A stretch of 64,000 nt of DNA, from assembly GCF_002844555.1 (NCBI RefSeq), contig NZ_PJNI01000001.1, positions 558,001 to 622,000 of the forward strand. Reading direction: 5' to 3'. The DNA comes from Brumimicrobium salinarum. Lineage in GTDB: Bacteria; Bacteroidota; Bacteroidia; Flavobacteriales_D; Crocinitomicaceae. Each line of letters begins with the position of its first letter. The stretch's first letter is position 1. Both the position numbers and the translations under genes were made by a program. This document shows positions 1 to 64,000 of the stretch, piece after piece. Below the pieces are notes generated by a model. The model did not search any database, had not been told where the DNA came from, and saw only the letters and a list, made by a program, of their open reading frames with translations.

Positions 1-2
1 CC

Positions 3-182
3 GCAGGGAATAATTTCGAATTGGCCATCGCAGTTTCTATTGCTGTTTTCGGATTAAACTCTGGTCAAGCCTTCGCAGGAGTGATTGGTCCTTTGGTTGA
101 AGTCCCAGTGCTGATTTTATTGGTGAACATATCCTTGTGGTTAAGCAAAAAATTTAAACCCATCAAAGGAATGTTGAAATGA
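3..182 (+). CDS. ACR3-family arsenite efflux permease, C-terminal end (partial)
   Basis: The first 59 codons visible are the C-terminus of an integral membrane protein; the start lies outside the window. The segment [15 protein letters not shown] followed by [19 protein letters not shown] is the typical last two transmembrane segments of ACR3-type As(III)/H+ antiporters, and a short basic tail follows. ACR3 exports arsenite across the inner membrane, usually beside arsC and an ArsR regulator, which would lie to the left. The family call rests on this tail only, but the motif is distinctive. Confidence 0.8.
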
Positions 183-385
183 TTTTATATGCGTGTAGGA
201 TTATCTGTTTTGTCGAAGTTGTCGCTTTATCTTTTTTTGAATGTTTTATTTTGGAGTAAGAAATAAAACCACTTTATAAAAAAAAGAAAAATGGTTTTGT
301 ATTTTCTCACAGAATAAAAACAATCACAGCAAAAAAAGACCATATTGAATAACAATACAGTCTTCTAATTAATTTAATTAATCAA

Positions 386-709
386 TTATTTTTGAAGCTT
401 TTTATTCTTCTTTTTCAAATCTTCAAGTTTCTTTTCGAGAGAAGTAATCACATCTTCAGCTTTATAACTCATGCTGGAAAGTGTCATTTCTAATTTCTTG
501 TCAAAATCTTTCTTTTTCTCTTCAGCAGTCAGGGCAATATCCTCTCTTTTTTGATTCACCCAATCTTTTACATCGTTTGTGGTGCCAGCTGCTTTGTATC
601 TTATTAGCTCTCTTGTTTTACTTCCTTTTCTTGGTGCATATAAAATCCCTAGTCCTGTTCCAATTGCTGCACCAATTAAAAAACTTTTTATATCACTTCC
701 GTTTGCCAT
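386..709 (-). CDS. YtxH domain-containing small membrane-anchored protein
   Basis: A 107-residue protein with a glycine-rich hydrophobic segment (about residues 8-25) followed directly by the APRKGSKTR-type motif of the YtxH family. A long Lys/Glu-rich, probably helical tail to the C-terminus follows. Family members are small membrane-attached proteins, often stress-induced and sometimes mislabelled as gas vesicle proteins; their biochemical role is not known. It stands alone, with about 200 bases of non-coding sequence on each side. Membrane attachment is inferred from the single hydrophobic stretch. Confidence 0.75.
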   Translation of the reverse strand: MANGSDIKSFLIGAAIGTGLGILYAPRKGSKTRELIRYKAAGTTNDVKDWVNQKREDIALTAEEKKKDFDKKLEMTLSSMSYKAEDVITSLEKKLEDLKKKNKKLQK

Positions 710-926
710 AATATTATCTTTTTAAAATTTATTTAATTACAAATTGTAGTGTTAAAATAAGGATTTTAAAGCGATTAGTACTAAGTAATTAAGTTAATAA
801 GTGATAAAAAATACGTTGATTTTTGGTTTGAGCGTGAAATACGATTCTAAAAGAAGATCAATCTGCTTTTGATTATTAATACGGTTATCCTTTTATCAAG
901 ACCACGTTAAAAATTAAAATTAATCC

Positions 927-2147
927 TTAAACATTACTTTCCATCTCTATCAATGTAATTTCTGGTCGCATTCCAATTCTTGCAGGAAAACCTAACCAAC
1001 CCAAACCTCTATTCACGTACAAGTATTGACCGTTTTCTTCATAAAGTCCCGCCCAATGCTTGAACTTGTACTTGATTGGGCTCCATTGCTTATTTTTGAC
1101 GCTAATTCCGGCTTGCATTCCGTGGGTGTGACCTGCCAACATCAATGAAATATCGGTTTTTTCAATAACTTCTTCTGTCCAATGCATAGGATCGTGAGAA
1201 AGCAAAAGTTTAAACGGAATTTCGTTTACATTTTTAAGGGCTTTCTGTAAATCTCCGTATTGTTTAAACGGCGGTAAACCCCAGTTTTCCACTCCTACAA
1301 TTACTATTTCAGCCTCATCTTTTCGAATAATTTCAGCTTCATTATTTAAAAGTTTAAAATCGATTTTCTTAAAGAAATGCTGAATCAACTCAAAGTTTTG
1401 GCGTTTTGCTTTGGGTGAAGTCCAGTTGCTGTAGTCGCCATAATCGTGGTTCCCTAAAATGGCATATTTTCCTTCTTTGGCTTTTAATTGCTTGAAAATT
1501 TTGTCCCAACCTTTGAGTTCGATTGCGTAATTATTCACTAAATCGCCAGTCATGAAGATGAAATCTGGCTCAAGCTTGTTGATGATCTCAATGGCGGGTT
1601 TTAGCTTTTTGTATTTGTAGTCAAAACTGCCCAAGTGTAAATCCGAAATTTGAACGACTTTCATGCCATCAAAGGCTTTGGGAAGTAAATCAAATTGGAC
1701 TTTTTCGCGATAGACTTTAAAACGGTAAACAGATCTTACAATTCCATTTAAAATAACGAAGAAAGGCAGAAATCCAGATAGTAATCCTACAATTGAAATA
1801 ATCAAAACGGATTGTGTTTCAGAAAACAAGAAATTCGTGAAATACAATATAGAAATGACAATTACGAAAATCAATTTAGGTGCAAAAGACAAAATTCCCA
1901 ATCCGTAAAACCGAGAAATAATAGCTTGTCGTCTTTTGGGATGCACTCGGTCTAATCGAATTTTAAGTAAAAGAATAGCAGTAATTAATCCAACGGTAAA
2001 GAGCCAAAACAAAGCGTGTACGGTATAGCGAAACCAATCCGCAGCCACCAATTGCGTAATTGACTTCAACCAATAAAAAGCCAAGATGTCGATAATTAAT
2101 ATCGCCAAACACAAAAATATTATCTTAACTAAAGAAACTTTTTTCAT
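927..2147 (-). CDS. membrane-bound metallophosphoesterase
   Basis: A 406-residue protein with four N-terminal transmembrane segments in the first 140 residues, then a calcineurin-like phosphoesterase domain. The metal-binding motifs are all present in order: SDLHLG (Asp169, His171), TGDLVNN (Asp202), GNHDYG (Asn233, His234), SHDPMHW and GHTHGMQ. This is the YkuE/YaeI-like group of dimetal phosphoesterases; the substrate cannot be told from sequence (YaeI and LpxG/LpxH relatives act on lipid pyrophosphates). It lies downstream of the ackA gene on the same strand, but a 60-base gap separates them, so cotranscription is uncertain. Confidence 0.88.
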   Translation of the reverse strand: MKKVSLVKIIFLCLAILIIDILAFYWLKSITQLVAADWFRYTVHALFWLFTVGLITAILLLKIRLDRVHPKRRQAIISRFYGLGILSFAPKLIFVIVISILYFTNFLFSETQSVLIISIVGLLSGFLPFFVILNGIVRSVYRFKVYREKVQFDLLPKAFDGMKVVQISDLHLGSFDYKYKKLKPAIEIINKLEPDFIFMTGDLVNNYAIELKGWDKIFKQLKAKEGKYAILGNHDYGDYSNWTSPKAKRQNFELIQHFFKKIDFKLLNNEAEIIRKDEAEIVIVGVENWGLPPFKQYGDLQKALKNVNEIPFKLLLSHDPMHWTEEVIEKTDISLMLAGHTHGMQAGISVKNKQWSPIKYKFKHWAGLYEENGQYLYVNRGLGWLGFPARIGMRPEITLIEMESNV

Positions 2148-2209
2148 TGTGTTATTCTTATTGACTTATACTAAAGTATTAAAACTGATTCTACCCGCAA
2201 ATTCATCAT

Positions 2210-3412
2210 TCATCGTTCAACATTCATCATTAAAAAACTCTGCTTCGCAATTTCAATCTCCTCATTCGTGGGAATCACCAAAGCTTTTACTTTAGCGTTT
2301 TCAGTGTTGATTTCACGCAATTCATCTACTCTCTTCGAATTGGCTTTTTTATCTAAATGAATTCCTAAATATTCCAGTTCTTCACAAACCAATTCTCTAA
2401 TAATAACAGAGTTTTCTCCGATTCCAGCGGTAAATACAATGGCATCCAATCCATTCATTGCTGCGGTGTAAGATCCAATATATTTCTTAATGCGATACGC
2501 GTTCATTTTTAAAGCCAAAAGACAATCTGCATCGCCTTTTTCTGCTCTTTCACTAATTTCTCTTAAATCACTAAATCCAGTAAGACCCAACATCCCACTT
2601 TTCTTGGTTAAAAGCGTGTTGACCTCCTCTAGTTCATAGCCTAATTCATTTACCAAATGAAAAATAATGGTATGATCAATATCGCCACTTCTTGTTCCCA
2701 TAATTAAACCATTCGCAGGACCAAATCCGAGGCTGTGATCAATACTAATTCCGTTTTGAATGGCGGTCATACTACATCCATTTCCCAAATGAATGGTGAT
2801 GATTTTATCGGACTTTTCGCCCAAATATGCACGCGCTTTCTCGGAAACATATTTATGACTAATGCCATGAAAACCGTAGAGCTGAATTTCCTCTTTTTCG
2901 GTTAATTCTTTTGGAATAGCATACGTTTTGGCATGTTTTGGCACGGTTTGATGAAAAGCAGTATCAAAAACCGCAACTTGTTTAGCTTTAGGAATGAGTT
3001 TTTCAGCAACTAAAATTCCCTCCAAATTATTGGGATTATGTAAAGGCGCTAAAGCACAATACTTTTCAATTTCTTTTTTTACCTCATCGGTAAGTAAAAC
3101 AGTATCTGAAAAAGAATTACCGCCATGCACCACACGATGTCCAACCGCTTCAATTTCATCCAAACTCTGAATTACTCCTTTCTGAGTATCCAAAAGTAAA
3201 TCCATCATTTTTTGAAGGCCTTCATTATAACTTTCAATGGGTTCTGTCCGTTTTTCATCTGCCGAATTGGAATGGTAATTTATTATGGCGTCTTGTTCTC
3301 CGATGCGTTCCAAAAGTCCGTTGCAAAGTAGTTTTTCACTCGGCATTTCAATCAATTGAAACTTTATAGAGGAACTTCCTGAATTCAATACTAAAATCTT
3401 CATATTTCTCAA
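2210..3412 (-). CDS. ackA: acetate kinase
   Basis: A 400-residue ASKHA-fold kinase converting acetyl phosphate and ADP to acetate and ATP in the cytoplasm. The N-terminal phosphate loop (LVLNSGSSSIKF), the HRVVHGG and HLGNGCSM motifs and FTAGIGENS are all visible. Length matches the family. It starts directly after the pta stop, so the two are translated from one message. Met4 is an alternative start. The C-terminus reads MMNVER, encoded by an ATGATGAAT-type simple repeat that continues past the stop codon; this looks like a small repeat insertion that altered the natural end. Confidence 0.95.
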   Translation of the reverse strand: MRNMKILVLNSGSSSIKFQLIEMPSEKLLCNGLLERIGEQDAIINYHSNSADEKRTEPIESYNEGLQKMMDLLLDTQKGVIQSLDEIEAVGHRVVHGGNSFSDTVLLTDEVKKEIEKYCALAPLHNPNNLEGILVAEKLIPKAKQVAVFDTAFHQTVPKHAKTYAIPKELTEKEEIQLYGFHGISHKYVSEKARAYLGEKSDKIITIHLGNGCSMTAIQNGISIDHSLGFGPANGLIMGTRSGDIDHTIIFHLVNELGYELEEVNTLLTKKSGMLGLTGFSDLREISERAEKGDADCLLALKMNAYRIKKYIGSYTAAMNGLDAIVFTAGIGENSVIIRELVCEELEYLGIHLDKKANSKRVDELREINTENAKVKALVIPTNEEIEIAKQSFLMMNVER

Positions 3413-5524
3413 TTAAATATCTTGTGCTTGGATCGCCGTAACAACTACCGTATTAAAAATGTCATCTACTGTACAGCCTCTACTTAAGTCGTTGACAGGC
3501 TTGTTCAGACCTTGAATAACCGGTCCAATTGCCAAGGCTTTTGTTTCTCTTTGAACTGCTTTGTAGGTGTTGTTTCCTGTGTTCAAATCTGGGAAAATAA
3601 ACACATTGGCTTGACCCGCAACTTCAGATTCAGGGAGTTTCAATTTCCCTACAGTCATGTCTACAGCAGCATCGTACTGAATTGGACCTTCGACTTTTAA
3701 ATCTGGGCGTTTACTTTTCACAATTTCCGTTGCTTTTCTCACTCTTTCCACGTCTTCTCCTACTCCAGATGAACCAGAGGAATAGGAAAGCATGGCAATT
3801 TTCGGATCGATATCAAATGCAACACTTGTTTCTGCTGAAGAAATTGCTATTTCGGCCAATTCTTCGGCATTTGGATTTGGATTAATCGCACAATCACCAT
3901 AAACAGAAACGCGATCTTCTAAACACATAAAGAAAACCGAAGAAACGATAGACGCATCCGGTTTTGTTTTAATGAACTGCAACGCTGGTCGAATCGTGTG
4001 TTGCGTTGTATGAATTGCGCCTGAAACCATTCCATCAGCATCACCCATATAAACCATCATAGAACCGAAATAGGAAACATCACGCATTAAATCTTGCGCC
4101 ATTACCTCATTCACATTTTTGTGTTTGCGTAACTCATATAGCTCTGAAGCATATTTTTCAAAATGTTTAGATTTTATAGGGTTAATTATTGAAATAGCCG
4201 CTAAATCAATATTTAAGTTTAGTGCAATTATCTTTTCTTTAATTTGTTCTTCATCACCCAATAAAGTAATTTTTGCTGCATCAACTTCCAGAATTTGTTT
4301 AGTTGCTTTTAAAATTCGTTCATCTATGCCTTCTGGTAAAACAATATGCTTCTTATTAAGTTTTGCCTTTTTGAGTAAGTTGAATTGAAACATACGTGGA
4401 GTAATTCCTTCTGTTTCGAAATTAATTAGTTTTTCAATGAGCTGATCTACATTTACATGTTTTGCAAAATCTTTAATGGAAGTCTCTATTTTCTGTGTAT
4501 TTTCTGCATAAATCTGAGATTTTATATCTCCAATCGCGTTTACAACTGAAAAAGTTCCTCCATCTACAGCAATAATAGGAACAATATCTGATAGTCCTTC
4601 TAATAGTTTATTGATTGATTCTTCGGGTACTAATCCTCCAGTTAGAACAATTCCTGACAAGTTGGGATAGTTATCAGAAACACTTGCTTGTAACGCACCT
4701 AAAATCAAATCAGCCCGATCTCCAGGTGTAATAACTAAACTGTTGTTTTTATTTAAATGATTGAGGTAATTGGGTAATTGCATTGCGCCTACGCTAAAAT
4801 AACCCGCTTGATTATTAATGTATTTTTCACCGAAAAGTACTTTAGCATTGAGCATTTTTACAATCTCTTTAATTGAAGGGTGCGCCAAAGTACTATTTAA
4901 TGGAATTGCGTTAACACTCACATCAGAAGGGAAATGTTTTTTTAATTCATTCTCGACAAGTTCAATGTTTCTTGAATCAACCTTATTACCAATAACAGAT
5001 AATACTTTTACACCTTTATCTGCAAATGAATCATAGGCCATGTGTAAGTTTCCAACAAGCTCATGTAATGTTTTATTTATACCGCTTTCTAATACAATTG
5101 CAGGAACTCCTAAATTTTTTGCAATTAGTACATTAATATCAAACTCACCAATAGAGCCTTCACCCGAAAAACTTGTTCCCTCCACCAAAACAAAGTCAAA
5201 CTGTTCCTCAACAGCTTTAAATTTGTCTATAATATGACCAATGATTTCATCATCTTTATCTTGATTTTTCATTTTTACCACTTGACTTCTTGTAAACGCA
5301 AAGGCGTCTTCATAATCAATTTCAAGCTTAAAATGATTTAAAACTGTATTAATGTGGTTGTCAATTTTCCCATCTTTAGGGTTGTCAATTATTGGTCGGA
5401 AATAGCCAACTTTTGCCGCTTTACCGAGTAATGCATGCATCAACCCCAAAGAAACAATTGATTTTCCGCTATTGGGTTCAGTGGTGGCAATATATACTGC
5501 TTTATTGGTTGCTTTTTCTATCAT
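3413..5524 (-). CDS. pta: phosphate acetyltransferase (long form)
   Basis: About 703 residues. The N-terminal third is a BioD-like P-loop domain (TTEPNSGKSIVSLGL), followed by a DRTGG domain, and the C-terminal ~330 residues form the catalytic PTA_PTB acetyl/butyryltransferase domain (GVGEDVERVRKAT, PNLNTGN-like FPDLNTGNN). It interconverts acetyl-CoA and acetyl phosphate and forms the Pta-AckA overflow pathway with ackA immediately downstream (no gap). I chose the second Met (start at 5524), because a possible -7 box, TATCTTTA on the minus strand at 5551-5558, sits inside the longest reading frame. Homologues also begin with a short lead-in before the P-loop. The longest frame starts at 5563. 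Confidence 0.94.
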   Translation of the reverse strand: MIEKATNKAVYIATTEPNSGKSIVSLGLMHALLGKAAKVGYFRPIIDNPKDGKIDNHINTVLNHFKLEIDYEDAFAFTRSQVVKMKNQDKDDEIIGHIIDKFKAVEEQFDFVLVEGTSFSGEGSIGEFDINVLIAKNLGVPAIVLESGINKTLHELVGNLHMAYDSFADKGVKVLSVIGNKVDSRNIELVENELKKHFPSDVSVNAIPLNSTLAHPSIKEIVKMLNAKVLFGEKYINNQAGYFSVGAMQLPNYLNHLNKNNSLVITPGDRADLILGALQASVSDNYPNLSGIVLTGGLVPEESINKLLEGLSDIVPIIAVDGGTFSVVNAIGDIKSQIYAENTQKIETSIKDFAKHVNVDQLIEKLINFETEGITPRMFQFNLLKKAKLNKKHIVLPEGIDERILKATKQILEVDAAKITLLGDEEQIKEKIIALNLNIDLAAISIINPIKSKHFEKYASELYELRKHKNVNEVMAQDLMRDVSYFGSMMVYMGDADGMVSGAIHTTQHTIRPALQFIKTKPDASIVSSVFFMCLEDRVSVYGDCAINPNPNAEELAEIAISSAETSVAFDIDPKIAMLSYSSGSSGVGEDVERVRKATEIVKSKRPDLKVEGPIQYDAAVDMTVGKLKLPESEVAGQANVFIFPDLNTGNNTYKAVQRETKALAIGPVIQGLNKPVNDLSRGCTVDDIFNTVVVTAIQAQDI

Positions 5525-5910
5525 AAATGTCGGTTCTTTATACAAATGCTTAAAGATAGGCATAAACCTAAAACTGGTGTTATGTTTTTGTTATTATCTA
5601 AACTTACATAATTATCTGAATTGTGCTGTGTTGAATTTGTTGAGTGAATGCAAATGCAAGGTTTGTGAACCATCAAATTTCAATTTTCGAAAGGTTTAAA
5701 AATTGTAGAAACAAGCTAAAATAGAGATGATAAAATCAATTGATCATCATACTCAGAAAGATACTACTTTATTTAAGGATGCGAGCAATGTGGATTACTA
5801 TCGTATTTGGATGTTTTACATGTTTTTGAAACAGAAAACTTATAAAATTAGGATATATTTAACAAATTTTTATTAATTTCGATGTCAAACTTTATTACAT
5901 CAGAAAACGA
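5525..5910. other. intergenic region between pta and a lipoprotein gene
   Basis: Divergent promoter region of about 390 bases, very AT-rich. A possible -7 box for pta (TATCTTTA, minus strand, 5551-5558) is the only signal I can place. A 49-codon open frame at 5727-5876 on the plus strand has no recognisable domain and is probably chance. No repeat, RNA or pseudogene was recognised. Confidence 0.5.
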
Positions 5911-6510
5911 ATGAAAAATCTAAATTTCTCTCTTTTGGCATTACTATTATCACTACTTATGTTAAGCTGTGGTGAAGAACAAGCAAAAACTAATGATGAT
6001 TTAAAGGTTGAATACCCAGAAGAGCTAAATGAACTTGATAATTTTGAAGCACTTAGTTTAAAACCGTATAATATCAACGCGCTCATTTATGTTCCTGATG
6101 CTACTGCTAACATCGGTGCATCCACTGCTCCAGAAATAATTCATGAGCCAAATGATTATAAATGGGAAATTAAAGTAGGTCAGAATTTTCACATGACAAT
6201 AGAGGATTGGGGAGATGAAAATGTATTGAAAGATCATTTGGATGAATTAGAAAACCAAAGTGTTTATGCTATCGAATTTTTGGAGAAAGAAGATGGTTTT
6301 GCATACTACAAAGCAAGTTTAAATGTTAAAGGACAAGAAGATAACAACAGTGTAGGTGTAGACCATGTAACCTATCATGTGGTTGCTCAACATAGTATCG
6401 AAGGGGTGAATTATTTATTTAAGACCAATAAGGATGGACATCAAAAACCAATAACTGATTTAATGGCAAAGTCTGTAAAAAGTGTTCAGCCTATTTCTGA
6501 ACCTTCGTGA
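5911..6510 (+). CDS. putative lipoprotein of unknown function
   Basis: A 199-residue protein with a clear lipoprotein signal: a hydrophobic stretch at residues 4-18, lipobox LMLSC and lipidation Cys20, then an acidic linker (GEEQAKTNDDLK). The rest is a small soluble domain with an acidic composition that I do not recognise. It would be processed by Lgt and by the LspA encoded at 9528-10184, and then be exposed on a membrane facing the periplasm or the surface. It is a single gene, convergent with the downstream glycosyltransferase. Confidence 0.75.
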   Translation: MKNLNFSLLALLLSLLMLSCGEEQAKTNDDLKVEYPEELNELDNFEALSLKPYNINALIYVPDATANIGASTAPEIIHEPNDYKWEIKVGQNFHMTIEDWGDENVLKDHLDELENQSVYAIEFLEKEDGFAYYKASLNVKGQEDNNSVGVDHVTYHVVAQHSIEGVNYLFKTNKDGHQKPITDLMAKSVKSVQPISEPS

Positions 6511-6570
6511 TTATTTTTTAGGAATAAAAACATGTTTAACGTTTAAAATATGTTTTGAACAACATTGTTC

Positions 6571-7806
6571 TTATAGGTTATCTAAACATAACCTTTTGTA
6601 AATGTCAAAATATTGATTTACACCTTTTTCTAAGGAATACCATTTTTCCGCTCCACTTTTAATTTTCTTTTTATCATAATTGTTCGGTTCTAGTTCAAAG
6701 GAACGGTAGTTTTCCGCATCTAATGTTTCTAACACAATACCAGCGCCAGACTCTTTGATGATTAAGTCCGTATCACCAACTCCTGAATTGCAGATGATGG
6801 GAATACCGAGTGACATAAGCTCTCCTTGTTTTGTGGGAGATGAAGCTTTTTTTGAAAATGTAGGACGAATAAAAAATATAGAAAAATCGAAAAGAGAAAT
6901 GTAAGTAGGAACTTTGTTGTGAGGTGCTCCGATTACAATAATTTCTTCTTCTGGAATGTTTTTTTTACGCGCGTGTTTAATGATGTTCTCCTTAGGTTCT
7001 TTAGAGATGAATAAAAATTTACTTTCTGTTTTTTGTGTACGTAAAACAGCATAGTAATCTAGCATCTCTGATAGCATATACCATGTTCCTATAGAACCAA
7101 TATAACCAAGTACAAAATCTTTTTCGGAAATACCTAGCTCAATTCTTTTATCATTGACTATTTCAGTATTTATAGCATCAGATTGAAAACGATGGATATC
7201 AACACAACAAGGAATTACATCTATTTGAGGTTTATTGGGAAGATTATCCCAAGATTCTATTTCTTTTTTTCCATTCTCTGTTAGTGACACTATAGCATCT
7301 GCCGAGTTGAAAAATGTTATTTCTTTTTGTTTGAAAAACGCATAAGCACGCTGAAAAATAGGATTATTTTTGTTCCAAATACCACCTTCAATTCTTTCGT
7401 CTGGCCAAAAGCCTCGCATATCAAAAACAAATTTTAAATTGTATTTTTGCTGTAATGCGCGGCCTGCGATTGCTGGAATATAACTTCTACAATGTACAAG
7501 ATCAAAATGAACTGCTTTGTGTAATTCATGGGCAACTTTTTTCATCCGCCGAATGTCAAATAGTGTTGAGATTAAAGGTGGGTTTTTAGTATAGGGTTGT
7601 GGGTGCCATACAACTCCATTTTCTTGACATGCTTCTTTTATATTTTCTATATTAACTGCCCGTTCTTTTTTTTCAAAACTAATCAAATGAATACAGACAC
7701 TTTTTGCGGCTAACCCAAACAAATAGGGTAGTACTTGCGATTGACCAAGTGGATCTGTCATCCCATCATAAGACAGGTATAATACATTGATTTTAATCTT
7801 TTCCAT
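6571..7806 (-). CDS. glycosyltransferase, GT4-like (GT-B fold)
   Basis: A 411-residue cytoplasmic or membrane-associated glycosyltransferase. The opening VLYLSYDGMTDPLGQSQV is typical of Bacteroidota GT4 proteins that begin with a glycine-poor donor loop. Further on are LVHCRSYIPA, the start of the C-terminal Rossmann half (LGYIGSIGTWY), and a late SSPTKQGELMSLGIPIICN segment matching the nucleotide-sugar-binding E-x7-E region. Likely role: adding a sugar to a surface polysaccharide or O-antigen. No other polysaccharide gene lies nearby, so the acceptor is unknown. Confidence 0.85.
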   Translation of the reverse strand: MEKIKINVLYLSYDGMTDPLGQSQVLPYLFGLAAKSVCIHLISFEKKERAVNIENIKEACQENGVVWHPQPYTKNPPLISTLFDIRRMKKVAHELHKAVHFDLVHCRSYIPAIAGRALQQKYNLKFVFDMRGFWPDERIEGGIWNKNNPIFQRAYAFFKQKEITFFNSADAIVSLTENGKKEIESWDNLPNKPQIDVIPCCVDIHRFQSDAINTEIVNDKRIELGISEKDFVLGYIGSIGTWYMLSEMLDYYAVLRTQKTESKFLFISKEPKENIIKHARKKNIPEEEIIVIGAPHNKVPTYISLFDFSIFFIRPTFSKKASSPTKQGELMSLGIPIICNSGVGDTDLIIKESGAGIVLETLDAENYRSFELEPNNYDKKKIKSGAEKWYSLEKGVNQYFDIYKRLCLDNL

Positions 7807-7982
7807 GCTGTGTAAAGATAATATCTATTCTCTAAATCAGTACTAAAAGATTGTTTTCTCAGTTTATTTTATTTTAAGTTATAGCTTATAAATGGTTTTT
7901 ATCATTAATTGACAATTTGCAAGATTCAAATCAACTATATTTTATATTTATTTCTTAATATTGAACTCTCTAAAGAAATCAA

Positions 7983-9020
7983 ATGGAAAAAGACATCCTA
8001 TCTATAAAAAAATTGCTACTTATTATCGTAGTGCCACTAGTGCTTTACTTACTGAACGTGCTTTCCATAATATTTATTCCATTAACATTTGGACTTTTTG
8101 CTGCATTAGTTTTTTCTCCATTGATGCGTTGGTTTTCGCGTAAAGGAATTCCAAATATCATAGGTGTTATTGTAGCTCTAACGATTGTTTCGGTAGGGAT
8201 AAAAGGTGCTTATGAAATGGTTCAACTGACTGGAAAGGAGTTGTCTAATGCGGATTCAGACTTCACGAATAAGCTTAATGACCGAATGAATGATTTGGCA
8301 ACTCCTGTTGTTGATATTTTAGGAATTCAATTAGAAGAAGATGAAACCAACTTACAAGCATTAATGAACGATGAAATGATTAGCTCAAATCTTTTTGGAA
8401 ATGTTGGAAGTGGTTTAAATGTTGCTAAAAACTTTGTGAGCATGTTGCTAATGACGCTATTTTTCATGGTTTTACTCTTAGCTGGGTCTGTCAATATGCA
8501 AAAAGTAATGCAATTGCTGATCTTTAAACAACGGCATGCATCGGTAAAAACTTTTCGTCAGATTGAAAAAGATATTTTTAAGTTTATCATCGTTAAATTT
8601 CTTTTAAGCTTATTTACAGGTTTATCATTTAGTTTAGCGTGCTATGCATTTGATGTAAGCTTCCCTATTTTTTGGGGTGTATTTGCGTTTCTAATTAACT
8701 TTATTCAAATGGTCGGTTCTGTCATATCAGTTGTTGTTCTTACCTTGTTTGCAGTTGTCGAATTGAATATTGGAGGCTCGTTATTCTTCTTTATCTTGGT
8801 AATTACTGGTATTCAAGTTTTATTTGGTGGAATTTTAGAGCCTATATTGATGGGTAAATCGTTCTCCATTAATACGGTTACCGTATTGATCATGCTGGCT
8901 TTATGGGGCTATATCTGGGGGATTCCTGGATTGATCTTATCAATTCCTATTACTGCTTTAGTAAAGAAGATTATGGAAAAATTCCCTGGAACGGCAGTTT
9001 ATGCAAGAATAATGTCCTAA
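7983..9020 (+). CDS. AI-2E family transporter (PerM/TqsA-like)
   Basis: A 345-residue polytopic inner-membrane protein. Two membrane segments lie at about residues 8-50 and a third at 58-75. A soluble extracytoplasmic stretch follows (about 80-145), then five or so further segments to the C-terminus. The ILEPILMGKSFSINTVTVL segment and the following GIPGLILSIPI are the signature of the AI-2E/UPF0118 family. Members export autoinducer-2 (TqsA) or act as Na+/H+ antiporters, and the substrate here cannot be assigned. Start ATG at 7983 is the first Met in the frame. Confidence 0.88.
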   Translation: MEKDILSIKKLLLIIVVPLVLYLLNVLSIIFIPLTFGLFAALVFSPLMRWFSRKGIPNIIGVIVALTIVSVGIKGAYEMVQLTGKELSNADSDFTNKLNDRMNDLATPVVDILGIQLEEDETNLQALMNDEMISSNLFGNVGSGLNVAKNFVSMLLMTLFFMVLLLAGSVNMQKVMQLLIFKQRHASVKTFRQIEKDIFKFIIVKFLLSLFTGLSFSLACYAFDVSFPIFWGVFAFLINFIQMVGSVISVVVLTLFAVVELNIGGSLFFFILVITGIQVLFGGILEPILMGKSFSINTVTVLIMLALWGYIWGIPGLILSIPITALVKKIMEKFPGTAVYARIMS

Positions 9021-9527
9021 AGTTTTCGTTAAAAGTTATTTTGCTTACCTAAATATTTTTTATTGCTTATCGGCTTGTTTCTATAAGGTAATATTCGATT
9101 AGTGAAAAAATAAAAGATCCTTCGGTGGTCTACTCCATCGGGAAGAATGGCTCAATAGAGAAAGTAATATTGTTGTTTAAAACACTATTTATTGGCGAAA
9201 GTATTGGATAATCACTTTCTTTTTCAGGTTAGCATGCAGTTCTTCCGGCCCTGGCGTAACTGGAAATCCTGTAGAACTTGATTGAACTACTGCTTCAACT
9301 AAAAGAGCGACCAAAGGAAGCTACTTTTTGTTGATTTAGCAGTGTATCAATGAAGGAGACAGATTGAAGGAGAAGACAGATGAGGCCGCCAAAACAAAAG
9401 AAGCAACTTTTAGCGAATAGTAAACGTGAACCACATAAACAGGTGTTTAAAAGCTATTTTTCACTTCTTACCAAAATTAGAATACGATGTGTACAACTTC
9501 AAGTAAGTAAAATATGAGGTAGTAAAA
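9021..9527. other. intergenic region, possibly holding decayed coding sequence
   Basis: About 500 bases without an intact gene. On the minus strand, two short open stretches in different frames look protein-like. One of about 43 codons runs from 9320 down to the stop at 9189 and contains FPVTPGPEELHANLKKK. The other lies just upstream near 9335-9410. They have no start codon and cannot be joined without a frameshift. The composition is less AT-rich than other gaps here. I could not name an ancestor. Confidence 0.35.
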
Positions 9528-10184
9528 TTATTGTTTGGGGAAGTAAACTTTTTGTCTGAAAAGTACTAAGATTACACCAACCGAAATGGCTGCATCAGCT
9601 ATGTTCCATATTGCTGGAAAAACTTGTTTACCACCAAGATAAGGCATCCATTCTGGCCAATGGGCATAAAACTGAAACATATCTACAACGTTACCAAACA
9701 AAAATCCGCGGTGACGTACTTCCACAGCTTCGGTATAGCCATAATACGTGCAATCTTCCCAAATACCAGAGCCTTCGACCTGATTGTAGGAAATACAAGG
9801 GTCGAAATAAGTAGGAAACATGAGGTCATAAAACATTGAGTCGAATAAATTTCCTGCAGCACCTGCTAAAACTAATCCTGAGACAATTAAAAATTCTAAT
9901 TTAACTTCAGGTTTTTTAATTTGCTTCAAAATATAGTATACGATTGCAATGATGGCAACAATTCTGAAGATGGAAAGCAATAGTTTTCCCCACATTCCTC
10001 CTCCAAGTTGAGTTCCAAATGCCATTCCTTGATTTTCAACATAGTTTAGTCGAAACCATTCACCAATTAATGCGATGCTTGGATCGTCGTAGGAAAAACT
10101 CGTTTTTATCCAAATTTTTACGGCTTGGTCAAGAATTAAAATGAACAAGACCACTCCAAAAGTAATTAAATACCGCTTCTTCAC
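9528..10184 (-). CDS. lspA: lipoprotein signal peptidase (signal peptidase II)
   Basis: A 218-residue aspartyl protease of the inner membrane that cleaves the signal peptide from diacylglyceryl-modified prolipoproteins. The family motifs are visible: VENQGMAFG (N-x-G-x-A/F-G), AGAAGNLFDS with the first catalytic Asp, and NVVDMFQF with the second. The four transmembrane helices are clear. A stretch of about 45 residues between the two catalytic Asp motifs, containing PCISYNQVEG and WEDCTYYG, is longer than in E. coli; this extended loop is common in Bacteroidota homologues. It lies 9 bases after the DksA-like gene, forming one operon. Confidence 0.95.
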   Translation of the reverse strand: MKKRYLITFGVVLFILILDQAVKIWIKTSFSYDDPSIALIGEWFRLNYVENQGMAFGTQLGGGMWGKLLLSIFRIVAIIAIVYYILKQIKKPEVKLEFLIVSGLVLAGAAGNLFDSMFYDLMFPTYFDPCISYNQVEGSGIWEDCTYYGYTEAVEVRHRGFLFGNVVDMFQFYAHWPEWMPYLGGKQVFPAIWNIADAAISVGVILVLFRQKVYFPKQ

Positions 10185-10193
10185 CGTTTCACT

Positions 10194-10577
10194 TTATGAG
10201 TCTTGTTGATTTTTTGCTTCAATGCTAAGCGTTGCGTGTGGAACGAGTTTTAAACGTTCTTTTTGGATTAATTTACCTGTTACACGACAAATTCCATACG
10301 TTTTGTTCTCAATTCTAATTAACGCATTTTTTAATGCGGTTATAAATTTCTCTTGTCGAAGTGCTAATTGCGCCATTTCTTCACGTGACAGGGTGTCTGA
10401 GCCGTCTTCCATCATGTTAAAAGATCTACCCGTATCATCTGTTCCGTGATCATCTTTATGCGAAAGAGAATCTTTTAAGATTTGTAGATCTTCGTCTGCT
10501 TCCTTTAATTTACCTTCTATAATTTCTTTAAATTCTTGTAACTCTTCTGCTGAGTATTGTAGTTTCTTATCTGCCAT
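10194..10577 (-). CDS. TraR/DksA-family protein with reduced zinc finger
   Basis: A 127-residue protein. Residues 7-40 form a coiled coil, the middle carries the conserved acidic region (about 40-65), and residues 94-122 match the DksA C-terminal finger (YGICRVTGKLIQKERL, VPHATLSIEAK). Only one cysteine (Cys97) is left of the usual four, so a zinc ion is probably not bound in the classical way. This variant is common beside ileS and lspA in Bacteroidota. It may bind RNA polymerase, but no function is proven for this subgroup. It is the first gene of the operon with lspA, under the promoter at 10615-10644. Confidence 0.88.
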   Translation of the reverse strand: MADKKLQYSAEELQEFKEIIEGKLKEADEDLQILKDSLSHKDDHGTDDTGRSFNMMEDGSDTLSREEMAQLALRQEKFITALKNALIRIENKTYGICRVTGKLIQKERLKLVPHATLSIEAKNQQDS

Positions 10578-10614
10578 TTTTTAAAAGTTTAATGATTTTT
10601 AAAATCAGATTGAA

Positions 10615-10644
10615 CAAATATAATCGAATTTCGTTTCGAATCAA
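10615..10644 (-). promoter_or_regulatory. sigma-A type promoter of the dksA-like/lspA operon
   Basis: On the minus strand, TTG (10644-10642), a 19-base spacer and TATATTTG (10622-10615) match the Bacteroidota consensus TTG-N17-23-TAnnTTTG. The predicted transcript starts near 10608, about 30 bases before the ATG. Confidence 0.6.
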
Positions 10645-10733
10645 GTGCTTTTATCGATTGTGAAAAAGTATTTTTGTATTTTAACACATATCGTAAAATA
10701 ATCGCCCTTAAAATAATAAAACAAATCAAGATA

Positions 10734-11366
10734 ATGGATGTAATTGAAGCATTAAATTGGAGGTACGCAGTTAAAAAATTTAATTCAGAGAAAAAGCTAA
10801 CCGAAGAACAGGTAGATCGGATAAAGCAAGCTTTGCAATTAACGCCTACTTCTATGGGATTACAATTGATGAAATTTGTAATGGTAGAATCTGAAGCCGT
10901 AAAGCAAAAAATAACGCCAATTGCTTACAATCAACCACAAATTGAAGATGCTTCTCATTTGATTGTTATGTGCCGGAAAACTGATGTGCAGCCCAAAGAT
11001 ATTGACACTTTTATTGAGACTGCAGCCGCCGCAAATAAGATGGAGGTTTCTAACCCGGCAATGGTAGATTATGATAAATCTTTGCGTGTAAGTTTGTCAA
11101 TACCTGAAGAGCAACAAAAAATATGGATGGATAATCAAGTGTATATTGCATTAGGAAACTTGATGACAGTTTGCGCAATTGAAGGAATTGATGCTTGTCC
11201 GATGGAGGGTTTTGACAGAAAAAAGCTAAACGAAGAGCTCGGTTTTTCAGAACAAAACTTAGATGCTGTCGTGATTTTTGCTTTAGGATATCGATCTGAA
11301 GATGATTACCGTTTGAAGTTTAAAAAAGTAAGGCGACCATTGGAAGATTTATTTGAAACGATTTGA
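10734..11366 (+). CDS. nitroreductase family NAD(P)H-dependent flavoprotein
   Basis: A 210-residue FMN-dependent oxidoreductase of the NfsB/NTR type: an early WRYAVKKF motif for FMN phosphate contacts, TPTSMGLQ, and the late CPMEGFD and ALGYRSEDD motifs typical of this subfamily. It reduces nitro compounds or quinones with NAD(P)H in the cytoplasm; the physiological substrate is unknown. I start at Met21 of the longest frame because a -7 box (TATTTTTG, 10669-10676) overlaps the upstream start at 10674, and the encoded extra 20 residues are not family-like. It is divergent from the dksA-like gene. Confidence 0.9.
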   Translation: MDVIEALNWRYAVKKFNSEKKLTEEQVDRIKQALQLTPTSMGLQLMKFVMVESEAVKQKITPIAYNQPQIEDASHLIVMCRKTDVQPKDIDTFIETAAAANKMEVSNPAMVDYDKSLRVSLSIPEEQQKIWMDNQVYIALGNLMTVCAIEGIDACPMEGFDRKKLNEELGFSEQNLDAVVIFALGYRSEDDYRLKFKKVRRPLEDLFETI

Positions 11367-11461
11367 ATAAAACTCAAGTGAAATCTTCAATTTATTTAAC
11401 AATATGACATCTCTTATTGTATTACATTAGAAGTTGTCAAAAAAATTAACAAAAGAGATAT

Positions 11462-12622
11462 ATGAACAATTTCGAATACTATAATCCAACTAAAATTGTC
11501 TTTGGAACAGATACTTACGATCAAATTCCAGCTAAGATTAATGAATTCACAGCTGGTAAAAGAATAATGATTACCTATGGAGGGGGAAGTATTAAAAGTA
11601 ATGGAATTTATGATTCTGTTATGAAAGCGCTCAAGGATTATGAAGTTGTAGAATTTTCAGGGATAGAAGCCAATCCAGAATATGATACTTTAATGAAAGC
11701 AGTTGATCAAATTAAGGAAAATCCAGTTGATTTCGTTCTTGCCATTGGTGGTGGTTCTGTTATTGATGGAACCAAATTCATTGTATCTGCGGCTAAATAC
11801 GACGGTAATCCTTGGGATGTTCTAACAATGAAAAAAGGTTGTAAATTTGAATATGCAATTCCTTTTGGAACTGTTTTAACACTTCCTGCAACAGGTTCTG
11901 AAATGAACTCTGGAGCTGTGATTTCAAATAGTCGATTGAAAGAAAAAAGAACCATGGGCGGTCCACAAGGTTTTCCAAAATTCTCATTTTTAGATCCTAC
12001 AGTTGTTAAAACTTTACCAAAAAAGCAGATTCAAAATGGTATTATTGATGCTTACATGCATACGTTAGAACAGTATTTGACGTATCCTAGTGATAATCTT
12101 TTACAAGAACGTATTGCCGAAGGTATTCTTTCTACACTCATTGAAATAGGCCCTGAAGTTCTTGAAAACCCTGAAGATTATAAATTGGCAAGTAATTTAA
12201 TGTGGTGTGCTACCATGGCTTTAAACGGAACCTTGAGAGCTGGAGTAGCCTATGATTGGTCAACCCACATGATTGGTCATGAATTGACAGCGTTACATGG
12301 AATTGATCATGCAAGAACACTAGCTATTATTGCTCCCAACTTATACAAAGTAAAATTGGAGAATAAGAAAGAAAAACTGATTCAGTATGGTCAAAGAATA
12401 TTTGGTTTAGAAGGTTCTTGTGCGGAGGAAGCTATTAATAGAACGCGTACATTTTTTGAATCACTAGGTGTAAAAACTTCTCTTTCTGATTATACAAAAG
12501 AGCATGATGAAACAGCTGTTATCATTAAGAAGAGATTTGAAGAAAGAGGTTGGGAAGGAATTGGAGAGAGAAAAGACTTAACACCAACTGAAGCCAAACA
12601 AATTGTTGAAATGAGTATTTAA
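11462..12622 (+). CDS. iron-containing alcohol dehydrogenase (YqhD/BdhA-like)
   Basis: A 386-residue group III alcohol dehydrogenase. The NAD(P)-binding GGGSVIDGTKF motif and the metal-binding residues Asp and His in IDAYMHTLEQY, GHELTALHGIDHARTLAI are present. Substrate could be butyraldehyde or other aldehydes; members of the YqhD group use NADPH to detoxify short-chain aldehydes. It stands alone between the nitroreductase and a protein of unknown function, with a 40-base gap to the latter that allows cotranscription. Confidence 0.9.
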   Translation: MNNFEYYNPTKIVFGTDTYDQIPAKINEFTAGKRIMITYGGGSIKSNGIYDSVMKALKDYEVVEFSGIEANPEYDTLMKAVDQIKENPVDFVLAIGGGSVIDGTKFIVSAAKYDGNPWDVLTMKKGCKFEYAIPFGTVLTLPATGSEMNSGAVISNSRLKEKRTMGGPQGFPKFSFLDPTVVKTLPKKQIQNGIIDAYMHTLEQYLTYPSDNLLQERIAEGILSTLIEIGPEVLENPEDYKLASNLMWCATMALNGTLRAGVAYDWSTHMIGHELTALHGIDHARTLAIIAPNLYKVKLENKKEKLIQYGQRIFGLEGSCAEEAINRTRTFFESLGVKTSLSDYTKEHDETAVIIKKRFEERGWEGIGERKDLTPTEAKQIVEMSI

Positions 12623-12662
12623 TTTTTTCCCATATCAAGTATAAATAATTTAATTTTTTAAT

Positions 12663-13688
12663 ATGAAAGTAAAGGCTCCATTTGTGTTGCGTGAAAACTA
12701 CAATGACGAAGTATTGGCTTTGTTAAAATCAGTTACACTGGGTTCAAATGGAGCGCGTTACCAGCATCAACGTTTAGAAAATAGAATTCAGCAGGTTTAT
12801 AAACCTTTATTCTTGAATCTTGAACGCAATGATAAAGTGTTAGGAAATATTACCTTTTGTAGGAGACCCAAAAACTGGTATGTACGTTATTTTGCGTTTG
12901 ACCTAGGTATGCAGGCAACTAATAAACAACCGCGTTCAAAATCTCAATATTCAGGACTAAAGAAAAGGATAGGGAGTTATTTTGATAGTGCTTTTGAACT
13001 AGATGAAGCTCCTGAAACTTTCTATGCCTACATTGATCCAAGAAATGAACGTTCTTTATGGATGAGTCAAAACTTTAATTTTTATACGGTAGCCAAAATT
13101 GCAACCCAAAGTTTTAGCCGGGTTAAGCCGAAAGAAAAAGAACGTGTTGCCCCTACAAAGGCTAATGAGTTTATCAAAGAAAAGGTCAACTCCATTTATG
13201 GGAAGGCACCATTTTATTTTACACAACATACGTTTAATGAAGATCCATTTTATGTATTGAAAGTTAATAATGAAATAGTAGCAATGGCCAAAACACACAA
13301 CGCAGAGTGGAAGATAACTAGGCTGCCCGGTAAAAATGGTACTTTAATGCGTAATGTGATTCCTTTTGTGCCTGGTTTGAGAAAAGTTATTCGACCAAAC
13401 TCTCATGTTTTTACTGTTGTAGACTCTGTTTGGAGCAAAGAACATAATGCGAAGTATATAGAAGAACTATTTGAAGGAATTCTTTATTATGAAAAAACCA
13501 ATACAATGATTTGGTGGGTAGATCAAAAAGAGCCAATCTATCGCAAAGCAAAAGATGAGGTAAATTGGGGACTACTCAATAAAGTAAATGGTGTGCAAGA
13601 AGTTGATTTAGTTGTGAGAACGCCAAGAAATAAACCGAAACTTAAATTAGATGTTCCCACTTATATTACAGGATTCGATTTTATATAA
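12663..13688 (+). CDS. uncharacterised protein, possible GNAT-like acyltransferase
   Basis: A 341-residue cytoplasmic protein without signal peptide or membrane segment. The arrangement VLGNITFCRRP, WYVRYFAFD and FYAYIDPRNERSLWMSQNFNFYTVAK resembles the strand order and acyl-CoA side of GNAT acetyltransferases, with a second half of similar pattern (FYVLKVNNEIVAMAKTH). That resemblance is my inference from pattern only. It follows the iron alcohol dehydrogenase by 40 bases on the same strand and converges with the SPOR-like gene. Confidence 0.55.
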   Translation: MKVKAPFVLRENYNDEVLALLKSVTLGSNGARYQHQRLENRIQQVYKPLFLNLERNDKVLGNITFCRRPKNWYVRYFAFDLGMQATNKQPRSKSQYSGLKKRIGSYFDSAFELDEAPETFYAYIDPRNERSLWMSQNFNFYTVAKIATQSFSRVKPKEKERVAPTKANEFIKEKVNSIYGKAPFYFTQHTFNEDPFYVLKVNNEIVAMAKTHNAEWKITRLPGKNGTLMRNVIPFVPGLRKVIRPNSHVFTVVDSVWSKEHNAKYIEELFEGILYYEKTNTMIWWVDQKEPIYRKAKDEVNWGLLNKVNGVQEVDLVVRTPRNKPKLKLDVPTYITGFDFI

Positions 13689-13693
13689 ATTGT

Positions 13694-14242
13694 TTAATCT
13701 TCATGTTCTTCACCTTTCTTTTCTTTAAGCTTAGGTAGATAAATTTCATCCTCTATTACAATAGCTTCGGGAAAGTTTGAAATTAATTTAGCCCTAACTT
13801 TTTCAGCGTCGAGTTGTTGTCTAAAATCTCCTAATAGAAGCAGATAGTTTGGCGCTCTATATTCAATATATGTTGTGGTTTCATCGTCAATCTGCATGAC
13901 TTCTGACCGCGCCTTGTTTACCGCATCTCTATCTTGATCGAAAAATAATTGAATGCGATATCCTTCCATTGTAGGCGCAATATTAGGTGGAACAGTAGCT
14001 GATTTGAACTTTATTATTTTAGCAATTGATGCACTCTTTTTCACATTTACATCTCCTGGTTGGACATTTTCCATAGCTTTCGAACTGTCTTTGCCTTGAA
14101 AATCTTGAGGGTTGTTATTTTGCATTTTGGTCGTATGCTTTTTGTCTAATTCTTTCCCACTAGCGTTTTTCCACCATTCGTTTTGTGCGCTACTTATTGA
14201 TGTCACAGAAAATAAAATTATTATAAGTGTTATGAATCGCAT
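13694..14242 (-). CDS. secreted protein with SPOR-like domain
   Basis: A 182-residue protein with an N-terminal signal peptide (hydrophobic residues 4-18, then SAQ-NEWW, a common Bacteroidota cleavage context). Residues 95-165 carry the pattern of a SPOR peptidoglycan-binding domain: YRIQLFFDQDRDAVNKAR, a strand YIEYRAPNYLLLLGDF and AEKVRAKLISNFPEAIVIED. SPOR domains bind denuded glycan strands at the septum. The middle is a low-complexity linker. It is convergent with the preceding gene, with only 5 bases between the stops. Confidence 0.7.
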   Translation of the reverse strand: MRFITLIIILFSVTSISSAQNEWWKNASGKELDKKHTTKMQNNNPQDFQGKDSSKAMENVQPGDVNVKKSASIAKIIKFKSATVPPNIAPTMEGYRIQLFFDQDRDAVNKARSEVMQIDDETTTYIEYRAPNYLLLLGDFRQQLDAEKVRAKLISNFPEAIVIEDEIYLPKLKEKKGEEHED

Positions 14243-14609
14243 AGATTAAATTTTAAAGCAAAAATAATTAATATTTTTCGTTATCTCTTGCATTTATCAT
14301 TCCAGAGTGTGCTAATATTTGTATACTTTAACTTTATAGTATTGTTTTCAATTATTAAAAGAGATTTAAGTTATCTCTTTCTTTATCATAATCTCTATGA
14401 AATATTGCTCACTATCCTCAATACCTTATCAAAAAAATTTAAGGACATTTACTTTCATGAAGCAACAGGTTATTGGCTATATAACAATTTGATTTTATGT
14501 AATAAGAAGTTGAACATTTTGGTGGTTAAGTGATCTTCGTTACAATGATCTAGGTGTTGTTTTTCTAATTTTGTATTTGAAAAAGATGTACAATTCAGTC
14601 TTAATAACT
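14243..14609. other. intergenic region before the stand-alone carbonic anhydrase gene
   Basis: An AT-rich spacer of about 370 bases. A -7 box TAATTTTG (14566-14573) precedes the carbonic anhydrase and implies transcription from near 14580, which excludes the most upstream ATG at 14571. The 81-codon frame at 14288-14533 is Leu/Ile/Phe-rich with no family signal and is likely chance. Nothing else seen. Confidence 0.5.
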
Positions 14610-15224
14610 ATGGACACACAAACAAGAGAGAAACAGTATCAATTAACGCCTAGAGAAATTAAACAACTACTCATTGAAGGGAATCAACGTTTTGCATCGG
14701 GAGAAATGATGGAACGCGATTTACTTGAACAAGTCAAACAGACTTCAGTGGGACAATTTCCGCATACCATTGTTTTGGGCTGTATAGATTCTAGGGCTAC
14801 GACGGAACAGATTTTCGACCAAGGAATAGGCGATGTTTTTAATGCCAGAATAGCTGGAAATGTTGTGAATAAGGACGTACTTGGCTCAATAGAATTTGCC
14901 TGTAAAGTGGCGGGCTCGAAATTGGTGCTCGTATTAGGGCATACTAAGTGTGGTGCGGTTACATCTGCTTGCAATGGCGTAAAACTCGGACACATCACCC
15001 ATCTTTTAGGTAAAATTGATCCTGCAATTGAAAAAGTGAAACAAAAGTTTGATGATGTAACTACACCAGCGGCAGTTAATTTAGTAAGCCAAGAAAATGT
15101 TTTGAATTCAATTCAAGAAATCAAAGAAAAAAGTCCAATTCTAAAAGGCTTAGAGGAAAATGGCAGAATAAAAATCATCGGAGGAATGTATGATGTAGAA
15201 ACGGGATTGGTAGAGTTTTTATAG
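14610..15224 (+). CDS. beta-class carbonic anhydrase
   Basis: A 204-residue cytoplasmic enzyme interconverting CO2 and bicarbonate. Zinc ligands and catalytic dyad are visible: Cys58, Asp60 and Arg62 in CIDSR, then His111 and Cys114 in GHTKCGAVTSA. It starts from the Met that gives a homologous N-terminus to the second carbonic anhydrase at 41593-42210; Met at 14586 is an alternative. It is monocistronic and followed by a strong terminator. It closely resembles the paralog in sequence and length, so the two share a common origin within this lineage or by duplication. Confidence 0.93.
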   Translation: MDTQTREKQYQLTPREIKQLLIEGNQRFASGEMMERDLLEQVKQTSVGQFPHTIVLGCIDSRATTEQIFDQGIGDVFNARIAGNVVNKDVLGSIEFACKVAGSKLVLVLGHTKCGAVTSACNGVKLGHITHLLGKIDPAIEKVKQKFDDVTTPAAVNLVSQENVLNSIQEIKEKSPILKGLEENGRIKIIGGMYDVETGLVEFL

Positions 15225-15275
15225 ATGTGGATTATATCCCTGATGCAGAAATAACAGACTTTAAGTATAAAACAG

Positions 15276-15310
15276 AAAAAGAGGGAAAAATAAGTTTCTT
15301 CCCTCTTTTT
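15276..15310. terminator. bidirectional hairpin terminator
   Basis: A 12-base-pair perfect stem (15276-15287 with 15299-15310) rich in G-C at its centre and flanked by A and T runs. It lies between the convergent carbonic anhydrase and aspS genes and can serve both. Confidence 0.8.
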
Positions 15311-15350
15311 ATATAGTTATTAAATCTGTTCAAAAATATGATACTTTAAC

Positions 15351-17099
15351 CTATCCTTCAATTTTCAAACCCAATTCTTTCAATTGTTCTTCATCAATTG
15401 TCGCAGGTGCATCAATCATAATATCTCTACCAGAATTGTTTTTAGGGAAAGCGATGTAATCTCTAATTGAATCTGAACCGCCCATTGTTGCAACCAAACG
15501 ATCTAATCCAAAAGCAATTCCTCCGTGTGGTGGCGCCCCAAATTCAAATGCATCCATCAAGAATCCAAATTGTTTTTGTGCTTCTTCATCCGTAAATCCA
15601 AGGTGCTTGAACATTTTTGCTTGTAATTCCTTGTCGTGAATTCGAATTGAACCTCCACCCAATTCTACTCCGTTCATCGCTAAATCATAAGCATTGGCAC
15701 GAACCTTTCCTGGATCTGTTTCTAACAATGCAATGTCCTCTTCTTTTGGAGATGTAAAAGGATGGTGCATCGCATGGTAGCGATTATTATCTTCGTCCCA
15801 TTCTAACAATGGAAAGTCAACTACCCACAATGGTTTAAATTCGTTTGGATTTCTTAATCCCAATTCATCTCCCATGTGCAAACGCAAGTCATTCATTTGA
15901 CTACGAACTTTGTCGGCATCCCCGCTTAATACCAGCATTAAATCGCCAGGCTGAGCACCTGAAGCATCCGCCCATGCTTGTAAATCTTCTTGACTATAGA
16001 ATTTGTCAACAGAACTTTTAAATGTTCCGTCTGCATTGTATTTACAATACACCATTCCCAAAGCACCAACTTGCGGACGTTTTACCCATTTGGTAAGGGC
16101 ATCCAATTGTTTACGTGTGTAAATGGCACAATCTTCTGCAACAATTCCCAAAACCAATTCGGCTTCGTCGAAGATTTTAAATCCTTTATTTTGAGTCACT
16201 TCATTTAGATTCTTAAACTCCATTCCAAAACGAATGTCTGGTTTATCAGAACCATATTTTTCCATTGCATCAGCATAAGTCATGCGTGGGAAATCACCTT
16301 CAAACTCAACATTTCTGCATGATTTAAACAAATGTTTTACCATGTTTTCGAAAGTGTTAAGAATATCTTCTTGCTCTACAAAAGACATTTCACAGTCAAT
16401 TTGTGTAAACTCTGGCTGACGATCTGCTCTTAAATCTTCGTCTCTAAAACAGCGAACGATTTGGTAGTATTTGTCTATTCCAGAAACCATCAACAATTGT
16501 TTGAAAGTCTGCGGAGATTGAGGCAAAGCATAAAATTCGCCTTCATTCATTCTGCTAGGTACAACAAAATCTCTAGCTCCCTCTGGTGTAGATTTAATCA
16601 AATATGGAGTTTCAACATCCATGAAGTCTACAGAATCCAAGAATTTTCTTGTTTCTAAAGCCACTTTATTACGCAAATGCAATTTATTTAGAATTGACTT
16701 TCTACGTAGATCCAAGTAGCGATATTTCATACGCAATTCATCACCTCCATCTGTTTCTTCCTCAATTGTAAAAGGTGGGGTATTGGCTGCATTAAGAATA
16801 TTAAGCTCTTCAACTTTAATTTCTACTTCACCAGTAGGAATGTTTTTATTTTTGCTTGAACGCTCAATTACGTTTCCTTTGATCTGAATTACAAACTCAC
16901 GCCCCAATTTACGTGCTTTTTGATTTAGTTCATCATTGTCATCGCTACTAAAAGCCAATTGAGTAATTCCATATCGATCACGAAGATCAACGAAAGTCAT
17001 TCCTCCCATTTCGCGAGTACGTTGTACCCAACCACTCAAAGTCACGTTATTTCCAACATCAGAAAGGCGTAATTCGCCACAATTGTGCGTTCTATACAT
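15351..17099 (-). CDS. aspS: aspartate-tRNA ligase
   Basis: A 582-residue class IIb aminoacyl-tRNA synthetase. An OB-fold anticodon-binding domain (residues 1-~110: [21 protein letters not shown]) is followed by the catalytic core with motif 2 ([16 protein letters not shown]) and motif 3 (GIAFGLDRL), with the bacterial GAD insertion between. It charges tRNA-Asp with aspartate. I chose the start MYRTHNCG because a -7 box (TATTTTTG, minus strand 17121-17128) overlaps the longer frame's start at 17123. Its 5' side faces the ssb genes. Confidence 0.96.
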
Positions 17100-17561
17100 A
17101 ATATTCAATTTATATAATTGCAAAAATAGAAAGAAGATTGCACTTTATGACCACAGTTATAAGAATTGTGGAACTACAATGAAAAATATAAAAAGGGAAA
17201 ATAATATTTTGTAAGTCTTCAATAGGGTTTTAGGTGAAAGAACGAATCCATTCATTAGTCCAAAATACTACCTGATTGCCTTAATGTGCAGAATGTTTTA
17301 GAAGGTATCATCAACAATATGAAGGGTTTTCTAGTAGGGCGCCTTACAAAAATTAAATTTTTTTCAATTATTTTTTATTTTACTCTTCCTTTTATTTATG
17401 GGGTTATAAACGGTTTTAATTATTTACAAACGAAAAATATTCGACAACAAACGAAAACTAACCGATTTTGGGTTTGCCTTTGTCTCACCTTTGCAGTGTC
17501 GATGGCTGAAAGACAGCAGATGACGAAATGTTCAAACTATTATTAATTAAAATTTACAGAC
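17100..17561. other. divergent region between aspS and the first ssb gene
   Basis: About 460 bases. It holds the aspS -7 box (17121-17128), a small hairpin (CCACAGTT/AATTGTGG, 17151-17171) and a possible promoter for the ssb genes: TTTTG near 17466-17470 and CACCTTTG at 17486-17493, one base off the -7 consensus and with a short 15-base spacer. An 86-codon frame at 17286-17546 lacks family character and is likely not a gene. Confidence 0.45.
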
Positions 17562-17915
17562 ATGAACACGTTAAGAAACACAGTTAGTTTAATCGGGAAC
17601 CTAGGAGCGGATCCAGTAATTACAAAGTTTGGTAATGATCGCAGTGTGGCGCGATTTAGTGTAGCCACGAATGAGTCGTATAAAGACAAAAAAGGTGAGT
17701 GGGTAACCAATACAACATGGCACAATGTAGTGGCATGGGATAAAGCAGCTACGTTATGTGAGCAATTATTAAAAAAAGGAACTGAACTTGTTTTAGAAGG
17801 TAAGCTTGTGAATGATGCATACGAGACCAAGGAAGGTGAAAAGCGTTATAAAACGGAAATATCTATGCGAGAATTTATGCTTTTGAATCGCGATAAAAAC
17901 AAAGCGAGTAAATAA
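17562..17915 (+). CDS. ssb: single-stranded DNA-binding protein, short form (copy 1)
   Basis: A 117-residue OB-fold protein: NTVSLIGNLGADPVITKFGND, RFSVATNES, TTWHNVVAWDKAA, LVLEGKLVNDAYETKEG. It binds single-stranded DNA. It ends KNKASK and has no acidic C-terminal tip (DDDLPF or similar), the part that recruits repair and replication partners. The general ssb of Bacteroidota is about 140-150 residues with that tip, so this is a specialised SSB, PriB-like in length. It is the first of three tandem paralogs on this strand and is followed by a hairpin. Confidence 0.9.
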   Translation: MNTLRNTVSLIGNLGADPVITKFGNDRSVARFSVATNESYKDKKGEWVTNTTWHNVVAWDKAATLCEQLLKKGTELVLEGKLVNDAYETKEGEKRYKTEISMREFMLLNRDKNKASK

Positions 17916-17940
17916 AGTAATCACTTAACCAACCCCTAAA

Positions 17941-17975
17941 AAAAGCGTGTTTGAGCACGGCTTGGACACGCTTTT
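17941..17975 (+). terminator. stem-loop after ssb copy 1
   Basis: A perfect 10-base-pair stem AAAAGCGTGT/ACACGCTTTT with a 15-base loop carrying GAGCACGG. It can act as a terminator or attenuator. The stem-loop lies between two ssb paralogs, and the GAGCACGG motif recurs after copy 3 (18733-18880). Confidence 0.6.
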
Positions 17976-18027
17976 AATTCACTTTTATTAAAAAACATCA
18001 ATTTAATCACGTTTAAAACATAATATC

Positions 18028-18354
18028 ATGAGGGTACAACAAATGAATCACGTTAATTTAATTGGACAAATGTCAACAGATCCAACATTTTTAGAGGTTG
18101 AGGGCGGCAAGAAGGTTGCTCGCTTCTCATTATCTACTAAAGAAAGTTACCTTGATGAGCAAGGCAACACCAAGAGTTTAAAAAACTGGCACAAAGTTAC
18201 TGCTTGGGGGAAATGGGTTCCTGTTTTAGAGCAATTAGGAGCGAAGGGTCAAGCCTTGGCTATTGAAGGACGTTTGCGTTCTCGTTTTTATAAAAAGAAT
18301 GGCGAGCGAAAATCGTTCACAGAAATAGAAATCAATGATTTAGTTATTCTTTAA
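18028..18354 (+). CDS. single-stranded DNA-binding protein, short form (copy 2)
   Basis: A 108-residue single OB fold: NHVNLIGQMSTDPTFLEVEGG, VARFSLSTKES, KNWHKVTAWGKW, LAIEGRLRSRFYKKNGE. No linker and no acidic tip; it ends at the last beta strand (INDLVIL). Met6 (18043) is an equally good start and gives the more typical SSB N-terminus. It is clearly diverged from copies 1 and 3, so the trio is not a recent tandem duplication. About 110 bases separate it from copy 1 and 57 from copy 3. Confidence 0.85.
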   Translation: MRVQQMNHVNLIGQMSTDPTFLEVEGGKKVARFSLSTKESYLDEQGNTKSLKNWHKVTAWGKWVPVLEQLGAKGQALAIEGRLRSRFYKKNGERKSFTEIEINDLVIL

Positions 18355-18411
18355 TTCATTCAACTTATCATTCAATAATTATTCAAATTAATCACTAAAA
18401 CAATATAAATC

Positions 18412-18732
18412 ATGAAAAATCAAGTTCAACTTATCGGAAACATAGGAATAGATCCTGAAATTACCAACTTTGAAAGCGGTGCAAAGAAAGTGCGTTTCAC
18501 TTTGGCAACCAATGAGCGTTACGTAGGCAAAGACGGCAAGCGCACCGACAAAACTTTTTGGCACAATATTCATGCTTGGGGACCTACTGCTAATTACATT
18601 GCTAAATCTGGCAAAAAAGGTACACAAATGGCGATTACTGGAAAATTGGTGACTAGAAAATACTTATCTCGCAAAGGAGAATCAAAATCATTTACTTCGA
18701 TTGAAGTTAAAAACGCAGTTGCGCTAAGTTGA
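18412..18732 (+). CDS. single-stranded DNA-binding protein, short form (copy 3)
   Basis: A 106-residue OB fold: KNQVQLIGNIGIDPEITNFESGAK, VRFTLATNERY, TFWHNIHAWGPTA, MAITGKLVTRKYLSRKGE. Like the two upstream paralogs it stops after the OB fold and lacks the acidic C-terminal tip. Small extra-tipless SSBs may protect ssDNA during natural transformation or plasmid transfer; that role is inference. It is followed by a spacer with several hairpins and a terminator shared with the carotenoid operon on the other strand. Confidence 0.87.
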   Translation: MKNQVQLIGNIGIDPEITNFESGAKKVRFTLATNERYVGKDGKRTDKTFWHNIHAWGPTANYIAKSGKKGTQMAITGKLVTRKYLSRKGESKSFTSIEVKNAVALS

Positions 18733-18860
18733 TCAAATGCATAACGAGGCAATAAATATCATCTCTCGCTAATTTACCTAACCCGTGTTTTACTTGTAGA
18801 GCACGGATGCAAACCACCTAAATCACAACGGTATGCAACCATAGGTTTGCAGTTAGATAG
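18733..18860 (+). other. structured spacer after ssb copy 3
   Basis: A stretch of non-coding sequence with at least two inverted repeats: CCGTGTT/AGCACGG (18783-18806) and TGCAAACC/GGTTTGCA (18808-18851). The segment ACCCGTGTTT...GAGCACGG resembles the corresponding part of the spacer after copy 1. It could be an RNA element or a remnant of a repeated 3' region. Confidence 0.4.
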
Positions 18861-18892
18861 AAAAGGTACGTGGCATTGCGCTACGTACTTTT
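18861..18892. terminator. hairpin terminator between ssb genes and carotenoid operon
   Basis: Stem AAAAGGTACGT with ACGTACTTTT, 10 pairs including one G-U, then a T-rich run to 18900. It overlaps the stop codon of the convergent lycopene cyclase gene and can stop transcription coming from the ssb side. Confidence 0.7.
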
Positions 18893-19582
18893 TGTTTTTT
18901 GGTCCCAAAGTTTACCGAGGTATTCATGTAGAATTACTACAGAAAACAACATGAAAAAGTTGTAAAAAATATCTTCAATGGGAATTGATAGAACACGAAG
19001 TCCAATGATTTCTTTTTCGTTGTACCAAACAACAGGTGCGTCAGTAGCAACACCTGTAAGCACCCCATTTACAATTAAAAAAGGAACTTGTGTAATTAAA
19101 AAAGCGACAATAAAAAATGGGTGCCACCGTGGTGTAAATCCAAAGTATACTATCCAATTAATTAGTCCCGCACCAATTAGGGCAACCGATGTGTACCAGT
19201 TATCATAAAATATTATTCCAAGCACGAGACAAGTAATTGTAAAAAGTAAAGAGAAGAAATAAGAGAATTGCACTGGTCGAAATTTAGGGAAATAGGCTTT
19301 TACGCATTCGTAAATAAAAACACAGGCGTAAGGAATGGTAAAAAAGAACATACATTCTTCGATCGGTAAATTAAAGAAATGGATACCACTTAGGTATTCT
19401 GGATTAAACCCCCACACTCCAATATCCGTAAAAAAAACATCCCAAGCGATAAAAAGGCTTCCTACCACTAAAATTGCAGGGAAAAGTGTTTTCCAGTGGG
19501 TGTAAAAATGAACCTTTTTATCAAAAGAGAGCAAAAAAGGTCCTGCAAGACTCAGTAGATTAATCCAAAGATATAAACTCAT
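18881..19582 (-). CDS. crtY: lycopene beta-cyclase, CrtYcd/heterodimeric type
   Basis: A 233-residue membrane protein with about seven transmembrane segments. It contains two related halves, each with an acidic motif: NLPIEECMFF near residue 72 and SIPIEDIFYNFF near 200. These match the PxE(E/D) motifs of CrtYc and CrtYd fused in one chain (lycopene cyclase domain). It closes the psi ends of lycopene to beta rings. It starts inside the end of crtZ (ATGA overlap), so it is translationally coupled. It is the last gene of the cruF-crtZ-crtY operon. Confidence 0.9.
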   Translation of the reverse strand: MSLYLWINLLSLAGPFLLSFDKKVHFYTHWKTLFPAILVVGSLFIAWDVFFTDIGVWGFNPEYLSGIHFFNLPIEECMFFFTIPYACVFIYECVKAYFPKFRPVQFSYFFSLLFTITCLVLGIIFYDNWYTSVALIGAGLINWIVYFGFTPRWHPFFIVAFLITQVPFLIVNGVLTGVATDAPVVWYNEKEIIGLRVLSIPIEDIFYNFFMLFSVVILHEYLGKLWDQKTKST

Positions 19583-20058
19583 CTTTTTTTATTTTTTAGT
19601 TTATAGGCTTTACGTGACTCTTTGTAGTATTTTAATGGAACAATGAGCATTCCGAAACATTCTCCATGTTCTTTTCCACGGTGTTTATGGTGAACTTTAT
19701 GCGCTTTTCGAATGGCCATAAAATAAGGTCCGTCTAGTTTATCCATAAACTTAAATCTTCGATGAATATAAACATCATGAAAAAGGAAGTAAGCTAAACC
19801 ATAAGCGGCAATTCCAAAGCCAACCCATACAAAAAAGTAGCCTTGATACATGATACCAAGCATGATTAGTAACCATGAAGGAACTGCGTATAGCAAGAAA
19901 AAAATATCATTTTTTTCGAATGGTCCAGGTTCAGGTTGGTGATGGTCTTTATGGAATTTCCATAGGAAACCATGCATGATAAACTTATGATTAAACCAAG
20001 CGCTAAACTCGGTTACAACAAACGTTAGTATTAAGACCAAAGGACCCCACCAATACAT
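19579..20058 (-). CDS. crtZ: beta-carotene hydroxylase
   Basis: A 159-residue non-haem di-iron membrane hydroxylase. All histidine clusters are present: His24, His29, His36, His39, His40 (HKFIMH...HKDHH), His94 and His99 (HDVYIH), and His120, His123, His124 (HKVHHKH). It adds hydroxyl groups at C3 of beta rings, leading to zeaxanthin or, with cruF, saproxanthin-like pigments. Start overlaps the upstream stop (TAATG) and end overlaps the next start (ATGA): a tightly packed operon. Confidence 0.93.
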   Translation of the reverse strand: MYWWGPLVLILTFVVTEFSAWFNHKFIMHGFLWKFHKDHHQPEPGPFEKNDIFFLLYAVPSWLLIMLGIMYQGYFFVWVGFGIAAYGLAYFLFHDVYIHRRFKFMDKLDGPYFMAIRKAHKVHHKHRGKEHGECFGMLIVPLKYYKESRKAYKLKNKKR

Positions 20059-20710
20059 TACAAAACAATATTTAAAATACTAAAAAACACAATTTGAATA
20101 AAGTATAAAACAGTAGCGACTTTGTTTTGTTCGCCTAATTTCATCGAAAAGTAAAGTATTTGAATTACAAAAGCAATTAAAGCCCATCCTAAGAAATTAG
20201 AAAGCGGGATTTCACCACTCCAAACCCAGTAATCACTTTGAACTGCAACTGGTTCAATAAGTACATCGAGAGCAAGCATTAAAAGTGTTCCCAGGAATGC
20301 TTTAAGTAGCCAATGCGTTTTAAGCCGTTCGGCAATAGAGCCTGAAATAATCACAAGCATAATCCAATTAACACCAATAATAATTGGAACACCGTACCAA
20401 AGTGGTCCCAAGTTATTTCCGTAAATGTAATTACCAAAGAGAAGACCTGTGTGTACGCCAAGCCATTCCGCAGCCATTCCGATAAAAAAACCAACAATTA
20501 AGAAAATGAAAAATGTAGTGCCCTTTTTTTGAGTGCAAATAATAAGACAACAAAAGAAATGAGTAAATTCATGAAAGAAAGTGGTAGAAAACTTTCACGA
20601 TAGGCTGAGGTTAGTCCGATAATTCCGACTAAATAAAAAATCACTAGCACTGCTATGAGCACTAATGATTCGTATTTTTTCCATTTCTGGGAAATTTTAT
20701 CTTTATCCAT
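20058..20710 (-). pseudogene. cruF: CruF-like carotenoid hydratase gene with a frameshift in an A7 run
   Basis: Two adjoining reading frames together give one DUF422-type carotenoid biosynthesis protein of about 215 residues, with some six membrane segments. The first frame (20498-20710) runs from MDKDKISQKW and stops after a poly-lysine turn. The second runs from the A-run to 20058 and carries AAEWLGVHTGLLFGNYIYG and VPIIIGVNWIML, the family core. They join at a run of seven A on the minus strand (20524-20530): one extra A, or a -1 slip, restores a perfect continuation (KKKGTTFFIF...). CruF hydrates the 1',2' end of acyclic psi-ends on the route to saproxanthin or myxol. The break may be a true mutation, a slippage-controlled switch or an assembly error. 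Confidence 0.75.
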
Positions 20711-20751
20711 TATTGTTTAAAAGATGAACAACAAAAAGAAACGAATAAAGT

Positions 20752-21129
20752 TTATTTCCATTCTTTAATTCCTTTGTCTAATTCTAACACATAGTTAAAA
20801 CCAAGTTCTTTCATTCTGTTCATGGCTACTTTACTTCTAACACCAACGGCACAATAAACAAGGTACTTTCTGTCTTTGGGCATGTTTTTTAAATCAGCAT
20901 CCATATCACCATCGTTGTACAAAACTAATTTTGCACCTTCAATATGTCTTTCTTCGTATTCTTTAACGGTACGTGTGTCCAAAAGGATGTAATCACCAGT
21001 TTCTAAAGCTTCACGGAATTCGTCGTTACCTACGCTTTCAAATCTTTTCTCTCCTTCAAATTTTTCTTGTCCCCATAAAGCAGTTGTTGCAAATAAAAAA
21101 GACAAGGTCAATAATGTAATAATTTTCAT
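20752..21129 (-). CDS. exported rhodanese-like domain protein
   Basis: A 125-residue protein with a signal peptide (hydrophobic residues 3-19, ending ALWGQ) and a single rhodanese domain. DTRTVKEYEERHIEGA matches the substrate-side motif. The active-site loop is CAVGVRSK with the catalytic cysteine Cys93. It probably binds sulfane sulfur or thiosulfate in the periplasm; the donor and acceptor are unknown. It sits 41 bases before the carotenoid operon on the same strand, without obvious functional link. Confidence 0.88.
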   Translation of the reverse strand: MKIITLLTLSFLFATTALWGQEKFEGEKRFESVGNDEFREALETGDYILLDTRTVKEYEERHIEGAKLVLYNDGDMDADLKNMPKDRKYLVYCAVGVRSKVAMNRMKELGFNYVLELDKGIKEWK

Positions 21130-21264
21130 AATTTTAATTTTAGTTCATTCAAAAATAAGTAAGTTCTATCATTTCACCTATTCATTTCTAATTTTTTATG
21201 AAGAAACGAAATACTAATTGTAAGTTTGCAAGGTTGCAAATTGAGTAATATATTTATTGTGAAA

Positions 21265-22179
21265 ATGAATAAAGAAGTGGTTAAACGAGTTGTTTTAATA
21301 GCTGGAGGATCAGGGCTTATCGGTCGTGAGGTTCAACAAGAATTGAAAAAAGTTGGACATGAGGTGCGTATATTGACCCGAGAAGAGCAGCCTTCTGCAC
21401 CTGCCTATCATTGGAATCCAAAAACAAAGACGATAGACAAGGACGCTTTAAAGGGGGTTCAAGTTATTATCAATCTTGCGGGAGCTGGAATTGCAGATAA
21501 GCGGTGGACAGAAAAACGTAAGGAGGTTATTTTTAATTCTCGGATTAAGACCACACAGTTTTTACATGAAATAAGTCAAAATACACCAGCATTAGTACAA
21601 TATATTTCTGCATCAGGCATTACATGCTACGGGTATGAACATCCACAAAAAATATATAAAGAAAGTGATCCTTTTGGAACAGATTTCCTTTCAACGGTGG
21701 TCAAAAGATGGGAGGAAGTAGCTGATTTGTTTTCACCGCAACAAAAAGTAGTTAAAATAAGGACAGGTGTTGTTTTAACAGAAGAAGGTGGTGCGCTACC
21801 TAAAATTTCTGGAACGATAAAAAATTATGTTGGCGCTCCTTTGGGATCAGGAGAACAAATCATGCCATGGATTTCTTTGCAAGATATTGCGAGAATTTAT
21901 GTTCATGCAGTAAACCATCAACTATCAGGAGCCTATAATGCTTCCGCCGCTAATATTACTAACAAAGAACTAACTAAAAAAGTAGCTAAAAAATTAAATA
22001 AACCGCTTTGGCTTCCTAATGTTCCTAGTTTTGCCATGAAATTGGTGCTTGGCGAAATGTCTTCCGTAGTTTTGGAAGGAACACGTGTTGATAACAGTAA
22101 AATATTAGATACAGGTTTCGAATTTAAACATAGAAATATAAACGAAGTCTTGGATTATATTTATGAGCAACAGGGTTAG
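21265..22179 (+). CDS. TIGR01777-type NAD-dependent epimerase/dehydratase family protein
   Basis: A 304-residue SDR-fold protein starting with the nucleotide-binding loop IAGGSGLIGREV, and with the family hallmarks of this subgroup: YHWNPKTKTID, GAGIADKRWTEKRK, SASGITCYGY, and a C-terminal DUF1731-like end. Homologues (YfcH, SULA-like) lack a known substrate. The start at Met14 is preferred: a -7 box (TAAGTTTG, 21221-21228) lies just before it, so the ATG at 21226 would not be inside the transcript's coding part. Confidence 0.88.
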   Translation: MNKEVVKRVVLIAGGSGLIGREVQQELKKVGHEVRILTREEQPSAPAYHWNPKTKTIDKDALKGVQVIINLAGAGIADKRWTEKRKEVIFNSRIKTTQFLHEISQNTPALVQYISASGITCYGYEHPQKIYKESDPFGTDFLSTVVKRWEEVADLFSPQQKVVKIRTGVVLTEEGGALPKISGTIKNYVGAPLGSGEQIMPWISLQDIARIYVHAVNHQLSGAYNASAANITNKELTKKVAKKLNKPLWLPNVPSFAMKLVLGEMSSVVLEGTRVDNSKILDTGFEFKHRNINEVLDYIYEQQG

Positions 22180-22794
22180 TTGTTGGACTAATTTTAAGAG
22201 TTTTGAAAACCTAACCCCATTATTCATCGCTTTTCTTTCATTTAAAAGCCTAATGATTTGGTTTTTATGTGATTGCTCTATTTATAAGAAGAAGTAAAGC
22301 TACCCCAAATTTGGGTATCGACTATTTGTTGCTTGGATTCTTTTGATTTTATATTTCACTTGTAATTTCCTGATATAGAATGTTATTATCTGTGAATTAC
22401 GAATCTCCTCTAAAATCAAAAGTAATCTCATGAACCGAGCTTGCGAGCTTAGCGAAGTCAATACGGGCTAAGTAGTAAAAAACCTGGAATACATAAATAT
22501 TCATTCTGTACCTGGGCTTTGATTAATTGAGCGTTTATACAGGATATTTCTAATTTTTATTCTAGTAAAACCAAAGGATATTTAAAGACTTGTTTATAAA
22601 AGAAGTGATATGAATAAAAAAAGCCCAAACATTTCTGCTTGAGCTTTTAAATTCACTTATAATCTTTGATAAGAAAGCTTCGAAGACAAGGCTTGCTATG
22701 TTTATAAAATTCTCAGAAGTCCCGACAGCATCGGGATGACTGAAATTTTAACTTAGCGTAACGCAGTATTTGTAGTTTTCTTACAAAGAAAAGA
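22180..22794. other. long intergenic region with dispersed repeat and hairpins
   Basis: 615 bases between convergent genes without coding potential. It holds one copy of a dispersed repeat (about 22300-22470, see the repeat entry), a hairpin AAAAGC...GCTTTT (22619-22648), and a short palindrome TCCCGA/TCGGGA with a 5-base loop (22720-22736). The latter is a type of intergenic hairpin seen often in this phylum. No gene remnant was recognised. Confidence 0.6.
22300..22470 (-). repeat. dispersed intergenic repeat, copy A
   Basis: Reverse complement of a segment also present at 34280-34466. The best-matching core is 22429-22450 against 34316-34337, 20 of 22 bases identical. Both copies then have a spacer of about 115 bases and a short palindrome (CCCAAATTTGGG here at 22304-22315). 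The order and spacing agree, so this is a diverged copy pair, not chance. Confidence 0.6.
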
Positions 22795-24339
22795 CTACAA
22801 ATCAAACTTAATACCCTGTGCCAATGGCAACTCAGTTGTATAGTTGATTGTATTTGTTTGTCTTCTCATGTAAACTTTCCAAGCATCAGAACCAGACTCA
22901 CGTCCACCTCCTGTTTCTTTTTCACCTCCGAAAGCTCCACCAATCTCAGCACCTGAAGTACCAATGTTTACGTTAGCAATTCCACAGTCAGAACCTTGTC
23001 CTGATAAGAATTGTTCTGCTTCACGTAAGTTGGTTGTCATGATTGCAGAAGATAAACCTTGAACCACACCGTTTTGTAATTCAATAGCGTTGGTTACATC
23101 TCCAGAATATTTCATAACATATAGGATGGGCGCAAAAGTTTCGTTTTGAACAATATCGTAGTGATTTTCAACTTCGATAATTGCTGGTTTAACATAGCAT
23201 CCAGATTCATATCCTTCTCCTTCGAGAACACCTCCTTCAACTAATACTTTTCCTCCTTCTTCTTTCGCTTTTTCAATAGCGTTTAAGTAATTATTTACAG
23301 AATCTTTATCGATAACTGGTCCAACGTGATTGTTTTCATCCAATGGATTACCAATCTTAATTTGACCGTAAGCATCAACGATAATCTTCATTACTTTATC
23401 GTAAATGCTATCGTGAATAATCAAACGACGCGTTGAAGTACAACGTTGACCAGCTGTTCCAACAGCACCAAATACAGCACCTGGAACTACAATTTTCAAG
23501 TCAGCATCTGGAGTAATGATCATCGCATTGTTTCCACCTAACTCTAAAAGTGATTTCCCTAAACGTTTTGCAACTGCTTCTGCAACTGAACGTCCCATTG
23601 GAATAGAACCAGTCGCTGAAACTAAAGCAATTTTCTTATCGTTTGCCAATGCTTTTCCAATTTCAGCATCTCCAATTACCATTGAAGAAACTCCTTCTGG
23701 TACATCGTTAGCAGCAAAGACCTCTTGTGCAATGTTTTGACAAGCAATAGAAGTTAATGGTGTTTTTTCTGATGGCTTCCAGATACACGCGTCACCACAA
23801 ACCCATGCCAAAGCTGTATTCCAACTCCAAACAGCAACTGGGAAGTTAAATGCAGAAATTACCCCTACAACTCCTAGTGGGTGATATTGCTCATACATTC
23901 TGTGTCCTGGACGCTCAGAAGCGATTGTTAATCCGTAAAGTTGACGAGAAAGACCAACTGCGAAATCACAAATGTCAATCATTTCTTGAACTTCTCCTAA
24001 ACCTTCTTGGTAAGATTTCCCCATTTCGTAAGAAACCAATGCACCTAGTGGCTCTTTATATTCTCTTAAGGCATTTCCAAGCTGACGAACGACCTCACCA
24101 CGTGCTGGTGCTGTCCATTGTCTCCACTCATGAAAACCTTTTGTTGCCGTTTCTACAACTTTGTTATAATCTTTTACTGATGCTAATTTTACTTGTCCGA
24201 TTTTTGAACCATCTACAGGTGTAAATGAATCAATAACGTCGCCAGTTGCCATCCAGTTTTTACCGGTTGAAGCTCCTTGGTTGACTTCGTCTTTAACTCC
24301 TAATTGACTGAGTACTTTTTTGATATCAATTGCTGACAT
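22795..24339 (-). CDS. aldehyde dehydrogenase, ALDH7-like (piperideine-6-carboxylate / aminoadipate semialdehyde type)
   Basis: A 514-residue NAD(P)-dependent aldehyde dehydrogenase. The catalytic glutamate is in LELGGN (Glu266) and the nucleophile in GTAGQRC (Cys300), with the cofactor loop SATGSIPMGR and the family start ISAFNFPVAVWSWN. The length and motifs such as GQRCTSTRRL and GNPLDENNHVGP resemble ALDH7A/AmaB, which oxidises alpha-aminoadipate semialdehyde in lysine degradation. A possible -7 box (TACTTTTG, minus strand 24366-24373) precedes it. It is followed by the long intergenic region. Confidence 0.9.
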   Translation of the reverse strand: MSAIDIKKVLSQLGVKDEVNQGASTGKNWMATGDVIDSFTPVDGSKIGQVKLASVKDYNKVVETATKGFHEWRQWTAPARGEVVRQLGNALREYKEPLGALVSYEMGKSYQEGLGEVQEMIDICDFAVGLSRQLYGLTIASERPGHRMYEQYHPLGVVGVISAFNFPVAVWSWNTALAWVCGDACIWKPSEKTPLTSIACQNIAQEVFAANDVPEGVSSMVIGDAEIGKALANDKKIALVSATGSIPMGRSVAEAVAKRLGKSLLELGGNNAMIITPDADLKIVVPGAVFGAVGTAGQRCTSTRRLIIHDSIYDKVMKIIVDAYGQIKIGNPLDENNHVGPVIDKDSVNNYLNAIEKAKEEGGKVLVEGGVLEGEGYESGCYVKPAIIEVENHYDIVQNETFAPILYVMKYSGDVTNAIELQNGVVQGLSSAIMTTNLREAEQFLSGQGSDCGIANVNIGTSGAEIGGAFGGEKETGGGRESGSDAWKVYMRRQTNTINYTTELPLAQGIKFDL

Positions 24340-24571
24340 GAATACTTTGTTTTTTTTGTTTCATGCAAAAGTAAGGAGTTCTTTTGACAATAAAAAGAAA
24401 TACACAAGCGGCTTTTTAGTTGTTATTTTTTTAAATAGTAGTGAAAAAAACACGGAAAGAAAACAAGAACAAAAGATCAGGATTCTAACTTTCGAATGAC
24501 ACACTTTTCTGAACTCACTCGATTATTTCACCTGACTTTTATACATTTACCTTAATAAAAGGCTATAAAAT

Positions 24572-24909
24572 ATGAAAAACGAAAAATCCCATTACATGTA
24601 TCCGTTATTATTGCTTCTTTTCGGAATCTTATTCAGTGTACTATCTGCTTATTTCTCAATCAATTCAGATGGAGATTGGTTTGCTCGTTCTGGTGCGGTT
24701 TTAAGTTTTATTTCTGTGGTTGTTCAGTTTCTGTTGTCAAATAGAAAAAAAGATAAAATAGAACAACTTATTTATTCAAATATTGGATTAAAGAAAAGTT
24801 CAAGCAATTAAAAAGCAAAGATTCGAAACATGAAGGGCTGTCGATTGCTTCTGGAATCACTGGGTTAATTGGCATACTTATTTGGGGATATGGAGATTTA
24901 CTTTATTAA
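24572..24909 (+). pseudogene. small three-segment membrane protein split by a frameshift
   Basis: The first frame (24572-24811) gives 79 residues with two membrane segments (about 9-28 and 37-55) and then a charged stretch ending SSSN. Directly downstream, in the -1 frame, sequence continues as EKFKQLKSKDSKHEGLS then a third hydrophobic segment (SGITGLIGILIWGYGDLLY) and a stop at 24907-24909. The two overlap in frame between about 24757 and 24811. One missing base would restore a protein of roughly 110 residues. Function unknown. It may be a sequencing error, true pseudogene or slippage site. Confidence 0.65.
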
Positions 24910-24924
24910 AAACTTTACACATGA

Positions 24925-25635
24925 CTAGGCGACATTAAACAAACTCCCAACATAAGCTGTTAAGCCCATAGCTACGGTTCCCCAAAACACAATTCTAAAC
25001 ACTGCTTTCCAAATACTAGAGCCACCCGCACGAGCTGAGGTCGCTCCAAGTATCATCAGAAAAATTATGGCTGAACCATAAAGTGTAAATTCCATATTAG
25101 CTAGAGGGAAAAAAAGCGCTACTAATAACGGAAGTCCGCCACCAACTGTAAATGCAGCTCCAGAAGCAAATGCAGCTTGCATTGGTTTAGGTTGATTGTC
25201 CTCATGAATACCCAATTCGTCTCTGACATGTGCGGCTAATGCATCTTTCTCCGTTAACTCTCTTGCTACTATTGCAGCTGTTTCTTTTTTTAATCCACGT
25301 TCTTGATAGATTTCTGTTAGATGTTGTAGTTCGTATTCTGGTGATTCTTTTAATTGCTGTCGTTCTCTTTCAATATCAGCTTTTTCTAGATCGGATTGTG
25401 AGCTTACAGAAACATATTCACCTGCAGCCATAGAAAGTGCACCGGCTACTAAACCTGCTAACGTTGCCATTACAAGGGTTTCTCGTGTTTGACTAGCTGC
25501 TGCCACACCAATCGCTAAGCTTGCAGTGGATAAAATCCCATCATTTGCACCCATTACCGCAGCTCTTAACCAATTGCTCCTGTGAATATAATGCTGATTA
25601 ACATACTTATCGGTATCCATATCCTGTTGTTCCAT
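24925..25635 (-). CDS. VIT1/CCC1-type membrane transporter
   Basis: A 236-residue membrane protein: HRSNWLRAAVMGANDGILS at the start, AAGEYVSVSSQSDLE, then a cytoplasmic charged region (ERERQQLKESPEYEL) and further helices (GGGLPLLVAL, ATSARAGGSS). These are the marks of the VIT1/CCC1 vacuolar iron transporter family, found in bacteria as iron or manganese exporters. The cytoplasmic insert between the second and third segments is the family's metal-binding domain. I start at MEQQDMD; the longer frame from 25662 is less family-like. Confidence 0.9.
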   Translation of the reverse strand: MEQQDMDTDKYVNQHYIHRSNWLRAAVMGANDGILSTASLAIGVAAASQTRETLVMATLAGLVAGALSMAAGEYVSVSSQSDLEKADIERERQQLKESPEYELQHLTEIYQERGLKKETAAIVARELTEKDALAAHVRDELGIHEDNQPKPMQAAFASGAAFTVGGGLPLLVALFFPLANMEFTLYGSAIIFLMILGATSARAGGSSIWKAVFRIVFWGTVAMGLTAYVGSLFNVA

Positions 25636-25762
25636 AATTAAATCTTTACTGCATTGATACAAAGAAATTGATGTCTTAAAGATCTAATTATCATATCAAT
25701 TTCTGCTGAATCGCTTGAACATTCAAATATAATCATTTAAAAATGCTTTAGCTTCAAACGAT

Positions 25763-25797
25763 AAAATCCTGTAACGTATGTAACATTACAGGATTTT
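25763..25797 (-). terminator. hairpin terminator
   Basis: Perfect 12-base-pair stem AAAATCCTGTAA with TTACAGGATTTT and an 11-base loop, downstream of the small secreted protein gene on the minus strand and just before the VIT1 gene's upstream region. Confidence 0.7.
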
Positions 25798-25819
25798 TTA
25801 AAGTTTATTTATCTGGGAA

Positions 25820-26149
25820 TTACAAAAGAATAATCAATAGAATGATGATTAATAACAATCCTCCAACTGAAATATAAACGCCACCTCCAGCGCCAGTTGT
25901 TTTTTCAATCTCTTTAACTTCTTGTCGTAAGGCTCTTTTTTCTGGACCATCTAGTTCTGACATATCCATGTTTTTTATTTCTTGTAATCTCGCCTCAATT
26001 TCGTCAGTTCTTTCCGTTTTTTGCTTTACCACTCTGTTTTTTAGTCGTTCCATTAAAGGTTGATCTTTTTCTTGAGCATTAACTGAAATAGGCATTAAAA
26101 ACCCTAAAAAAGCAATTGTAAAAGTAAATAGTAATCTCTTCGTTTTCAT
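25820..26149 (-). CDS. small membrane protein with signal peptide and C-terminal anchor
   Basis: A 109-residue protein with an N-terminal signal peptide (about residues 7-25, ending NAQE). A charged coiled-coil middle (about 30-82: LKNRVVKQKTERTDEIEARL, EVKEIEKTT) precedes a C-terminal transmembrane segment (VGGLLLIIILLIILL). I recognise no domain. This arrangement suggests an inner-membrane or envelope protein with the coiled coil outside the cytoplasm. Confidence 0.6.
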   Translation of the reverse strand: MKTKRLLFTFTIAFLGFLMPISVNAQEKDQPLMERLKNRVVKQKTERTDEIEARLQEIKNMDMSELDGPEKRALRQEVKEIEKTTGAGGGVYISVGGLLLIIILLIILL

Positions 26150-26330
26150 AAAAGTTAATTTTAAAAGTTAATAATTGAAAACCCGAAAATTGGGCGTGCA
26201 TTTAATATATACAGGATTTTTAAAATAAATTTCAATCGCTTCAACTTAAACGTTAAATAATTGTAACGCTTAACGGTAGGATAAGTCCAATTAAAATAAA
26301 GATATGAATCGAAAAAAATAATTCATGAAT

Positions 26331-27296
26331 TTAAAAATTGATAGTGTCTAATCGCTGGTTTGTGCCTTGTTGCTGATGAAGTTTGCCTGACTTATTTATC
26401 GATTCATCAGTAGGTTTTTGTGTTTTGTATGACCAGATAAAATATACAATATTGATAAAAACAACTAATGCAGAAACAACAAAAAGCGGAGAAGGGGTGA
26501 GGTGCTTATGTTGTTCGCTCTTTTCTTTATTAAAACTAGGATGCTTGTTCAGATGTTGAGTTTTGTTACCGTCTTCCAATTTAAAATCTAGCGCAAGTAA
26601 GCTATTTTTAATGACTTCAATTTGCTGATTTGATAATTGTAGATTTTCTACAAGTTGAAGTGCAGTAGTTCTAAATTTAATTTTGTCGGTATAATAATGA
26701 GCATCCAAAAGATTAAGAATATCTACAAATTCCGCATTAAAAACAGAACTAATTTTGAGCTGAAGATTATATGTTGATGAAAATTCCAAATGCCTAATTT
26801 CTTGATTGAGAAATAAACTTACCGATTGATGAAGGTGTTTTCTTTTTTCAATTGGAAGGAAATTAGCAAATTCTAAATGTAATTTAAGATGAACAAGGTG
26901 TTTTTTGTTGATTGAACAGTAAATCTGTCGTTTTAAAATAGGCAATAAATAGTCCATCAAATAAAACTGATGCTTTTCCGATATGAGATCTTCTTTTCCG
27001 GTATAAGAACCTTCTAATTGATCAATTTGTAAGCCTTGACTCACAAGATATTTAACTAATCGAGTGTTTTGCTCTACTTGTGAATAAAAATTCAGAATGT
27101 TTTTATTCTTTTTTAATTGCTGTAAAGGAAAAAGTAATTCATCTTTAAAGTAACTAAATCCAAAAACTTCAATTTTTTCAACTTTTTTAAAACTATGTTC
27201 TATTTGTTGAATTAACTGCTCAATATTGTTATCAGCTGTAAAATCGACGTTTTTTTGATAAAAAGCAGCTATTCTATTTGGACTAACAAATCTCAT
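26331..27296 (-). CDS. uncharacterised protein with C-terminal membrane segment
   Basis: A 321-residue protein rich in Leu, Gln and Lys, with a long soluble N-terminal part (about 1-270) that I do not recognise. One transmembrane segment follows (FVVSALVVFINIVYFIWSY, about 277-297), then a short tail. The start codon overlaps the stop of the GGGP synthase-like gene upstream (ATGA), so the two are translationally coupled, possibly hinting at a membrane-linked function. No closer assignment is justified. Confidence 0.55.
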   Translation of the reverse strand: MRFVSPNRIAAFYQKNVDFTADNNIEQLIQQIEHSFKKVEKIEVFGFSYFKDELLFPLQQLKKNKNILNFYSQVEQNTRLVKYLVSQGLQIDQLEGSYTGKEDLISEKHQFYLMDYLLPILKRQIYCSINKKHLVHLKLHLEFANFLPIEKRKHLHQSVSLFLNQEIRHLEFSSTYNLQLKISSVFNAEFVDILNLLDAHYYTDKIKFRTTALQLVENLQLSNQQIEVIKNSLLALDFKLEDGNKTQHLNKHPSFNKEKSEQHKHLTPSPLFVVSALVVFINIVYFIWSYKTQKPTDESINKSGKLHQQQGTNQRLDTINF

Positions 27297-28033
27297 TTGA
27301 GTGATTTGTAACTGTGTATGTCTAATAGAAAATCGAGTTCTTCTTCAATTTTATTTCCGATTACGATAACATTTGTTCCTGCTTGTGATAGTTGATCAAT
27401 TTGTTCAAGACTTCGGACGCCACCACCTACAATTACAACAGAGTTTAAAGCATTTTTTACGTTTGCTATCAATGTGCTATCAACTTCTTTTTTGGCTCCG
27501 CTACCTGCATCAAAATAAACGATTTTATTACCTTGAAGTGATCCAGCAATAGCTGTATTTAAAGCAATTGTAGTATTGTCCCTAGGAATAGGACGAGTTT
27601 GGCTCACATAAGCAACAGTAGACTGATTTCCACCATCAATCAAGATGTAAGCCGTTGGAATAACCTCAATGTTTAATTGCAAAACTTCTTGAGCGCTTTT
27701 CACGTGTTGTCCTATCAAATATTCTGGATTTCTTCCAGATAATAAACTTAAATAGAGTAATGCATCAGCTTCATCTGAGATTTGTTGATGATCTCCTGGA
27801 AATATGACTAATGGAATTGAAGTCAGAGTTTTAAGAATAGCAATTGTTTTCCTAAAATCTTTACGGGTTACGGTGCTGCCTCCCACAAAAAAATAGTCGA
27901 TTTTTGCAAACTCAGATTTCTTTACCAAATTGCTGATTTCTGTTCTCGTATTTGTCTTCTCTGGGTCAATTAGTACTGCGATTTGACCAATTTTGGATTG
28001 AAAACGATTATATATATTGTTATTTAACTTCAT
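27293..28033 (-). CDS. geranylgeranylglyceryl/heptaprenylglyceryl phosphate synthase family protein
   Basis: A 246-residue TIM-barrel of the GGGPS/PcrB family: VLIDPEKTN at the start, FFVGGSTVTRKDF, IPLVIFPGD, the core RPIPRDNTTIALNTAIAGS, VYFDAGSGAK, and VIVGGGVRSLEQI for phosphate binding. The enzyme attaches a prenyl chain to glycerol-1-phosphate, a step of ether-lipid synthesis known from archaea and from Bacteroidota (group II, geranylgeranyl donor) and Bacilli (heptaprenyl donor). It overlaps the PPTase gene, a pairing seen in this phylum. Start: MKLNNN; the frame opens at 28048. Confidence 0.9.
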   Translation of the reverse strand: MKLNNNIYNRFQSKIGQIAVLIDPEKTNTRTEISNLVKKSEFAKIDYFFVGGSTVTRKDFRKTIAILKTLTSIPLVIFPGDHQQISDEADALLYLSLLSGRNPEYLIGQHVKSAQEVLQLNIEVIPTAYILIDGGNQSTVAYVSQTRPIPRDNTTIALNTAIAGSLQGNKIVYFDAGSGAKKEVDSTLIANVKNALNSVVIVGGGVRSLEQIDQLSQAGTNVIVIGNKIEEELDFLLDIHSYKSLK

Positions 28034-28667
28034 ATACTGGTGATGCATTAATTGAAATTACGAAATTGTCTTTAGTATCAATGGTCATTTCAACCTCTTT
28101 TGTTGTATTGGGAAAACAAATCCTTCCTTTCCACCGAAGCTTATCGATAGGTGAAAGTAGTAAGTTTTCTGCAAAAATGATTTTTTTTCGGCCTGCTAAT
28201 TTATAAAGTGCTTCCTTTCCAGACCAAACTTTGATCATTTCCTCAACTGATTGCGTGTTTGTTAAGCGAGTTTCTTCGGCACTCAAAAACTTATGTTTAA
28301 CACGCATGACTTTTTCGTGAATTGGCTCCAAATCTAAACCCACTTGAAAATCTTTGCAATAAGCCATACCAACAACGTGATTAGCGTGTGATATTGAAAT
28401 AAAGCCCTCACCTTTCACATAAGGAGCCCCAATATCTGAATACAAAATAGGCTCATTGCCAAAATGCATGGTTCTCAATACACGAGTTGCTACATATTCT
28501 CGTTTTCTAGATGGATGAGAAAATTGTTCTAACCTTAATTGCTCCTTTGGTAAGAGGTTGTGCAAATGTTGTTCTGTAACAAAATCATCATAGTACAATA
28601 AAAATACCGATACAGGACCATATTTAATATTTTCAGTGTGAAACATAGGGATAAAAGTAACATTCAT
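28020..28667 (-). CDS. 4'-phosphopantetheinyl transferase superfamily protein
   Basis: A 215-residue Sfp-like enzyme that attaches the phosphopantetheine arm of CoA to a carrier protein. Metal-binding and catalytic motifs are visible: VGLDLEP (D-x-E), then FLSAEE and VWSGKEALYKLAG. Since this window also encodes the fatty acid operon without acpP/acpS, it may prime acyl carrier protein or a secondary-metabolite carrier. It overlaps the GGGPS-like gene downstream. The upstream gap faces the yceD operon divergently. Confidence 0.9.
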   Translation of the reverse strand: MNVTFIPMFHTENIKYGPVSVFLLYYDDFVTEQHLHNLLPKEQLRLEQFSHPSRKREYVATRVLRTMHFGNEPILYSDIGAPYVKGEGFISISHANHVVGMAYCKDFQVGLDLEPIHEKVMRVKHKFLSAEETRLTNTQSVEEMIKVWSGKEALYKLAGRKKIIFAENLLLSPIDKLRWKGRICFPNTTKEVEMTIDTKDNFVISINASPVYEVK

Positions 28668-28745
28668 TGATGAAACAAGAGGAAAAACCTGAAATAAAGC
28701 ACCTTTAAATATAGAATATTTATAAAGTTAACACTTGTTCATAAC

Positions 28746-28773
28746 TTGATTTGTTTAAAAATAGCTAACTTTG
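28746..28773 (+). promoter_or_regulatory. sigma-A type promoter upstream of yceD
   Basis: TTG (28746-28748), a 17-base spacer and TAACTTTG (28766-28773) match the Bacteroidota consensus exactly. A second TAACTTTG lies at 28818-28825, closer to the start codon at 28847, and could give a shorter message. Confidence 0.6.
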
Positions 28774-28846
28774 ACGATTCTTTTGTAAGAAGTAGTATAA
28801 GTTGTATTTATATTTTATAACTTTGCAAACCTAAAATTTTGAACAG

Positions 28847-29368
28847 ATGAGTTCGAATAAAGATTTTATAATACAGTTTGAAGGTTTGAAAAATGGCAAA
28901 CACCATTTTCAATATCAGATAACGAACAAGTTCTTTGAAGATTTAACATATTCTATTATTCAAGGAGGAAATGTAAACGTTGATTTCCAATTGAACAAAA
29001 AAGATACTATGCTCATAGGCGACATTGAAATGTCTGGATCAATTCAAAAGCCCTGTGACCGTTGTACAGATTTAATGGAAATTCCGATTCAGATTACGCA
29101 TCAAATTATTTACAAGTTTGGCGCAGATGAGAGTGGGGATGAAAATTTAATTGTTCTACCAATTTCGGCGTTTACTATAGATATTTCTAAACCATTATAT
29201 GAAATCTTAACGGTGTCTATACCAGGTCGTGCAGTTCACGATGAAGAAAACTGTAATGAAGAAATGCTTGATTTATTAGATAAATATGTTGACTCATCAG
29301 AAAATGAAGTGGCTGAAAACGATTCGGATATAGATCCGCGTTGGGCTGCGTTAAAAAAATTGAATTAA
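28847..29368 (+). CDS. DUF177/YceD family protein
   Basis: A 173-residue soluble protein of the YceD family. It has the core CDRC motif and a second Cys-containing segment near residues 125-130 (EENCNEEML), which fits a metal or structural cysteine role. In E. coli YceD acts with 23S rRNA maturation, and across bacteria it sits before rpmF and the fatty acid genes, as here. The next gene, rpmF, follows after 20 bases. The start is the only early Met. Confidence 0.88.
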   Translation: MSSNKDFIIQFEGLKNGKHHFQYQITNKFFEDLTYSIIQGGNVNVDFQLNKKDTMLIGDIEMSGSIQKPCDRCTDLMEIPIQITHQIIYKFGADESGDENLIVLPISAFTIDISKPLYEILTVSIPGRAVHDEENCNEEMLDLLDKYVDSSENEVAENDSDIDPRWAALKKLN

Positions 29369-29388
29369 AAACTTAAATATAAAGTAAA

Positions 29389-29580
29389 ATGGCACATCCA
29401 AAAAGAAGAACGTCGACAACAAGAAGAGACAAAAGACGTACACACAAAAAAGCAGTTGCTGCTAATATCGCAACTTGTCCAACAACTGGGCAGCCTCATT
29501 TATTCCACCGTGCTCACTGGCATGAAGGGAAACTTTACTACAAAGGTCAAGTTATTGCTGAGAAAGAAGTAGCAGTATAA
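29389..29580 (+). CDS. rpmF: 50S ribosomal protein L32
   Basis: A 63-residue basic protein with the [20 protein letters not shown] start and the later [15 protein letters not shown] segment. This has one Cys and His residues in the region of the zinc ribbon of other L32 proteins. It belongs to the large ribosomal subunit near the peptidyl exit. Genome position between yceD and plsX is conserved. Confidence 0.97.
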
Positions 29581-29615
29581 TTTGCCATCCAGCAAACTAA
29601 AGTGTTTTCACACTT

Positions 29616-30554
29616 ATGAAACTTGGATTAGATATTAGTGGTGGCGATTTTGCGCCTAAAGCAAATGTGCTTGGTGCTATATTAGCATTAAACCATTTGC
29701 CCGACAATGTGGAAGTAGTTCTCATTGGTCGAGAGGAAGAAATACACCCTATTTTAAAAGAAAACGGAGGGGATTTTTCTCGTTTGTCTGTAGTTAATGC
29801 TCCAGATATAATTACGATGAAAGATCATCCAACCCGTGCAATTCCACAAAAACCTAATAGTTCAATATCTGTTGGGTTTGAGTTGTTGGCAAAAAAGGAA
29901 ATAGATTCATTTGCCAGTACTGGAAACACTGGAGCAATGCTTGTTGGTTCAATCTATAAGGTCAACGCCATTCCTGGTGTTATACGGCCCTGCATAACCT
30001 CTGTCCTGCCAATAGTAGAAGGAGGAAATTCTATCATTCTTGATGTAGGTTCAAATGCAGATTGTAAACCAGATGTATTATATCAATTTGCAAGTTTAGG
30101 TTCACTCTATGCCAAAAGTGTAATGGACATAAAAGATCCAAAGATCGGATTGCTAAACATTGGCGAGGAAGAAGGTAAGGGAAACCTACTGACACAATCA
30201 GCTTATAAGTTAATGAAGGGTTCAGATGATTTTAATTTCATTGGCAACATCGAAGGTAGAGACTTGTTTAATGGAAAAGCTGATGTTGTAGTTTGTGATG
30301 GATTTACAGGAAACATTGTTCTAAAACAAGCAGAAGGTATTTACTCAATTGCTAAAGAAATAGGGATTGAAGGAACATATTTTGACCGATTTAACTATGA
30401 AAATTATGGAGGAACTCCTATTCTAGGTGTTAATTCTAATGTCATTATTGGTCATGGTATTTCAAATGATGTCGCTGTCAAAAACATGTTGTGTTTGTCT
30501 TATGATGTTGTGGAGTCAGAATTAACAAGAAAGATTAAAGAAGCATTCAAATAA
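29616..30554 (+). CDS. plsX: phosphate acyltransferase PlsX
   Basis: A 312-residue enzyme that forms acyl-phosphate from acyl-ACP, the first step to phosphatidic acid via PlsY. The start [35 protein letters not shown] and [18 protein letters not shown] motifs are typical. It overlaps fabH by one base in an AATAATG junction (stop TAA, start ATG at 30554). It acts at the cytoplasmic face of the membrane. Confidence 0.96.
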
Positions 30555-31558
30555 TGATTAAAATTACAGCAGCAATAACAGGGGTTCAAGGATATGTACC
30601 CGAAAAAGTTCTTAGCAATAAGGATTTAGAAAAAATGATTGATACTACAGACGAATGGATTACCACTCGAACGGGAATTAAAGAAAGAAGAATGCTCGGT
30701 GATGGGAATCCAACTTCAGATATTGGAGTAGAAGCTGTTAATAAATTATTAGCAAAAAAAGGGATTCAGCCTACGGAAATTGATTTGGTTATCTGTGCTA
30801 CGGTAACACCAGATTATCCTTTTCCTGCAACTGCAAATGTTATTTGCGACCGAACAGGAATGAAGAATGCTTGGAGCTTTGATGTTAATGCGGCTTGTTC
30901 TGGATTCATTTATGCGCTAACTACTGGCTCTCAATTTATTGAAACGGGAAAATACAAAAAAGTAATTGTTATTGGAGCGGATAAAATGTCTTCAATTATC
31001 GACTACGAAGATCGTGCAACATGTGTGATTTTTGGTGATGGTGGTGGAGCCGTTCTTTTAGAACCCAATACGGAAGGAAATGGTATTATAGACAGTGTCT
31101 TGAAGAGTGATGGAGAGGGACGGAAATACCTCATTCAACCTGCAGGTGGCTCTAAACAACCGCCAACACATGAAACTGTTGATCAACGGTTACATTATGT
31201 TCACCAAGAAGGTAAAGCTGTTTTTAAATTTGCTGTAACCAATATGGCTGACGTTTCTGCTGAGATTATGGAGCGCAATAAACTTACTTCAGATTCTGTA
31301 GATTGGTTAGTTCCGCATCAAGCAAACTTAAGAATTATTGATGCTACGGCAAATAGAATGGGACTTTCTAAAGATAAGGTAATGATTAACATTGAGAAAT
31401 ATGGTAACACTACCGCAGGAACTTTGCCTTTATGTTTATGGGACTGGGAAGACCAATTAAAAAAGGGTGACAATATTGTTTTATCTGCATTCGGAGGTGG
31501 TTTTACATGGGGTTCGGTTTATCTTAAATGGGCATACAATTCAAAAGAAGAAAAATAA
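30554..31558 (+). CDS. fabH: beta-ketoacyl-ACP synthase III
   Basis: A 334-residue thiolase-fold enzyme that condenses an acyl-CoA primer (acetyl- or branched) with malonyl-ACP, starting fatty acid synthesis. The catalytic triad is visible: Cys115 (NAACSGF), His255 (VPHQANLRI) and Asn285 (YGNTTAGT). Length matches the family. It is coupled to plsX upstream, and accB begins 30 bases downstream. Confidence 0.96.
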
Positions 31559-31588
31559 TACTTACATTTATACTAATAAATATTCACA

Positions 31589-32113
31589 ATGATGAATCAA
31601 AAAGAAATCCAAGAGTTAATTAAATTTGTTTCTAAATCTGGAGTTACAGAAGTAGAAATAGAAGAAAAAGACTTTAAAATTACTATAAAGTCTGAGCCAA
31701 AAAAGAGTAAAAAGAACGCTGAGGAAAAAACGGTTTACATTCAGCAACCAATGCAATCTATGCCTCAACAACAAATGGCACAGCCAATGCAACAAGCTGC
31801 TCCTTCACCTGCTCCAGCAAACACGCCAGAACCTGCTGCTCCAGCAAAAGCAGCTGATGCTGAGGAAAGCAAATACATTACAGTAAAATCACCGATGATT
31901 GGTACATTCTACCGTTCGCCTTCTCCAGACAAGCCTGTTTTTGTTGAGGTTGGTGATAGTATCAAAGATGGCGATACTGTTTGTATTATCGAAGCAATGA
32001 AGTTGTTCAATGAAATAGAAGCTGAAATAAAAGGAAAGATTGTAAAAGTCCTTGTAGACGATGCAACTCCTGTTGAATACGATCAGCCATTATTTTTAGT
32101 TGATCCATCATAA
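31589..32113 (+). CDS. accB: acetyl-CoA carboxylase biotin carboxyl carrier protein
   Basis: A 174-residue protein. A short N-terminal structured part is followed by a long Gln/Pro/Ala-rich linker (about 52-92) and the biotinyl domain (95-174). The biotinylated lysine is Lys138 in EAMKL. It carries CO2 from biotin carboxylase (AccC, next gene) to the carboxyltransferase, making malonyl-CoA. Carboxyltransferase genes are not in this window. Confidence 0.96.
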   Translation: MMNQKEIQELIKFVSKSGVTEVEIEEKDFKITIKSEPKKSKKNAEEKTVYIQQPMQSMPQQQMAQPMQQAAPSPAPANTPEPAAPAKAADAEESKYITVKSPMIGTFYRSPSPDKPVFVEVGDSIKDGDTVCIIEAMKLFNEIEAEIKGKIVKVLVDDATPVEYDQPLFLVDPS

Positions 32114-32146
32114 TAATTTAAAGTCAAATTAAAACACCCATAAGGC

Positions 32147-33481
32147 ATGTTCAAAAAAATATTGATTGCCAATAGGGGCGAAATAGCTTTACGTGTTATC
32201 AGAACATGTAAAGAAATGGGCATAAAAACAGTTGCTGTATATAGTACAGCCGACAAAGAAAGTTTGCATGTTCGGTTCGCCGATGAAGCTGTTTGTATAG
32301 GACCAGCAGCTAGTTCATCATCCTATTTACAAATACCAAATATTATCGCAGCTGCAGAAATTACCAATGCAGATGCTATACATCCAGGATATGGTTTCCT
32401 CTCTGAAAATGCTAAGTTTTCACGAGTTTGTCAGGAACATAATATCAAATTTATTGGTGCAACTCCAGAGCAAATTGATGGCATGGGAGATAAAGCGAAT
32501 GCCAAAGCTACCATGATTAAAGCTGGTGTTCCTTGTATCCCAGGATCAAAAGGATTATTAAAAGATGTACCAGATGCGCTAAAAGTAGCAGAGAAAATTA
32601 AATATCCTGTTATCCTAAAAGCTACAGCTGGTGGTGGTGGAAAAGGAATGCGTATCGTATGGAAAAAAGAAGAGCTCGAAGACGCTTGGGATTCTGCTAG
32701 ACAAGAATCCAAGGCTGCATTTTCTAACGACGGTTTGTACATGGAGAAATACATTGAAGAACCACGTCATATTGAAATTCAAATTGCTGGAGACCAATTC
32801 GGTAATGCATGTCACCTTTCAGAACGTGATTGCTCGATTCAAAGAAGACATCAAAAGTTAGTTGAAGAAACACCCTCTCCTTTCATGACAAAAAAGTTGC
32901 GTAAGGAAATGGGGGAAGCTGCTATAAAGGCTGCAAAAGCTGTGAAATACGAAGGTGTTGGAACGGTAGAATTCCTTGTAGATAAAAATAGAGATTTTTA
33001 TTTCATGGAAATGAATACGCGAATTCAAGTTGAACACACCATTACTGAAGAGGTAATTAACTTTGATTTAATTAAAGAGCAAATAAAATTAGCTGCAGGA
33101 AATAAAATCAGTGGTAAAAACTACGAACCTATTATGCATGCTATTCAATGTAGAATTAATGCAGAGGATCCGTATAATAATTTCCGACCTTCTCCAGGTA
33201 AAATCACTGAATATCATGAGCCAGGAGGACACGGTTTAAGAATAGACACTCACGTATATGCAGGTTATACCATTCCGCCTCATTACGACTCTATGATTGC
33301 TAAATTAATCACTGTTGCACAAACACGTGAAGAAGCAATTTTAAAAATGAGAAGAGCATTAGATGAGTATATTATTGAAGGTATAGAAAGTACTATCCCT
33401 TTCCATAAAAAACTCATGTTGGATGAACAATTCAATGCAGGAAAGTTTACAACTAAGTTCATGGATGATTTTAAATTCTAA
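32147..33481 (+). CDS. accC: acetyl-CoA carboxylase biotin carboxylase subunit
   Basis: A 444-residue ATP-grasp enzyme that carboxylates biotin with bicarbonate and ATP. The N-terminal [15 protein letters not shown], the glycine-rich ATP loop [13 protein letters not shown], the catalytic [15 protein letters not shown] and [14 protein letters not shown] are all present. It is the last gene of the operon and is followed by a strong terminator. Its bicarbonate substrate links it to the carbonic anhydrases at 14610 and 41593. Confidence 0.97.
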
Positions 33482-33506
33482 CTCTTTAGCTTAGTTAATC
33501 AATTAT

Positions 33507-33534
33507 AAAAAGCCATCTTCGGATGGCTTTTTTT
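33507..33534 (+). terminator. terminator of the yceD-accC operon
   Basis: Stem AAAAGCCATC/GATGGCTTTT with a UUCG tetraloop, followed by a T run. A textbook rho-independent terminator 26 bases after accC. Confidence 0.9.
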
Positions 33535-33553
33535 GATTTTTAATAACTCGTAA

Positions 33554-33748
33554 AAAGCCGATAAGAGTTACAACTTAACCCTGTTAATAAACATATTGGT
33601 AAAAGACAATGCAATTACAGACAATATTTTTATTGATGCTGCAGTAAAATATCACCTTGTTTTTAATAAAGGAGATCAAGTTGGAAATGGATCAAATACC
33701 ACTCTATTTGGTGCAAATATTGGACTTGTTTATATGTTAGACCTATAA
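33554..33748 (+). pseudogene. C-terminal remnant of an outer-membrane beta-barrel protein
   Basis: An open stretch of 64 codons without a start codon, beginning just after a stop and ending at TAA 33746-33748. It reads NIFIDAAVKYHLVFNKGD...TTLFGANIGLVYMLDL, the alternating pattern and hydrophobic C-terminal strand of a beta-barrel. There is no promoter or N-terminal part upstream, only the accC terminator. I interpret it as the 3' end of a deleted gene. Confidence 0.5.
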
Positions 33749-33785
33749 TAGTTCAAGACAATTTTTAAAAAGTGAATAAAACATG

Positions 33786-33814
33786 TTGTTTATTCTTTTA
33801 AGGTGTTATTTTTG
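33786..33814 (+). promoter_or_regulatory. sigma-A type promoter before the acidic protein gene
   Basis: TTG (33786-33788), an 18-base spacer and TATTTTTG (33807-33814) fit the Bacteroidota consensus. Transcription would begin near 33821, about 16 bases before the ATG. Confidence 0.6.
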
Positions 33815-33836
33815 TGTCGTAAATTAAATTCAAGGT

Positions 33837-34196
33837 ATGAAGACAGGTAAAGCTAACAAGCAAATCGAGAAAGTTATTGCTATTGTAGAAAAAGAAGGAG
33901 TTAATGCATCAACTTTAATTTCAGAACTTAAAGAATTAAGGGAGTTTGCACTTAAAGAAGAAGATCCGCTTTTGGCAAAAGTAACGAGACTTACCTATGA
34001 ATATTTAGAAGAAAATGAAGCATACGATGTGCAGGCTTTATGGGAAGAAGATGAAGAAGGAGGTGAGTTTCCTTTAGAAATCGAAGATCAAGAAAACTTG
34101 CTTAACTTGTTGAACCTCATGTTAAAATCAGACCATAAAATTAACAGAGAAGAGATTAAAGATTACCGTACGGCGCTTAAAGAAGAGTTGTATTAA
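33837..34196 (+). CDS. small acidic protein with duplicated C-terminal tail
   Basis: A 119-residue, highly acidic, probably helical protein with no signal peptide. A low-complexity acidic stretch (WEEDEEGGEFPLEIEDQEN) divides two helical parts. I do not recognise the family. The last 20 residues (HKINREEIKDYRTALKEELY) are repeated almost exactly at the end of a separate small ORF at 41363-41521; the nucleotide changes between them are mostly silent. It has its own promoter and terminator. Possible role: a small regulator or adapter, which is unproven. Confidence 0.65.
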   Translation: MKTGKANKQIEKVIAIVEKEGVNASTLISELKELREFALKEEDPLLAKVTRLTYEYLEENEAYDVQALWEEDEEGGEFPLEIEDQENLLNLLNLMLKSDHKINREEIKDYRTALKEELY

Positions 34197-34219
34197 AAAT
34201 AAAGTCCTTAATATTATAG

Positions 34220-34249
34220 AATCACCTTACCAAGTAGGGTGATTTTTTG
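34220..34249 (+). terminator. hairpin terminator of the acidic protein gene
   Basis: An 11-base-pair stem AATCACCTTAC/GTAGGGTGATT with one U-G pair, a 3-base loop and a following T run. Confidence 0.8.
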
Positions 34250-34279
34250 TTTATTAATATTCTAATAATCAATCGTTAA

Positions 34280-34466
34280 CTTTTTTAACCCGGATTATTA
34301 ACTCCTTTAGTCGTTGAGCTCGCAGGCTCGGTTCATGCATTTAATTTTAAATCTATTCTAGGCACAAGACCTAAAGTAATATATGCATATTTCTCAGGGC
34401 TTGTAACGACGAATAGATCAAAATTAAATCAAAATCTTACAAATACACAAATACCCAAAAATGGGT
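34280..34466 (+). repeat. dispersed intergenic repeat, copy B
   Basis: Matches the reverse complement of 22300-22470. The core GAGCTCGCAGGCTCGGTTCATG (34316-34337) differs by two bases from copy A, and the palindrome CCCAAAAATGGG (34454-34465) follows 116 bases later. Confidence 0.6.
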
Positions 34467-34726
34467 TTCTCAAATTTTACAGGAAATACAGTTAAAATAC
34501 TGACTTACAGATGTTAATATTCTTAAACTTTAAGATTGGTGAATAATTCGGGTTAATTATCATTTACTTTTTTATTATCCTGCACCGATAAAGATCAATG
34601 CATTTTAATTGAGAAAAGACCGTGTAAAATAATTATATTGGTCGGTAAAAGATATTACGACTCTACATTCCGATGATTTCCATCACGGTGTGTTTTTATT
34701 CGTAAAAAACATCAACACTACAGCAG

Positions 34727-36838
34727 ATGAAACATCTATTCTTATTTTTGTTATTATCACCGTTGTTGGCAACAGCTTCCATGAATATTGATAGTTTAAA
34801 AAACGTCTGGAACGATTCGAATCAAAGTGATACCAACAGATTAAAAGCCATAAAAAAAATATCTTGGGAAGGTTACTTATTCAAAAATCCAGATAGTTCA
34901 TATTATTTTGCACAACAACAATTTGACTTTGCAGCAGAGATTGGCGACATTAAAGAAATGTCAATTGCATTAAATACACAAGGCGCATCTTTTTATTTAA
35001 GAGGAGAACATAAAGAAGCAATTCAACATTATACAAAAAGCCTTAAATTAAGAGAGCAAATGAATGACCAGAAAGGCGTTGCAGGTTCCTTAAATAACAT
35101 AGGTCTCATATACAGGGAGCAAGGTAATAATGCAAAAGCTATAGAATGTTACACCAGAAGTTTATCAATTCAAGAAAAAATAGGGGACAAGAAAAACACT
35201 GCAATATCATTGAATAATATTGGAAGTATTTACTATCAACAAAAAGATTATGATGCGGCAATTGAGTATTTTTCAAATAGTTTAGATATTCAAAGAGAGA
35301 TTAACGATGAAAAAGGAATCGCTAATTCATTAAGTAATATCGGGTTGATTTATCATGATAAAAATGAGCTCGATAAGGCCCTCGATTATTACATGAAGAG
35401 TCTTAAACTAAGGGAGGAGTTAGGAAACGAGAGTGATATTGCGAGTTCAATCACCAATATTGGTCTTATTTACAAAGGACAAAAAGAATATGAAAAGGCC
35501 ATTAAATTTTTTAAAGAAGGTTTAGCAATTCGTGAAAGATTAGAGGATAAAAAGGGAATTGTCAGCTCATTAAATAACCTAGGAGATTATTATGTTGAAC
35601 AAGGTGCTTATTTTAAAGCAATTAATTTTGGTACTAAAGGTTTGGCATTGGCAAAAGAAATGCAAACTGCTCGGCAAATACAAACCGCAGCCGAAACATT
35701 GTGGAAAAGTTATAAAAACACTGGGCAGCATGAAGAAGCACTTAGAATGCATGAGCTTTTTATTCAAACCCGCGACAGTATAAACTCTGAAAAAAATCAA
35801 AATGAAATTGTAAGGCAACACTATAAATACAATTATGAGAAACAATCCGTCGCTGATAGCATAAAAAATATTGAGAAAAACAAGGTTAAAGACGCCCAGT
35901 TAGCGGCAGAAATCGCCAAAAACAAGCAACAGAAACAACAAACGTATCTTCTATTTGGTGGATTAGGCATAACGCTGCTCTTTGGTGGTTTTATTTATAA
36001 TCGATTTAGAATATCAAATAAACAAAAATCAATAATTCAAGCGCAGAAAGAGCAAGTAGACCTTGCTTATCATGAGTTGGCTATAAAAACACAAGAAACA
36101 ATTGATTCTATTACTTATGCTAAACGTATTCAATCTGCAATTTTACCGCCGGATAAAAAACTTAAAACGCATTTAAACAATAGTTTTGTACTCTATAAGC
36201 CAAAAGATATTGTAGCAGGCGATTTTTATTGGTTGGAATTTAAGAATGATATTGTGTTTTTTGCTGTGGCAGATTGTACAGGTCACGGAGTGCCTGGAGC
36301 TATGGTTTCAGTAGTGTGTAATAATGCATTAAATCGGTCGGTTCGAGAATATAATATTTCAGAACCAGGAAAAATACTAGACGTCAGCCGTCAAATTGTT
36401 CTAGAAGAGTTTTCTAAAAGTAAAGATGAGGTAAATGATGGAATGGATATCGCTCTTTGTGCATTAAAAGGGAATGTCTTGCATTATGCAGGTGCTTACA
36501 ATCCTTTGTGGATCATTCGAGCAGATACAGGAGAATTAGAGGAAATAAAAGCGGATAAACAGCCGATTAGTAAATTTGCTAAACCTATGCCTTTTACTAC
36601 CCAAACATTAACTCTTAATGCGGGAGATATGATATATATTTTTACCGATGGATATGTTGATCAATTTGGTGGAGAAAAAGGAAAGAAATTCAAACCAAAA
36701 GCATTCCGAGAAACCTTGAAATCTATTCATCATTTGCCAGTGAAAGAACAAAAGGATATTTTAAATGAAGTTTTTGAGTCGTATAGAGGCAACTGTCAAC
36801 AAGTAGATGACATTTGTTTGATGGGAATAAGATTTTAA
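34727..36838 (+). CDS. TPR-repeat membrane protein with SpoIIE-type serine phosphatase domain
   Basis: A 703-residue protein. Residues 1-17 are a signal peptide; about 70-340 hold eight tetratricopeptide repeats (GDYYVEQGAYFKAI, NNIGLIYREQGNN, and so on). A charged coiled coil and one transmembrane segment (about 405-422, TYLLFGGLGITLLFGGFIY) follow, then a coiled-coil linker. The PP2C/SpoIIE domain (about 490-703) has VAGDFYW, ADCTGHGVPGAMVS and DGMDIALC metal motifs. The repeats would sense a periplasmic partner, and the phosphatase would dephosphorylate a cytoplasmic anti-sigma factor antagonist or similar. The target is unknown. This domain pattern is widespread in Bacteroidota. Confidence 0.88.
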   Translation: MKHLFLFLLLSPLLATASMNIDSLKNVWNDSNQSDTNRLKAIKKISWEGYLFKNPDSSYYFAQQQFDFAAEIGDIKEMSIALNTQGASFYLRGEHKEAIQHYTKSLKLREQMNDQKGVAGSLNNIGLIYREQGNNAKAIECYTRSLSIQEKIGDKKNTAISLNNIGSIYYQQKDYDAAIEYFSNSLDIQREINDEKGIANSLSNIGLIYHDKNELDKALDYYMKSLKLREELGNESDIASSITNIGLIYKGQKEYEKAIKFFKEGLAIRERLEDKKGIVSSLNNLGDYYVEQGAYFKAINFGTKGLALAKEMQTARQIQTAAETLWKSYKNTGQHEEALRMHELFIQTRDSINSEKNQNEIVRQHYKYNYEKQSVADSIKNIEKNKVKDAQLAAEIAKNKQQKQQTYLLFGGLGITLLFGGFIYNRFRISNKQKSIIQAQKEQVDLAYHELAIKTQETIDSITYAKRIQSAILPPDKKLKTHLNNSFVLYKPKDIVAGDFYWLEFKNDIVFFAVADCTGHGVPGAMVSVVCNNALNRSVREYNISEPGKILDVSRQIVLEEFSKSKDEVNDGMDIALCALKGNVLHYAGAYNPLWIIRADTGELEEIKADKQPISKFAKPMPFTTQTLTLNAGDMIYIFTDGYVDQFGGEKGKKFKPKAFRETLKSIHHLPVKEQKDILNEVFESYRGNCQQVDDICLMGIRF

Positions 36839-36856
36839 TAAACTTTCTATTAATAA

Positions 36857-36886
36857 AAAATGCCCTCGTGTTTACAAGGGCATTTT
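36857..36886. terminator. bidirectional hairpin terminator
   Basis: Stem AAAATGCCCT/AGGGCATTTT between the convergent phosphatase and subtilase genes, with A and T runs on both sides. Confidence 0.8.
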
Positions 36887-36908
36887 TTGTGATATAGTAT
36901 TGTGTGTG

Positions 36909-39900
36909 TTACTGTTTCGTAATTCGCTTATTGACAACTTTATTATCTGTAGTTATTTGAATCATATAAACACCTGTTTCGAATGGCGATAAATCAAAAG
37001 AAAACTCCTTTTGATTAATTATTTTTTGACGATCAATTATCTGTCCTAATCCATTCAAAATTCTAAATTCATTTACACCTGACTTTCCATTCCATACAAC
37101 ATTTACTACTCCATTGGTAGGATTTGGATAAAGTTTCAAATCAAGATTAATGTCTTCCGTTGCCAAACCACTCGGTTTCGGGCTGAAAGTGCCTGTTGCT
37201 GAGTTAGAACAGCCATTATTGTCCGTAATAATTACCACGTAACTTCCGCTTTGTGTAATGGTTAGATCTGAACCAGTTCCCACTTGATTACCGTTAAATA
37301 ACCATTGAGCAGACTGATTTGCCTGTAGCGGAACAGATAAAACATCACCTACTTGCGTTATATTTGGCACAGTTGGAAGCGGATTAACTGTTATTTGAAT
37401 TGATGCATTAGCAATTCCACAATTATTAGAACCCATTAAACTATATGTTGTGTTTGCATTAGGCGTTGCTGTCACTGTAGCTCCTGAAGTGTTGTTTAAA
37501 CTTGAGCCTGGTGACCATACATAACTATCTGCTCCAGTTGCGTTTAACAGTGTAGATTCACCAAGACAAATTTCTGATGTTGTTGAAGTAATTTGAAGTA
37601 CAGGAATGTCTTTCACCTCAATGGTTACAGAAGCATTGTCTTCACATCCGTTATCATTTCCTGTAACAGTATATGTTGTTGTAGATGATGGTGTAACTGA
37701 ATGTGAATTACCTGTTCCTAAACCATTATCCCAAGTATATGAAGTTGCTCCTGATGCAGACAATGTAACAGAACTTCCTACACAAATTTCAGTTTGAGAA
37801 GCACTGAGATTAATATTTAATGGAGGAATAACATCAATTTCAATAGTAGCTGTATTGCTACATCCATTAGAGGTTCCCGTTACTTCATAAATAGTTGTGG
37901 TGGACGGTGAAACAGTTTTTGAAGCACCATTTCCTAATCCATTATCCCAACTGTAGGAAGTTGCACCTGATGCAGAAAGATTCGAATTGTCGCCTTGACA
38001 AATAGTTTGATCAGTTGCAGCAATTGAAATTGTAGGTTCTGCATTTACGGTTACATGATTGGTATACGTTATTACGTCAGAACCAGATGCGTTGTCTACC
38101 TGTAGTGTAACATCATAGCTGCCGCTTGATGCATAGGTAACCACAGGGTTTTGAGATGTTGAAGACGAAGGTGAACCGCCTGGGAATGACCAATTCCAAG
38201 ATGTAGGATTGTTTGTCGATTGATCTGTATAGTTTACCGTTTCGCCTTCACAAACTTGCTGATTATTTGAAGTTAAATCTGCAATTGGATTGTTATTAAT
38301 TGCTGTTCCAGTAATATTAATATTATCAATATATAAGTTGTTTCCAATTGGACCTGCATTGTAAGATTCAAACTTAACAAAGATTTCATTTCCTACGTAG
38401 GCGTCTAAGTCTATATTGAAACAAGGTGCTCCTACCGAACCGGCAAAACACCAGTCAGTTGATGTAGCAGGCAAGAATTCAGCAGTATTCGTTGATTGCG
38501 TGGCAAAAGAACCAGAACCATCTTCTGCAGCACTTAAAACTCGACTCCATGTTACACCACAATCATCTGAAACATATATAATCAATGAATCAGCAGCATT
38601 TTGATTGTATCTTCGATATGCATGTTCAAAGGACATGTCAGCATCAGTAACGTTTGTTAAGTCAATTTTTGGAGAAATAAGTGCATCTCTTCTATCGGAT
38701 TGCTGATAATTAAAGAAATCAATTTTAACTGCTTGATTTCCTGGTGTTGTTCCACCTACATTAACTATTTCCCACGTTAAGCTGTTATCTTGATTTTCAA
38801 CACTCCACAAACCATTAGCAATAACATCTGTTTCAAAATTTTCAACAAATGGAAGGTTTAGCGCCGTTGTTTGAACATTAATAGCTTTTTGAAATTCATC
38901 ATTATTTGTGTTTCCATCGGTATTTCCGTTTGGATTAGAAGTGCTTACCGTTAGAACTTGAGCTCCATTTGATGCAGATATTGCAGGTAATGTTACCGAT
39001 TCATATTGATTGGTAGCCAAATTTCCTGTCCATGCATAAGTTTGGGGGCCTCCAGAAGTTTGATAGACAATAGTCACAGAGGTTAGATTATTGGTTCCAA
39101 AGTTTTGTAATCTTACAATAGGTTGAAAACTATTTGAGCAAATAACTCCTTCTGGACTAATGATAGCGGATATTGATGCATCATCCGATATTGAGTTAGA
39201 GACACAAAATGGTTCGTTTGCTGAGCTACCAAAATCGGCATTTGCTGGTAGTCGTTCAAATAAAACAAGACCATTTTCATCTAACATTTCATAAGAACCA
39301 TTCACATTACATGATTGGTATTGGCCACCTAACATTCCATCACCGTAATCATCAAAAATATTAAAAGAATAACATCCATCTACTAAGCAAATTGTTTGAG
39401 AATAACTATTTCCATTCACCCCATCATCGTATGGACCTCCGTTTGCAACGACATTATTGCTTCCGTTAGTTATTGTCCATGTAGTTTCTGTCCCCCAACA
39501 ATCTGTGTTTATGTTTAAGGTTACTTCTTGTCCATTTCCTATAATTGAAAAATACGTAGTTTGCGCATCGTTTGAAGGATTTTCATCCGTGTACCCATTA
39601 GGATTAGCTACCGAAACGTTGAATGTATATGACCCAGATGCTAAGGTAACCGAAGGAATGACAACCGTTTCACTTTGACCAGTTGCCAAACTTCCCGACC
39701 AATTATAAGTTTGAACCGCACCACCCCAATCATAAGAAATTACAGCCCCCGTTAAAGTAGCCGACCCAACATTTGTTAATTCAATTGTTGGGTTAAAAGA
39801 AGGGGAGCAAATAGCTCCAACGGGCGAGGATACAGATTGAATGGAAGCGTCGTATTGTGTGTTGAATGAAGACAAACAATTCAAAGCAGCAAATGCATTT

Positions 39901-41108
39901 ATGCGTCCGTTACCTAGCTGCCCTGTATAAGAAGGGTTTTGCGGATAGATATCATCTGCACTAGTATATAAACAATTAATTAAATCTGTATTTGTAGCAG
40001 ATGGGGCGTATGATTTCATGAGTCCAAGTAATCCAGCAACTAAAGGGGAGGCCATTGAAGTACCACTTAGTGAGGTATAACCTCCTTGTTCATCAGTACT
40101 GAATATATCAGAGCCAGGTGCAGCAATATCAATCCAATTTCCATAATTGGAAAACCATGATTTACTGTCTGTGTCATTAGTTGATGCTACGGTTACTACA
40201 TTGTTATAAGCTGCTGGATAAAATTGAGTACTTACATCATCATTTCCAGCTGCTGCAACTAAAATAGAGCCAGCGTTCCAAGCATTGTTGATAACATTTT
40301 GACCATAATTGGAGCTGCCTGCACTTCCCCACGACATATTAATTACATCTGCGCCGTTGTTAGCTGCATATACAATACCATCATAGCCGCCTGTAAGTCT
40401 ACCAGAACAATCACCAATTTTAATCGGCATCACACGAATACCAAAACCAATAGAAGCTAATCCTAAACCGTTGTCAGTTTCACATCCTACAGTACCAGAA
40501 ACATGTGTTCCGTGTTGTCCTACATTTGAACCACATGGTCTCGGGTCATAATCTTGATCTACTGCGTCATAACCTCCAGTGATGATATTTGTTAAATCTG
40601 GGTGGTCTACATCAATGGCATTATCGGTAACCGCTACAACAACGTTTGAACTTCCTGTAGAAATATTCCAGGCCTGTTCTGCCTGAATTTTAAATAAACC
40701 ATATTGGTTTGTACTTGAAAAGTAGGTGTCGTTTGGTGTTAATGTAGTATGATGTAATTCCTTCAATTCAGCATAGGCTATTGTTGGATAAGTTGATAAT
40801 TTTTTAATAACTGCATCTACATCAGAAATCTGTGATAGTTTAATTTGATAAACACGATTGAGTAGTTCATCTTTTATTTCTGGGTGTAATTGTTTTACTT
40901 CTTCAATTGAAAAATCAGATAGAAAATCTGTAAAAATCGGATAGTTTTTATAGTCAACAATTTTATTTTTCGATAATATTCGTTTGGCGTCTAATTTTAA
41001 TTGGAAAACAACTAGGCCGTCTTGATAGTGTTCATGATGATTTTGGGCATTCAAAAACTGAAGTCCAAAAAATAGTATAAATAAAATTGAATAAAGTTTT
41101 GCGCGCAT
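36909..41108 (-). CDS. T9SS-secreted subtilisin-like protease with PKD and Ig-like domains
   Basis: A 1399-residue protein. Residues 1-21 are a signal peptide (NAQ). A propeptide-like part (about 30-135) comes before an S8 peptidase domain (150-400). Active-site residues are Asp162, His199 (GQHGTHVSGT), oxyanion Asn289 and Ser351 (LSGTSMASP). The Asp motif reads VTDNAID rather than the usual DTG. Then come CARDB/Ig-like repeats, a MAM-like or jelly-roll region (about 760-920), PKD (about 930-1010) and four related beta-rich repeats (CEGETVNY, CQGDNSNLSASG, CVGSSVTLSASG, CLGESTLLNATG). A C-terminal type A T9SS sorting domain (LKLYPNPTNGVVNVVW) follows. It is secreted through the outer membrane and cell-attached, probably degrading proteins. 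Confidence 0.93.
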   Translation of the reverse strand: MRAKLYSILFILFFGLQFLNAQNHHEHYQDGLVVFQLKLDAKRILSKNKIVDYKNYPIFTDFLSDFSIEEVKQLHPEIKDELLNRVYQIKLSQISDVDAVIKKLSTYPTIAYAELKELHHTTLTPNDTYFSSTNQYGLFKIQAEQAWNISTGSSNVVVAVTDNAIDVDHPDLTNIITGGYDAVDQDYDPRPCGSNVGQHGTHVSGTVGCETDNGLGLASIGFGIRVMPIKIGDCSGRLTGGYDGIVYAANNGADVINMSWGSAGSSNYGQNVINNAWNAGSILVAAAGNDDVSTQFYPAAYNNVVTVASTNDTDSKSWFSNYGNWIDIAAPGSDIFSTDEQGGYTSLSGTSMASPLVAGLLGLMKSYAPSATNTDLINCLYTSADDIYPQNPSYTGQLGNGRINAFAALNCLSSFNTQYDASIQSVSSPVGAICSPSFNPTIELTNVGSATLTGAVISYDWGGAVQTYNWSGSLATGQSETVVIPSVTLASGSYTFNVSVANPNGYTDENPSNDAQTTYFSIIGNGQEVTLNINTDCWGTETTWTITNGSNNVVANGGPYDDGVNGNSYSQTICLVDGCYSFNIFDDYGDGMLGGQYQSCNVNGSYEMLDENGLVLFERLPANADFGSSANEPFCVSNSISDDASISAIISPEGVICSNSFQPIVRLQNFGTNNLTSVTIVYQTSGGPQTYAWTGNLATNQYESVTLPAISASNGAQVLTVSTSNPNGNTDGNTNNDEFQKAINVQTTALNLPFVENFETDVIANGLWSVENQDNSLTWEIVNVGGTTPGNQAVKIDFFNYQQSDRRDALISPKIDLTNVTDADMSFEHAYRRYNQNAADSLIIYVSDDCGVTWSRVLSAAEDGSGSFATQSTNTAEFLPATSTDWCFAGSVGAPCFNIDLDAYVGNEIFVKFESYNAGPIGNNLYIDNINITGTAINNNPIADLTSNNQQVCEGETVNYTDQSTNNPTSWNWSFPGGSPSSSTSQNPVVTYASSGSYDVTLQVDNASGSDVITYTNHVTVNAEPTISIAATDQTICQGDNSNLSASGATSYSWDNGLGNGASKTVSPSTTTIYEVTGTSNGCSNTATIEIDVIPPLNINLSASQTEICVGSSVTLSASGATSYTWDNGLGTGNSHSVTPSSTTTYTVTGNDNGCEDNASVTIEVKDIPVLQITSTTSEICLGESTLLNATGADSYVWSPGSSLNNTSGATVTATPNANTTYSLMGSNNCGIANASIQITVNPLPTVPNITQVGDVLSVPLQANQSAQWLFNGNQVGTGSDLTITQSGSYVVIITDNNGCSNSATGTFSPKPSGLATEDINLDLKLYPNPTNGVVNVVWNGKSGVNEFRILNGLGQIIDRQKIINQKEFSFDLSPFETGVYMIQITTDNKVVNKRITKQ

Positions 41109-41362
41109 AGCAGAGTAGTATTTGAAATTATTTTAGTATTTAGCTTTACAATAATAGGAATCTATATCCATTTTTGCAAAAAAATGAAGCGTAGAAATTA
41201 GATTATAAAAAGGCGCATTTCTTTATCTTTGTTCGAATTCATTACGTAAATTAAAATTTTGCATGGTTGAAAAAATTCAACGCTTGTCTTTTTTGTAACA
41301 ATATGAATACAAAAATCACCTTTCAACATATTCTTTTAATTAAGAATCTTTATTATAACGTG

Positions 41363-41521
41363 ATGATAAGAATGTTTTCAACTTTTCTATTTTGTATGGC
41401 ACTCTTGATTTCTCATCTTTTTGGACAAGAAAGCTTAACCCAGTTTGCCTACGATAAACATAAAATTGACAGAGAAGAAATTAAAGATTACCGTACTGCT
41501 TTAAAAGAAGAGCTTTATTAG
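41363..41521 (+). CDS. short chimeric ORF: signal peptide plus duplicated C-terminal tail
   Basis: From the Met at 41363 the frame codes a 52-residue peptide. Residues 1-22 are a signal peptide-like stretch ending FGQ-ES. The end, HKIDREEIKDYRTALKEELY, repeats the end of the acidic protein at 33837-34196 with one amino-acid change and five silent codon changes. The frame opens further upstream at 41267, and a -7 box (TATCTTTG, 41224-41231) precedes it. It may be a fusion left by a deletion or a small secreted peptide. A perfect terminator follows. I cannot tell whether it is expressed. Confidence 0.45.
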   Translation: MIRMFSTFLFCMALLISHLFGQESLTQFAYDKHKIDREEIKDYRTALKEELY

Positions 41522-41540
41522 TCTCAAAATATTAAACAAA

Positions 41541-41572
41541 AAAAGTCTGTCTAAAATATTAGACAGACTTTT
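41541..41572. terminator. bidirectional hairpin terminator
   Basis: A perfect 12-base-pair stem AAAAGTCTGTCT/AGACAGACTTTT with an 8-base loop and a T run, between the chimeric ORF and the carbonic anhydrase gene. Confidence 0.9.
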
Positions 41573-41592
41573 TTTATGCTCTATTTTTCGGT

Positions 41593-42210
41593 TTAAATAA
41601 ATTGAACTTTTCCATCAGCTACATCATAATATGCACCGATGATCTCAATTTCACCATTCTTCTCCATTTCAGCTAAGATCTCACTATTGTTACGAATTTC
41701 AGCCATAGAATTGTGAATGTTTTCGATCACAACTTTTTGAATTGATTCGGTTGTTGTAACGTCCTCTACCTCTTTCTCAACTTTTTGAACAGAAGGTTTC
41801 ATTTTGCTCAATAAAGTAGTGATGTTTCCTAATTCTACACCTTTACAAGCAGAAGTTACTGCACCACATGAAGTATGCCCCAACACAACAATCAATTTTG
41901 AACCGGCAACTTTACAGCCGTATTCCATAGATCCAAGAATGTCTTCATTGACAATATTCCCTGCAACACGTGCTTTAAAAATATCCCCAATTCCTAAATC
42001 AAATATTTGTTCAGCTGTTACTCTCGAATCAATACAACCCAACACTACAGTGTGAGGGAACTGACCTGTTGAGGTTTCATTTACTTGTTGAAGAAGGTTT
42101 CTTTCAGCAGACTCTCCGTTGACGAATCTTTTATTTCCATCAACTAGTATTTGTTTAACCTCCGAAATTGATAATTTACTTTGTAATTCTTTATTTAATG
42201 TTTTCATCAT
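41593..42210 (-). CDS. beta-class carbonic anhydrase, SulP-linked copy
   Basis: A 205-residue enzyme with zinc site Cys59, Asp61, Arg63 (CIDSR) and His112, Cys115 (GHTSCGAVTSA). Its start codon overlaps the stop of the SulP gene (TAATG), so translation is coupled. Such SulP-carbonic anhydrase pairs are known from many bacteria and fit a bicarbonate uptake or buffering unit. It is a close paralog of the one at 14610-15224. Confidence 0.94.
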   Translation of the reverse strand: MMKTLNKELQSKLSISEVKQILVDGNKRFVNGESAERNLLQQVNETSTGQFPHTVVLGCIDSRVTAEQIFDLGIGDIFKARVAGNIVNEDILGSMEYGCKVAGSKLIVVLGHTSCGAVTSACKGVELGNITTLLSKMKPSVQKVEKEVEDVTTTESIQKVVIENIHNSMAEIRNNSEILAEMEKNGEIEIIGAYYDVADGKVQFI

Positions 42211-43850
42211 TATGTTCTTTTTAGAAATGAATTTTCACTTAGATTTTCTCTGTTGTTAAACCCAACGTATTTAACGTTAACATTTCGACTTTTAGAATTA
42301 TGATAAAAGTCTTCTAGAAGTTCATAAATATCATAATCCATATGTTTATTTAACGAGCCATCAATAACTACATTACTATCATCTTTGATTTCATCAAAGG
42401 TTTTGTGTAAGTTTCCTTTATTAAAAAATGAAACTACCTCACCAAGTTGAATTGTTTGTACATCTTCTTTTTTCATATACTTAGAATGCATTCCATTCTC
42501 ATAATTTCTTTTAATGATATAGAAAACAGCAATAGCAAAACCTATGATTATACCCCATAAAAGATTAACACCAACAATAATTACAATGGTTACAATGAAC
42601 GGTAAAAACTGACTCATACCTTGCTTGTAAAGCTCCTTAAACAGGGAAATATTCGCCAATTTATAACCTACAACAAAAAGTACTGCAGCCAAAACAGCTA
42701 AAGGAATTTTATTAAGAATAGATGGTAAAGCTAAAACAAAAACCATCAGGAAAATACCATGAGAAATACCCGCCATTTTTGTTCTACCTCCAGAAGAAAT
42801 ATTTGTTGAACTACGCACAATTACCTGGGTAATCGGCAGTCCTCCGATAAGTGATGAAACAACGTTACCAGAACCTTGAGCAAGTAACTCTCTATTGGTT
42901 GGTGTTGTTCTTTTAAATGGATCTAACTTGTCTGTAGCCGCTACACTTAACAATGTTTCAAGACTGGCTACAATGGCTAAAGTTGCACCAATCAAATAAA
43001 TTCTTGGGTTACTTAAAATAGTCCAATCAGGAAAAGTCAATAAACCGTAATAAGGCAAATTACTATCAGCGGCTTGTATGTCCACCAAATGAGAATTTGC
43101 AACTTGTTGCTCACCCATCATAATAAACTCATTTGTTAGCGCAAGATTTGGAGCTGCTACGACAAACAATTCATTTGTTAAAACTGCAACAACCACAGCT
43201 AGCAAAGGACCAGGAATTATTTTTAAAATCTTATGCTCTTTAAAAGCCGGTCTTTGAAATAAGATTAAAATAGTTAATGAAATAATTGTAATAATTATGG
43301 CTCCAAGAGAAAAATGACTGAATGAATAAAGGATATCAGAGAAGAATCCGCTGTTATCCATTTCGAAGTACTTCCAATTTCCTTCTGGATTTTTATCCAT
43401 TCCAAATGCATGAGGAATTTGTTTTAATATCAAGGTAATACCAATACCTGCTAGCATACCTTTAATCACAGAAGAAGGAAAATAATAACCAATGATTCCG
43501 GCCCTTAATACAGCAAGAATAATTTGAAGAACTCCTGCGATTACACCAGCTACCAAAAATGCCTGAAAACCAACGGCCATATCAAACTCTCCAGCAGCAT
43601 TGGTACCTAATTCTAATATACTATCTGCAACAATTACTGCTAAACCAGCAGCAGGACCTGATACTCCAAGTGACGAACCACTTATAGCACCAACAACAAT
43701 ACCACCAACAACACCAGCAATAATTCCTGAAAACATAGGTGCTCCTGATGCAAGTGCGATTCCTAAACATAATGGTAAGGCAACTAAGAAGACAACCAAC
43801 CCTGACGGAATATCATATTTTAAATTTTTAAATAATTCTGAACTTTTCAT
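42210..43850 (-). CDS. SulP family anion transporter
   Basis: A 546-residue inner-membrane transporter with about 12-14 membrane segments and a short C-terminal STAS-like part (about 450-520, VDGSLNKHMDYDIYELLEDF). The start DIPSGLVVFLVALPLCLGIALASGAPMFSGIIAG and the SGPAAGLAV motif are typical. Coupled to a carbonic anhydrase, it most likely moves bicarbonate (BicA-like), though sulfate cannot be excluded. Start at MKSSELFKN chosen because it is closest to homologues; the frame opens at 43883. Confidence 0.92.
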   Translation of the reverse strand: MKSSELFKNLKYDIPSGLVVFLVALPLCLGIALASGAPMFSGIIAGVVGGIVVGAISGSSLGVSGPAAGLAVIVADSILELGTNAAGEFDMAVGFQAFLVAGVIAGVLQIILAVLRAGIIGYYFPSSVIKGMLAGIGITLILKQIPHAFGMDKNPEGNWKYFEMDNSGFFSDILYSFSHFSLGAIIITIISLTILILFQRPAFKEHKILKIIPGPLLAVVVAVLTNELFVVAAPNLALTNEFIMMGEQQVANSHLVDIQAADSNLPYYGLLTFPDWTILSNPRIYLIGATLAIVASLETLLSVAATDKLDPFKRTTPTNRELLAQGSGNVVSSLIGGLPITQVIVRSSTNISSGGRTKMAGISHGIFLMVFVLALPSILNKIPLAVLAAVLFVVGYKLANISLFKELYKQGMSQFLPFIVTIVIIVGVNLLWGIIIGFAIAVFYIIKRNYENGMHSKYMKKEDVQTIQLGEVVSFFNKGNLHKTFDEIKDDSNVVIDGSLNKHMDYDIYELLEDFYHNSKSRNVNVKYVGFNNRENLSENSFLKRT

Positions 43851-43949
43851 GTATAATTTTTTTTTGGGCATAGAAAATGCCATATAACAACTTTATAAAC
43901 AACCTGTTAAGGTTGTGTTAATATTAATTAAAGAAATTGCGGTAAAAAA

Positions 43950-44264
43950 TTATACGCGTTCAGGGGGTGGAGTTGTATTCTCTTGCCAACTTGTTTTCAT
44001 CTTAAATGAATACAATCTATTCTCTACACTTTTTTGAAAAGTAAGGCATTCTGAATGTACGATAGAAATTGAAGAATGAAGTGTTTCCTCTTCTAAAGGA
44101 TTAGATGACCTGTTTGTATTCTCTCGTTCTCCAAAATCCACACAGGTATTTACTTCTTCAACATGATAATTAAGAAGAACATCTGCTATAAAAAATACAG
44201 ACGACTGAAAAAACAATAGCAAACTTGCTAAGCAAATAAAAGCATAGACTTTTCGTTTTTCCAT
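43950..44264 (-). CDS. small secreted or membrane protein of unknown function
   Basis: A 104-residue protein with an N-terminal hydrophobic segment (about 8-27, ICLASLLLFFQSSVFFIA) and a soluble remainder ending TTPPPERV. The Cys residues in the body (NTCVDFGE, HSECLTF) may pair. I do not recognise the family. It lies upstream of the SulP gene on the same strand. Confidence 0.5.
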   Translation of the reverse strand: MEKRKVYAFICLASLLLFFQSSVFFIADVLLNYHVEEVNTCVDFGERENTNRSSNPLEEETLHSSISIVHSECLTFQKSVENRLYSFKMKTSWQENTTPPPERV

Positions 44265-44451
44265 GCAACAAATTTATACATTCTAATATAAATATGTTAC
44301 GCTGTAACCAAAAAGTTAGTTAAATTAACAAATTGATCATATTGAATCATCAAAGTATCATTATAAAACTCTCGTTTCTAGTACACACCCCACATGGTGC
44401 AAGATTGAAACTATTTTAAAATCATTCTAAATAAGAAATTGTGACAAAGCT

Positions 44452-45732
44452 ATGACAATAAAAACAGGCATTATACCGATATTTGTATCGGAAAAAAGAG
44501 AGAAAACCGTGGAGGATATTCATATATTTGCATTTACACACCGCCAACTTGATGTTAATCAAATTGGATTGATGCATATTGCAATTGATGACCAAAAAGA
44601 AAAACTTTCTGCTTTCAAAGATCATTTCGAGATTCAAGAATTAATGTATGTTTCAACTTGCAACCGAGTTGAATTTATTTTAAAGAAGGAAGGAGAGATA
44701 AGTACTTCTGTTTTTCAGTCGTTTTTATCCTTTTTATTTTCAACTTTTAAGCAGAAAGAACTTGATTTATTCTCAAGTCAAGTTGAGCATTATCATGGTT
44801 ATGAAGCGATTGAGCATTTGATTAAGGTTTCTTCCTCAATAGATTCTATGGTTGTTGGTGAGCGAGAAATTATCACACAAATTCGAAAGTCTTATGATAT
44901 TTGCAAAGGTTTTAATTTAACCGGAGATTCAATCCGATTGATGATTCGACATACGATTGAAACGGCAAAAAAGATTTATACACAAACGAATATTGCGCAA
45001 AATCCTGTTTCAGTAGTTTCTTTGGCTTATCACACATTGAGAACTAAAGATATTCCACTCGATGCTCGAATTTTAATTATTGGGGCAGGTGTTACGAATA
45101 CGAATATGAGTCGGTTTTTAAAAAAGCACGGCTATACCAATTTTGCTGTTTTTAATCGAACGGAAAGTAAAGCGGAAACACTGGCTAAACTACTTGGAGG
45201 ATCATCTTATCCTTTGAGCCAATTGCCTTTATATCAAAAGGGTTTTGACATCGTTATCACTTGTACAGGTGCAGATACATCAATTATTGACGCACAGTTA
45301 TATGAATCTTTGCTACAAGGCGATACAGATCCAAAAGTGGTGATAGATTTAGCTATACCTAGTGATTTAGACCCGAAAGTAGCTACGCATTATCCGATGG
45401 ATTATATTTCAATAGAGTATTTGCAGAAAATTTCTTCAAAGAATTTAGAGAAAAGAGCAAGAGAAATAATCCACGTTGAAGAAATAGTAAAAGAAGCAGT
45501 TGTAGCATACAAGTCTATGGTGCGCGAAAGAAAAGTAGAAATTGCCATGCGTGTTGTTCCTGAAACAGTGAAAGAAATTAAAGCAACAGCTGTACAACAC
45601 GTTTTTGCGAAGGAAATTGAAAACCTTGATACGGATGCGCAAGAAACAATGGAAAAAATAATTGCTTATTTCGAAAAGAAGTACATGAGTGTTCCCATGA
45701 AAATGGCAAAAGAAATATTACTTAAAAAATGA
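44452..45732 (+). CDS. hemA: glutamyl-tRNA reductase
   Basis: A 426-residue NADPH-dependent enzyme that reduces glutamyl-tRNA to glutamate-1-semialdehyde, the first committed step of the C5 haem pathway. Active-site Cys70 lies in STCNRVEF; SSIDSMVVGEREI and the Rossmann segment ILIIGAGVTNTNMSRF follow, and the C-terminal dimerisation helix is present. An extra ~20 residues precede the usual start, but no better start codon exists. The end overlaps hemC by 4 bases. Confidence 0.95.
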   Translation: MTIKTGIIPIFVSEKREKTVEDIHIFAFTHRQLDVNQIGLMHIAIDDQKEKLSAFKDHFEIQELMYVSTCNRVEFILKKEGEISTSVFQSFLSFLFSTFKQKELDLFSSQVEHYHGYEAIEHLIKVSSSIDSMVVGEREIITQIRKSYDICKGFNLTGDSIRLMIRHTIETAKKIYTQTNIAQNPVSVVSLAYHTLRTKDIPLDARILIIGAGVTNTNMSRFLKKHGYTNFAVFNRTESKAETLAKLLGGSSYPLSQLPLYQKGFDIVITCTGADTSIIDAQLYESLLQGDTDPKVVIDLAIPSDLDPKVATHYPMDYISIEYLQKISSKNLEKRAREIIHVEEIVKEAVVAYKSMVRERKVEIAMRVVPETVKEIKATAVQHVFAKEIENLDTDAQETMEKIIAYFEKKYMSVPMKMAKEILLKK

Positions 45733-46610
45733 AGAAAATAATTATCGGATCACGTGGAAGTGATTTGGCTTTATGGCAAGCCAATTATGTTAAAGCTGAA
45801 TTGCAAAAGTTAGGTCAGGAAGTTGAAATAAAAGTAATTTCTACACAAGGTGATCGAATTCAGCATTTAAGTTTTGACAAAATGGAAGGCAAAGGCTTTT
45901 TTACCAAGGAAATTGAAGCTGCATTGCTTGATAAAAGTATTGATTTGGCTGTTCATTCGCATAAAGATTTAGAAACAACCTCTCCAACAGGATTACAAAT
46001 AGCGGCTGTTTCTTACCGTGAAGATCCTTCCGAATTATTATTGATTCGAAATGATTCAGTAGATGATAATGAAGTATTTGGAATAAAGAAAAATCCAATT
46101 ATTGGAACATCATCTGCAAGAAGAAAATCTCAATTGATTACCTTTAGAGACGATTTTGAAATTAAAGACTTGCGTGGAAATGTTGGAACGCGTATCAATA
46201 AATTGCGAGAAGGACAGTATGATGCGATCGTATTGGCTATGGCTGGTGTTAAGCGTTTATCTTTAGATCTTTCCGATATTTCTATAAATACCTTGGATCC
46301 AACAATGTTTATTCCAGCGCCAGCACAAGGTGTTCTTGGACTCCAAATTCGTGAAGAAGATACTGCATTAGCGGAAATACTTAGTAAAATGAATGATACT
46401 GAGGTTCAACAAAGAATTGAAATTGAACGCGGCGTACTAAGAAATTTAGATGGTGGTTGTCAAATGCCACTTGGTGTATATTGCGATGAAGAACAAACAG
46501 TTCATGTTGCATTTGCTAAACGATGGGAAGACGGTGCAGAATACAGTACATACGCTGCTAAGAACAACGCAAATATTGTAGAAGAAATCCTCCAAAACAT
46601 TACGCAATAG
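45729..46610 (+). CDS. hemC: hydroxymethylbilane synthase
   Basis: A 293-residue enzyme that joins four porphobilinogen molecules to hydroxymethylbilane. The N-terminal IGSRGSDLALWQAN, the GTSSARRKSQ arginine motif and the dipyrromethane cofactor-binding Cys244 (DGGCQMPLG) are clear. It begins inside the end of hemA and is followed directly by hemD, so all three are one operon. Confidence 0.96.
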   Translation: MKKIIIGSRGSDLALWQANYVKAELQKLGQEVEIKVISTQGDRIQHLSFDKMEGKGFFTKEIEAALLDKSIDLAVHSHKDLETTSPTGLQIAAVSYREDPSELLLIRNDSVDDNEVFGIKKNPIIGTSSARRKSQLITFRDDFEIKDLRGNVGTRINKLREGQYDAIVLAMAGVKRLSLDLSDISINTLDPTMFIPAPAQGVLGLQIREEDTALAEILSKMNDTEVQQRIEIERGVLRNLDGGCQMPLGVYCDEEQTVHVAFAKRWEDGAEYSTYAAKNNANIVEEILQNITQ

Positions 46611-47279
46611 ATGCTTTTTGTCTCTAAGAAGGTTACTCATGCTGATTTTTTGGCGTTTATAGCTGCTGTAGAGGTTAAGTTATTAGACATTCCTATGATT
46701 TCTTTTGTAGCGGTTCCATTTGAGTGTCCGTCAAAAGATTATCCAATTGTATTTTTTACGAGTCCAAGATCTGCAAAATTCTTCTTGGATCGTTGTCAAC
46801 TAGATGAACAAGTAGAAATTGCTACCATAGGTAAATCTACCTCGGCATACGTTGAAAAACGTGGATATACTGTCAGTTTCACAGGGGTTAAGAGCGGAGT
46901 TCCAGCATTGGTAAGTGAGGAGTTTAAAGTATTTGTTGCTGGACGTGAGGTTTTATTTCCACAATCGAATTACTCCCACCGCTCTATGCAAGAAAGATTA
47001 GTAGAACATCAAATTACCGATTTAATTGTTTACAAAACTGCTTTAACACCAAGTAAAATTATTGATCAACCTAAGATATTGGTATTTACTAGTCCAACTA
47101 ATTTTGAAGCTTTTATTCAGAAGAACACAATTAACAAAGACCAACATATAATTGCATGGGGCAAAACAACTGAAGCGTTTATTGCAAAACACAATTATCA
47201 TGTAAATCACACCTTACAGTATTCTTCTTTCGAAGAGTTAAAGGTAGTTTTAGAACAAAATTATTACACAGAATCTTAA
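46611..47279 (+). CDS. hemD: uroporphyrinogen-III synthase
   Basis: A 222-residue protein with the two-lobed HemD fold: VFFTSPRSAKFFLD and VFTSPTNFEAFIQKN in the two lobes, and IAWGKTTEAFIAKH. It cyclises hydroxymethylbilane with inversion of ring D. The sequence is less conserved than HemA/HemC but its location right after hemC decides it. Its end overlaps the convergent LD-carboxypeptidase gene by 4 bases. Confidence 0.92.
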   Translation: MLFVSKKVTHADFLAFIAAVEVKLLDIPMISFVAVPFECPSKDYPIVFFTSPRSAKFFLDRCQLDEQVEIATIGKSTSAYVEKRGYTVSFTGVKSGVPALVSEEFKVFVAGREVLFPQSNYSHRSMQERLVEHQITDLIVYKTALTPSKIIDQPKILVFTSPTNFEAFIQKNTINKDQHIIAWGKTTEAFIAKHNYHVNHTLQYSSFEELKVVLEQNYYTES

Positions 47280-48178
47280 GAGTGTTCGCCAATAATTAAT
47301 GTTGAATGATTCTGCTGGACAGATAATTTTGCAGAAACACCAAATGGCAACGCTCTATTGTCATTGGTATGACCAGCTGGAAATCCAAAAGCTAAAGGAA
47401 TTGATCGGTAGGTAAAATGAGTTTCTATTATTTTTTCAAGACTTTTTCCGTATGGCGGTTCGGTATCTTGCATTCCACTAAAATCTCCAATAATCAACGC
47501 TCTTATTTGATCCAAAACACCTGCATGACTCAATTGATGAAAATATCTATCAATTTTATATAAATGTTCTCCTACATCTTCAATAAAAAGAATCTTGTTT
47601 TGAAAGTTAGGCATTTGTTTTGTTCCAATCATACTGGTAAGCACAGCTAAATTCCCACCAATTAAATCCCCGTATGCTTCGCCCGTTGTGTTATTATGAG
47701 TTGTCTTCCAGTTATATATAATTGGTTTACCTTCCAAAGCGAAGAAAAGACTTTCTAAAGACAGAATAGAATTATTTTTAAAATTTAATGGCATTGTAGC
47801 ATGTATAGAAGCAACATCGATAGCCGCTAAATACTGATGAAAAACCGTAACATCCGAAAATCCAATAATCCATTTGGGGTGTTCCATGAAGCTCGCCCAA
47901 TTAATTCGTTCAACTAATTGAATGCATCCATATCCACCTCTTGCGCAAAGAATAGCTTTTACGTTTTCGTGATTGATGGCCCATTGCAAATCTTGGGTGC
48001 GTTCATTAATTGTTCCTGAAAAATAATTGTGCTGCCCAAGACAGTTTGGAGCTACTAACACATGAAATCCATTATCTTCTAATGTTTTTTTTGCAAAATC
48101 TATGTGTGAAACTTCTATAGCCTTAGCAGGAGCGACAATAGCGATGGTATCACCTTTTTTTAAAAATGATGGTTTCAT
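47276..48178 (-). CDS. LD-carboxypeptidase, S66 family
   Basis: A 300-residue cytoplasmic serine peptidase that trims the D-alanine from recycled murein tetrapeptides. Signature parts: AIVAPAKAIE at the start, CARGGYGCIQLVERI, the nucleophile Ser in IGFSDVTVFH, and LIIGDFSG plus a late catalytic dyad region (IPLAFGFPAGHTNDNRALPFG). It lies one base after the ChaN-like gene, so the two share a message and a cell-envelope context. Confidence 0.92.
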   Translation of the reverse strand: MKPSFLKKGDTIAIVAPAKAIEVSHIDFAKKTLEDNGFHVLVAPNCLGQHNYFSGTINERTQDLQWAINHENVKAILCARGGYGCIQLVERINWASFMEHPKWIIGFSDVTVFHQYLAAIDVASIHATMPLNFKNNSILSLESLFFALEGKPIIYNWKTTHNNTTGEAYGDLIGGNLAVLTSMIGTKQMPNFQNKILFIEDVGEHLYKIDRYFHQLSHAGVLDQIRALIIGDFSGMQDTEPPYGKSLEKIIETHFTYRSIPLAFGFPAGHTNDNRALPFGVSAKLSVQQNHSTLIIGEHS

Positions 48179-49066
48179 TCAATATGTTTTTGTCATATCA
48201 GCATCAACAACAATAATGAAATCGGCTTGACCTTTAAATTCATCATCTAATTGATCTATGTTTTCTTGTTCAACAGTTGATATTGTTTTTATGTCTACAT
48301 CCTTGTCTAAATGTCTTAGATACCAATATATACCTTCAAAATCTTTGCTGTGATAATCTCCATTAAAGTGCACAAATTGGTTTTTATTCTTCTGGAACTC
48401 CTGATAAATGAAGTAAGCCATAGTTGCATCTTTAATAGCTTGGGCTTTTGGGAAATTCGGATTTGCATGATCACTCATCATACTAAGCATGGCTTTGTAA
48501 TTTGGCAACTCTGGATCATAAGCGATAGGTAGGGGAGCAACTAATAACTTTTCCGCGTCCGATAATTCAGCTTCCAGGGCTTCAAAGCCATTTCGGTAAA
48601 CAAAACTTGCATATTTACGTGGAATGTTGGTTGCAATAAATGGAATTTTATTAGTCTTGGCGTAATCTACCAAAGGTTTGTAATCGGTTTGATAGTTTGT
48701 CCACAAATGAATTGTTGTGTCTAACTGTTCTTGAGTTAATTCATTGTTTAGGTATGCATTAAGTTCTTTCTGCATGTGTGTTTCTAACATTTCTGCGCCC
48801 AAGGAGAGATCAGATTTTTCACCTAAATATTGAATGGTTTTTAACTGTAACCAATGTGCAATTGGATTGTCATGTAGTTCTCCAAAAAGAATAATTTCAC
48901 TAGATTCTAATTGTTTCATCAAGCGTTTGACATTTATCTTTCTTCCTTTTTTATTGTATATCTGAAAAGGTTCAAGGTTTTGGGCGTATAAAACATTTGA
49001 CAAAATGAAAAAGAAAATAAATACGAATTTCATGCTTTTAGTTTTTACAAATATCGAATTACTCAC
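48179..49066 (-). CDS. ChaN-family (haem-binding uptake, Tiki-like) protein
   Basis: A 295-residue secreted protein. The start MSNSIFVKTKSMKFVFIFFF holds the signal sequence (about 13-28, ending YAQN). The ChaN/EreA-like fold is marked by ILFGELHDNPIAHWLQL and the conserved FVHFNGDYHSKDFEGI. ChaN proteins bind haem or act in iron uptake, and family relatives (Tiki) are proteases. Met12 is an alternative start. It neighbours the convergent haem biosynthesis genes, suggestive but not proof of a haem link. Confidence 0.88.
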   Translation of the reverse strand: MSNSIFVKTKSMKFVFIFFFILSNVLYAQNLEPFQIYNKKGRKINVKRLMKQLESSEIILFGELHDNPIAHWLQLKTIQYLGEKSDLSLGAEMLETHMQKELNAYLNNELTQEQLDTTIHLWTNYQTDYKPLVDYAKTNKIPFIATNIPRKYASFVYRNGFEALEAELSDAEKLLVAPLPIAYDPELPNYKAMLSMMSDHANPNFPKAQAIKDATMAYFIYQEFQKNKNQFVHFNGDYHSKDFEGIYWYLRHLDKDVDIKTISTVEQENIDQLDDEFKGQADFIIVVDADMTKTY

Positions 49067-49105
49067 TCATATTTCGTTACTTTTAATAAAATATTTTACT
49101 ATTAA

Positions 49106-49136
49106 AAAAAGGGGCTGCAATCTGCAGTCCCTTTTT
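49106..49136 (-). terminator. hairpin terminator after the coiled-coil protein gene
   Basis: A 14-base-pair stem, AAAAAGGGGCTGCA with TGCAGTCCCTTTTT, one G-U pair and a 3-base loop, just past the stop of the gene at 49154 on the minus strand. Confidence 0.75.
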
Positions 49137-49153
49137 AATGAGTTGTTAATGTT

Positions 49154-50407
49154 TTATTTATCGTATTTTTTCTTTAATTTCTCTACATCTTTCTGGATGT
49201 CTCTCAAGTCTTCATCTAACTCTTTGTGAGCTTCTGTAATTTTTTCCTGTTCTTTTCTAGCATCATCAGCATCAATTTTACCTTTCTTGATTTTTTTATC
49301 AAGTTTTTTCTGTGATTTTTCAAGTTTAGCTCTTTTTTTGTCAATCTTCTCTTGATTCTTCACCAATTTTGCTAATTTTTTACTGTATTTTTCCTCAGCT
49401 TTAGCTGCTTTTTCTGCTTCCTTGGCTGCCTTTTCTGCTTCTTTACGTGCTTTTTTTGCCTCTTTAGCAGCTTTTTTCTCTGCCTTTGCTTTTTCTTTTT
49501 CTTCTTTGGCTATTCTTTTAGCTTCTTTAGCAGCTTCTTTCTCTGCTTCAGCTTTAGCTTTTGCTTCAGCTTGCTGTTCTTTTGCTTTTGCCTTCGCTTC
49601 TTTTTCCGCTTTCTTTGCATCTTTTTCCGCTGCTTTCTTTGCCACCGCCGCTGCATTGGCAGCTTCTTCTTGAGCTTTTTGTTTCTCTAATTCCTCGATT
49701 TGTTTTTGTCTAATCTTGGCTTGTTCTTCACGTTCTTTTGCAGATGTTTCAGCATTTGAAAGTTGTTTCTCTAAGTTTTCGGCTTCTTTTCTTTTTTCCT
49801 CAGCCGCTGCTGCTGCTGCCGCTGCTGCTGCTTCAGCTTCTTTTTTCTTTTCTACCTCTTCTTTTGAAGATTGAACATAATCTTCTGCTTCTTCTTGATA
49901 CTTTTCAGCATCCTCTTTTGAAGACTCTGCTTGACTTTTTGCTTTCTCTTCTTGTTTTTCTATTTTTTCAAGTTCCTCAGTACTTTTTTCTTCTATTTTC
50001 TTAATTCCTGTTGAAACTTCAGTCGTAATTACTCCTGATCCTTTTGATAAAGCAAATTTATAATCACTCCCGTTTTTCAATAATAATCCTGATAAAATTT
50101 GGGTTTGATATCCTTCCTTTTTGATTTGTAAATCAACAGCCTCATTGGTGTAGTTACTTACATTTAAAACAGCTTTCCCTTTTGCGCCACTATTGGCTTC
50201 AGCCAATGACTGCCCTCCATTTATGATAGAAACGGTTGCTCCTTCTATAGGTTTTCCTAGATAGTTAACGATGACGGTAATACTAACAGATGTCCCGTGA
50301 TCTGTTACAACATTTATGTTAGTTGTATTGCTAAATGTGTAAGTTGTTGGAGCTGAAAACATTCCGATGCTTAATAGCGCAATAACTAAAGTGTTTTTAT
50401 TTTTCAT
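49154..50407 (-). CDS. long Lys/Ala/Glu-rich coiled-coil protein with carboxypeptidase-regulatory-like domain
   Basis: A 417-residue protein. A signal peptide (1-~27) precedes a beta-rich domain (about 35-125: VNYLGKPIEGATVSIINGG), a carboxypeptidase-regulatory-like fold with a plug-like position. The rest (about 140-417) is a near-continuous charged helix of Lys, Glu, Ala and Gln (EKEAKAKAKEQQAEAKAKAE) that predicts a long coiled coil, similar in composition to TolA domain II. It could span the periplasm or form a fibrous envelope part. No enzyme motif. The low-complexity codons give strong nucleotide bias that also yields long open antisense frames, which are not genes. Confidence 0.75.
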   Translation of the reverse strand: MKNKNTLVIALLSIGMFSAPTTYTFSNTTNINVVTDHGTSVSITVIVNYLGKPIEGATVSIINGGQSLAEANSGAKGKAVLNVSNYTNEAVDLQIKKEGYQTQILSGLLLKNGSDYKFALSKGSGVITTEVSTGIKKIEEKSTEELEKIEKQEEKAKSQAESSKEDAEKYQEEAEDYVQSSKEEVEKKKEAEAAAAAAAAAAEEKRKEAENLEKQLSNAETSAKEREEQAKIRQKQIEELEKQKAQEEAANAAAVAKKAAEKDAKKAEKEAKAKAKEQQAEAKAKAEAEKEAAKEAKRIAKEEKEKAKAEKKAAKEAKKARKEAEKAAKEAEKAAKAEEKYSKKLAKLVKNQEKIDKKRAKLEKSQKKLDKKIKKGKIDADDARKEQEKITEAHKELDEDLRDIQKDVEKLKKKYDK

Positions 50408-50666
50408 AATAAAGTGATTAATGTATAACTTCTATTTTTCAATGTCAATATACGAATTATACACAGAGAAAATTATAAAATTGAGATAAAAATTATCGCA
50501 AACTTTTCACGAATGCAAGCTGTAAAAATTTAGCGCACAAATTTAGCGCATATTTATATGTTGAAAAATAAGGTAATTGACTATAAAACAAATTATTAAT
50601 TATTGAATTTTAGAAATACGCTGAATAATACGGATGAAACCCACGATTAATATTTATCTTTAGCAC

Positions 50667-51785
50667 ATGCTTTTTAAAGATGTTATAGGACATATTGATC
50701 TCAAAAATAAGTTTATACAAGATGTAAATACCAATCAGGTTTCACATGCACATTTGCTTTTGGGTGATATGGGATATGGGGGACTGCCATTAGCTTTGGC
50801 TTTCATTCAATTTTTAATGTGTGAAAATAAAAGTAGTAATGACAGTTGTGGTCAATGTAGTGCCTGCATTAAGGTTCAAAAACTCGAGCATCCAGATGTT
50901 CATTTTACATTTCCTACTGTTCAGTCTAATGCCAAAACTTCCGATCCTCAGTTTTCTTTATGGAAAGATTTGGTGCTTAAAAATCCTTATCTTAATTTAA
51001 ATCAATGGGCCACTCAATCTGACGATAAAGGACGAAAGCCAATAATTTCTGTTCATCAAAGTGAGCAAGTTATCAAAAAACTAACATTAAAATCTTTTGA
51101 GGGCGGCTATAAAGTAAGTGTAATTTGGATGGCTGAAGAAATGAATGCGGCTTGTGCCAATAAATTGCTAAAAATCATTGAAGAACCACCTAAGGATACT
51201 GTCTTTATATTGCTAGTTGAATCGGAAGAAAATATGTTGCCTACCATTTTAAGTAGAACACAAATTTCCAAAGTAAAACAATTACATGATGATGAATTAA
51301 CAGCTTTTTTTAAAGAAAAATCTTCAGTTAGCCAGGATTTACTTAAAAGTGTTGTCGCTCGTTCGGAAGGTAGTTTGGGTACAGCAATTCACTTATTAAA
51401 TTCAAGTGATACTGTAAACTCAAACTTTACACGTTTCGTTGAATTGATGCGAATATGCTATAAGAAAGAAGTTATACCTATGATGAATTGGGCAGAAAAA
51501 ATGTCGAAACTTGGGCGTGAAGATCAAAAACAGTTTTTGAAATACACATTATATATCGTGCGACAAAGTTTAATGAAAAACTATACGGATGGTCAATTGA
51601 TGAGGTCTTCTTCTCAAGAAAAGGAATTTTTAGAAAAGTTTGCACGTTTTATTACAGGAAATAACGTGAATGAATTTAATACTTTATTCAACGACGCGTA
51701 TTATGGTGTTGAAAGAAATGCAAATGCCAAATTGTTATTTACAAATATAACATTTGAAGTAATGCGTTATATACATAGGGCTTAA
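50667..51785 (+). CDS. holB: DNA polymerase III delta' subunit (clamp-loader)
   Basis: A 372-residue AAA+ protein of the DNA polymerase III clamp loader. It starts FKDVIGHIDLKNKF, with a degenerate Walker A (LLGDMGYGGLPLALAF) as in delta', and four cysteines at residues 52, 61, 64 and 67 (zinc-binding module). The SRC motif region is ILSRTQISK. The end overlaps the convergent gene at 51782 by 4 bases. The function is loading the sliding clamp. Confidence 0.92.
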   Translation: MLFKDVIGHIDLKNKFIQDVNTNQVSHAHLLLGDMGYGGLPLALAFIQFLMCENKSSNDSCGQCSACIKVQKLEHPDVHFTFPTVQSNAKTSDPQFSLWKDLVLKNPYLNLNQWATQSDDKGRKPIISVHQSEQVIKKLTLKSFEGGYKVSVIWMAEEMNAACANKLLKIIEEPPKDTVFILLVESEENMLPTILSRTQISKVKQLHDDELTAFFKEKSSVSQDLLKSVVARSEGSLGTAIHLLNSSDTVNSNFTRFVELMRICYKKEVIPMMNWAEKMSKLGREDQKQFLKYTLYIVRQSLMKNYTDGQLMRSSSQEKEFLEKFARFITGNNVNEFNTLFNDAYYGVERNANAKLLFTNITFEVMRYIHRA

Positions 51786-52177
51786 TCTTCACAAAAAGTA
51801 AGTAGCCAGTTTATTGCTTTTTCTTTTGATTTAAAATAAGCAACAGGAGCTTTTGTTTTTTTTACAACGAGTGCTGCCTTTAGTGCTAAACGATGAGAGA
51901 AACTTTTAATAACCCATGCATTTGCTTTTATATTGGAGTACCATTCTGCAGATTGAATATATTGAATCGTTTCTTTTGTTGGGGTTACATACTCATCCTC
52001 ACTAGAATAAAGTACACAAACTTTCTTTTGCTTAATAAAGTCGTTTTTAACCTCATTAACCAAAATGATTTGCTCAAGTTGCAATGACACTTTACTTAAA
52101 TAGTGGAAATGGAATACATCATTGTCATAGATGAATACATCTGCAAAACCAAAGTTAAAACGCTTAACTATCTTCAT
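51782..52177 (-). CDS. small STAS/SpoIIAA-like protein of unknown function
   Basis: A 131-residue soluble protein. The alternating beta-alpha pattern (VLYSSEDEYVTPTKETIQYI, KANAWVIKSFSHRLALKAALVV) resembles the SpoIIAA/STAS-like fold found in uncharacterised Bacteroidota proteins; this is inferred from pattern. Start at MKIVKRF; the frame opens at 52210. It is convergent with holB. Confidence 0.55.
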   Translation of the reverse strand: MKIVKRFNFGFADVFIYDNDVFHFHYLSKVSLQLEQIILVNEVKNDFIKQKKVCVLYSSEDEYVTPTKETIQYIQSAEWYSNIKANAWVIKSFSHRLALKAALVVKKTKAPVAYFKSKEKAINWLLTFCED

Positions 52178-52313
52178 TACAAGCGAATATATATAAAAAA
52201 ATATAAACAATGTATTTTTTCATTTTTATTACGAATTTATTTTTTGAAAATGTTATTCTATAAATACGTTGGAAAGATTTCTGTGAAGTAATTAATTTGA
52301 CCGTTATCTCTTT

Positions 52314-52340
52314 TTGATAATTTTTTAATTTCTATATTTG
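52314..52340 (+). promoter_or_regulatory. sigma-A type promoter for the small membrane protein gene
   Basis: TTG (52314-52316), 16-base spacer and TATATTTG (52333-52340). The ATG at 52343 falls inside the expected start site, which favours the internal ATG at 52367. Confidence 0.5.
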
Positions 52341-52366
52341 CTATGAACTATAAATATAAAGTAGAC

Positions 52367-52651
52367 ATGACTGAGGCAAGTACATCTTTTTGGAATAAAT
52401 TACTAGGCAACGATTTAGAAAACAGCCGATTTGGAATTGTTAGTGTTATTGCAATTTTTGTTGGTTGTTTAGGTGGTGTAGCAGTTGGAACAGGTGCTAT
52501 TCATCACACTTGGCAATTATTCTTAATTGTTTTTTCTACAATGGCGACACTTTCTTTTTTAATTGCTGTTGCACCAATTAAGCAAATACTTAATTTAGCT
52601 TTGGTTGCGGTAATTATTGATGTTATTATTTTAATCATTAATGCCTTTTAA
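52367..52651 (+). CDS. small membrane protein, three segments
   Basis: A 94-residue protein with three hydrophobic segments (about 20-42, 47-67 and 72-93 in the shorter form), no soluble domain and no recognisable family. Start chosen at MTEASTSFWNKLLG because the -7 box ends two bases before the longer frame's ATG (52343). It lies upstream of the outer-membrane-type gene on the same strand, 39 bases away. Confidence 0.6.
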   Translation: MTEASTSFWNKLLGNDLENSRFGIVSVIAIFVGCLGGVAVGTGAIHHTWQLFLIVFSTMATLSFLIAVAPIKQILNLALVAVIIDVIILIINAF

Positions 52652-52690
52652 ATCAGTTCTTAATTGTTTTAAATATAAAAGACTGATTGA

Positions 52691-53542
52691 ATGAGAGTTG
52701 TTTTTCTTCTAATAATTATTTTTACATCAGGTATTTATCCTGTTTTTTCTCAACGAAAGACAAAGTTAAACACTAACGGTCAAGGCGCTCTGTTTGGTCA
52801 ATTGGGAATTAATAGGAGTTTCTATTCGACTGCTAATGTTGAAATTAATAGCAATAATTATAATTTCACTTTAGAAAACACTTCTATTAAAGACAACATT
52901 CAAACAAAAGAAGAAAGTAGTCTTTTTTCTAGCGAAAGCCCGCAGATCAGTATAAAATTAGGTTACTTTATAAAACCAAAATGGGCACTGACCTTAAGCT
53001 TTGACCGATACAACACCTTTTTTGAAGATAATCAAAATGTAAGACTAAACGGAACCTTTGCACCTGGATCACATTCGATATATACTGGAAGTGTTGACGA
53101 AGAGATATTACTAACACAAGATCAATTCAACATTGCGCAATCTAAAGGAATCAACTATTTTGCTTTTGGATTTCAACGTAATGATATGCTCGTGAAAACC
53201 AGAAAAGCTAAGTTTGCTTTACATGCAATTTATGGTGCAAAACTAGGCGCTCTTTTCACAACAGTTGATTTTACTTATGATGATTTTACCACACAAAACC
53301 TTTCTTCTCTAAGTGGATTTGGTGCTTCGGCCGAAGTAGGTTTTCGATTTGAGTTTTTCCAACATGTTTACCTCCAAGTGGGATTAAACGGTGGAGTTTT
53401 AAATCAAAACAAAATATTGCTCTCTGATGACGAATCCAGAACAGCAAAACAAACAGTAGGCTTTATTTCTCCGCATTTTAGCTTAGGTTTTAATGTGTTT
53501 GCAAGTAGTAAGAATAATTGCGGAACTTGTCCGCAGTGGTAA
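52691..53542 (+). CDS. outer-membrane beta-barrel-like protein
   Basis: A 283-residue protein with a signal peptide (about 1-20, VFSQR) and alternating hydrophobic strands typical of a porin-like barrel: QISIKLGYFIKPKWALTLSFDRY, NYFAFGFQRNDML, FALHAIYGAKLGALFTTVDF, EVGFRFEFFQHVYLQVGLNGGV. The C-terminus holds a CGTC pair and ends in W, unlike the terminal Phe/Trp of classical barrels. Function unknown. It could work with the small membrane protein upstream. Confidence 0.6.
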   Translation: MRVVFLLIIIFTSGIYPVFSQRKTKLNTNGQGALFGQLGINRSFYSTANVEINSNNYNFTLENTSIKDNIQTKEESSLFSSESPQISIKLGYFIKPKWALTLSFDRYNTFFEDNQNVRLNGTFAPGSHSIYTGSVDEEILLTQDQFNIAQSKGINYFAFGFQRNDMLVKTRKAKFALHAIYGAKLGALFTTVDFTYDDFTTQNLSSLSGFGASAEVGFRFEFFQHVYLQVGLNGGVLNQNKILLSDDESRTAKQTVGFISPHFSLGFNVFASSKNNCGTCPQW

Positions 53543-53567
53543 TTTAGAAGAATCGAAATTACCACTG
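53534..53567. terminator. perfect 12-bp stem-loop at the end of the beta-barrel gene
   Basis: CAGTGGTAATTT and AAATTACCACTG with a 10-base loop. The stem includes the stop codon of the preceding gene. It has no T run, so it may stabilise the mRNA's end or serve as a terminator for convergent transcription. Confidence 0.55.
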
Positions 53568-53606
53568 GGGAGGAGAAGAGGGAGAGGGAGTTTGAGGCTT
53601 CAGATG

Positions 53607-54047
53607 TCACATGTAAATTATCTTCACTTCTAATTCCTTATTTTCATTCAACTGAAAAGATGCCCTTTCAAAATTAGGACGATTCGTCAATCCTATGCTT
53701 TTGAAATTTGAAAACCCTATTCCTTCAATTGGCAGGACCCAACCTTTGTCTATTTTGCCATTTATGTTTTCGTCGTGTAAAATATTGATGGCATAAGTTC
53801 CTGACTTCAATCCTTTAAAAGTATGTTCAGCTTTATTGTTTTTAATCGCTGATTTTCCAATCTTAAAGTATTTTTCAAAGTCTTCATCGGGTATGCTTCC
53901 TTTTTCATTATATAATGCAAATTGAACAACTCCCGTATTGTTCCTCAATTCTTTTACGACTACTTTTAATTCGTAATAGTTTTCACTCTGACCAATGACA
54001 GTGAAGACTAGAAATGAAAACAACAGAATAATTAATGTATTTCTCAT
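53607..54047 (-). CDS. DUF2141 domain-containing exported protein
   Basis: A 146-residue protein with a signal peptide (residues 3-19, VIGQS) and a DUF2141 domain (VQFALYNEKGSIPDED, TYAINILHDENINGKIDKG). Members are small periplasmic or exported beta proteins of unknown role. It overlaps the end of the RND permease gene by 4 bases (ATGA), so it is the last gene of the efflux operon. Confidence 0.85.
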   Translation of the reverse strand: MRNTLIILLFSFLVFTVIGQSENYYELKVVVKELRNNTGVVQFALYNEKGSIPDEDFEKYFKIGKSAIKNNKAEHTFKGLKSGTYAINILHDENINGKIDKGWVLPIEGIGFSNFKSIGLTNRPNFERASFQLNENKELEVKIIYM

Positions 54048-57000
54048 CTCTTCTTTTTTTGAAGTTTAAGTTTTATTCCATCCACGATAGCGTAAACTAC
54101 AGGAACTAAGTACACGGTTAAAACCAATGAAGACAACAATCCGCCAATAATTACCCAAGCCAAGCCGTTTTTCCATTCACTTCCTGAGCCTGTTGCCAGA
54201 GCGATTGGAAGCATTCCGATCACCATGGATAAAGTCGTCATTAAAATTGGACGCAATCTTCCTTTTCCAGATTCAATTAAAGCTGTTTTGTAATCTTTTC
54301 CAGTGGCTTTTATCTGGTTGGCAAAATCGACGATTAAAATTCCGTTTTTCGTCACGAGTCCCATCAACATAATTAGTCCTAGTAAGGCAAATAAACTCAG
54401 GTGACTCAGAGATATGTTCAGTGCCAAGAAAGCGCCGATTAATGCCACTGGAATGGAGAATAGTACCACAAATGGATAGACAAAACTGTCATATAAAGCC
54501 ACTAGAATTAGGTAAATCAATACGAAAGAAATTAGCAAGACATTCCCCAAGGCTCCGAAGCTATCATTTTGTCTTTTCACATCACTTCCCCAAGTCATTT
54601 CGATTCCAGCAGGCAAAGGGTTTTCTTTTACATAGGCGACCACTTCATCAGCTACTGTTCCCGAAGGTTTCCCCAATGCATTTGCTGTAATTGTAACCGC
54701 TGGTTGTCTGTCTTTTCGTTCCAATAAAGAAGGTGAACTGTTCTTTTCTACTTTGGCAAATTGCTTTACCTCTATTGGCATTCCTTTCGGATTAATAATC
54801 GGTAAATTCGAAACATCTTTTGCATTTTCACGATTAAAACTGGCCAGTTGAACACGCACAGGATATTCATTTCCGTCTTCCGTAATTGAAGCGTCATCAT
54901 TTCCATTAAAAGAAGTTCTCAAACTCATTCCTACGTAGGCAGTTGTGAGTCCAAAGCGTTGCATGAGGTTTTTGTCTGGAATTATACGGTATTCAGGACT
55001 TCCTTCTTCCACAGAAAGTAAAATATTATCGGTTCCTGGAATGTCTTGCAATACGTTTTGCAAATGATTCGCAGATTCCATTACTTGGTCAACATCTACT
55101 CCACTTAAGGTAATTTCAATAGGTGCTGTTCTGGGAACTAATCCCATAGCAATAATTGAATATTTTACTCCTGTAAATCGTGATTCTAACTCAGTTCTTA
55201 ATTGTCGCATATAAGACTCTGTGGAAACATCTCCTTTCTCATCGTTGAGTTGAATGGTCATTTCTGTTCGGTAAGCGGATCCTACACCAAGGCTTCCGAT
55301 TCCTGTGCTTGGACCTCCCACGTTACTGAATAAACTTTCAACGGCATCTTGTTGCAATATAAAATCTTCTATTTCCGCAGAAACGTTATTGTTGGCATGG
55401 ATGGAGGTGTTTTTATCAAATTCTAAGCCCAGTAAAAACTTTCCTTGATCTCCTGTGGCAATTAACTCTTTTCCGATAATTCCTTGTTTCATTATTACAC
55501 CCGTTAATGCAAATAAAGCAAGAACAAATCCTACGAAAATCAATTTATGATTCAAGACCCATTTCAATTGACGGCCGTACATTTCTTGTAATCTATCCAG
55601 CTGAACTTCAAACCACAATAAGAATTTATTGAAGAAATTGGTCGCTTGTAAATCCTCTTTCTTTCCAACTCTCGAAGCCAGCCAAGGTGTCAATGTAAAC
55701 CCGACCAATAAACTCGTTAAAGTGGAGGTGATAATCACAACAGAAAATTGTTTTAACATATCTGCAACGAAAACTTGAAGGAAGAGAATTGGAACGAAAA
55801 CTACGATATCCACAAGTGTAATTGATAAAGCGGAAAACCCAATTTCCATTCGTCCATCCATTGCTGCTTTGCGTTTTTCTTTTCCACGATCAAGATGAAC
55901 TTGAATATTTTCTAAAACGACTGTAGCATCATCCACCAAAACTCCAATAATTAGAGACATGGCTAATAAAGTCATGAGATTTAATGTGTATCCTAAAATC
56001 CACATCATGGCAAAAGCAGTTACCAAAGACGTTGGAATGGCAATTAAAACAATGAGTGAATTTCTAAAGCTTCGAAGGAATAAAAGCATCACCAAAGACA
56101 CTAGAATTACTGCCAAGATTAAGTCAAATACAACTGAATTCACCGCTTCAATTGTGTTATCTGTACTGTCATCTGCAATAACGAATTGGACATTTTCTTC
56201 GTCATAAGTTGCTGCAATTTTATCGAATCGTTCTCGCACATTTCGCGATACATCCACGGCATTGGCATCTCCTTGTTTTTTCAATAGAATTCCTATTCCT
56301 TCTTTTCCGTTGTAGCGACTCACAGAAGTAATTTCAACCGTTTTATCTTCTACTTTGGCAATATCTTTTACATAAATCGGATTTCCAGGCATCGGCATAG
56401 CCACTTGAACATTTTCTATTTCTTCAAGTGTGTTAAACTTTCCTTTTAATCGCAGGCTGTTATCAAATTCATTTGTTCTGAGATTTCCAGCAGGAATATC
56501 TACACCCGACTGATTAATTGCTTGCACGACTTGTAGAATTGAAATGCTATGTTGTTTCAATAAATGGGGTTGAATATTCACTTGCACTTCTCGCTCTCGT
56601 CCACCCAATAAAGTCAACTCTGCCACACCTTGAATTTGTTGAATTTGCGGAATGAAATCATTCTTCATTTTTTGATAAAACTCCGTTTGAGGCAAATCAC
56701 TCGTTGTACTTATCGACATAATAGGCAAGTCGTTTGGAGAAACTTTACTCATTTCTGGACTCAAAATATCGGCGGGTAAATCTTTTTTAATATTGTCGAT
56801 ATACCGCTGCGCATCCTGCATGGTATTGTCGAGGTTTGTTCCGTATTTTAGGTTCACAATAACCACGGAAGCATTCGGTAAGGATTTCGTAACAAGATAA
56901 TCCACACCTTCTAGATTAGAAAGCGCATCTTCAATTTTTTCACTCACCGAAGTTTCAACTTCTTCAGGATCTGCGCCTGGATATCCAGTTTTAATCACCA

Positions 57001-57133
57001 CCACGGGCTGATTAAAATCGGGCATTAATTCATAGCTCAGGTTTTTAAAGCCTATCCAACCCAAAAGGATGAAAACACTAAACAAAACAATGATGAGCGA
57101 TGGGCGTTTTATGGAAATTTCTGTAATATTCAT
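54044..57133 (-). CDS. RND efflux transporter permease (HAE1-like)
   Basis: A 1029-residue inner-membrane proton/drug antiporter. Twelve transmembrane segments, the early MPDFNQPVVVIKTGYPGADPEEVE, and the TM4 aspartates in GVLVDDATVVLENIQVH match the AcrB fold. Two periplasmic loops of about 300 residues are present. The trimer would work with the adaptor (57211) and TolC-like outer membrane channel (58281), forming a tripartite pump. Substrates unknown. The 57134-57210 gap before it contains a hairpin. Confidence 0.93.
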   Translation of the reverse strand: MNITEISIKRPSLIIVLFSVFILLGWIGFKNLSYELMPDFNQPVVVIKTGYPGADPEEVETSVSEKIEDALSNLEGVDYLVTKSLPNASVVIVNLKYGTNLDNTMQDAQRYIDNIKKDLPADILSPEMSKVSPNDLPIMSISTTSDLPQTEFYQKMKNDFIPQIQQIQGVAELTLLGGREREVQVNIQPHLLKQHSISILQVVQAINQSGVDIPAGNLRTNEFDNSLRLKGKFNTLEEIENVQVAMPMPGNPIYVKDIAKVEDKTVEITSVSRYNGKEGIGILLKKQGDANAVDVSRNVRERFDKIAATYDEENVQFVIADDSTDNTIEAVNSVVFDLILAVILVSLVMLLFLRSFRNSLIVLIAIPTSLVTAFAMMWILGYTLNLMTLLAMSLIIGVLVDDATVVLENIQVHLDRGKEKRKAAMDGRMEIGFSALSITLVDIVVFVPILFLQVFVADMLKQFSVVIITSTLTSLLVGFTLTPWLASRVGKKEDLQATNFFNKFLLWFEVQLDRLQEMYGRQLKWVLNHKLIFVGFVLALFALTGVIMKQGIIGKELIATGDQGKFLLGLEFDKNTSIHANNNVSAEIEDFILQQDAVESLFSNVGGPSTGIGSLGVGSAYRTEMTIQLNDEKGDVSTESYMRQLRTELESRFTGVKYSIIAMGLVPRTAPIEITLSGVDVDQVMESANHLQNVLQDIPGTDNILLSVEEGSPEYRIIPDKNLMQRFGLTTAYVGMSLRTSFNGNDDASITEDGNEYPVRVQLASFNRENAKDVSNLPIINPKGMPIEVKQFAKVEKNSSPSLLERKDRQPAVTITANALGKPSGTVADEVVAYVKENPLPAGIEMTWGSDVKRQNDSFGALGNVLLISFVLIYLILVALYDSFVYPFVVLFSIPVALIGAFLALNISLSHLSLFALLGLIMLMGLVTKNGILIVDFANQIKATGKDYKTALIESGKGRLRPILMTTLSMVIGMLPIALATGSGSEWKNGLAWVIIGGLLSSLVLTVYLVPVVYAIVDGIKLKLQKKKR

Positions 57134-57154
57134 CTTTTTTCAATTAAAAATTAT

Positions 57155-57208
57155 GAATTACGAATTACGAATTAGCGAAGTACATCTTGAATTCGTAATT
57201 CGTAATTG
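57155..57208. repeat. perfect 18-bp inverted repeat in the efflux operon
   Basis: AATTACGAATTACGAATT (57156-57173) and its exact complement (57190-57207) with a 16-base loop, built of ATTCGTAATT units. Another ATTCGTAATT lies at 57213-57222. It sits between the adaptor and permease genes. Confidence 0.8.
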
Positions 57209-57210
57209 AA

Positions 57211-58260
57211 CTATTCGTAATTCACATTTATTCCGTCGAACAAATTCACATAGCCTCTGCTCACGATTTTGTCTCCTGCAGAAAGTCCTCCTTTTACTAG
57301 AACTGATGTTCCTTCGCTTAAGCCAATTTGTATAGGTTTTAAAACTGCTTTTCCGTCTTTTACGACATACACTTTGGCATCATCCAATTGACCTTGAACA
57401 ACAGAAAGTGGTAAAACAATTCCATCTTGTTGAGACTGTTGATCTAAAATTACTTGTCCAAACATACCTGCGCGAATTGGAGTTTCTCTGTTGTTTTCTA
57501 CCTCAATTTCTACTTGATATCTCGCCGCAGGATTTGCCTTTCCTCCTATGGCCACAACTTTACCAGAAAACTCATTTTGTGGATATTGATTTGCTTTTAG
57601 AATCACTGTTTGATTTAGTTCAAATTGATTAATTTCTCCCTCGGCAACAAAAGCTGTAAAACGTAATACATTCATTTGACTGAGTTGAAGTAATGGTACT
57701 CCAGGTGCTGCGAATGCCCCAATTTCGACAAATTTTTGTGTTATTGTCCCATCAAAAGGAGCACGAATTGTAGTTTTATTGATTTGCTCTTGAATAGTTC
57801 TTTGCTGTATTTTCGCGGATTCCAATTGCAACTGAATTTTATCCAGCTTTGCTTTTTGAATGGCATCTGCTTCCGTCAAAATGAGGTAGCGATTATTGTC
57901 CTTTTCTAAATCTTTAATTTGAATTTTCACTGCTTCCAATTGCAATTTCAAAAGAGAATTATCCAATTCAATTAAAATTTGACCTTTTTTCACTTCGCTT
58001 CCTAAATCAACGCTTACTTTATTGACTTTCCCTTGAATATCGGCATTCAACTTCACCTCTCGGTTGGCCATAAAGTTTCCATCGATGATTTGGCGAGCAT
58101 CTAAAGTGGAAACCTCAGCTGTAATGACATCTACTTTAACGCTCTTACTTTCATCATAATGAAAGACAATCGATTCAGAATGTGCTTTGTTCTTGCTTAG
58201 CTGAAAAGCAGTTAATCCTATTAAACCAAGGACTATAATGATTGTAATTATATTTTTCAT
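57211..58260 (-). CDS. RND efflux periplasmic adaptor (membrane fusion protein)
   Basis: A 349-residue adaptor with an N-terminal hydrophobic anchor (about 2-18). The lipoyl half-motifs (VKLNADIQGKVNKVSVDLGSEVKKGQ, IRAPFDGTITQKFVEIGAF) flank a helical hairpin (about 105-150), and barrel and membrane-proximal domains follow. It bridges the permease and TolC-like channel. It lies between the TolC gene (20 bases before) and the permease. Confidence 0.93.
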   Translation of the reverse strand: MKNIITIIIVLGLIGLTAFQLSKNKAHSESIVFHYDESKSVKVDVITAEVSTLDARQIIDGNFMANREVKLNADIQGKVNKVSVDLGSEVKKGQILIELDNSLLKLQLEAVKIQIKDLEKDNNRYLILTEADAIQKAKLDKIQLQLESAKIQQRTIQEQINKTTIRAPFDGTITQKFVEIGAFAAPGVPLLQLSQMNVLRFTAFVAEGEINQFELNQTVILKANQYPQNEFSGKVVAIGGKANPAARYQVEIEVENNRETPIRAGMFGQVILDQQSQQDGIVLPLSVVQGQLDDAKVYVVKDGKAVLKPIQIGLSEGTSVLVKGGLSAGDKIVSRGYVNLFDGINVNYE

Positions 58261-58280
58261 GATATTATTTTTGGGATTAT

Positions 58281-59603
58281 TTACTTAAGTAGATTTCCAG
58301 ATTCCTTCTTCAATTTTAAATCTGCTTTTAGATATTCAATTATTGTGGCTAAATATTCCATTTGGGCTTTATTCACTTCTGTTTCAGCCATAATTACATC
58401 GCTTAATGGAACAATTCCTTCCTTGTGCTGCAAAACGGTTTGACTGTAGATTGATTCAGCTAATTCTAATTGTTTTTCGACAAGTTCCTTGTTTTGATTT
58501 GCATTGTTTTTTTCTTTCAATGCATTCTCAATATTGAGGTCTGTTTGATCTTGACTCATTTGAATCTGTAGTTTACTCGCATCAATTTCCAACTGTTTTT
58601 TTACAACTTCTCTTTTGGAGACCATTCCATTGAAAAGTGGCATCGTGAGCTGAATACCTGCCAAACCTTTCGGATAAAAATTCAAAAATCTATTCGGTTC
58701 TTGATCATATCCATATCCTGTTGTTCCATAAGATGCAAAAGCATTTAAGGAAGGCAAAAACCTTGTTTTCTGAAGTGTGTTGATTTGTGTTTGAAGTAAC
58801 TCATTTCTAGATTCTGCTAATTGAACAGAAAGTGAAGTTCCCGTTTCGTAGTTTTCTATTTTTTGAAAATTAATTGTCTTATCAATTTCAATTTCTGCTT
58901 GTAATGATTTACCCATCAAAAATTTGAGCACATTCATTACGTTTTCATATTTTGTGAAAGCAGATTCTCGTTCTTTTTCGAGTTGCATCAGTTTTAAACG
59001 TGCTCTATTGACATCTGTTCCTGTCAATAACTCCTGTGATTGAAGCAATTCAACATTTTTTAATAATTGCTTTGCATTTATAATATTAGAATCAATAAAA
59101 TCTAAACTTTGAGCCAAGATTTGAGCATTATAATACACGGTTGAAACTTCAAAAAAGACTTCTTCTTTCGATTTCAAATTTTGAATTCTTGTCAGTTCTG
59201 TTGCAACTTTAGTTGTTTTGATATTCCCATAGAGTTCTGGGTTATAAATCGGAATAGCTAAAGTTAAATCTGCATTCAAATGATGTGGAACACCAAATTG
59301 AGCCTCTTTAAACTGCCCTTCCGGACCACCAAAAACACTCATCGGCATTAATTGATAAGGTAAATCTGTGAAATATTTATAATCTGCATTCAGATTCAAC
59401 TTAGGAATTCGGTTGCCTTTGACAACGCGTTCCTGTTGCAAACTCGATTTCACATCTAAGTTGCTGATCTGTAATTTTTTATTATACATTTCTGCTGAAT
59501 CGATACATTGCTGTAAAGTCCAAACTTCTTGTGCTTGAAGAAGACTTAGATTCAACACAAAAAGTATTGAAAATAAAAGTTTGTGAGTGTTAACTAACTT
59601 CAT
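58281..59603 (-). CDS. TolC family outer-membrane efflux protein
   Basis: A 440-residue protein with a signal peptide (1-~24, LLQAQ) and the two-part OEP pattern: QEVWTLQQCIDSAEMYNKKL, RIPKLNLNADYKYF, then a related second half from about residue 250 (FLPSLNAFASYGTTGYGYD). It forms the outer-membrane channel of the pump. Gene order TetR, cytochrome b, TolC, adaptor, permease, DUF2141 argues for a single operon. Confidence 0.92.
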   Translation of the reverse strand: MKLVNTHKLLFSILFVLNLSLLQAQEVWTLQQCIDSAEMYNKKLQISNLDVKSSLQQERVVKGNRIPKLNLNADYKYFTDLPYQLMPMSVFGGPEGQFKEAQFGVPHHLNADLTLAIPIYNPELYGNIKTTKVATELTRIQNLKSKEEVFFEVSTVYYNAQILAQSLDFIDSNIINAKQLLKNVELLQSQELLTGTDVNRARLKLMQLEKERESAFTKYENVMNVLKFLMGKSLQAEIEIDKTINFQKIENYETGTSLSVQLAESRNELLQTQINTLQKTRFLPSLNAFASYGTTGYGYDQEPNRFLNFYPKGLAGIQLTMPLFNGMVSKREVVKKQLEIDASKLQIQMSQDQTDLNIENALKEKNNANQNKELVEKQLELAESIYSQTVLQHKEGIVPLSDVIMAETEVNKAQMEYLATIIEYLKADLKLKKESGNLLK

Positions 59604-59633
59604 GAGTCAAATTTTTTTGGTTTTTTTTAAAGT

Positions 59634-60194
59634 TTAATCTCCTCCAATCATTTTAGAAGAAATTCCTTTCTTATTCGTGTATTCTGCAATTACAATTCCT
59701 ATGAAGTGAAGAAAAATAAATATTGGGAACCAATACAATCCCCATTTATGTACCGTTTCGATTGGGTCTTTCATTTCAGGAAAAAAGCCCTGTTTTAAGG
59801 AGACTCCGGTAAAAATAGAAACAAAGACAAAAACATAAAACAAGAGATAAACGCTTCCTTGTAATCGTTTTTTTACTTGAAGTTTTGCGTTGAATGGATT
59901 GGGAAATTTAATGCCTTTTACAATCATATAGATTATGCGTAATAGAAATGCAGCGACCATAACGTAGGCGAAAATAACATGCCATTCGAACATTGGAGCA
60001 CGAATAGCTTTGGCTATTTCAGTCATTTCTTCTTTGGGAAGCGTTTGTGTTTTACTGGCCATAATGTCTACCATTTTATGTTTGTTCATCCAATACATGC
60101 GTAAAAACCCAGTGCCATAAAGAGCAATCATGGCTACAGCAATAATCCAATGCAGTAAGCGATGAAGTGGGGTGAACTTTCGTTTCTTTTCCAT
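59634..60194 (-). CDS. cytochrome b561-type membrane protein
   Basis: A 186-residue membrane protein with four transmembrane segments. The likely haem b ligands are His11 and His15 in TPLHRLLHW, His73 in FEWHVIFAY, and the C-terminal VHKWGLYWFPIFIFLH. It belongs to the cytochrome b561/b6-like domain family that passes electrons in the membrane. Being placed between TetR and TolC in an efflux operon is unusual; any link to the pump is inference. Confidence 0.85.
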   Translation of the reverse strand: MEKKRKFTPLHRLLHWIIAVAMIALYGTGFLRMYWMNKHKMVDIMASKTQTLPKEEMTEIAKAIRAPMFEWHVIFAYVMVAAFLLRIIYMIVKGIKFPNPFNAKLQVKKRLQGSVYLLFYVFVFVSIFTGVSLKQGFFPEMKDPIETVHKWGLYWFPIFIFLHFIGIVIAEYTNKKGISSKMIGGD

Positions 60195-60205
60195 AATTAT
60201 TCGTT

Positions 60206-60799
60206 TTATTTCTCAATCATTTTTAAAATACCGTTAAGGACTTTCATACCATCTTTTACTACACTGGATTTATTCCCAGAAAGTTTCCATTTCATTACCG
60301 CCATTCTCATTCCACCGGTGATAATCGTGGTCATTGTTCCAGAATTTATAAGCGTGCTGTATTGTCTTTCTTCTTGACCTTTTTTAATATTGTCTTTAAC
60401 GGTATCTTGCATAAAAGCGATAATTTCGCTCACTTTATTACTTAAAGATTTATCAAAATGAAAAATACTTTCTGCAAAGATGACGCTTACAATAGCTGGT
60501 TTTTCCGCAAAAGTAGCCAATTGAGATCTGAATAAAGTTCTGAGCTGATCACCAGCACTATCTGTTTCTTTAAAAGAAATTCGACTGAATCTTTCTTTCA
60601 TTTCTATTTTAAAATACTCAAGTAAGCCCAAGAGAATTTCATTTTTCCCAGCGAAATGTCGGTAAAGAGCAGGTTCTGACAAATTAATGTCCGCAGCTAA
60701 AGTCTTGATGGTCAGGTTTTGAATACCATGCTTATCAATACGCTGCGTTGCCGCCTCCATTATTTCTATTTGCCTTGGTGTAAACTCTGTTTTACTCAT
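60206..60799 (-). CDS. TetR/AcrR family transcriptional regulator
   Basis: A 197-residue repressor. The N-terminal helix-turn-helix reads IQNLTIKTLAADINLSEPALYRHFAGKNEIL. The C-terminal ligand domain is divergent, as is usual. It is the first gene of the efflux operon and probably represses it and itself through the palindrome at 60812-60831. Ligand unknown. Confidence 0.92.
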   Translation of the reverse strand: MSKTEFTPRQIEIMEAATQRIDKHGIQNLTIKTLAADINLSEPALYRHFAGKNEILLGLLEYFKIEMKERFSRISFKETDSAGDQLRTLFRSQLATFAEKPAIVSVIFAESIFHFDKSLSNKVSEIIAFMQDTVKDNIKKGQEERQYSTLINSGTMTTIITGGMRMAVMKWKLSGNKSSVVKDGMKVLNGILKMIEK

Positions 60800-60811
60800 T
60801 TAATGAAAAAT

Positions 60812-60838
60812 GTTAGTTAGTATTCGCTCACAAAGGTA
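60812..60838 (-). promoter_or_regulatory. likely promoter and TetR operator of the efflux operon
   Basis: On the minus strand, TACCTTTG (60838-60831) fits the -7 consensus. Directly downstream lies a 20-base imperfect palindrome (GTGAGCGAATACTAACTAAC, 60831-60812; 12 of 20 positions symmetric), covering the expected start of transcription. A TetR-type repressor binding here would block the operon. No clear -33 TTG is seen. Confidence 0.45.
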
Positions 60839-61011
60839 TGGATAAAAATTTAACCTCAGGTATTTTGATAAAAAAAATTCGAAAAATTGTGAAATTATGA
60901 AGGGTATTCAATTTAGGCAGCTCGATTCAAGCTTAGGGTATAGTTTTTGGTTTTACTTGAAAAGAGCTACACAAAACATCAGAGATTTATTGCTCAAAAC
61001 TCCCTTCCGAC

Positions 61012-61422
61012 CTATCCGACCATTACTCCTTTAAGCGCCAAAACAGGGACTGTTACAAAATTTTCTTCTTTTATGCTTTCTGAAAGGAATATAAATTTCT
61101 TGTCGTACATTTTATTGCCAATCCAAAAGCTCACCCAATATTCGTTATTTAAAGCCATGACATCCTCCATTATGGGTTCAATTTTCTGCGCAGAATAGGG
61201 AATAAGTCCGCCGAGGTCTTTTCTTAAAGTTGTCGTTTCAATTTTCTCACCCGTATTTTCTGAAGTTGCGTAGCCTTTTGAAGTCACGAGAACTTGCTCT
61301 AAGATATCTTCGCTATCATTAATCACATATACATTGTAGACCATAACGTCGTTTTCTCCTGCTTCTTGAACAACGGCAACATAAACATCTTTAACTTCAG
61401 GACCTTTTAATTCTTCTTTCAT
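61012..61422 (-). CDS. conserved uncharacterised cytoplasmic protein
   Basis: A 136-residue soluble protein with a beta-sandwich-like pattern (VKDVYVAVVQEAG, VYVINDSEDILEQVLVTSKGY, LNNEYWVSFWIGNKMYDKKFIFL). I have the impression of similar proteins in Flavobacteriales, where they carry an apparently mistaken tRNA-synthetase label. No catalytic motif seen. It is 4 bases from the upstream serine hydrolase gene, hence one message. Confidence 0.6.
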   Translation of the reverse strand: MKEELKGPEVKDVYVAVVQEAGENDVMVYNVYVINDSEDILEQVLVTSKGYATSENTGEKIETTTLRKDLGGLIPYSAQKIEPIMEDVMALNNEYWVSFWIGNKMYDKKFIFLSESIKEENFVTVPVLALKGVMVG

Positions 61423-61426
61423 AACA

Positions 61427-62662
61427 TTATTCTTGTGCTTGCTTTAAAACTTCATCAAGGATCGAAAAATACTCAAAAAGATCTAATGGATGATATTCTT
61501 TATATTTGTTTTTTTCAATGAACTTAAAATCATTTTGCTTATTTTTTGGAATGAAATATTTTTTCTTTCTTTCATGACCTGTTCTAACCATTACAACATT
61601 TAGAGTAGGTATTGCAATTATATATTGTCCAAGAATTCCGCGTGCATAAACGGCAGGTGTTATTGGGTGATTAAATCTCCAAAAGTGAAGTCCGTAGTGT
61701 GCGTATTTTGGGTTAAAAGGCTGAATCAGTTTGGTTAAGTTGCGGTTAGAAATAACTTCAGTGTCACCCCAACTTCCTTGATTTAATATCAGTTGGCCAA
61801 TTCTCGCATAATCGCGTGAAGTTGCATAAACACAACAAAATGTTTTTTCCATACCATTTTCTTGGTCTAAGCTCCAAAATAAATTATTCGCTGGATTGAT
61901 TTTTCTCCATACATGTTTTTCAAAATATTCCGTTGGCGTTTTTCCTGTCGCTTTTTTTAAAATAACACCTAAAAGTTGACTATTTCCACTTGCATAATTG
62001 AAATGAATACCGGGTTCTTTAATAAAAGCTTCATTTTCCATTATCTTTCTTAAATCTGTGGTGTAGTAAGCAGCCGCATTATCCGATAAAGGATTACTTC
62101 CACTTTCAGTCCAGTCTAATCCGCTCGACATGCCAAGCAAATGACGAATAGTTACCGCTTCATCATTCGGGAGCCTAAACGGTAAATAGTTAATTATAGG
62201 CTCGTCAAAGCTTTTAATTTCTCCTCGATCAATAGCTATTCCTATCATTAACCCGATAAAACTCTTTGCCATCGAGAATGAATTACTTTTTGTATGTCTC
62301 TTGTGATTTCCATAATAGGATTCATGAATTATTTCGCCATTTTGAATAATTAGAAATGAAGTTGTCTTAGTTGCTTTTAGCCGTTGAATTGAGGAATCAC
62401 TTAATGAAACTAAAGTATTTTTTTCATTCCACGGATGTTTTTTGCCAGAAGTTGTGCCCTCACGAACATGAAAGGTTAAGGAATCATAAATTCCAGGACC
62501 TGTTTTGCCTTGTAAATAAGTAGCTTGAATTCCCTTGTAAAGATAAGTATTTCCTGTTAGAAATATAATTAGGTTGAGCAGAGCGAAAATGGTTAAAACA
62601 AGCAATAAAAAACGTTTTGTTTTTTGCCAGAAATTTCGATTATGTTTTGATGTATTTTGCAT
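61427..62662 (-). CDS. serine hydrolase, beta-lactamase/DD-peptidase fold
   Basis: A 411-residue protein anchored by a single N-terminal hydrophobic segment (about 18-36). The SxxK motif is Ser130-Met-Ala-Lys133 (NSFSMAKSFIGLMIG); the second motif is the Tyr-Ala-Ser in NYASGNSQLLG. This is the class C beta-lactamase/esterase EstB/PBP4* type fold. Its substrate may be cell wall peptides or esters. Its start overlaps the end of lipB by 23 bases. Confidence 0.85.
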   Translation of the reverse strand: MQNTSKHNRNFWQKTKRFLLLVLTIFALLNLIIFLTGNTYLYKGIQATYLQGKTGPGIYDSLTFHVREGTTSGKKHPWNEKNTLVSLSDSSIQRLKATKTTSFLIIQNGEIIHESYYGNHKRHTKSNSFSMAKSFIGLMIGIAIDRGEIKSFDEPIINYLPFRLPNDEAVTIRHLLGMSSGLDWTESGSNPLSDNAAAYYTTDLRKIMENEAFIKEPGIHFNYASGNSQLLGVILKKATGKTPTEYFEKHVWRKINPANNLFWSLDQENGMEKTFCCVYATSRDYARIGQLILNQGSWGDTEVISNRNLTKLIQPFNPKYAHYGLHFWRFNHPITPAVYARGILGQYIIAIPTLNVVMVRTGHERKKKYFIPKNKQNDFKFIEKNKYKEYHPLDLFEYFSILDEVLKQAQE

Positions 62663-63344
62663 TAAATAAAGTAGCCATGTGATTTTGGAGTTTGTATTTC
62701 ACTTCATTCATGTCAACAGCGTATCCTAACTCCTTTTTAAGGGAAGTTACGCTTTTATCTTCAATACCGCAAGGAACGATGTAATTAAAATAATTTAAAT
62801 CAGTATTAATGTTAAAACCAATACCATGCATAGTTACCCAGCGAGAAGATTTTACACCCATTGCACAGATTTTACGTTCTTTGTCTGTTCCACCATCTAA
62901 CCAAACACCTGTGTAGCCTTTCACTCTGCCAGACTCAACATTGTATTCAGCTAATGTTCTAATCACTGCCTCTTCTAAAAAGCGCATATACTTATGAATA
63001 TCCGTGAAAAAGTAAGATTCTAAATCAAAGATGGGATACATGACCAGTTGACCAGGACCATGATAAGTAATGTCACCTCCTCTATTGATTTTATAATAAG
63101 TGGCTTGAATCTCTGTTAATCGTTCTTCTGACAATAATAAATGAGATTGATCACCACTCTTTCCTAAGGTATAAACATGAGGGTGCTCACAAAAAAGCAA
63201 ATAATTCTTTGTGGTATCTGTTGATAAATCTTTTCGTATTTCAATTTTAAGATCAACCGTAGATTTAAATAGAAACTCTTGATAATCCCACGCTTTTTTA
63301 TAGTCAATAACGCCTAAATCTTTTACAACAATATCAGCTAACAT
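62640..63344 (-). CDS. lipB: octanoyl-[acyl-carrier-protein]-protein N-octanoyltransferase (LipB)
   Basis: A 234-residue transferase moving octanoate from octanoyl-ACP to lipoyl domains. RGGDITYHGPGQL is the substrate-binding motif. The catalytic pair is Lys158 (ERKICAMGV) and Cys192 (IVPCGI). It connects to the fatty acid operon at 28.8-33.5 kb, which supplies octanoyl-ACP. It is 2 bases after the isomerase gene. Confidence 0.94.
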   Translation of the reverse strand: MLADIVVKDLGVIDYKKAWDYQEFLFKSTVDLKIEIRKDLSTDTTKNYLLFCEHPHVYTLGKSGDQSHLLLSEERLTEIQATYYKINRGGDITYHGPGQLVMYPIFDLESYFFTDIHKYMRFLEEAVIRTLAEYNVESGRVKGYTGVWLDGGTDKERKICAMGVKSSRWVTMHGIGFNINTDLNYFNYIVPCGIEDKSVTSLKKELGYAVDMNEVKYKLQNHMATLFNAKYIKT

Positions 63345-63346
63345 TC

Positions 63347-64000
63347 CTATTTTTTGTCTAATGTACGTTTTAAATAGTCAATCACTTTTACCTCAACTGG
63401 ATCAACACCTCTTTTGTCGGCTAAAAATAATGAAGCCCAATCAATGATATGGATAAAATAAAGCGATTCTTCAATTTTAGTTTTTCCTCTACCTTCGATT
63501 GATAATATAGAATGACATTTGTTTTGTATGATTTCTTGGCTCAATTTTGTTCTTGTCTTATTTCTATTATTCAAGAATTGAGAAACAAAAAATACAGGTG
63601 CAAAATGTTCATTTCCGCCAGCCCAACCCACAAGTTCATTGTGATTCATTTCTGGAATTACATGATGCCAACACAATTGTTTACTATTTTCATTGATTTG
63701 TTGACGTGCTCTAATTGCAACAAATTCTAAACTTGAATTGGTGTAAAAAATGGATTGTTTTTCGTAAATATGATTTGCTAATGCTTTGGCTTGATTTTTA
63801 ACATGAATTAATTCGTCATTCAAAAAATGTCTGGCTTTGGCAATTAGATCCAATGCATTTTTATCAATTACACCAGCTACTGATAGTATATGGATCAATT
63901 GAACTGCAGAAAAAGCGAGCATACTACGTGGCGGATTTCCACCAGGTAACTTTATAAATTCATATTCATTTTTTTTACAAAACTGAATAAGTTCTCCACC
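63347..64000 (-). CDS. bifunctional phosphoglucose/phosphomannose isomerase (C-terminal part)
   Basis: The window contains the last 217 residues; the start lies to the right of the window. The segment LPGGNPPRSMLAFSAVQ near its beginning and EMNHNELVGW (catalytic Glu/His region) and later FYFIHIIDWASLFLADKRGVDPVEVKVIDYLK-type ending match the SIS-domain isomerase interconverting fructose-6-phosphate with glucose- or mannose-6-phosphate. It reads without a break to the window edge. Confidence 0.88.
   Translation of the reverse strand, partial: GGELIQFCKKNEYEFIKLPGGNPPRSMLAFSAVQLIHILSVAGVIDKNALDLIAKARHFLNDELIHVKNQAKALANHIYEKQSIFYTNSSLEFVAIRARQQINENSKQLCWHHVIPEMNHNELVGWAGGNEHFAPVFFVSQFLNNRNKTRTKLSQEIIQNKCHSILSIEGRGKTKIEESLYFIHIIDWASLFLADKRGVDPVEVKVIDYLKRTLDKK

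Follow-up and report, generated by a model that had tools for sequence, protein, structure and literature searches.

A family-specific trio of tail-less single-stranded DNA-binding proteins behind a phased-repeat promoter of the Bacteroidia

A second chromosomal paralogue of the single-stranded DNA-binding protein (SSB) is often tied to natural competence (PMC3334931). Among Gram-positive bacteria, SsbB/YwpH of Bacillus subtilis and SsbB of Streptococcus pneumoniae are competence SSBs, short OB-fold proteins standing beside a canonical, tailed SSB. In integrons, the host SSB opens the folded attC hairpins unless these are captured by the integrase (PMC8946536); chromosomal integrons were reported to be very rare in Bacteroidetes, with IntegronFinder 2.0 detecting a complete integron in only one genome, that of Salinibacter ruber (PMC9024848). 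A non-canonical, phylum-specific LexA SOS regulon of Bacteroidetes includes ssb and recQ in some species and has the palindromes CTAA-N5-TTAG or GGA-N5-TCC as operators (PMC8565304).

The stretch of Brumimicrobium salinarum DNA analysed here (hereafter the window, 64,000 nucleotides) contains three consecutive ssb genes on the forward strand, belonging to types A, B and C: ssbA (17562..17915, 117 amino acid residues), ssbB (18028..18354, 108 residues) and ssbC (18412..18732, 106 residues). The three proteins match the Pfam SSB family (PF00436) with 104.3, 77.1 and 86.5 bits, respectively, against a cut-off of 26, and TIGR00621 with 117.3, 78.4 and 96.9 against a cut-off of 53.95; matches to solved SSB structures were also obtained. 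A preliminary description had presented them as a row of OB-fold SSBs of these lengths, different from each other in sequence, devoid of the acidic C-terminal tip and flanked by aspS and carotenoid genes with no mobile genes next door. All of this was borne out: pairwise identities are 39–42%, the C-terminal ends (…NRDKNKASK in A, …EINDLVIL in B and …VKNAVALS in C) contain no DDDLPF-like tip, and the flanks in the window are as described.

The genome, 98% complete with 86 contigs totalling 3.41 Mb, was searched by profile and harbours eight SSB genes, so the trio does not constitute its only SSBs. Among them are a canonical SSB ending in …EEDDDDLPF, i.e., with the DDDDLPF tip that is missing from A, B and C, a second complete A-B-C array (contig C1, 440.1–441.2 kb) and a distant SSB gene of 148 residues on contig 11. 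As is the case for SsbB, the members of the trio are thus additional, tail-less chromosomal paralogues. The trio and the adjoining carotenoid block are present twice (window 17408–22179, and C1, 433–449 kb); the second block is without two carotenoid genes and is arranged as in a related genome (G001), a resemblance suggesting that the copy in the window either stems from an old duplication or was transferred within the genus. One gene of the carotenoid cluster (window 20058–20710, reverse strand), of about 217 residues in relatives, is split by a frameshift into open reading frames of 139 and 70 residues, which reflects either real decay or an assembly error.

By analogy, the trio would work most like the Gram-positive competence SSBs, and both may plausibly serve to coat ssDNA while DNA is being acquired. 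In contrast to these, Brumimicrobium has three tandem paralogues, duplicated as a set, which are preceded by a phased-repeat promoter and associated with a small zinc protein (named ZnR, see below); neither a shared competence regulator nor a copy of the operator at its comEC and dprA was found.

The locus belongs to the genus Brumimicrobium and the family Crocinitomicaceae, according to the titles of the sister loci. Nearly all of the 59 relatives scanned have two to eight SSB genes, and, in the 40 array or single loci that were read, most of the family shows the A-B-C order, some genera having instead an A' gene plus another type (D). Other families of the order contain one to three tail-less copies, and most of the class contains a single tail-less ssb, with two or three tandem copies elsewhere. 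Since separately assembled genomes throughout the family repeat this order of three genes, the array is neither a chance arrangement nor an assembly artefact; the statement that such a set is unusual in a chromosome does not hold for Crocinitomicaceae, where it is ordinary. Close relatives also lack the acidic tip, as do nearly all orthologues read. Nevertheless, in some lineages (G051, locus L125, and G120, locus L237) the paralogue behind the same operator retains an acidic LPF/PF-type end (EDNLPF; EEALPF, EEPMPF), and tail loss is consequently not universal.

In a tree of 112 SSBs, built from a short alignment and with many forks left open, the tail-less and canonical proteins separate (support 99), B forms a single clade (100), and A (86) and C (91) cluster by type and not by genome, indicating that the duplications are older than much of the radiation of the family. 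Comparison of the window copy with the second array or with relatives gave pS values of approximately 0.7–0.8, near saturation, and pN values of 0.05–0.13. These values show strong purifying selection on A, B and C, which are old paralogues, and the second array did not arise by recent copying. The genes on either side of the array vary from genus to genus, so no particular neighbour goes with it; an operon with a conserved neighbour was ruled out, since the flanks are unrelated beyond the genus and the carotenoid cluster accompanies the array only within it. The trio is, therefore, a family-specific tandem expansion of a tail-less SSB paralogue that is found across Bacteroidia. Separately, we observed genes for four-helix-bundle proteins (IVP/S23-like) between or beside the ssb genes in four genera (L052, L064, L066 and L080), and two other copies, located away from ssb, that have the ssb operator themselves (L312 and L313).

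A hairpin with a 16 bp stem, either terminator-like or a processing stem, was predicted by folding between ssbA and ssbB (17941..17975, forward strand), and a second, terminator-like hairpin lies 3' of the array (18861..18893, forward strand). The A-B hairpin occupies a similar place, with freely varying sequence, in all 13 arrays folded from Brumimicrobium and the nearest genera, and the B-C gap is mostly without one. In the simplest reading, the A-B stem, by processing or termination, would reduce B and C relative to A. Between ssbC and the terminator there is also a short genus-conserved element (window 18733–18880, beginning AACGGTATGCAACCAT).

Upstream of ssbA, the alignment of promoters (A1) revealed a core promoter (17486..17502, forward strand), composed of a -7-like box, CACCTTTG, and a conserved CA.TGTCGA just 3' of it, preceded by a phased operator of AAACG/TTCGA/ACCG half-sites (17408..17466, forward strand). 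The CG dinucleotides of this operator are located at 17411, 17431, 17442, 17452 and 17463, corresponding to positions -79, -59, -48, -38 and -27 from the TTTG of the -7 box. In nearly every genome, CG-centred half-sites, mostly [A/T]AACG, ACCG or TTCGA, stand upstream of a -7-like box of the form xAnnTTTGCA, whose CTTTG is invariant in the alignment. Among 31 aligned promoters from several families, CG is present at -59 in 26, at -48 in 28, at -38 in 15 and at -27 in 26; the spacing from -59 to -27, of 11, 10 and 11 bp, places the half-sites on the same side of the helix. None of the 31 contains a TTTG at -33 with the usual spacing, which suggests that the ssb promoter depends on an activator. 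As read from the aligned promoters, the array of half-sites 10–11 bp apart replaces the -33 element in a dedicated promoter. Promoters of PhoB/OmpR-type activators have tandem half-sites approximately 11 bp apart in place of the distal promoter element, and the likeness is one of mechanistic analogy only, since the half-site sequence differs and the candidate regulator is a zinc treble clef protein in which no response-regulator domain was found. We found no earlier description of the phased-repeat promoter or of its ZnR partner in the open literature, although absence there is no proof of novelty.

A sequence profile built from this alignment (R1) retrieved from the B. salinarum genome the second array (76.6 bits) and the window array (72.9 bits), the third-best match scoring 13.6. 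In counts uncorrected for phylogeny, R1 sites were identified in 53 of the 59 relatives, in 181 of 395 genomes of the class under strict filters and, in a sample of 296 genomes of the phylum, in 54 genomes of the same class and practically none outside it. Of 29 loci obtained for that sample, 28 encode a tail-less SSB directly 3' of the site, and the remaining one ends at a contig edge. We consider it almost certain that promoter and tail-less ssb form a class-wide unit, and the occurrence of the operator at a single tail-less ssb across the class indicates that the promoter predates the triplication.

The ZnR protein has 115–145 residues and a CxxC…CxxxC treble clef (alignment A2), which the Pfam treble clef DUF2116 matches only below its cut-off; no match was found in the PDB, and no ZnR was found in viral contigs. 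Its gene is often divergent from ssb, 21–150 bp away across the operator (e.g., in G060, G087, G105, G144, G155 and G270). ZnR is present in all 54 sampled genomes of the class that have the operator and in 10 of the 19 that do not (Fisher p 9.5e-7, with no correction for phylogeny); within the order, it is absent from G041, which has neither the operator nor a tail-less ssb. It is also missing from two incomplete genomes of the order, and stand-alone copies with no operator nearby occur in many genomes, including that of Brumimicrobium. ZnR is the best candidate regulator of the operator, a proposal drawn from co-occurrence and gene arrangement to which we give even odds.

The operator is almost exclusive to tail-less ssb: sites elsewhere are few and sporadic, and in one batch ssb accounted for 26 of the 41 sites read. 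In the Brumimicrobium genome the two ssb arrays are the only places that have it, with no clear site at the genome's own integrase or ZnR genes. In some species of Bacteroidetes, ssb is reported under motifs other than this operator (PMC8565304). In other genomes, R1 sites precede recQ (G002 and G005), ZnR (G017) and tyrosine recombinases, the latter in three relatives (G016, G026 and G048) and in two further genomes of the class (G159 and G250); in G159 the site is between ZnR and the recombinase, and in G250 it consists of a run of CAAACGAC-type repeats. Further targets are a UvrD-like helicase, a 3'-5' exonuclease-like gene, an IS200-type transposase, two four-helix-bundle genes and a peptidase; some targets have no obvious role in DNA metabolism, and several more sites have no clear gene. 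Integrases account for five of the few tens of sites away from ssb, which in our judgement, and not by a formal test, is well above the chance expectation for genes of which a genome has one to five.

The recombinases are Xer/IntI-like: NF040815 is the best or near-best model and exceeds its cut-off in two of four, and the IntI model TIGR02249 gives 202.1, 192.9, 207.4 and 194.8 bits, all below its cut-off of 265. Arrays of attC-like repeats are present 3' of a tyrosine integrase in G013 (L241), G159 (L245) and G250 (L246), with the ssb-type operator only in the last two, where the repeat ends are also attC-like (GCCAAC…GTTGGC and GCATAAC…GTTATGC). The G013 platform, which is linked to ZnR and has a different intergenic motif, contains approximately ten or more cassettes with attC-like repeats of about 180 bp; the two of these repeats that were folded gave z-scores of -1.9 and -0.4. 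Given the attC-like repeats beside an integrase, these three loci are, as far as gene and repeat arrangement tells, integron-type platforms. Small-cassette arrays with attC-like repeats lie by Xer/IntI-like integrases at 7079–18769 of L241, 6757–7893 of L245, 145–6015 of L246 and 14443–17928 of L242, often with a divergent ZnR; no attC array is present beside the integrase of Brumimicrobium itself. In most ZnR-linked platforms the gap between integrase and ZnR contains a TATACG or GTAGATTTAAACGTTTAAATCTAC motif, often with a 12 bp period, which is related to the ssb-type operator but different and was not counted as such. A near-palindrome resembling GTAGATTTAAACGTTTAAATCTAC is conserved between ZnR and integrase, for example in L169, L171, L172 and L176, and could represent either an attI site or an operator that has diverged.

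Vibrio-type chromosomal integrons are thus resembled by several Bacteroidia, in which the operator of the tail-less ssb precedes an Xer/IntI-like integrase, with attC-like arrays in two of them. They differ in that the Bacteroidia integrase has an extra N-terminal region, often has a divergent ZnR, scores below the cut-off of the IntI model and is not controlled by the reported SOS motifs. Because SSB opens attC hairpins (PMC8946536), co-induction of SSB with the integrase would be mechanistically sensible.

Overall, the best explanation of these observations is a ZnR-linked programme of ssDNA handling for DNA acquisition or recombination, which we hold at a probability of roughly 0.5; a role of the tail-less SSBs in DNA acquisition specifically falls slightly short of an even chance. 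We hypothesize that a multimeric activator, most likely ZnR, would assemble along the phased sites in response to a DNA-uptake, ssDNA or damage signal and recruit RNA polymerase. The tail-less SSBs, then abundant, would coat ssDNA without recruiting replisome and repair partners, given the missing tip, so that incoming or excised ssDNA would stay intact for recombination by RecA or an integrase. The three paralogues of Crocinitomicaceae would divide this work among them, the A-B hairpin probably raising the level of A above those of B and C. The specialised ssDNA-handling unit that the preliminary description had proposed is in this respect supported by conservation, purifying selection, the dedicated class-wide operator and the sharing of this operator with integrases and recQ, whereas its suggestions of a plasmid or phage origin and of rarity in a chromosome were not upheld.

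Somewhat unlikely, in our view, is that the trio is a competence accessory set, as Bacillus SsbB/YwpH and Streptococcus SsbB, induced at competence so that ssDNA taken up is stored and protected, the integron link being only a side use of that DNA. The tail-less proteins of approximately 110 residues, their match, if weak, to the solved ssbB structure 3vdy and the presence of comEC in the Brumimicrobium genome would fit such a role, but the search for competence genes under the operator gave no site upstream of comEC or dprA, and in the present assembly a frameshift interrupts dprA. The latter gene (C1, 126417–127042; L284) spans two frames, possibly owing to that frameshift, and comEC seems intact.

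It is unlikely that the operator defines an SOS-like DNA-damage regulon with the tail-less SSBs as damage-induced back-up SSBs. Sites at recQ, the UvrD-like helicase and the 3'-5' exonuclease-like gene in some genomes are consistent with such a regulon, and expression of the endogenous integron integrase of Vibrio cholerae is reported to follow SOS induction (PMC8191803). However, the two known Bacteroidetes SOS motifs were found in none of 42 upstream regions and were rejected as the control of ssb, and their palindromic form differs from the phased direct half-sites described here. In addition, no member of the classical SOS set (recA, dinB and umuC) was seen with the operator; two sites near recA (G366 and G617) were withdrawn as recA targets, since a convergent gene separates each site from recA.

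A housekeeping function, with A, B and C as general-purpose SSBs or as parts of a heteromeric SSB, adjusting how ssDNA is bound during replication, and with the operator as a growth-phase or replication-linked promoter, is quite unlikely. The trio is near-universal in the family and strongly conserved, and the joint retention of three lineages suggests division of labour or hetero-oligomers; but a canonical tailed SSB exists alongside, the operator is common to ssb and integrases, and the number of genes varies by lineage, so that a fixed heteromer is no general requirement. Finally, capture of phage or plasmid genes, which often include ssb, is highly improbable and was rejected from neighbours, tree and sequence comparison, since the arrays are vertically inherited through the family among unrelated, non-mobile neighbours, and the nearest mobile ssb genes, from Bacteroidota phages and plasmids, are only 44–50% identical (all phage and plasmid matches of A and B being below 60%), against up to 92% within the family.

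Returning to the ZnR-linked programme, we tentatively extend it to a regulon of the Bacteroidia, possible rather than probable, in which ZnR would read the phased AAACG array and co-induce tail-less SSBs, integron-type integrases and helicases, constituting a class-wide, LexA-independent switch for ssDNA capture and protection whose SSB arm is a three-protein set in Crocinitomicaceae. If this is true, Bacteroidia, soil, marine and fish-associated ones among them, would gain a dedicated, testable programme for ssDNA, its candidate regulator named and its operator recognisable, and accessory SSBs would be linked to chromosomal integrons, reported as very rare in the phylum (PMC9024848). The trio itself provides clean material on SSB function with the interaction tip removed and the gene triplicated.
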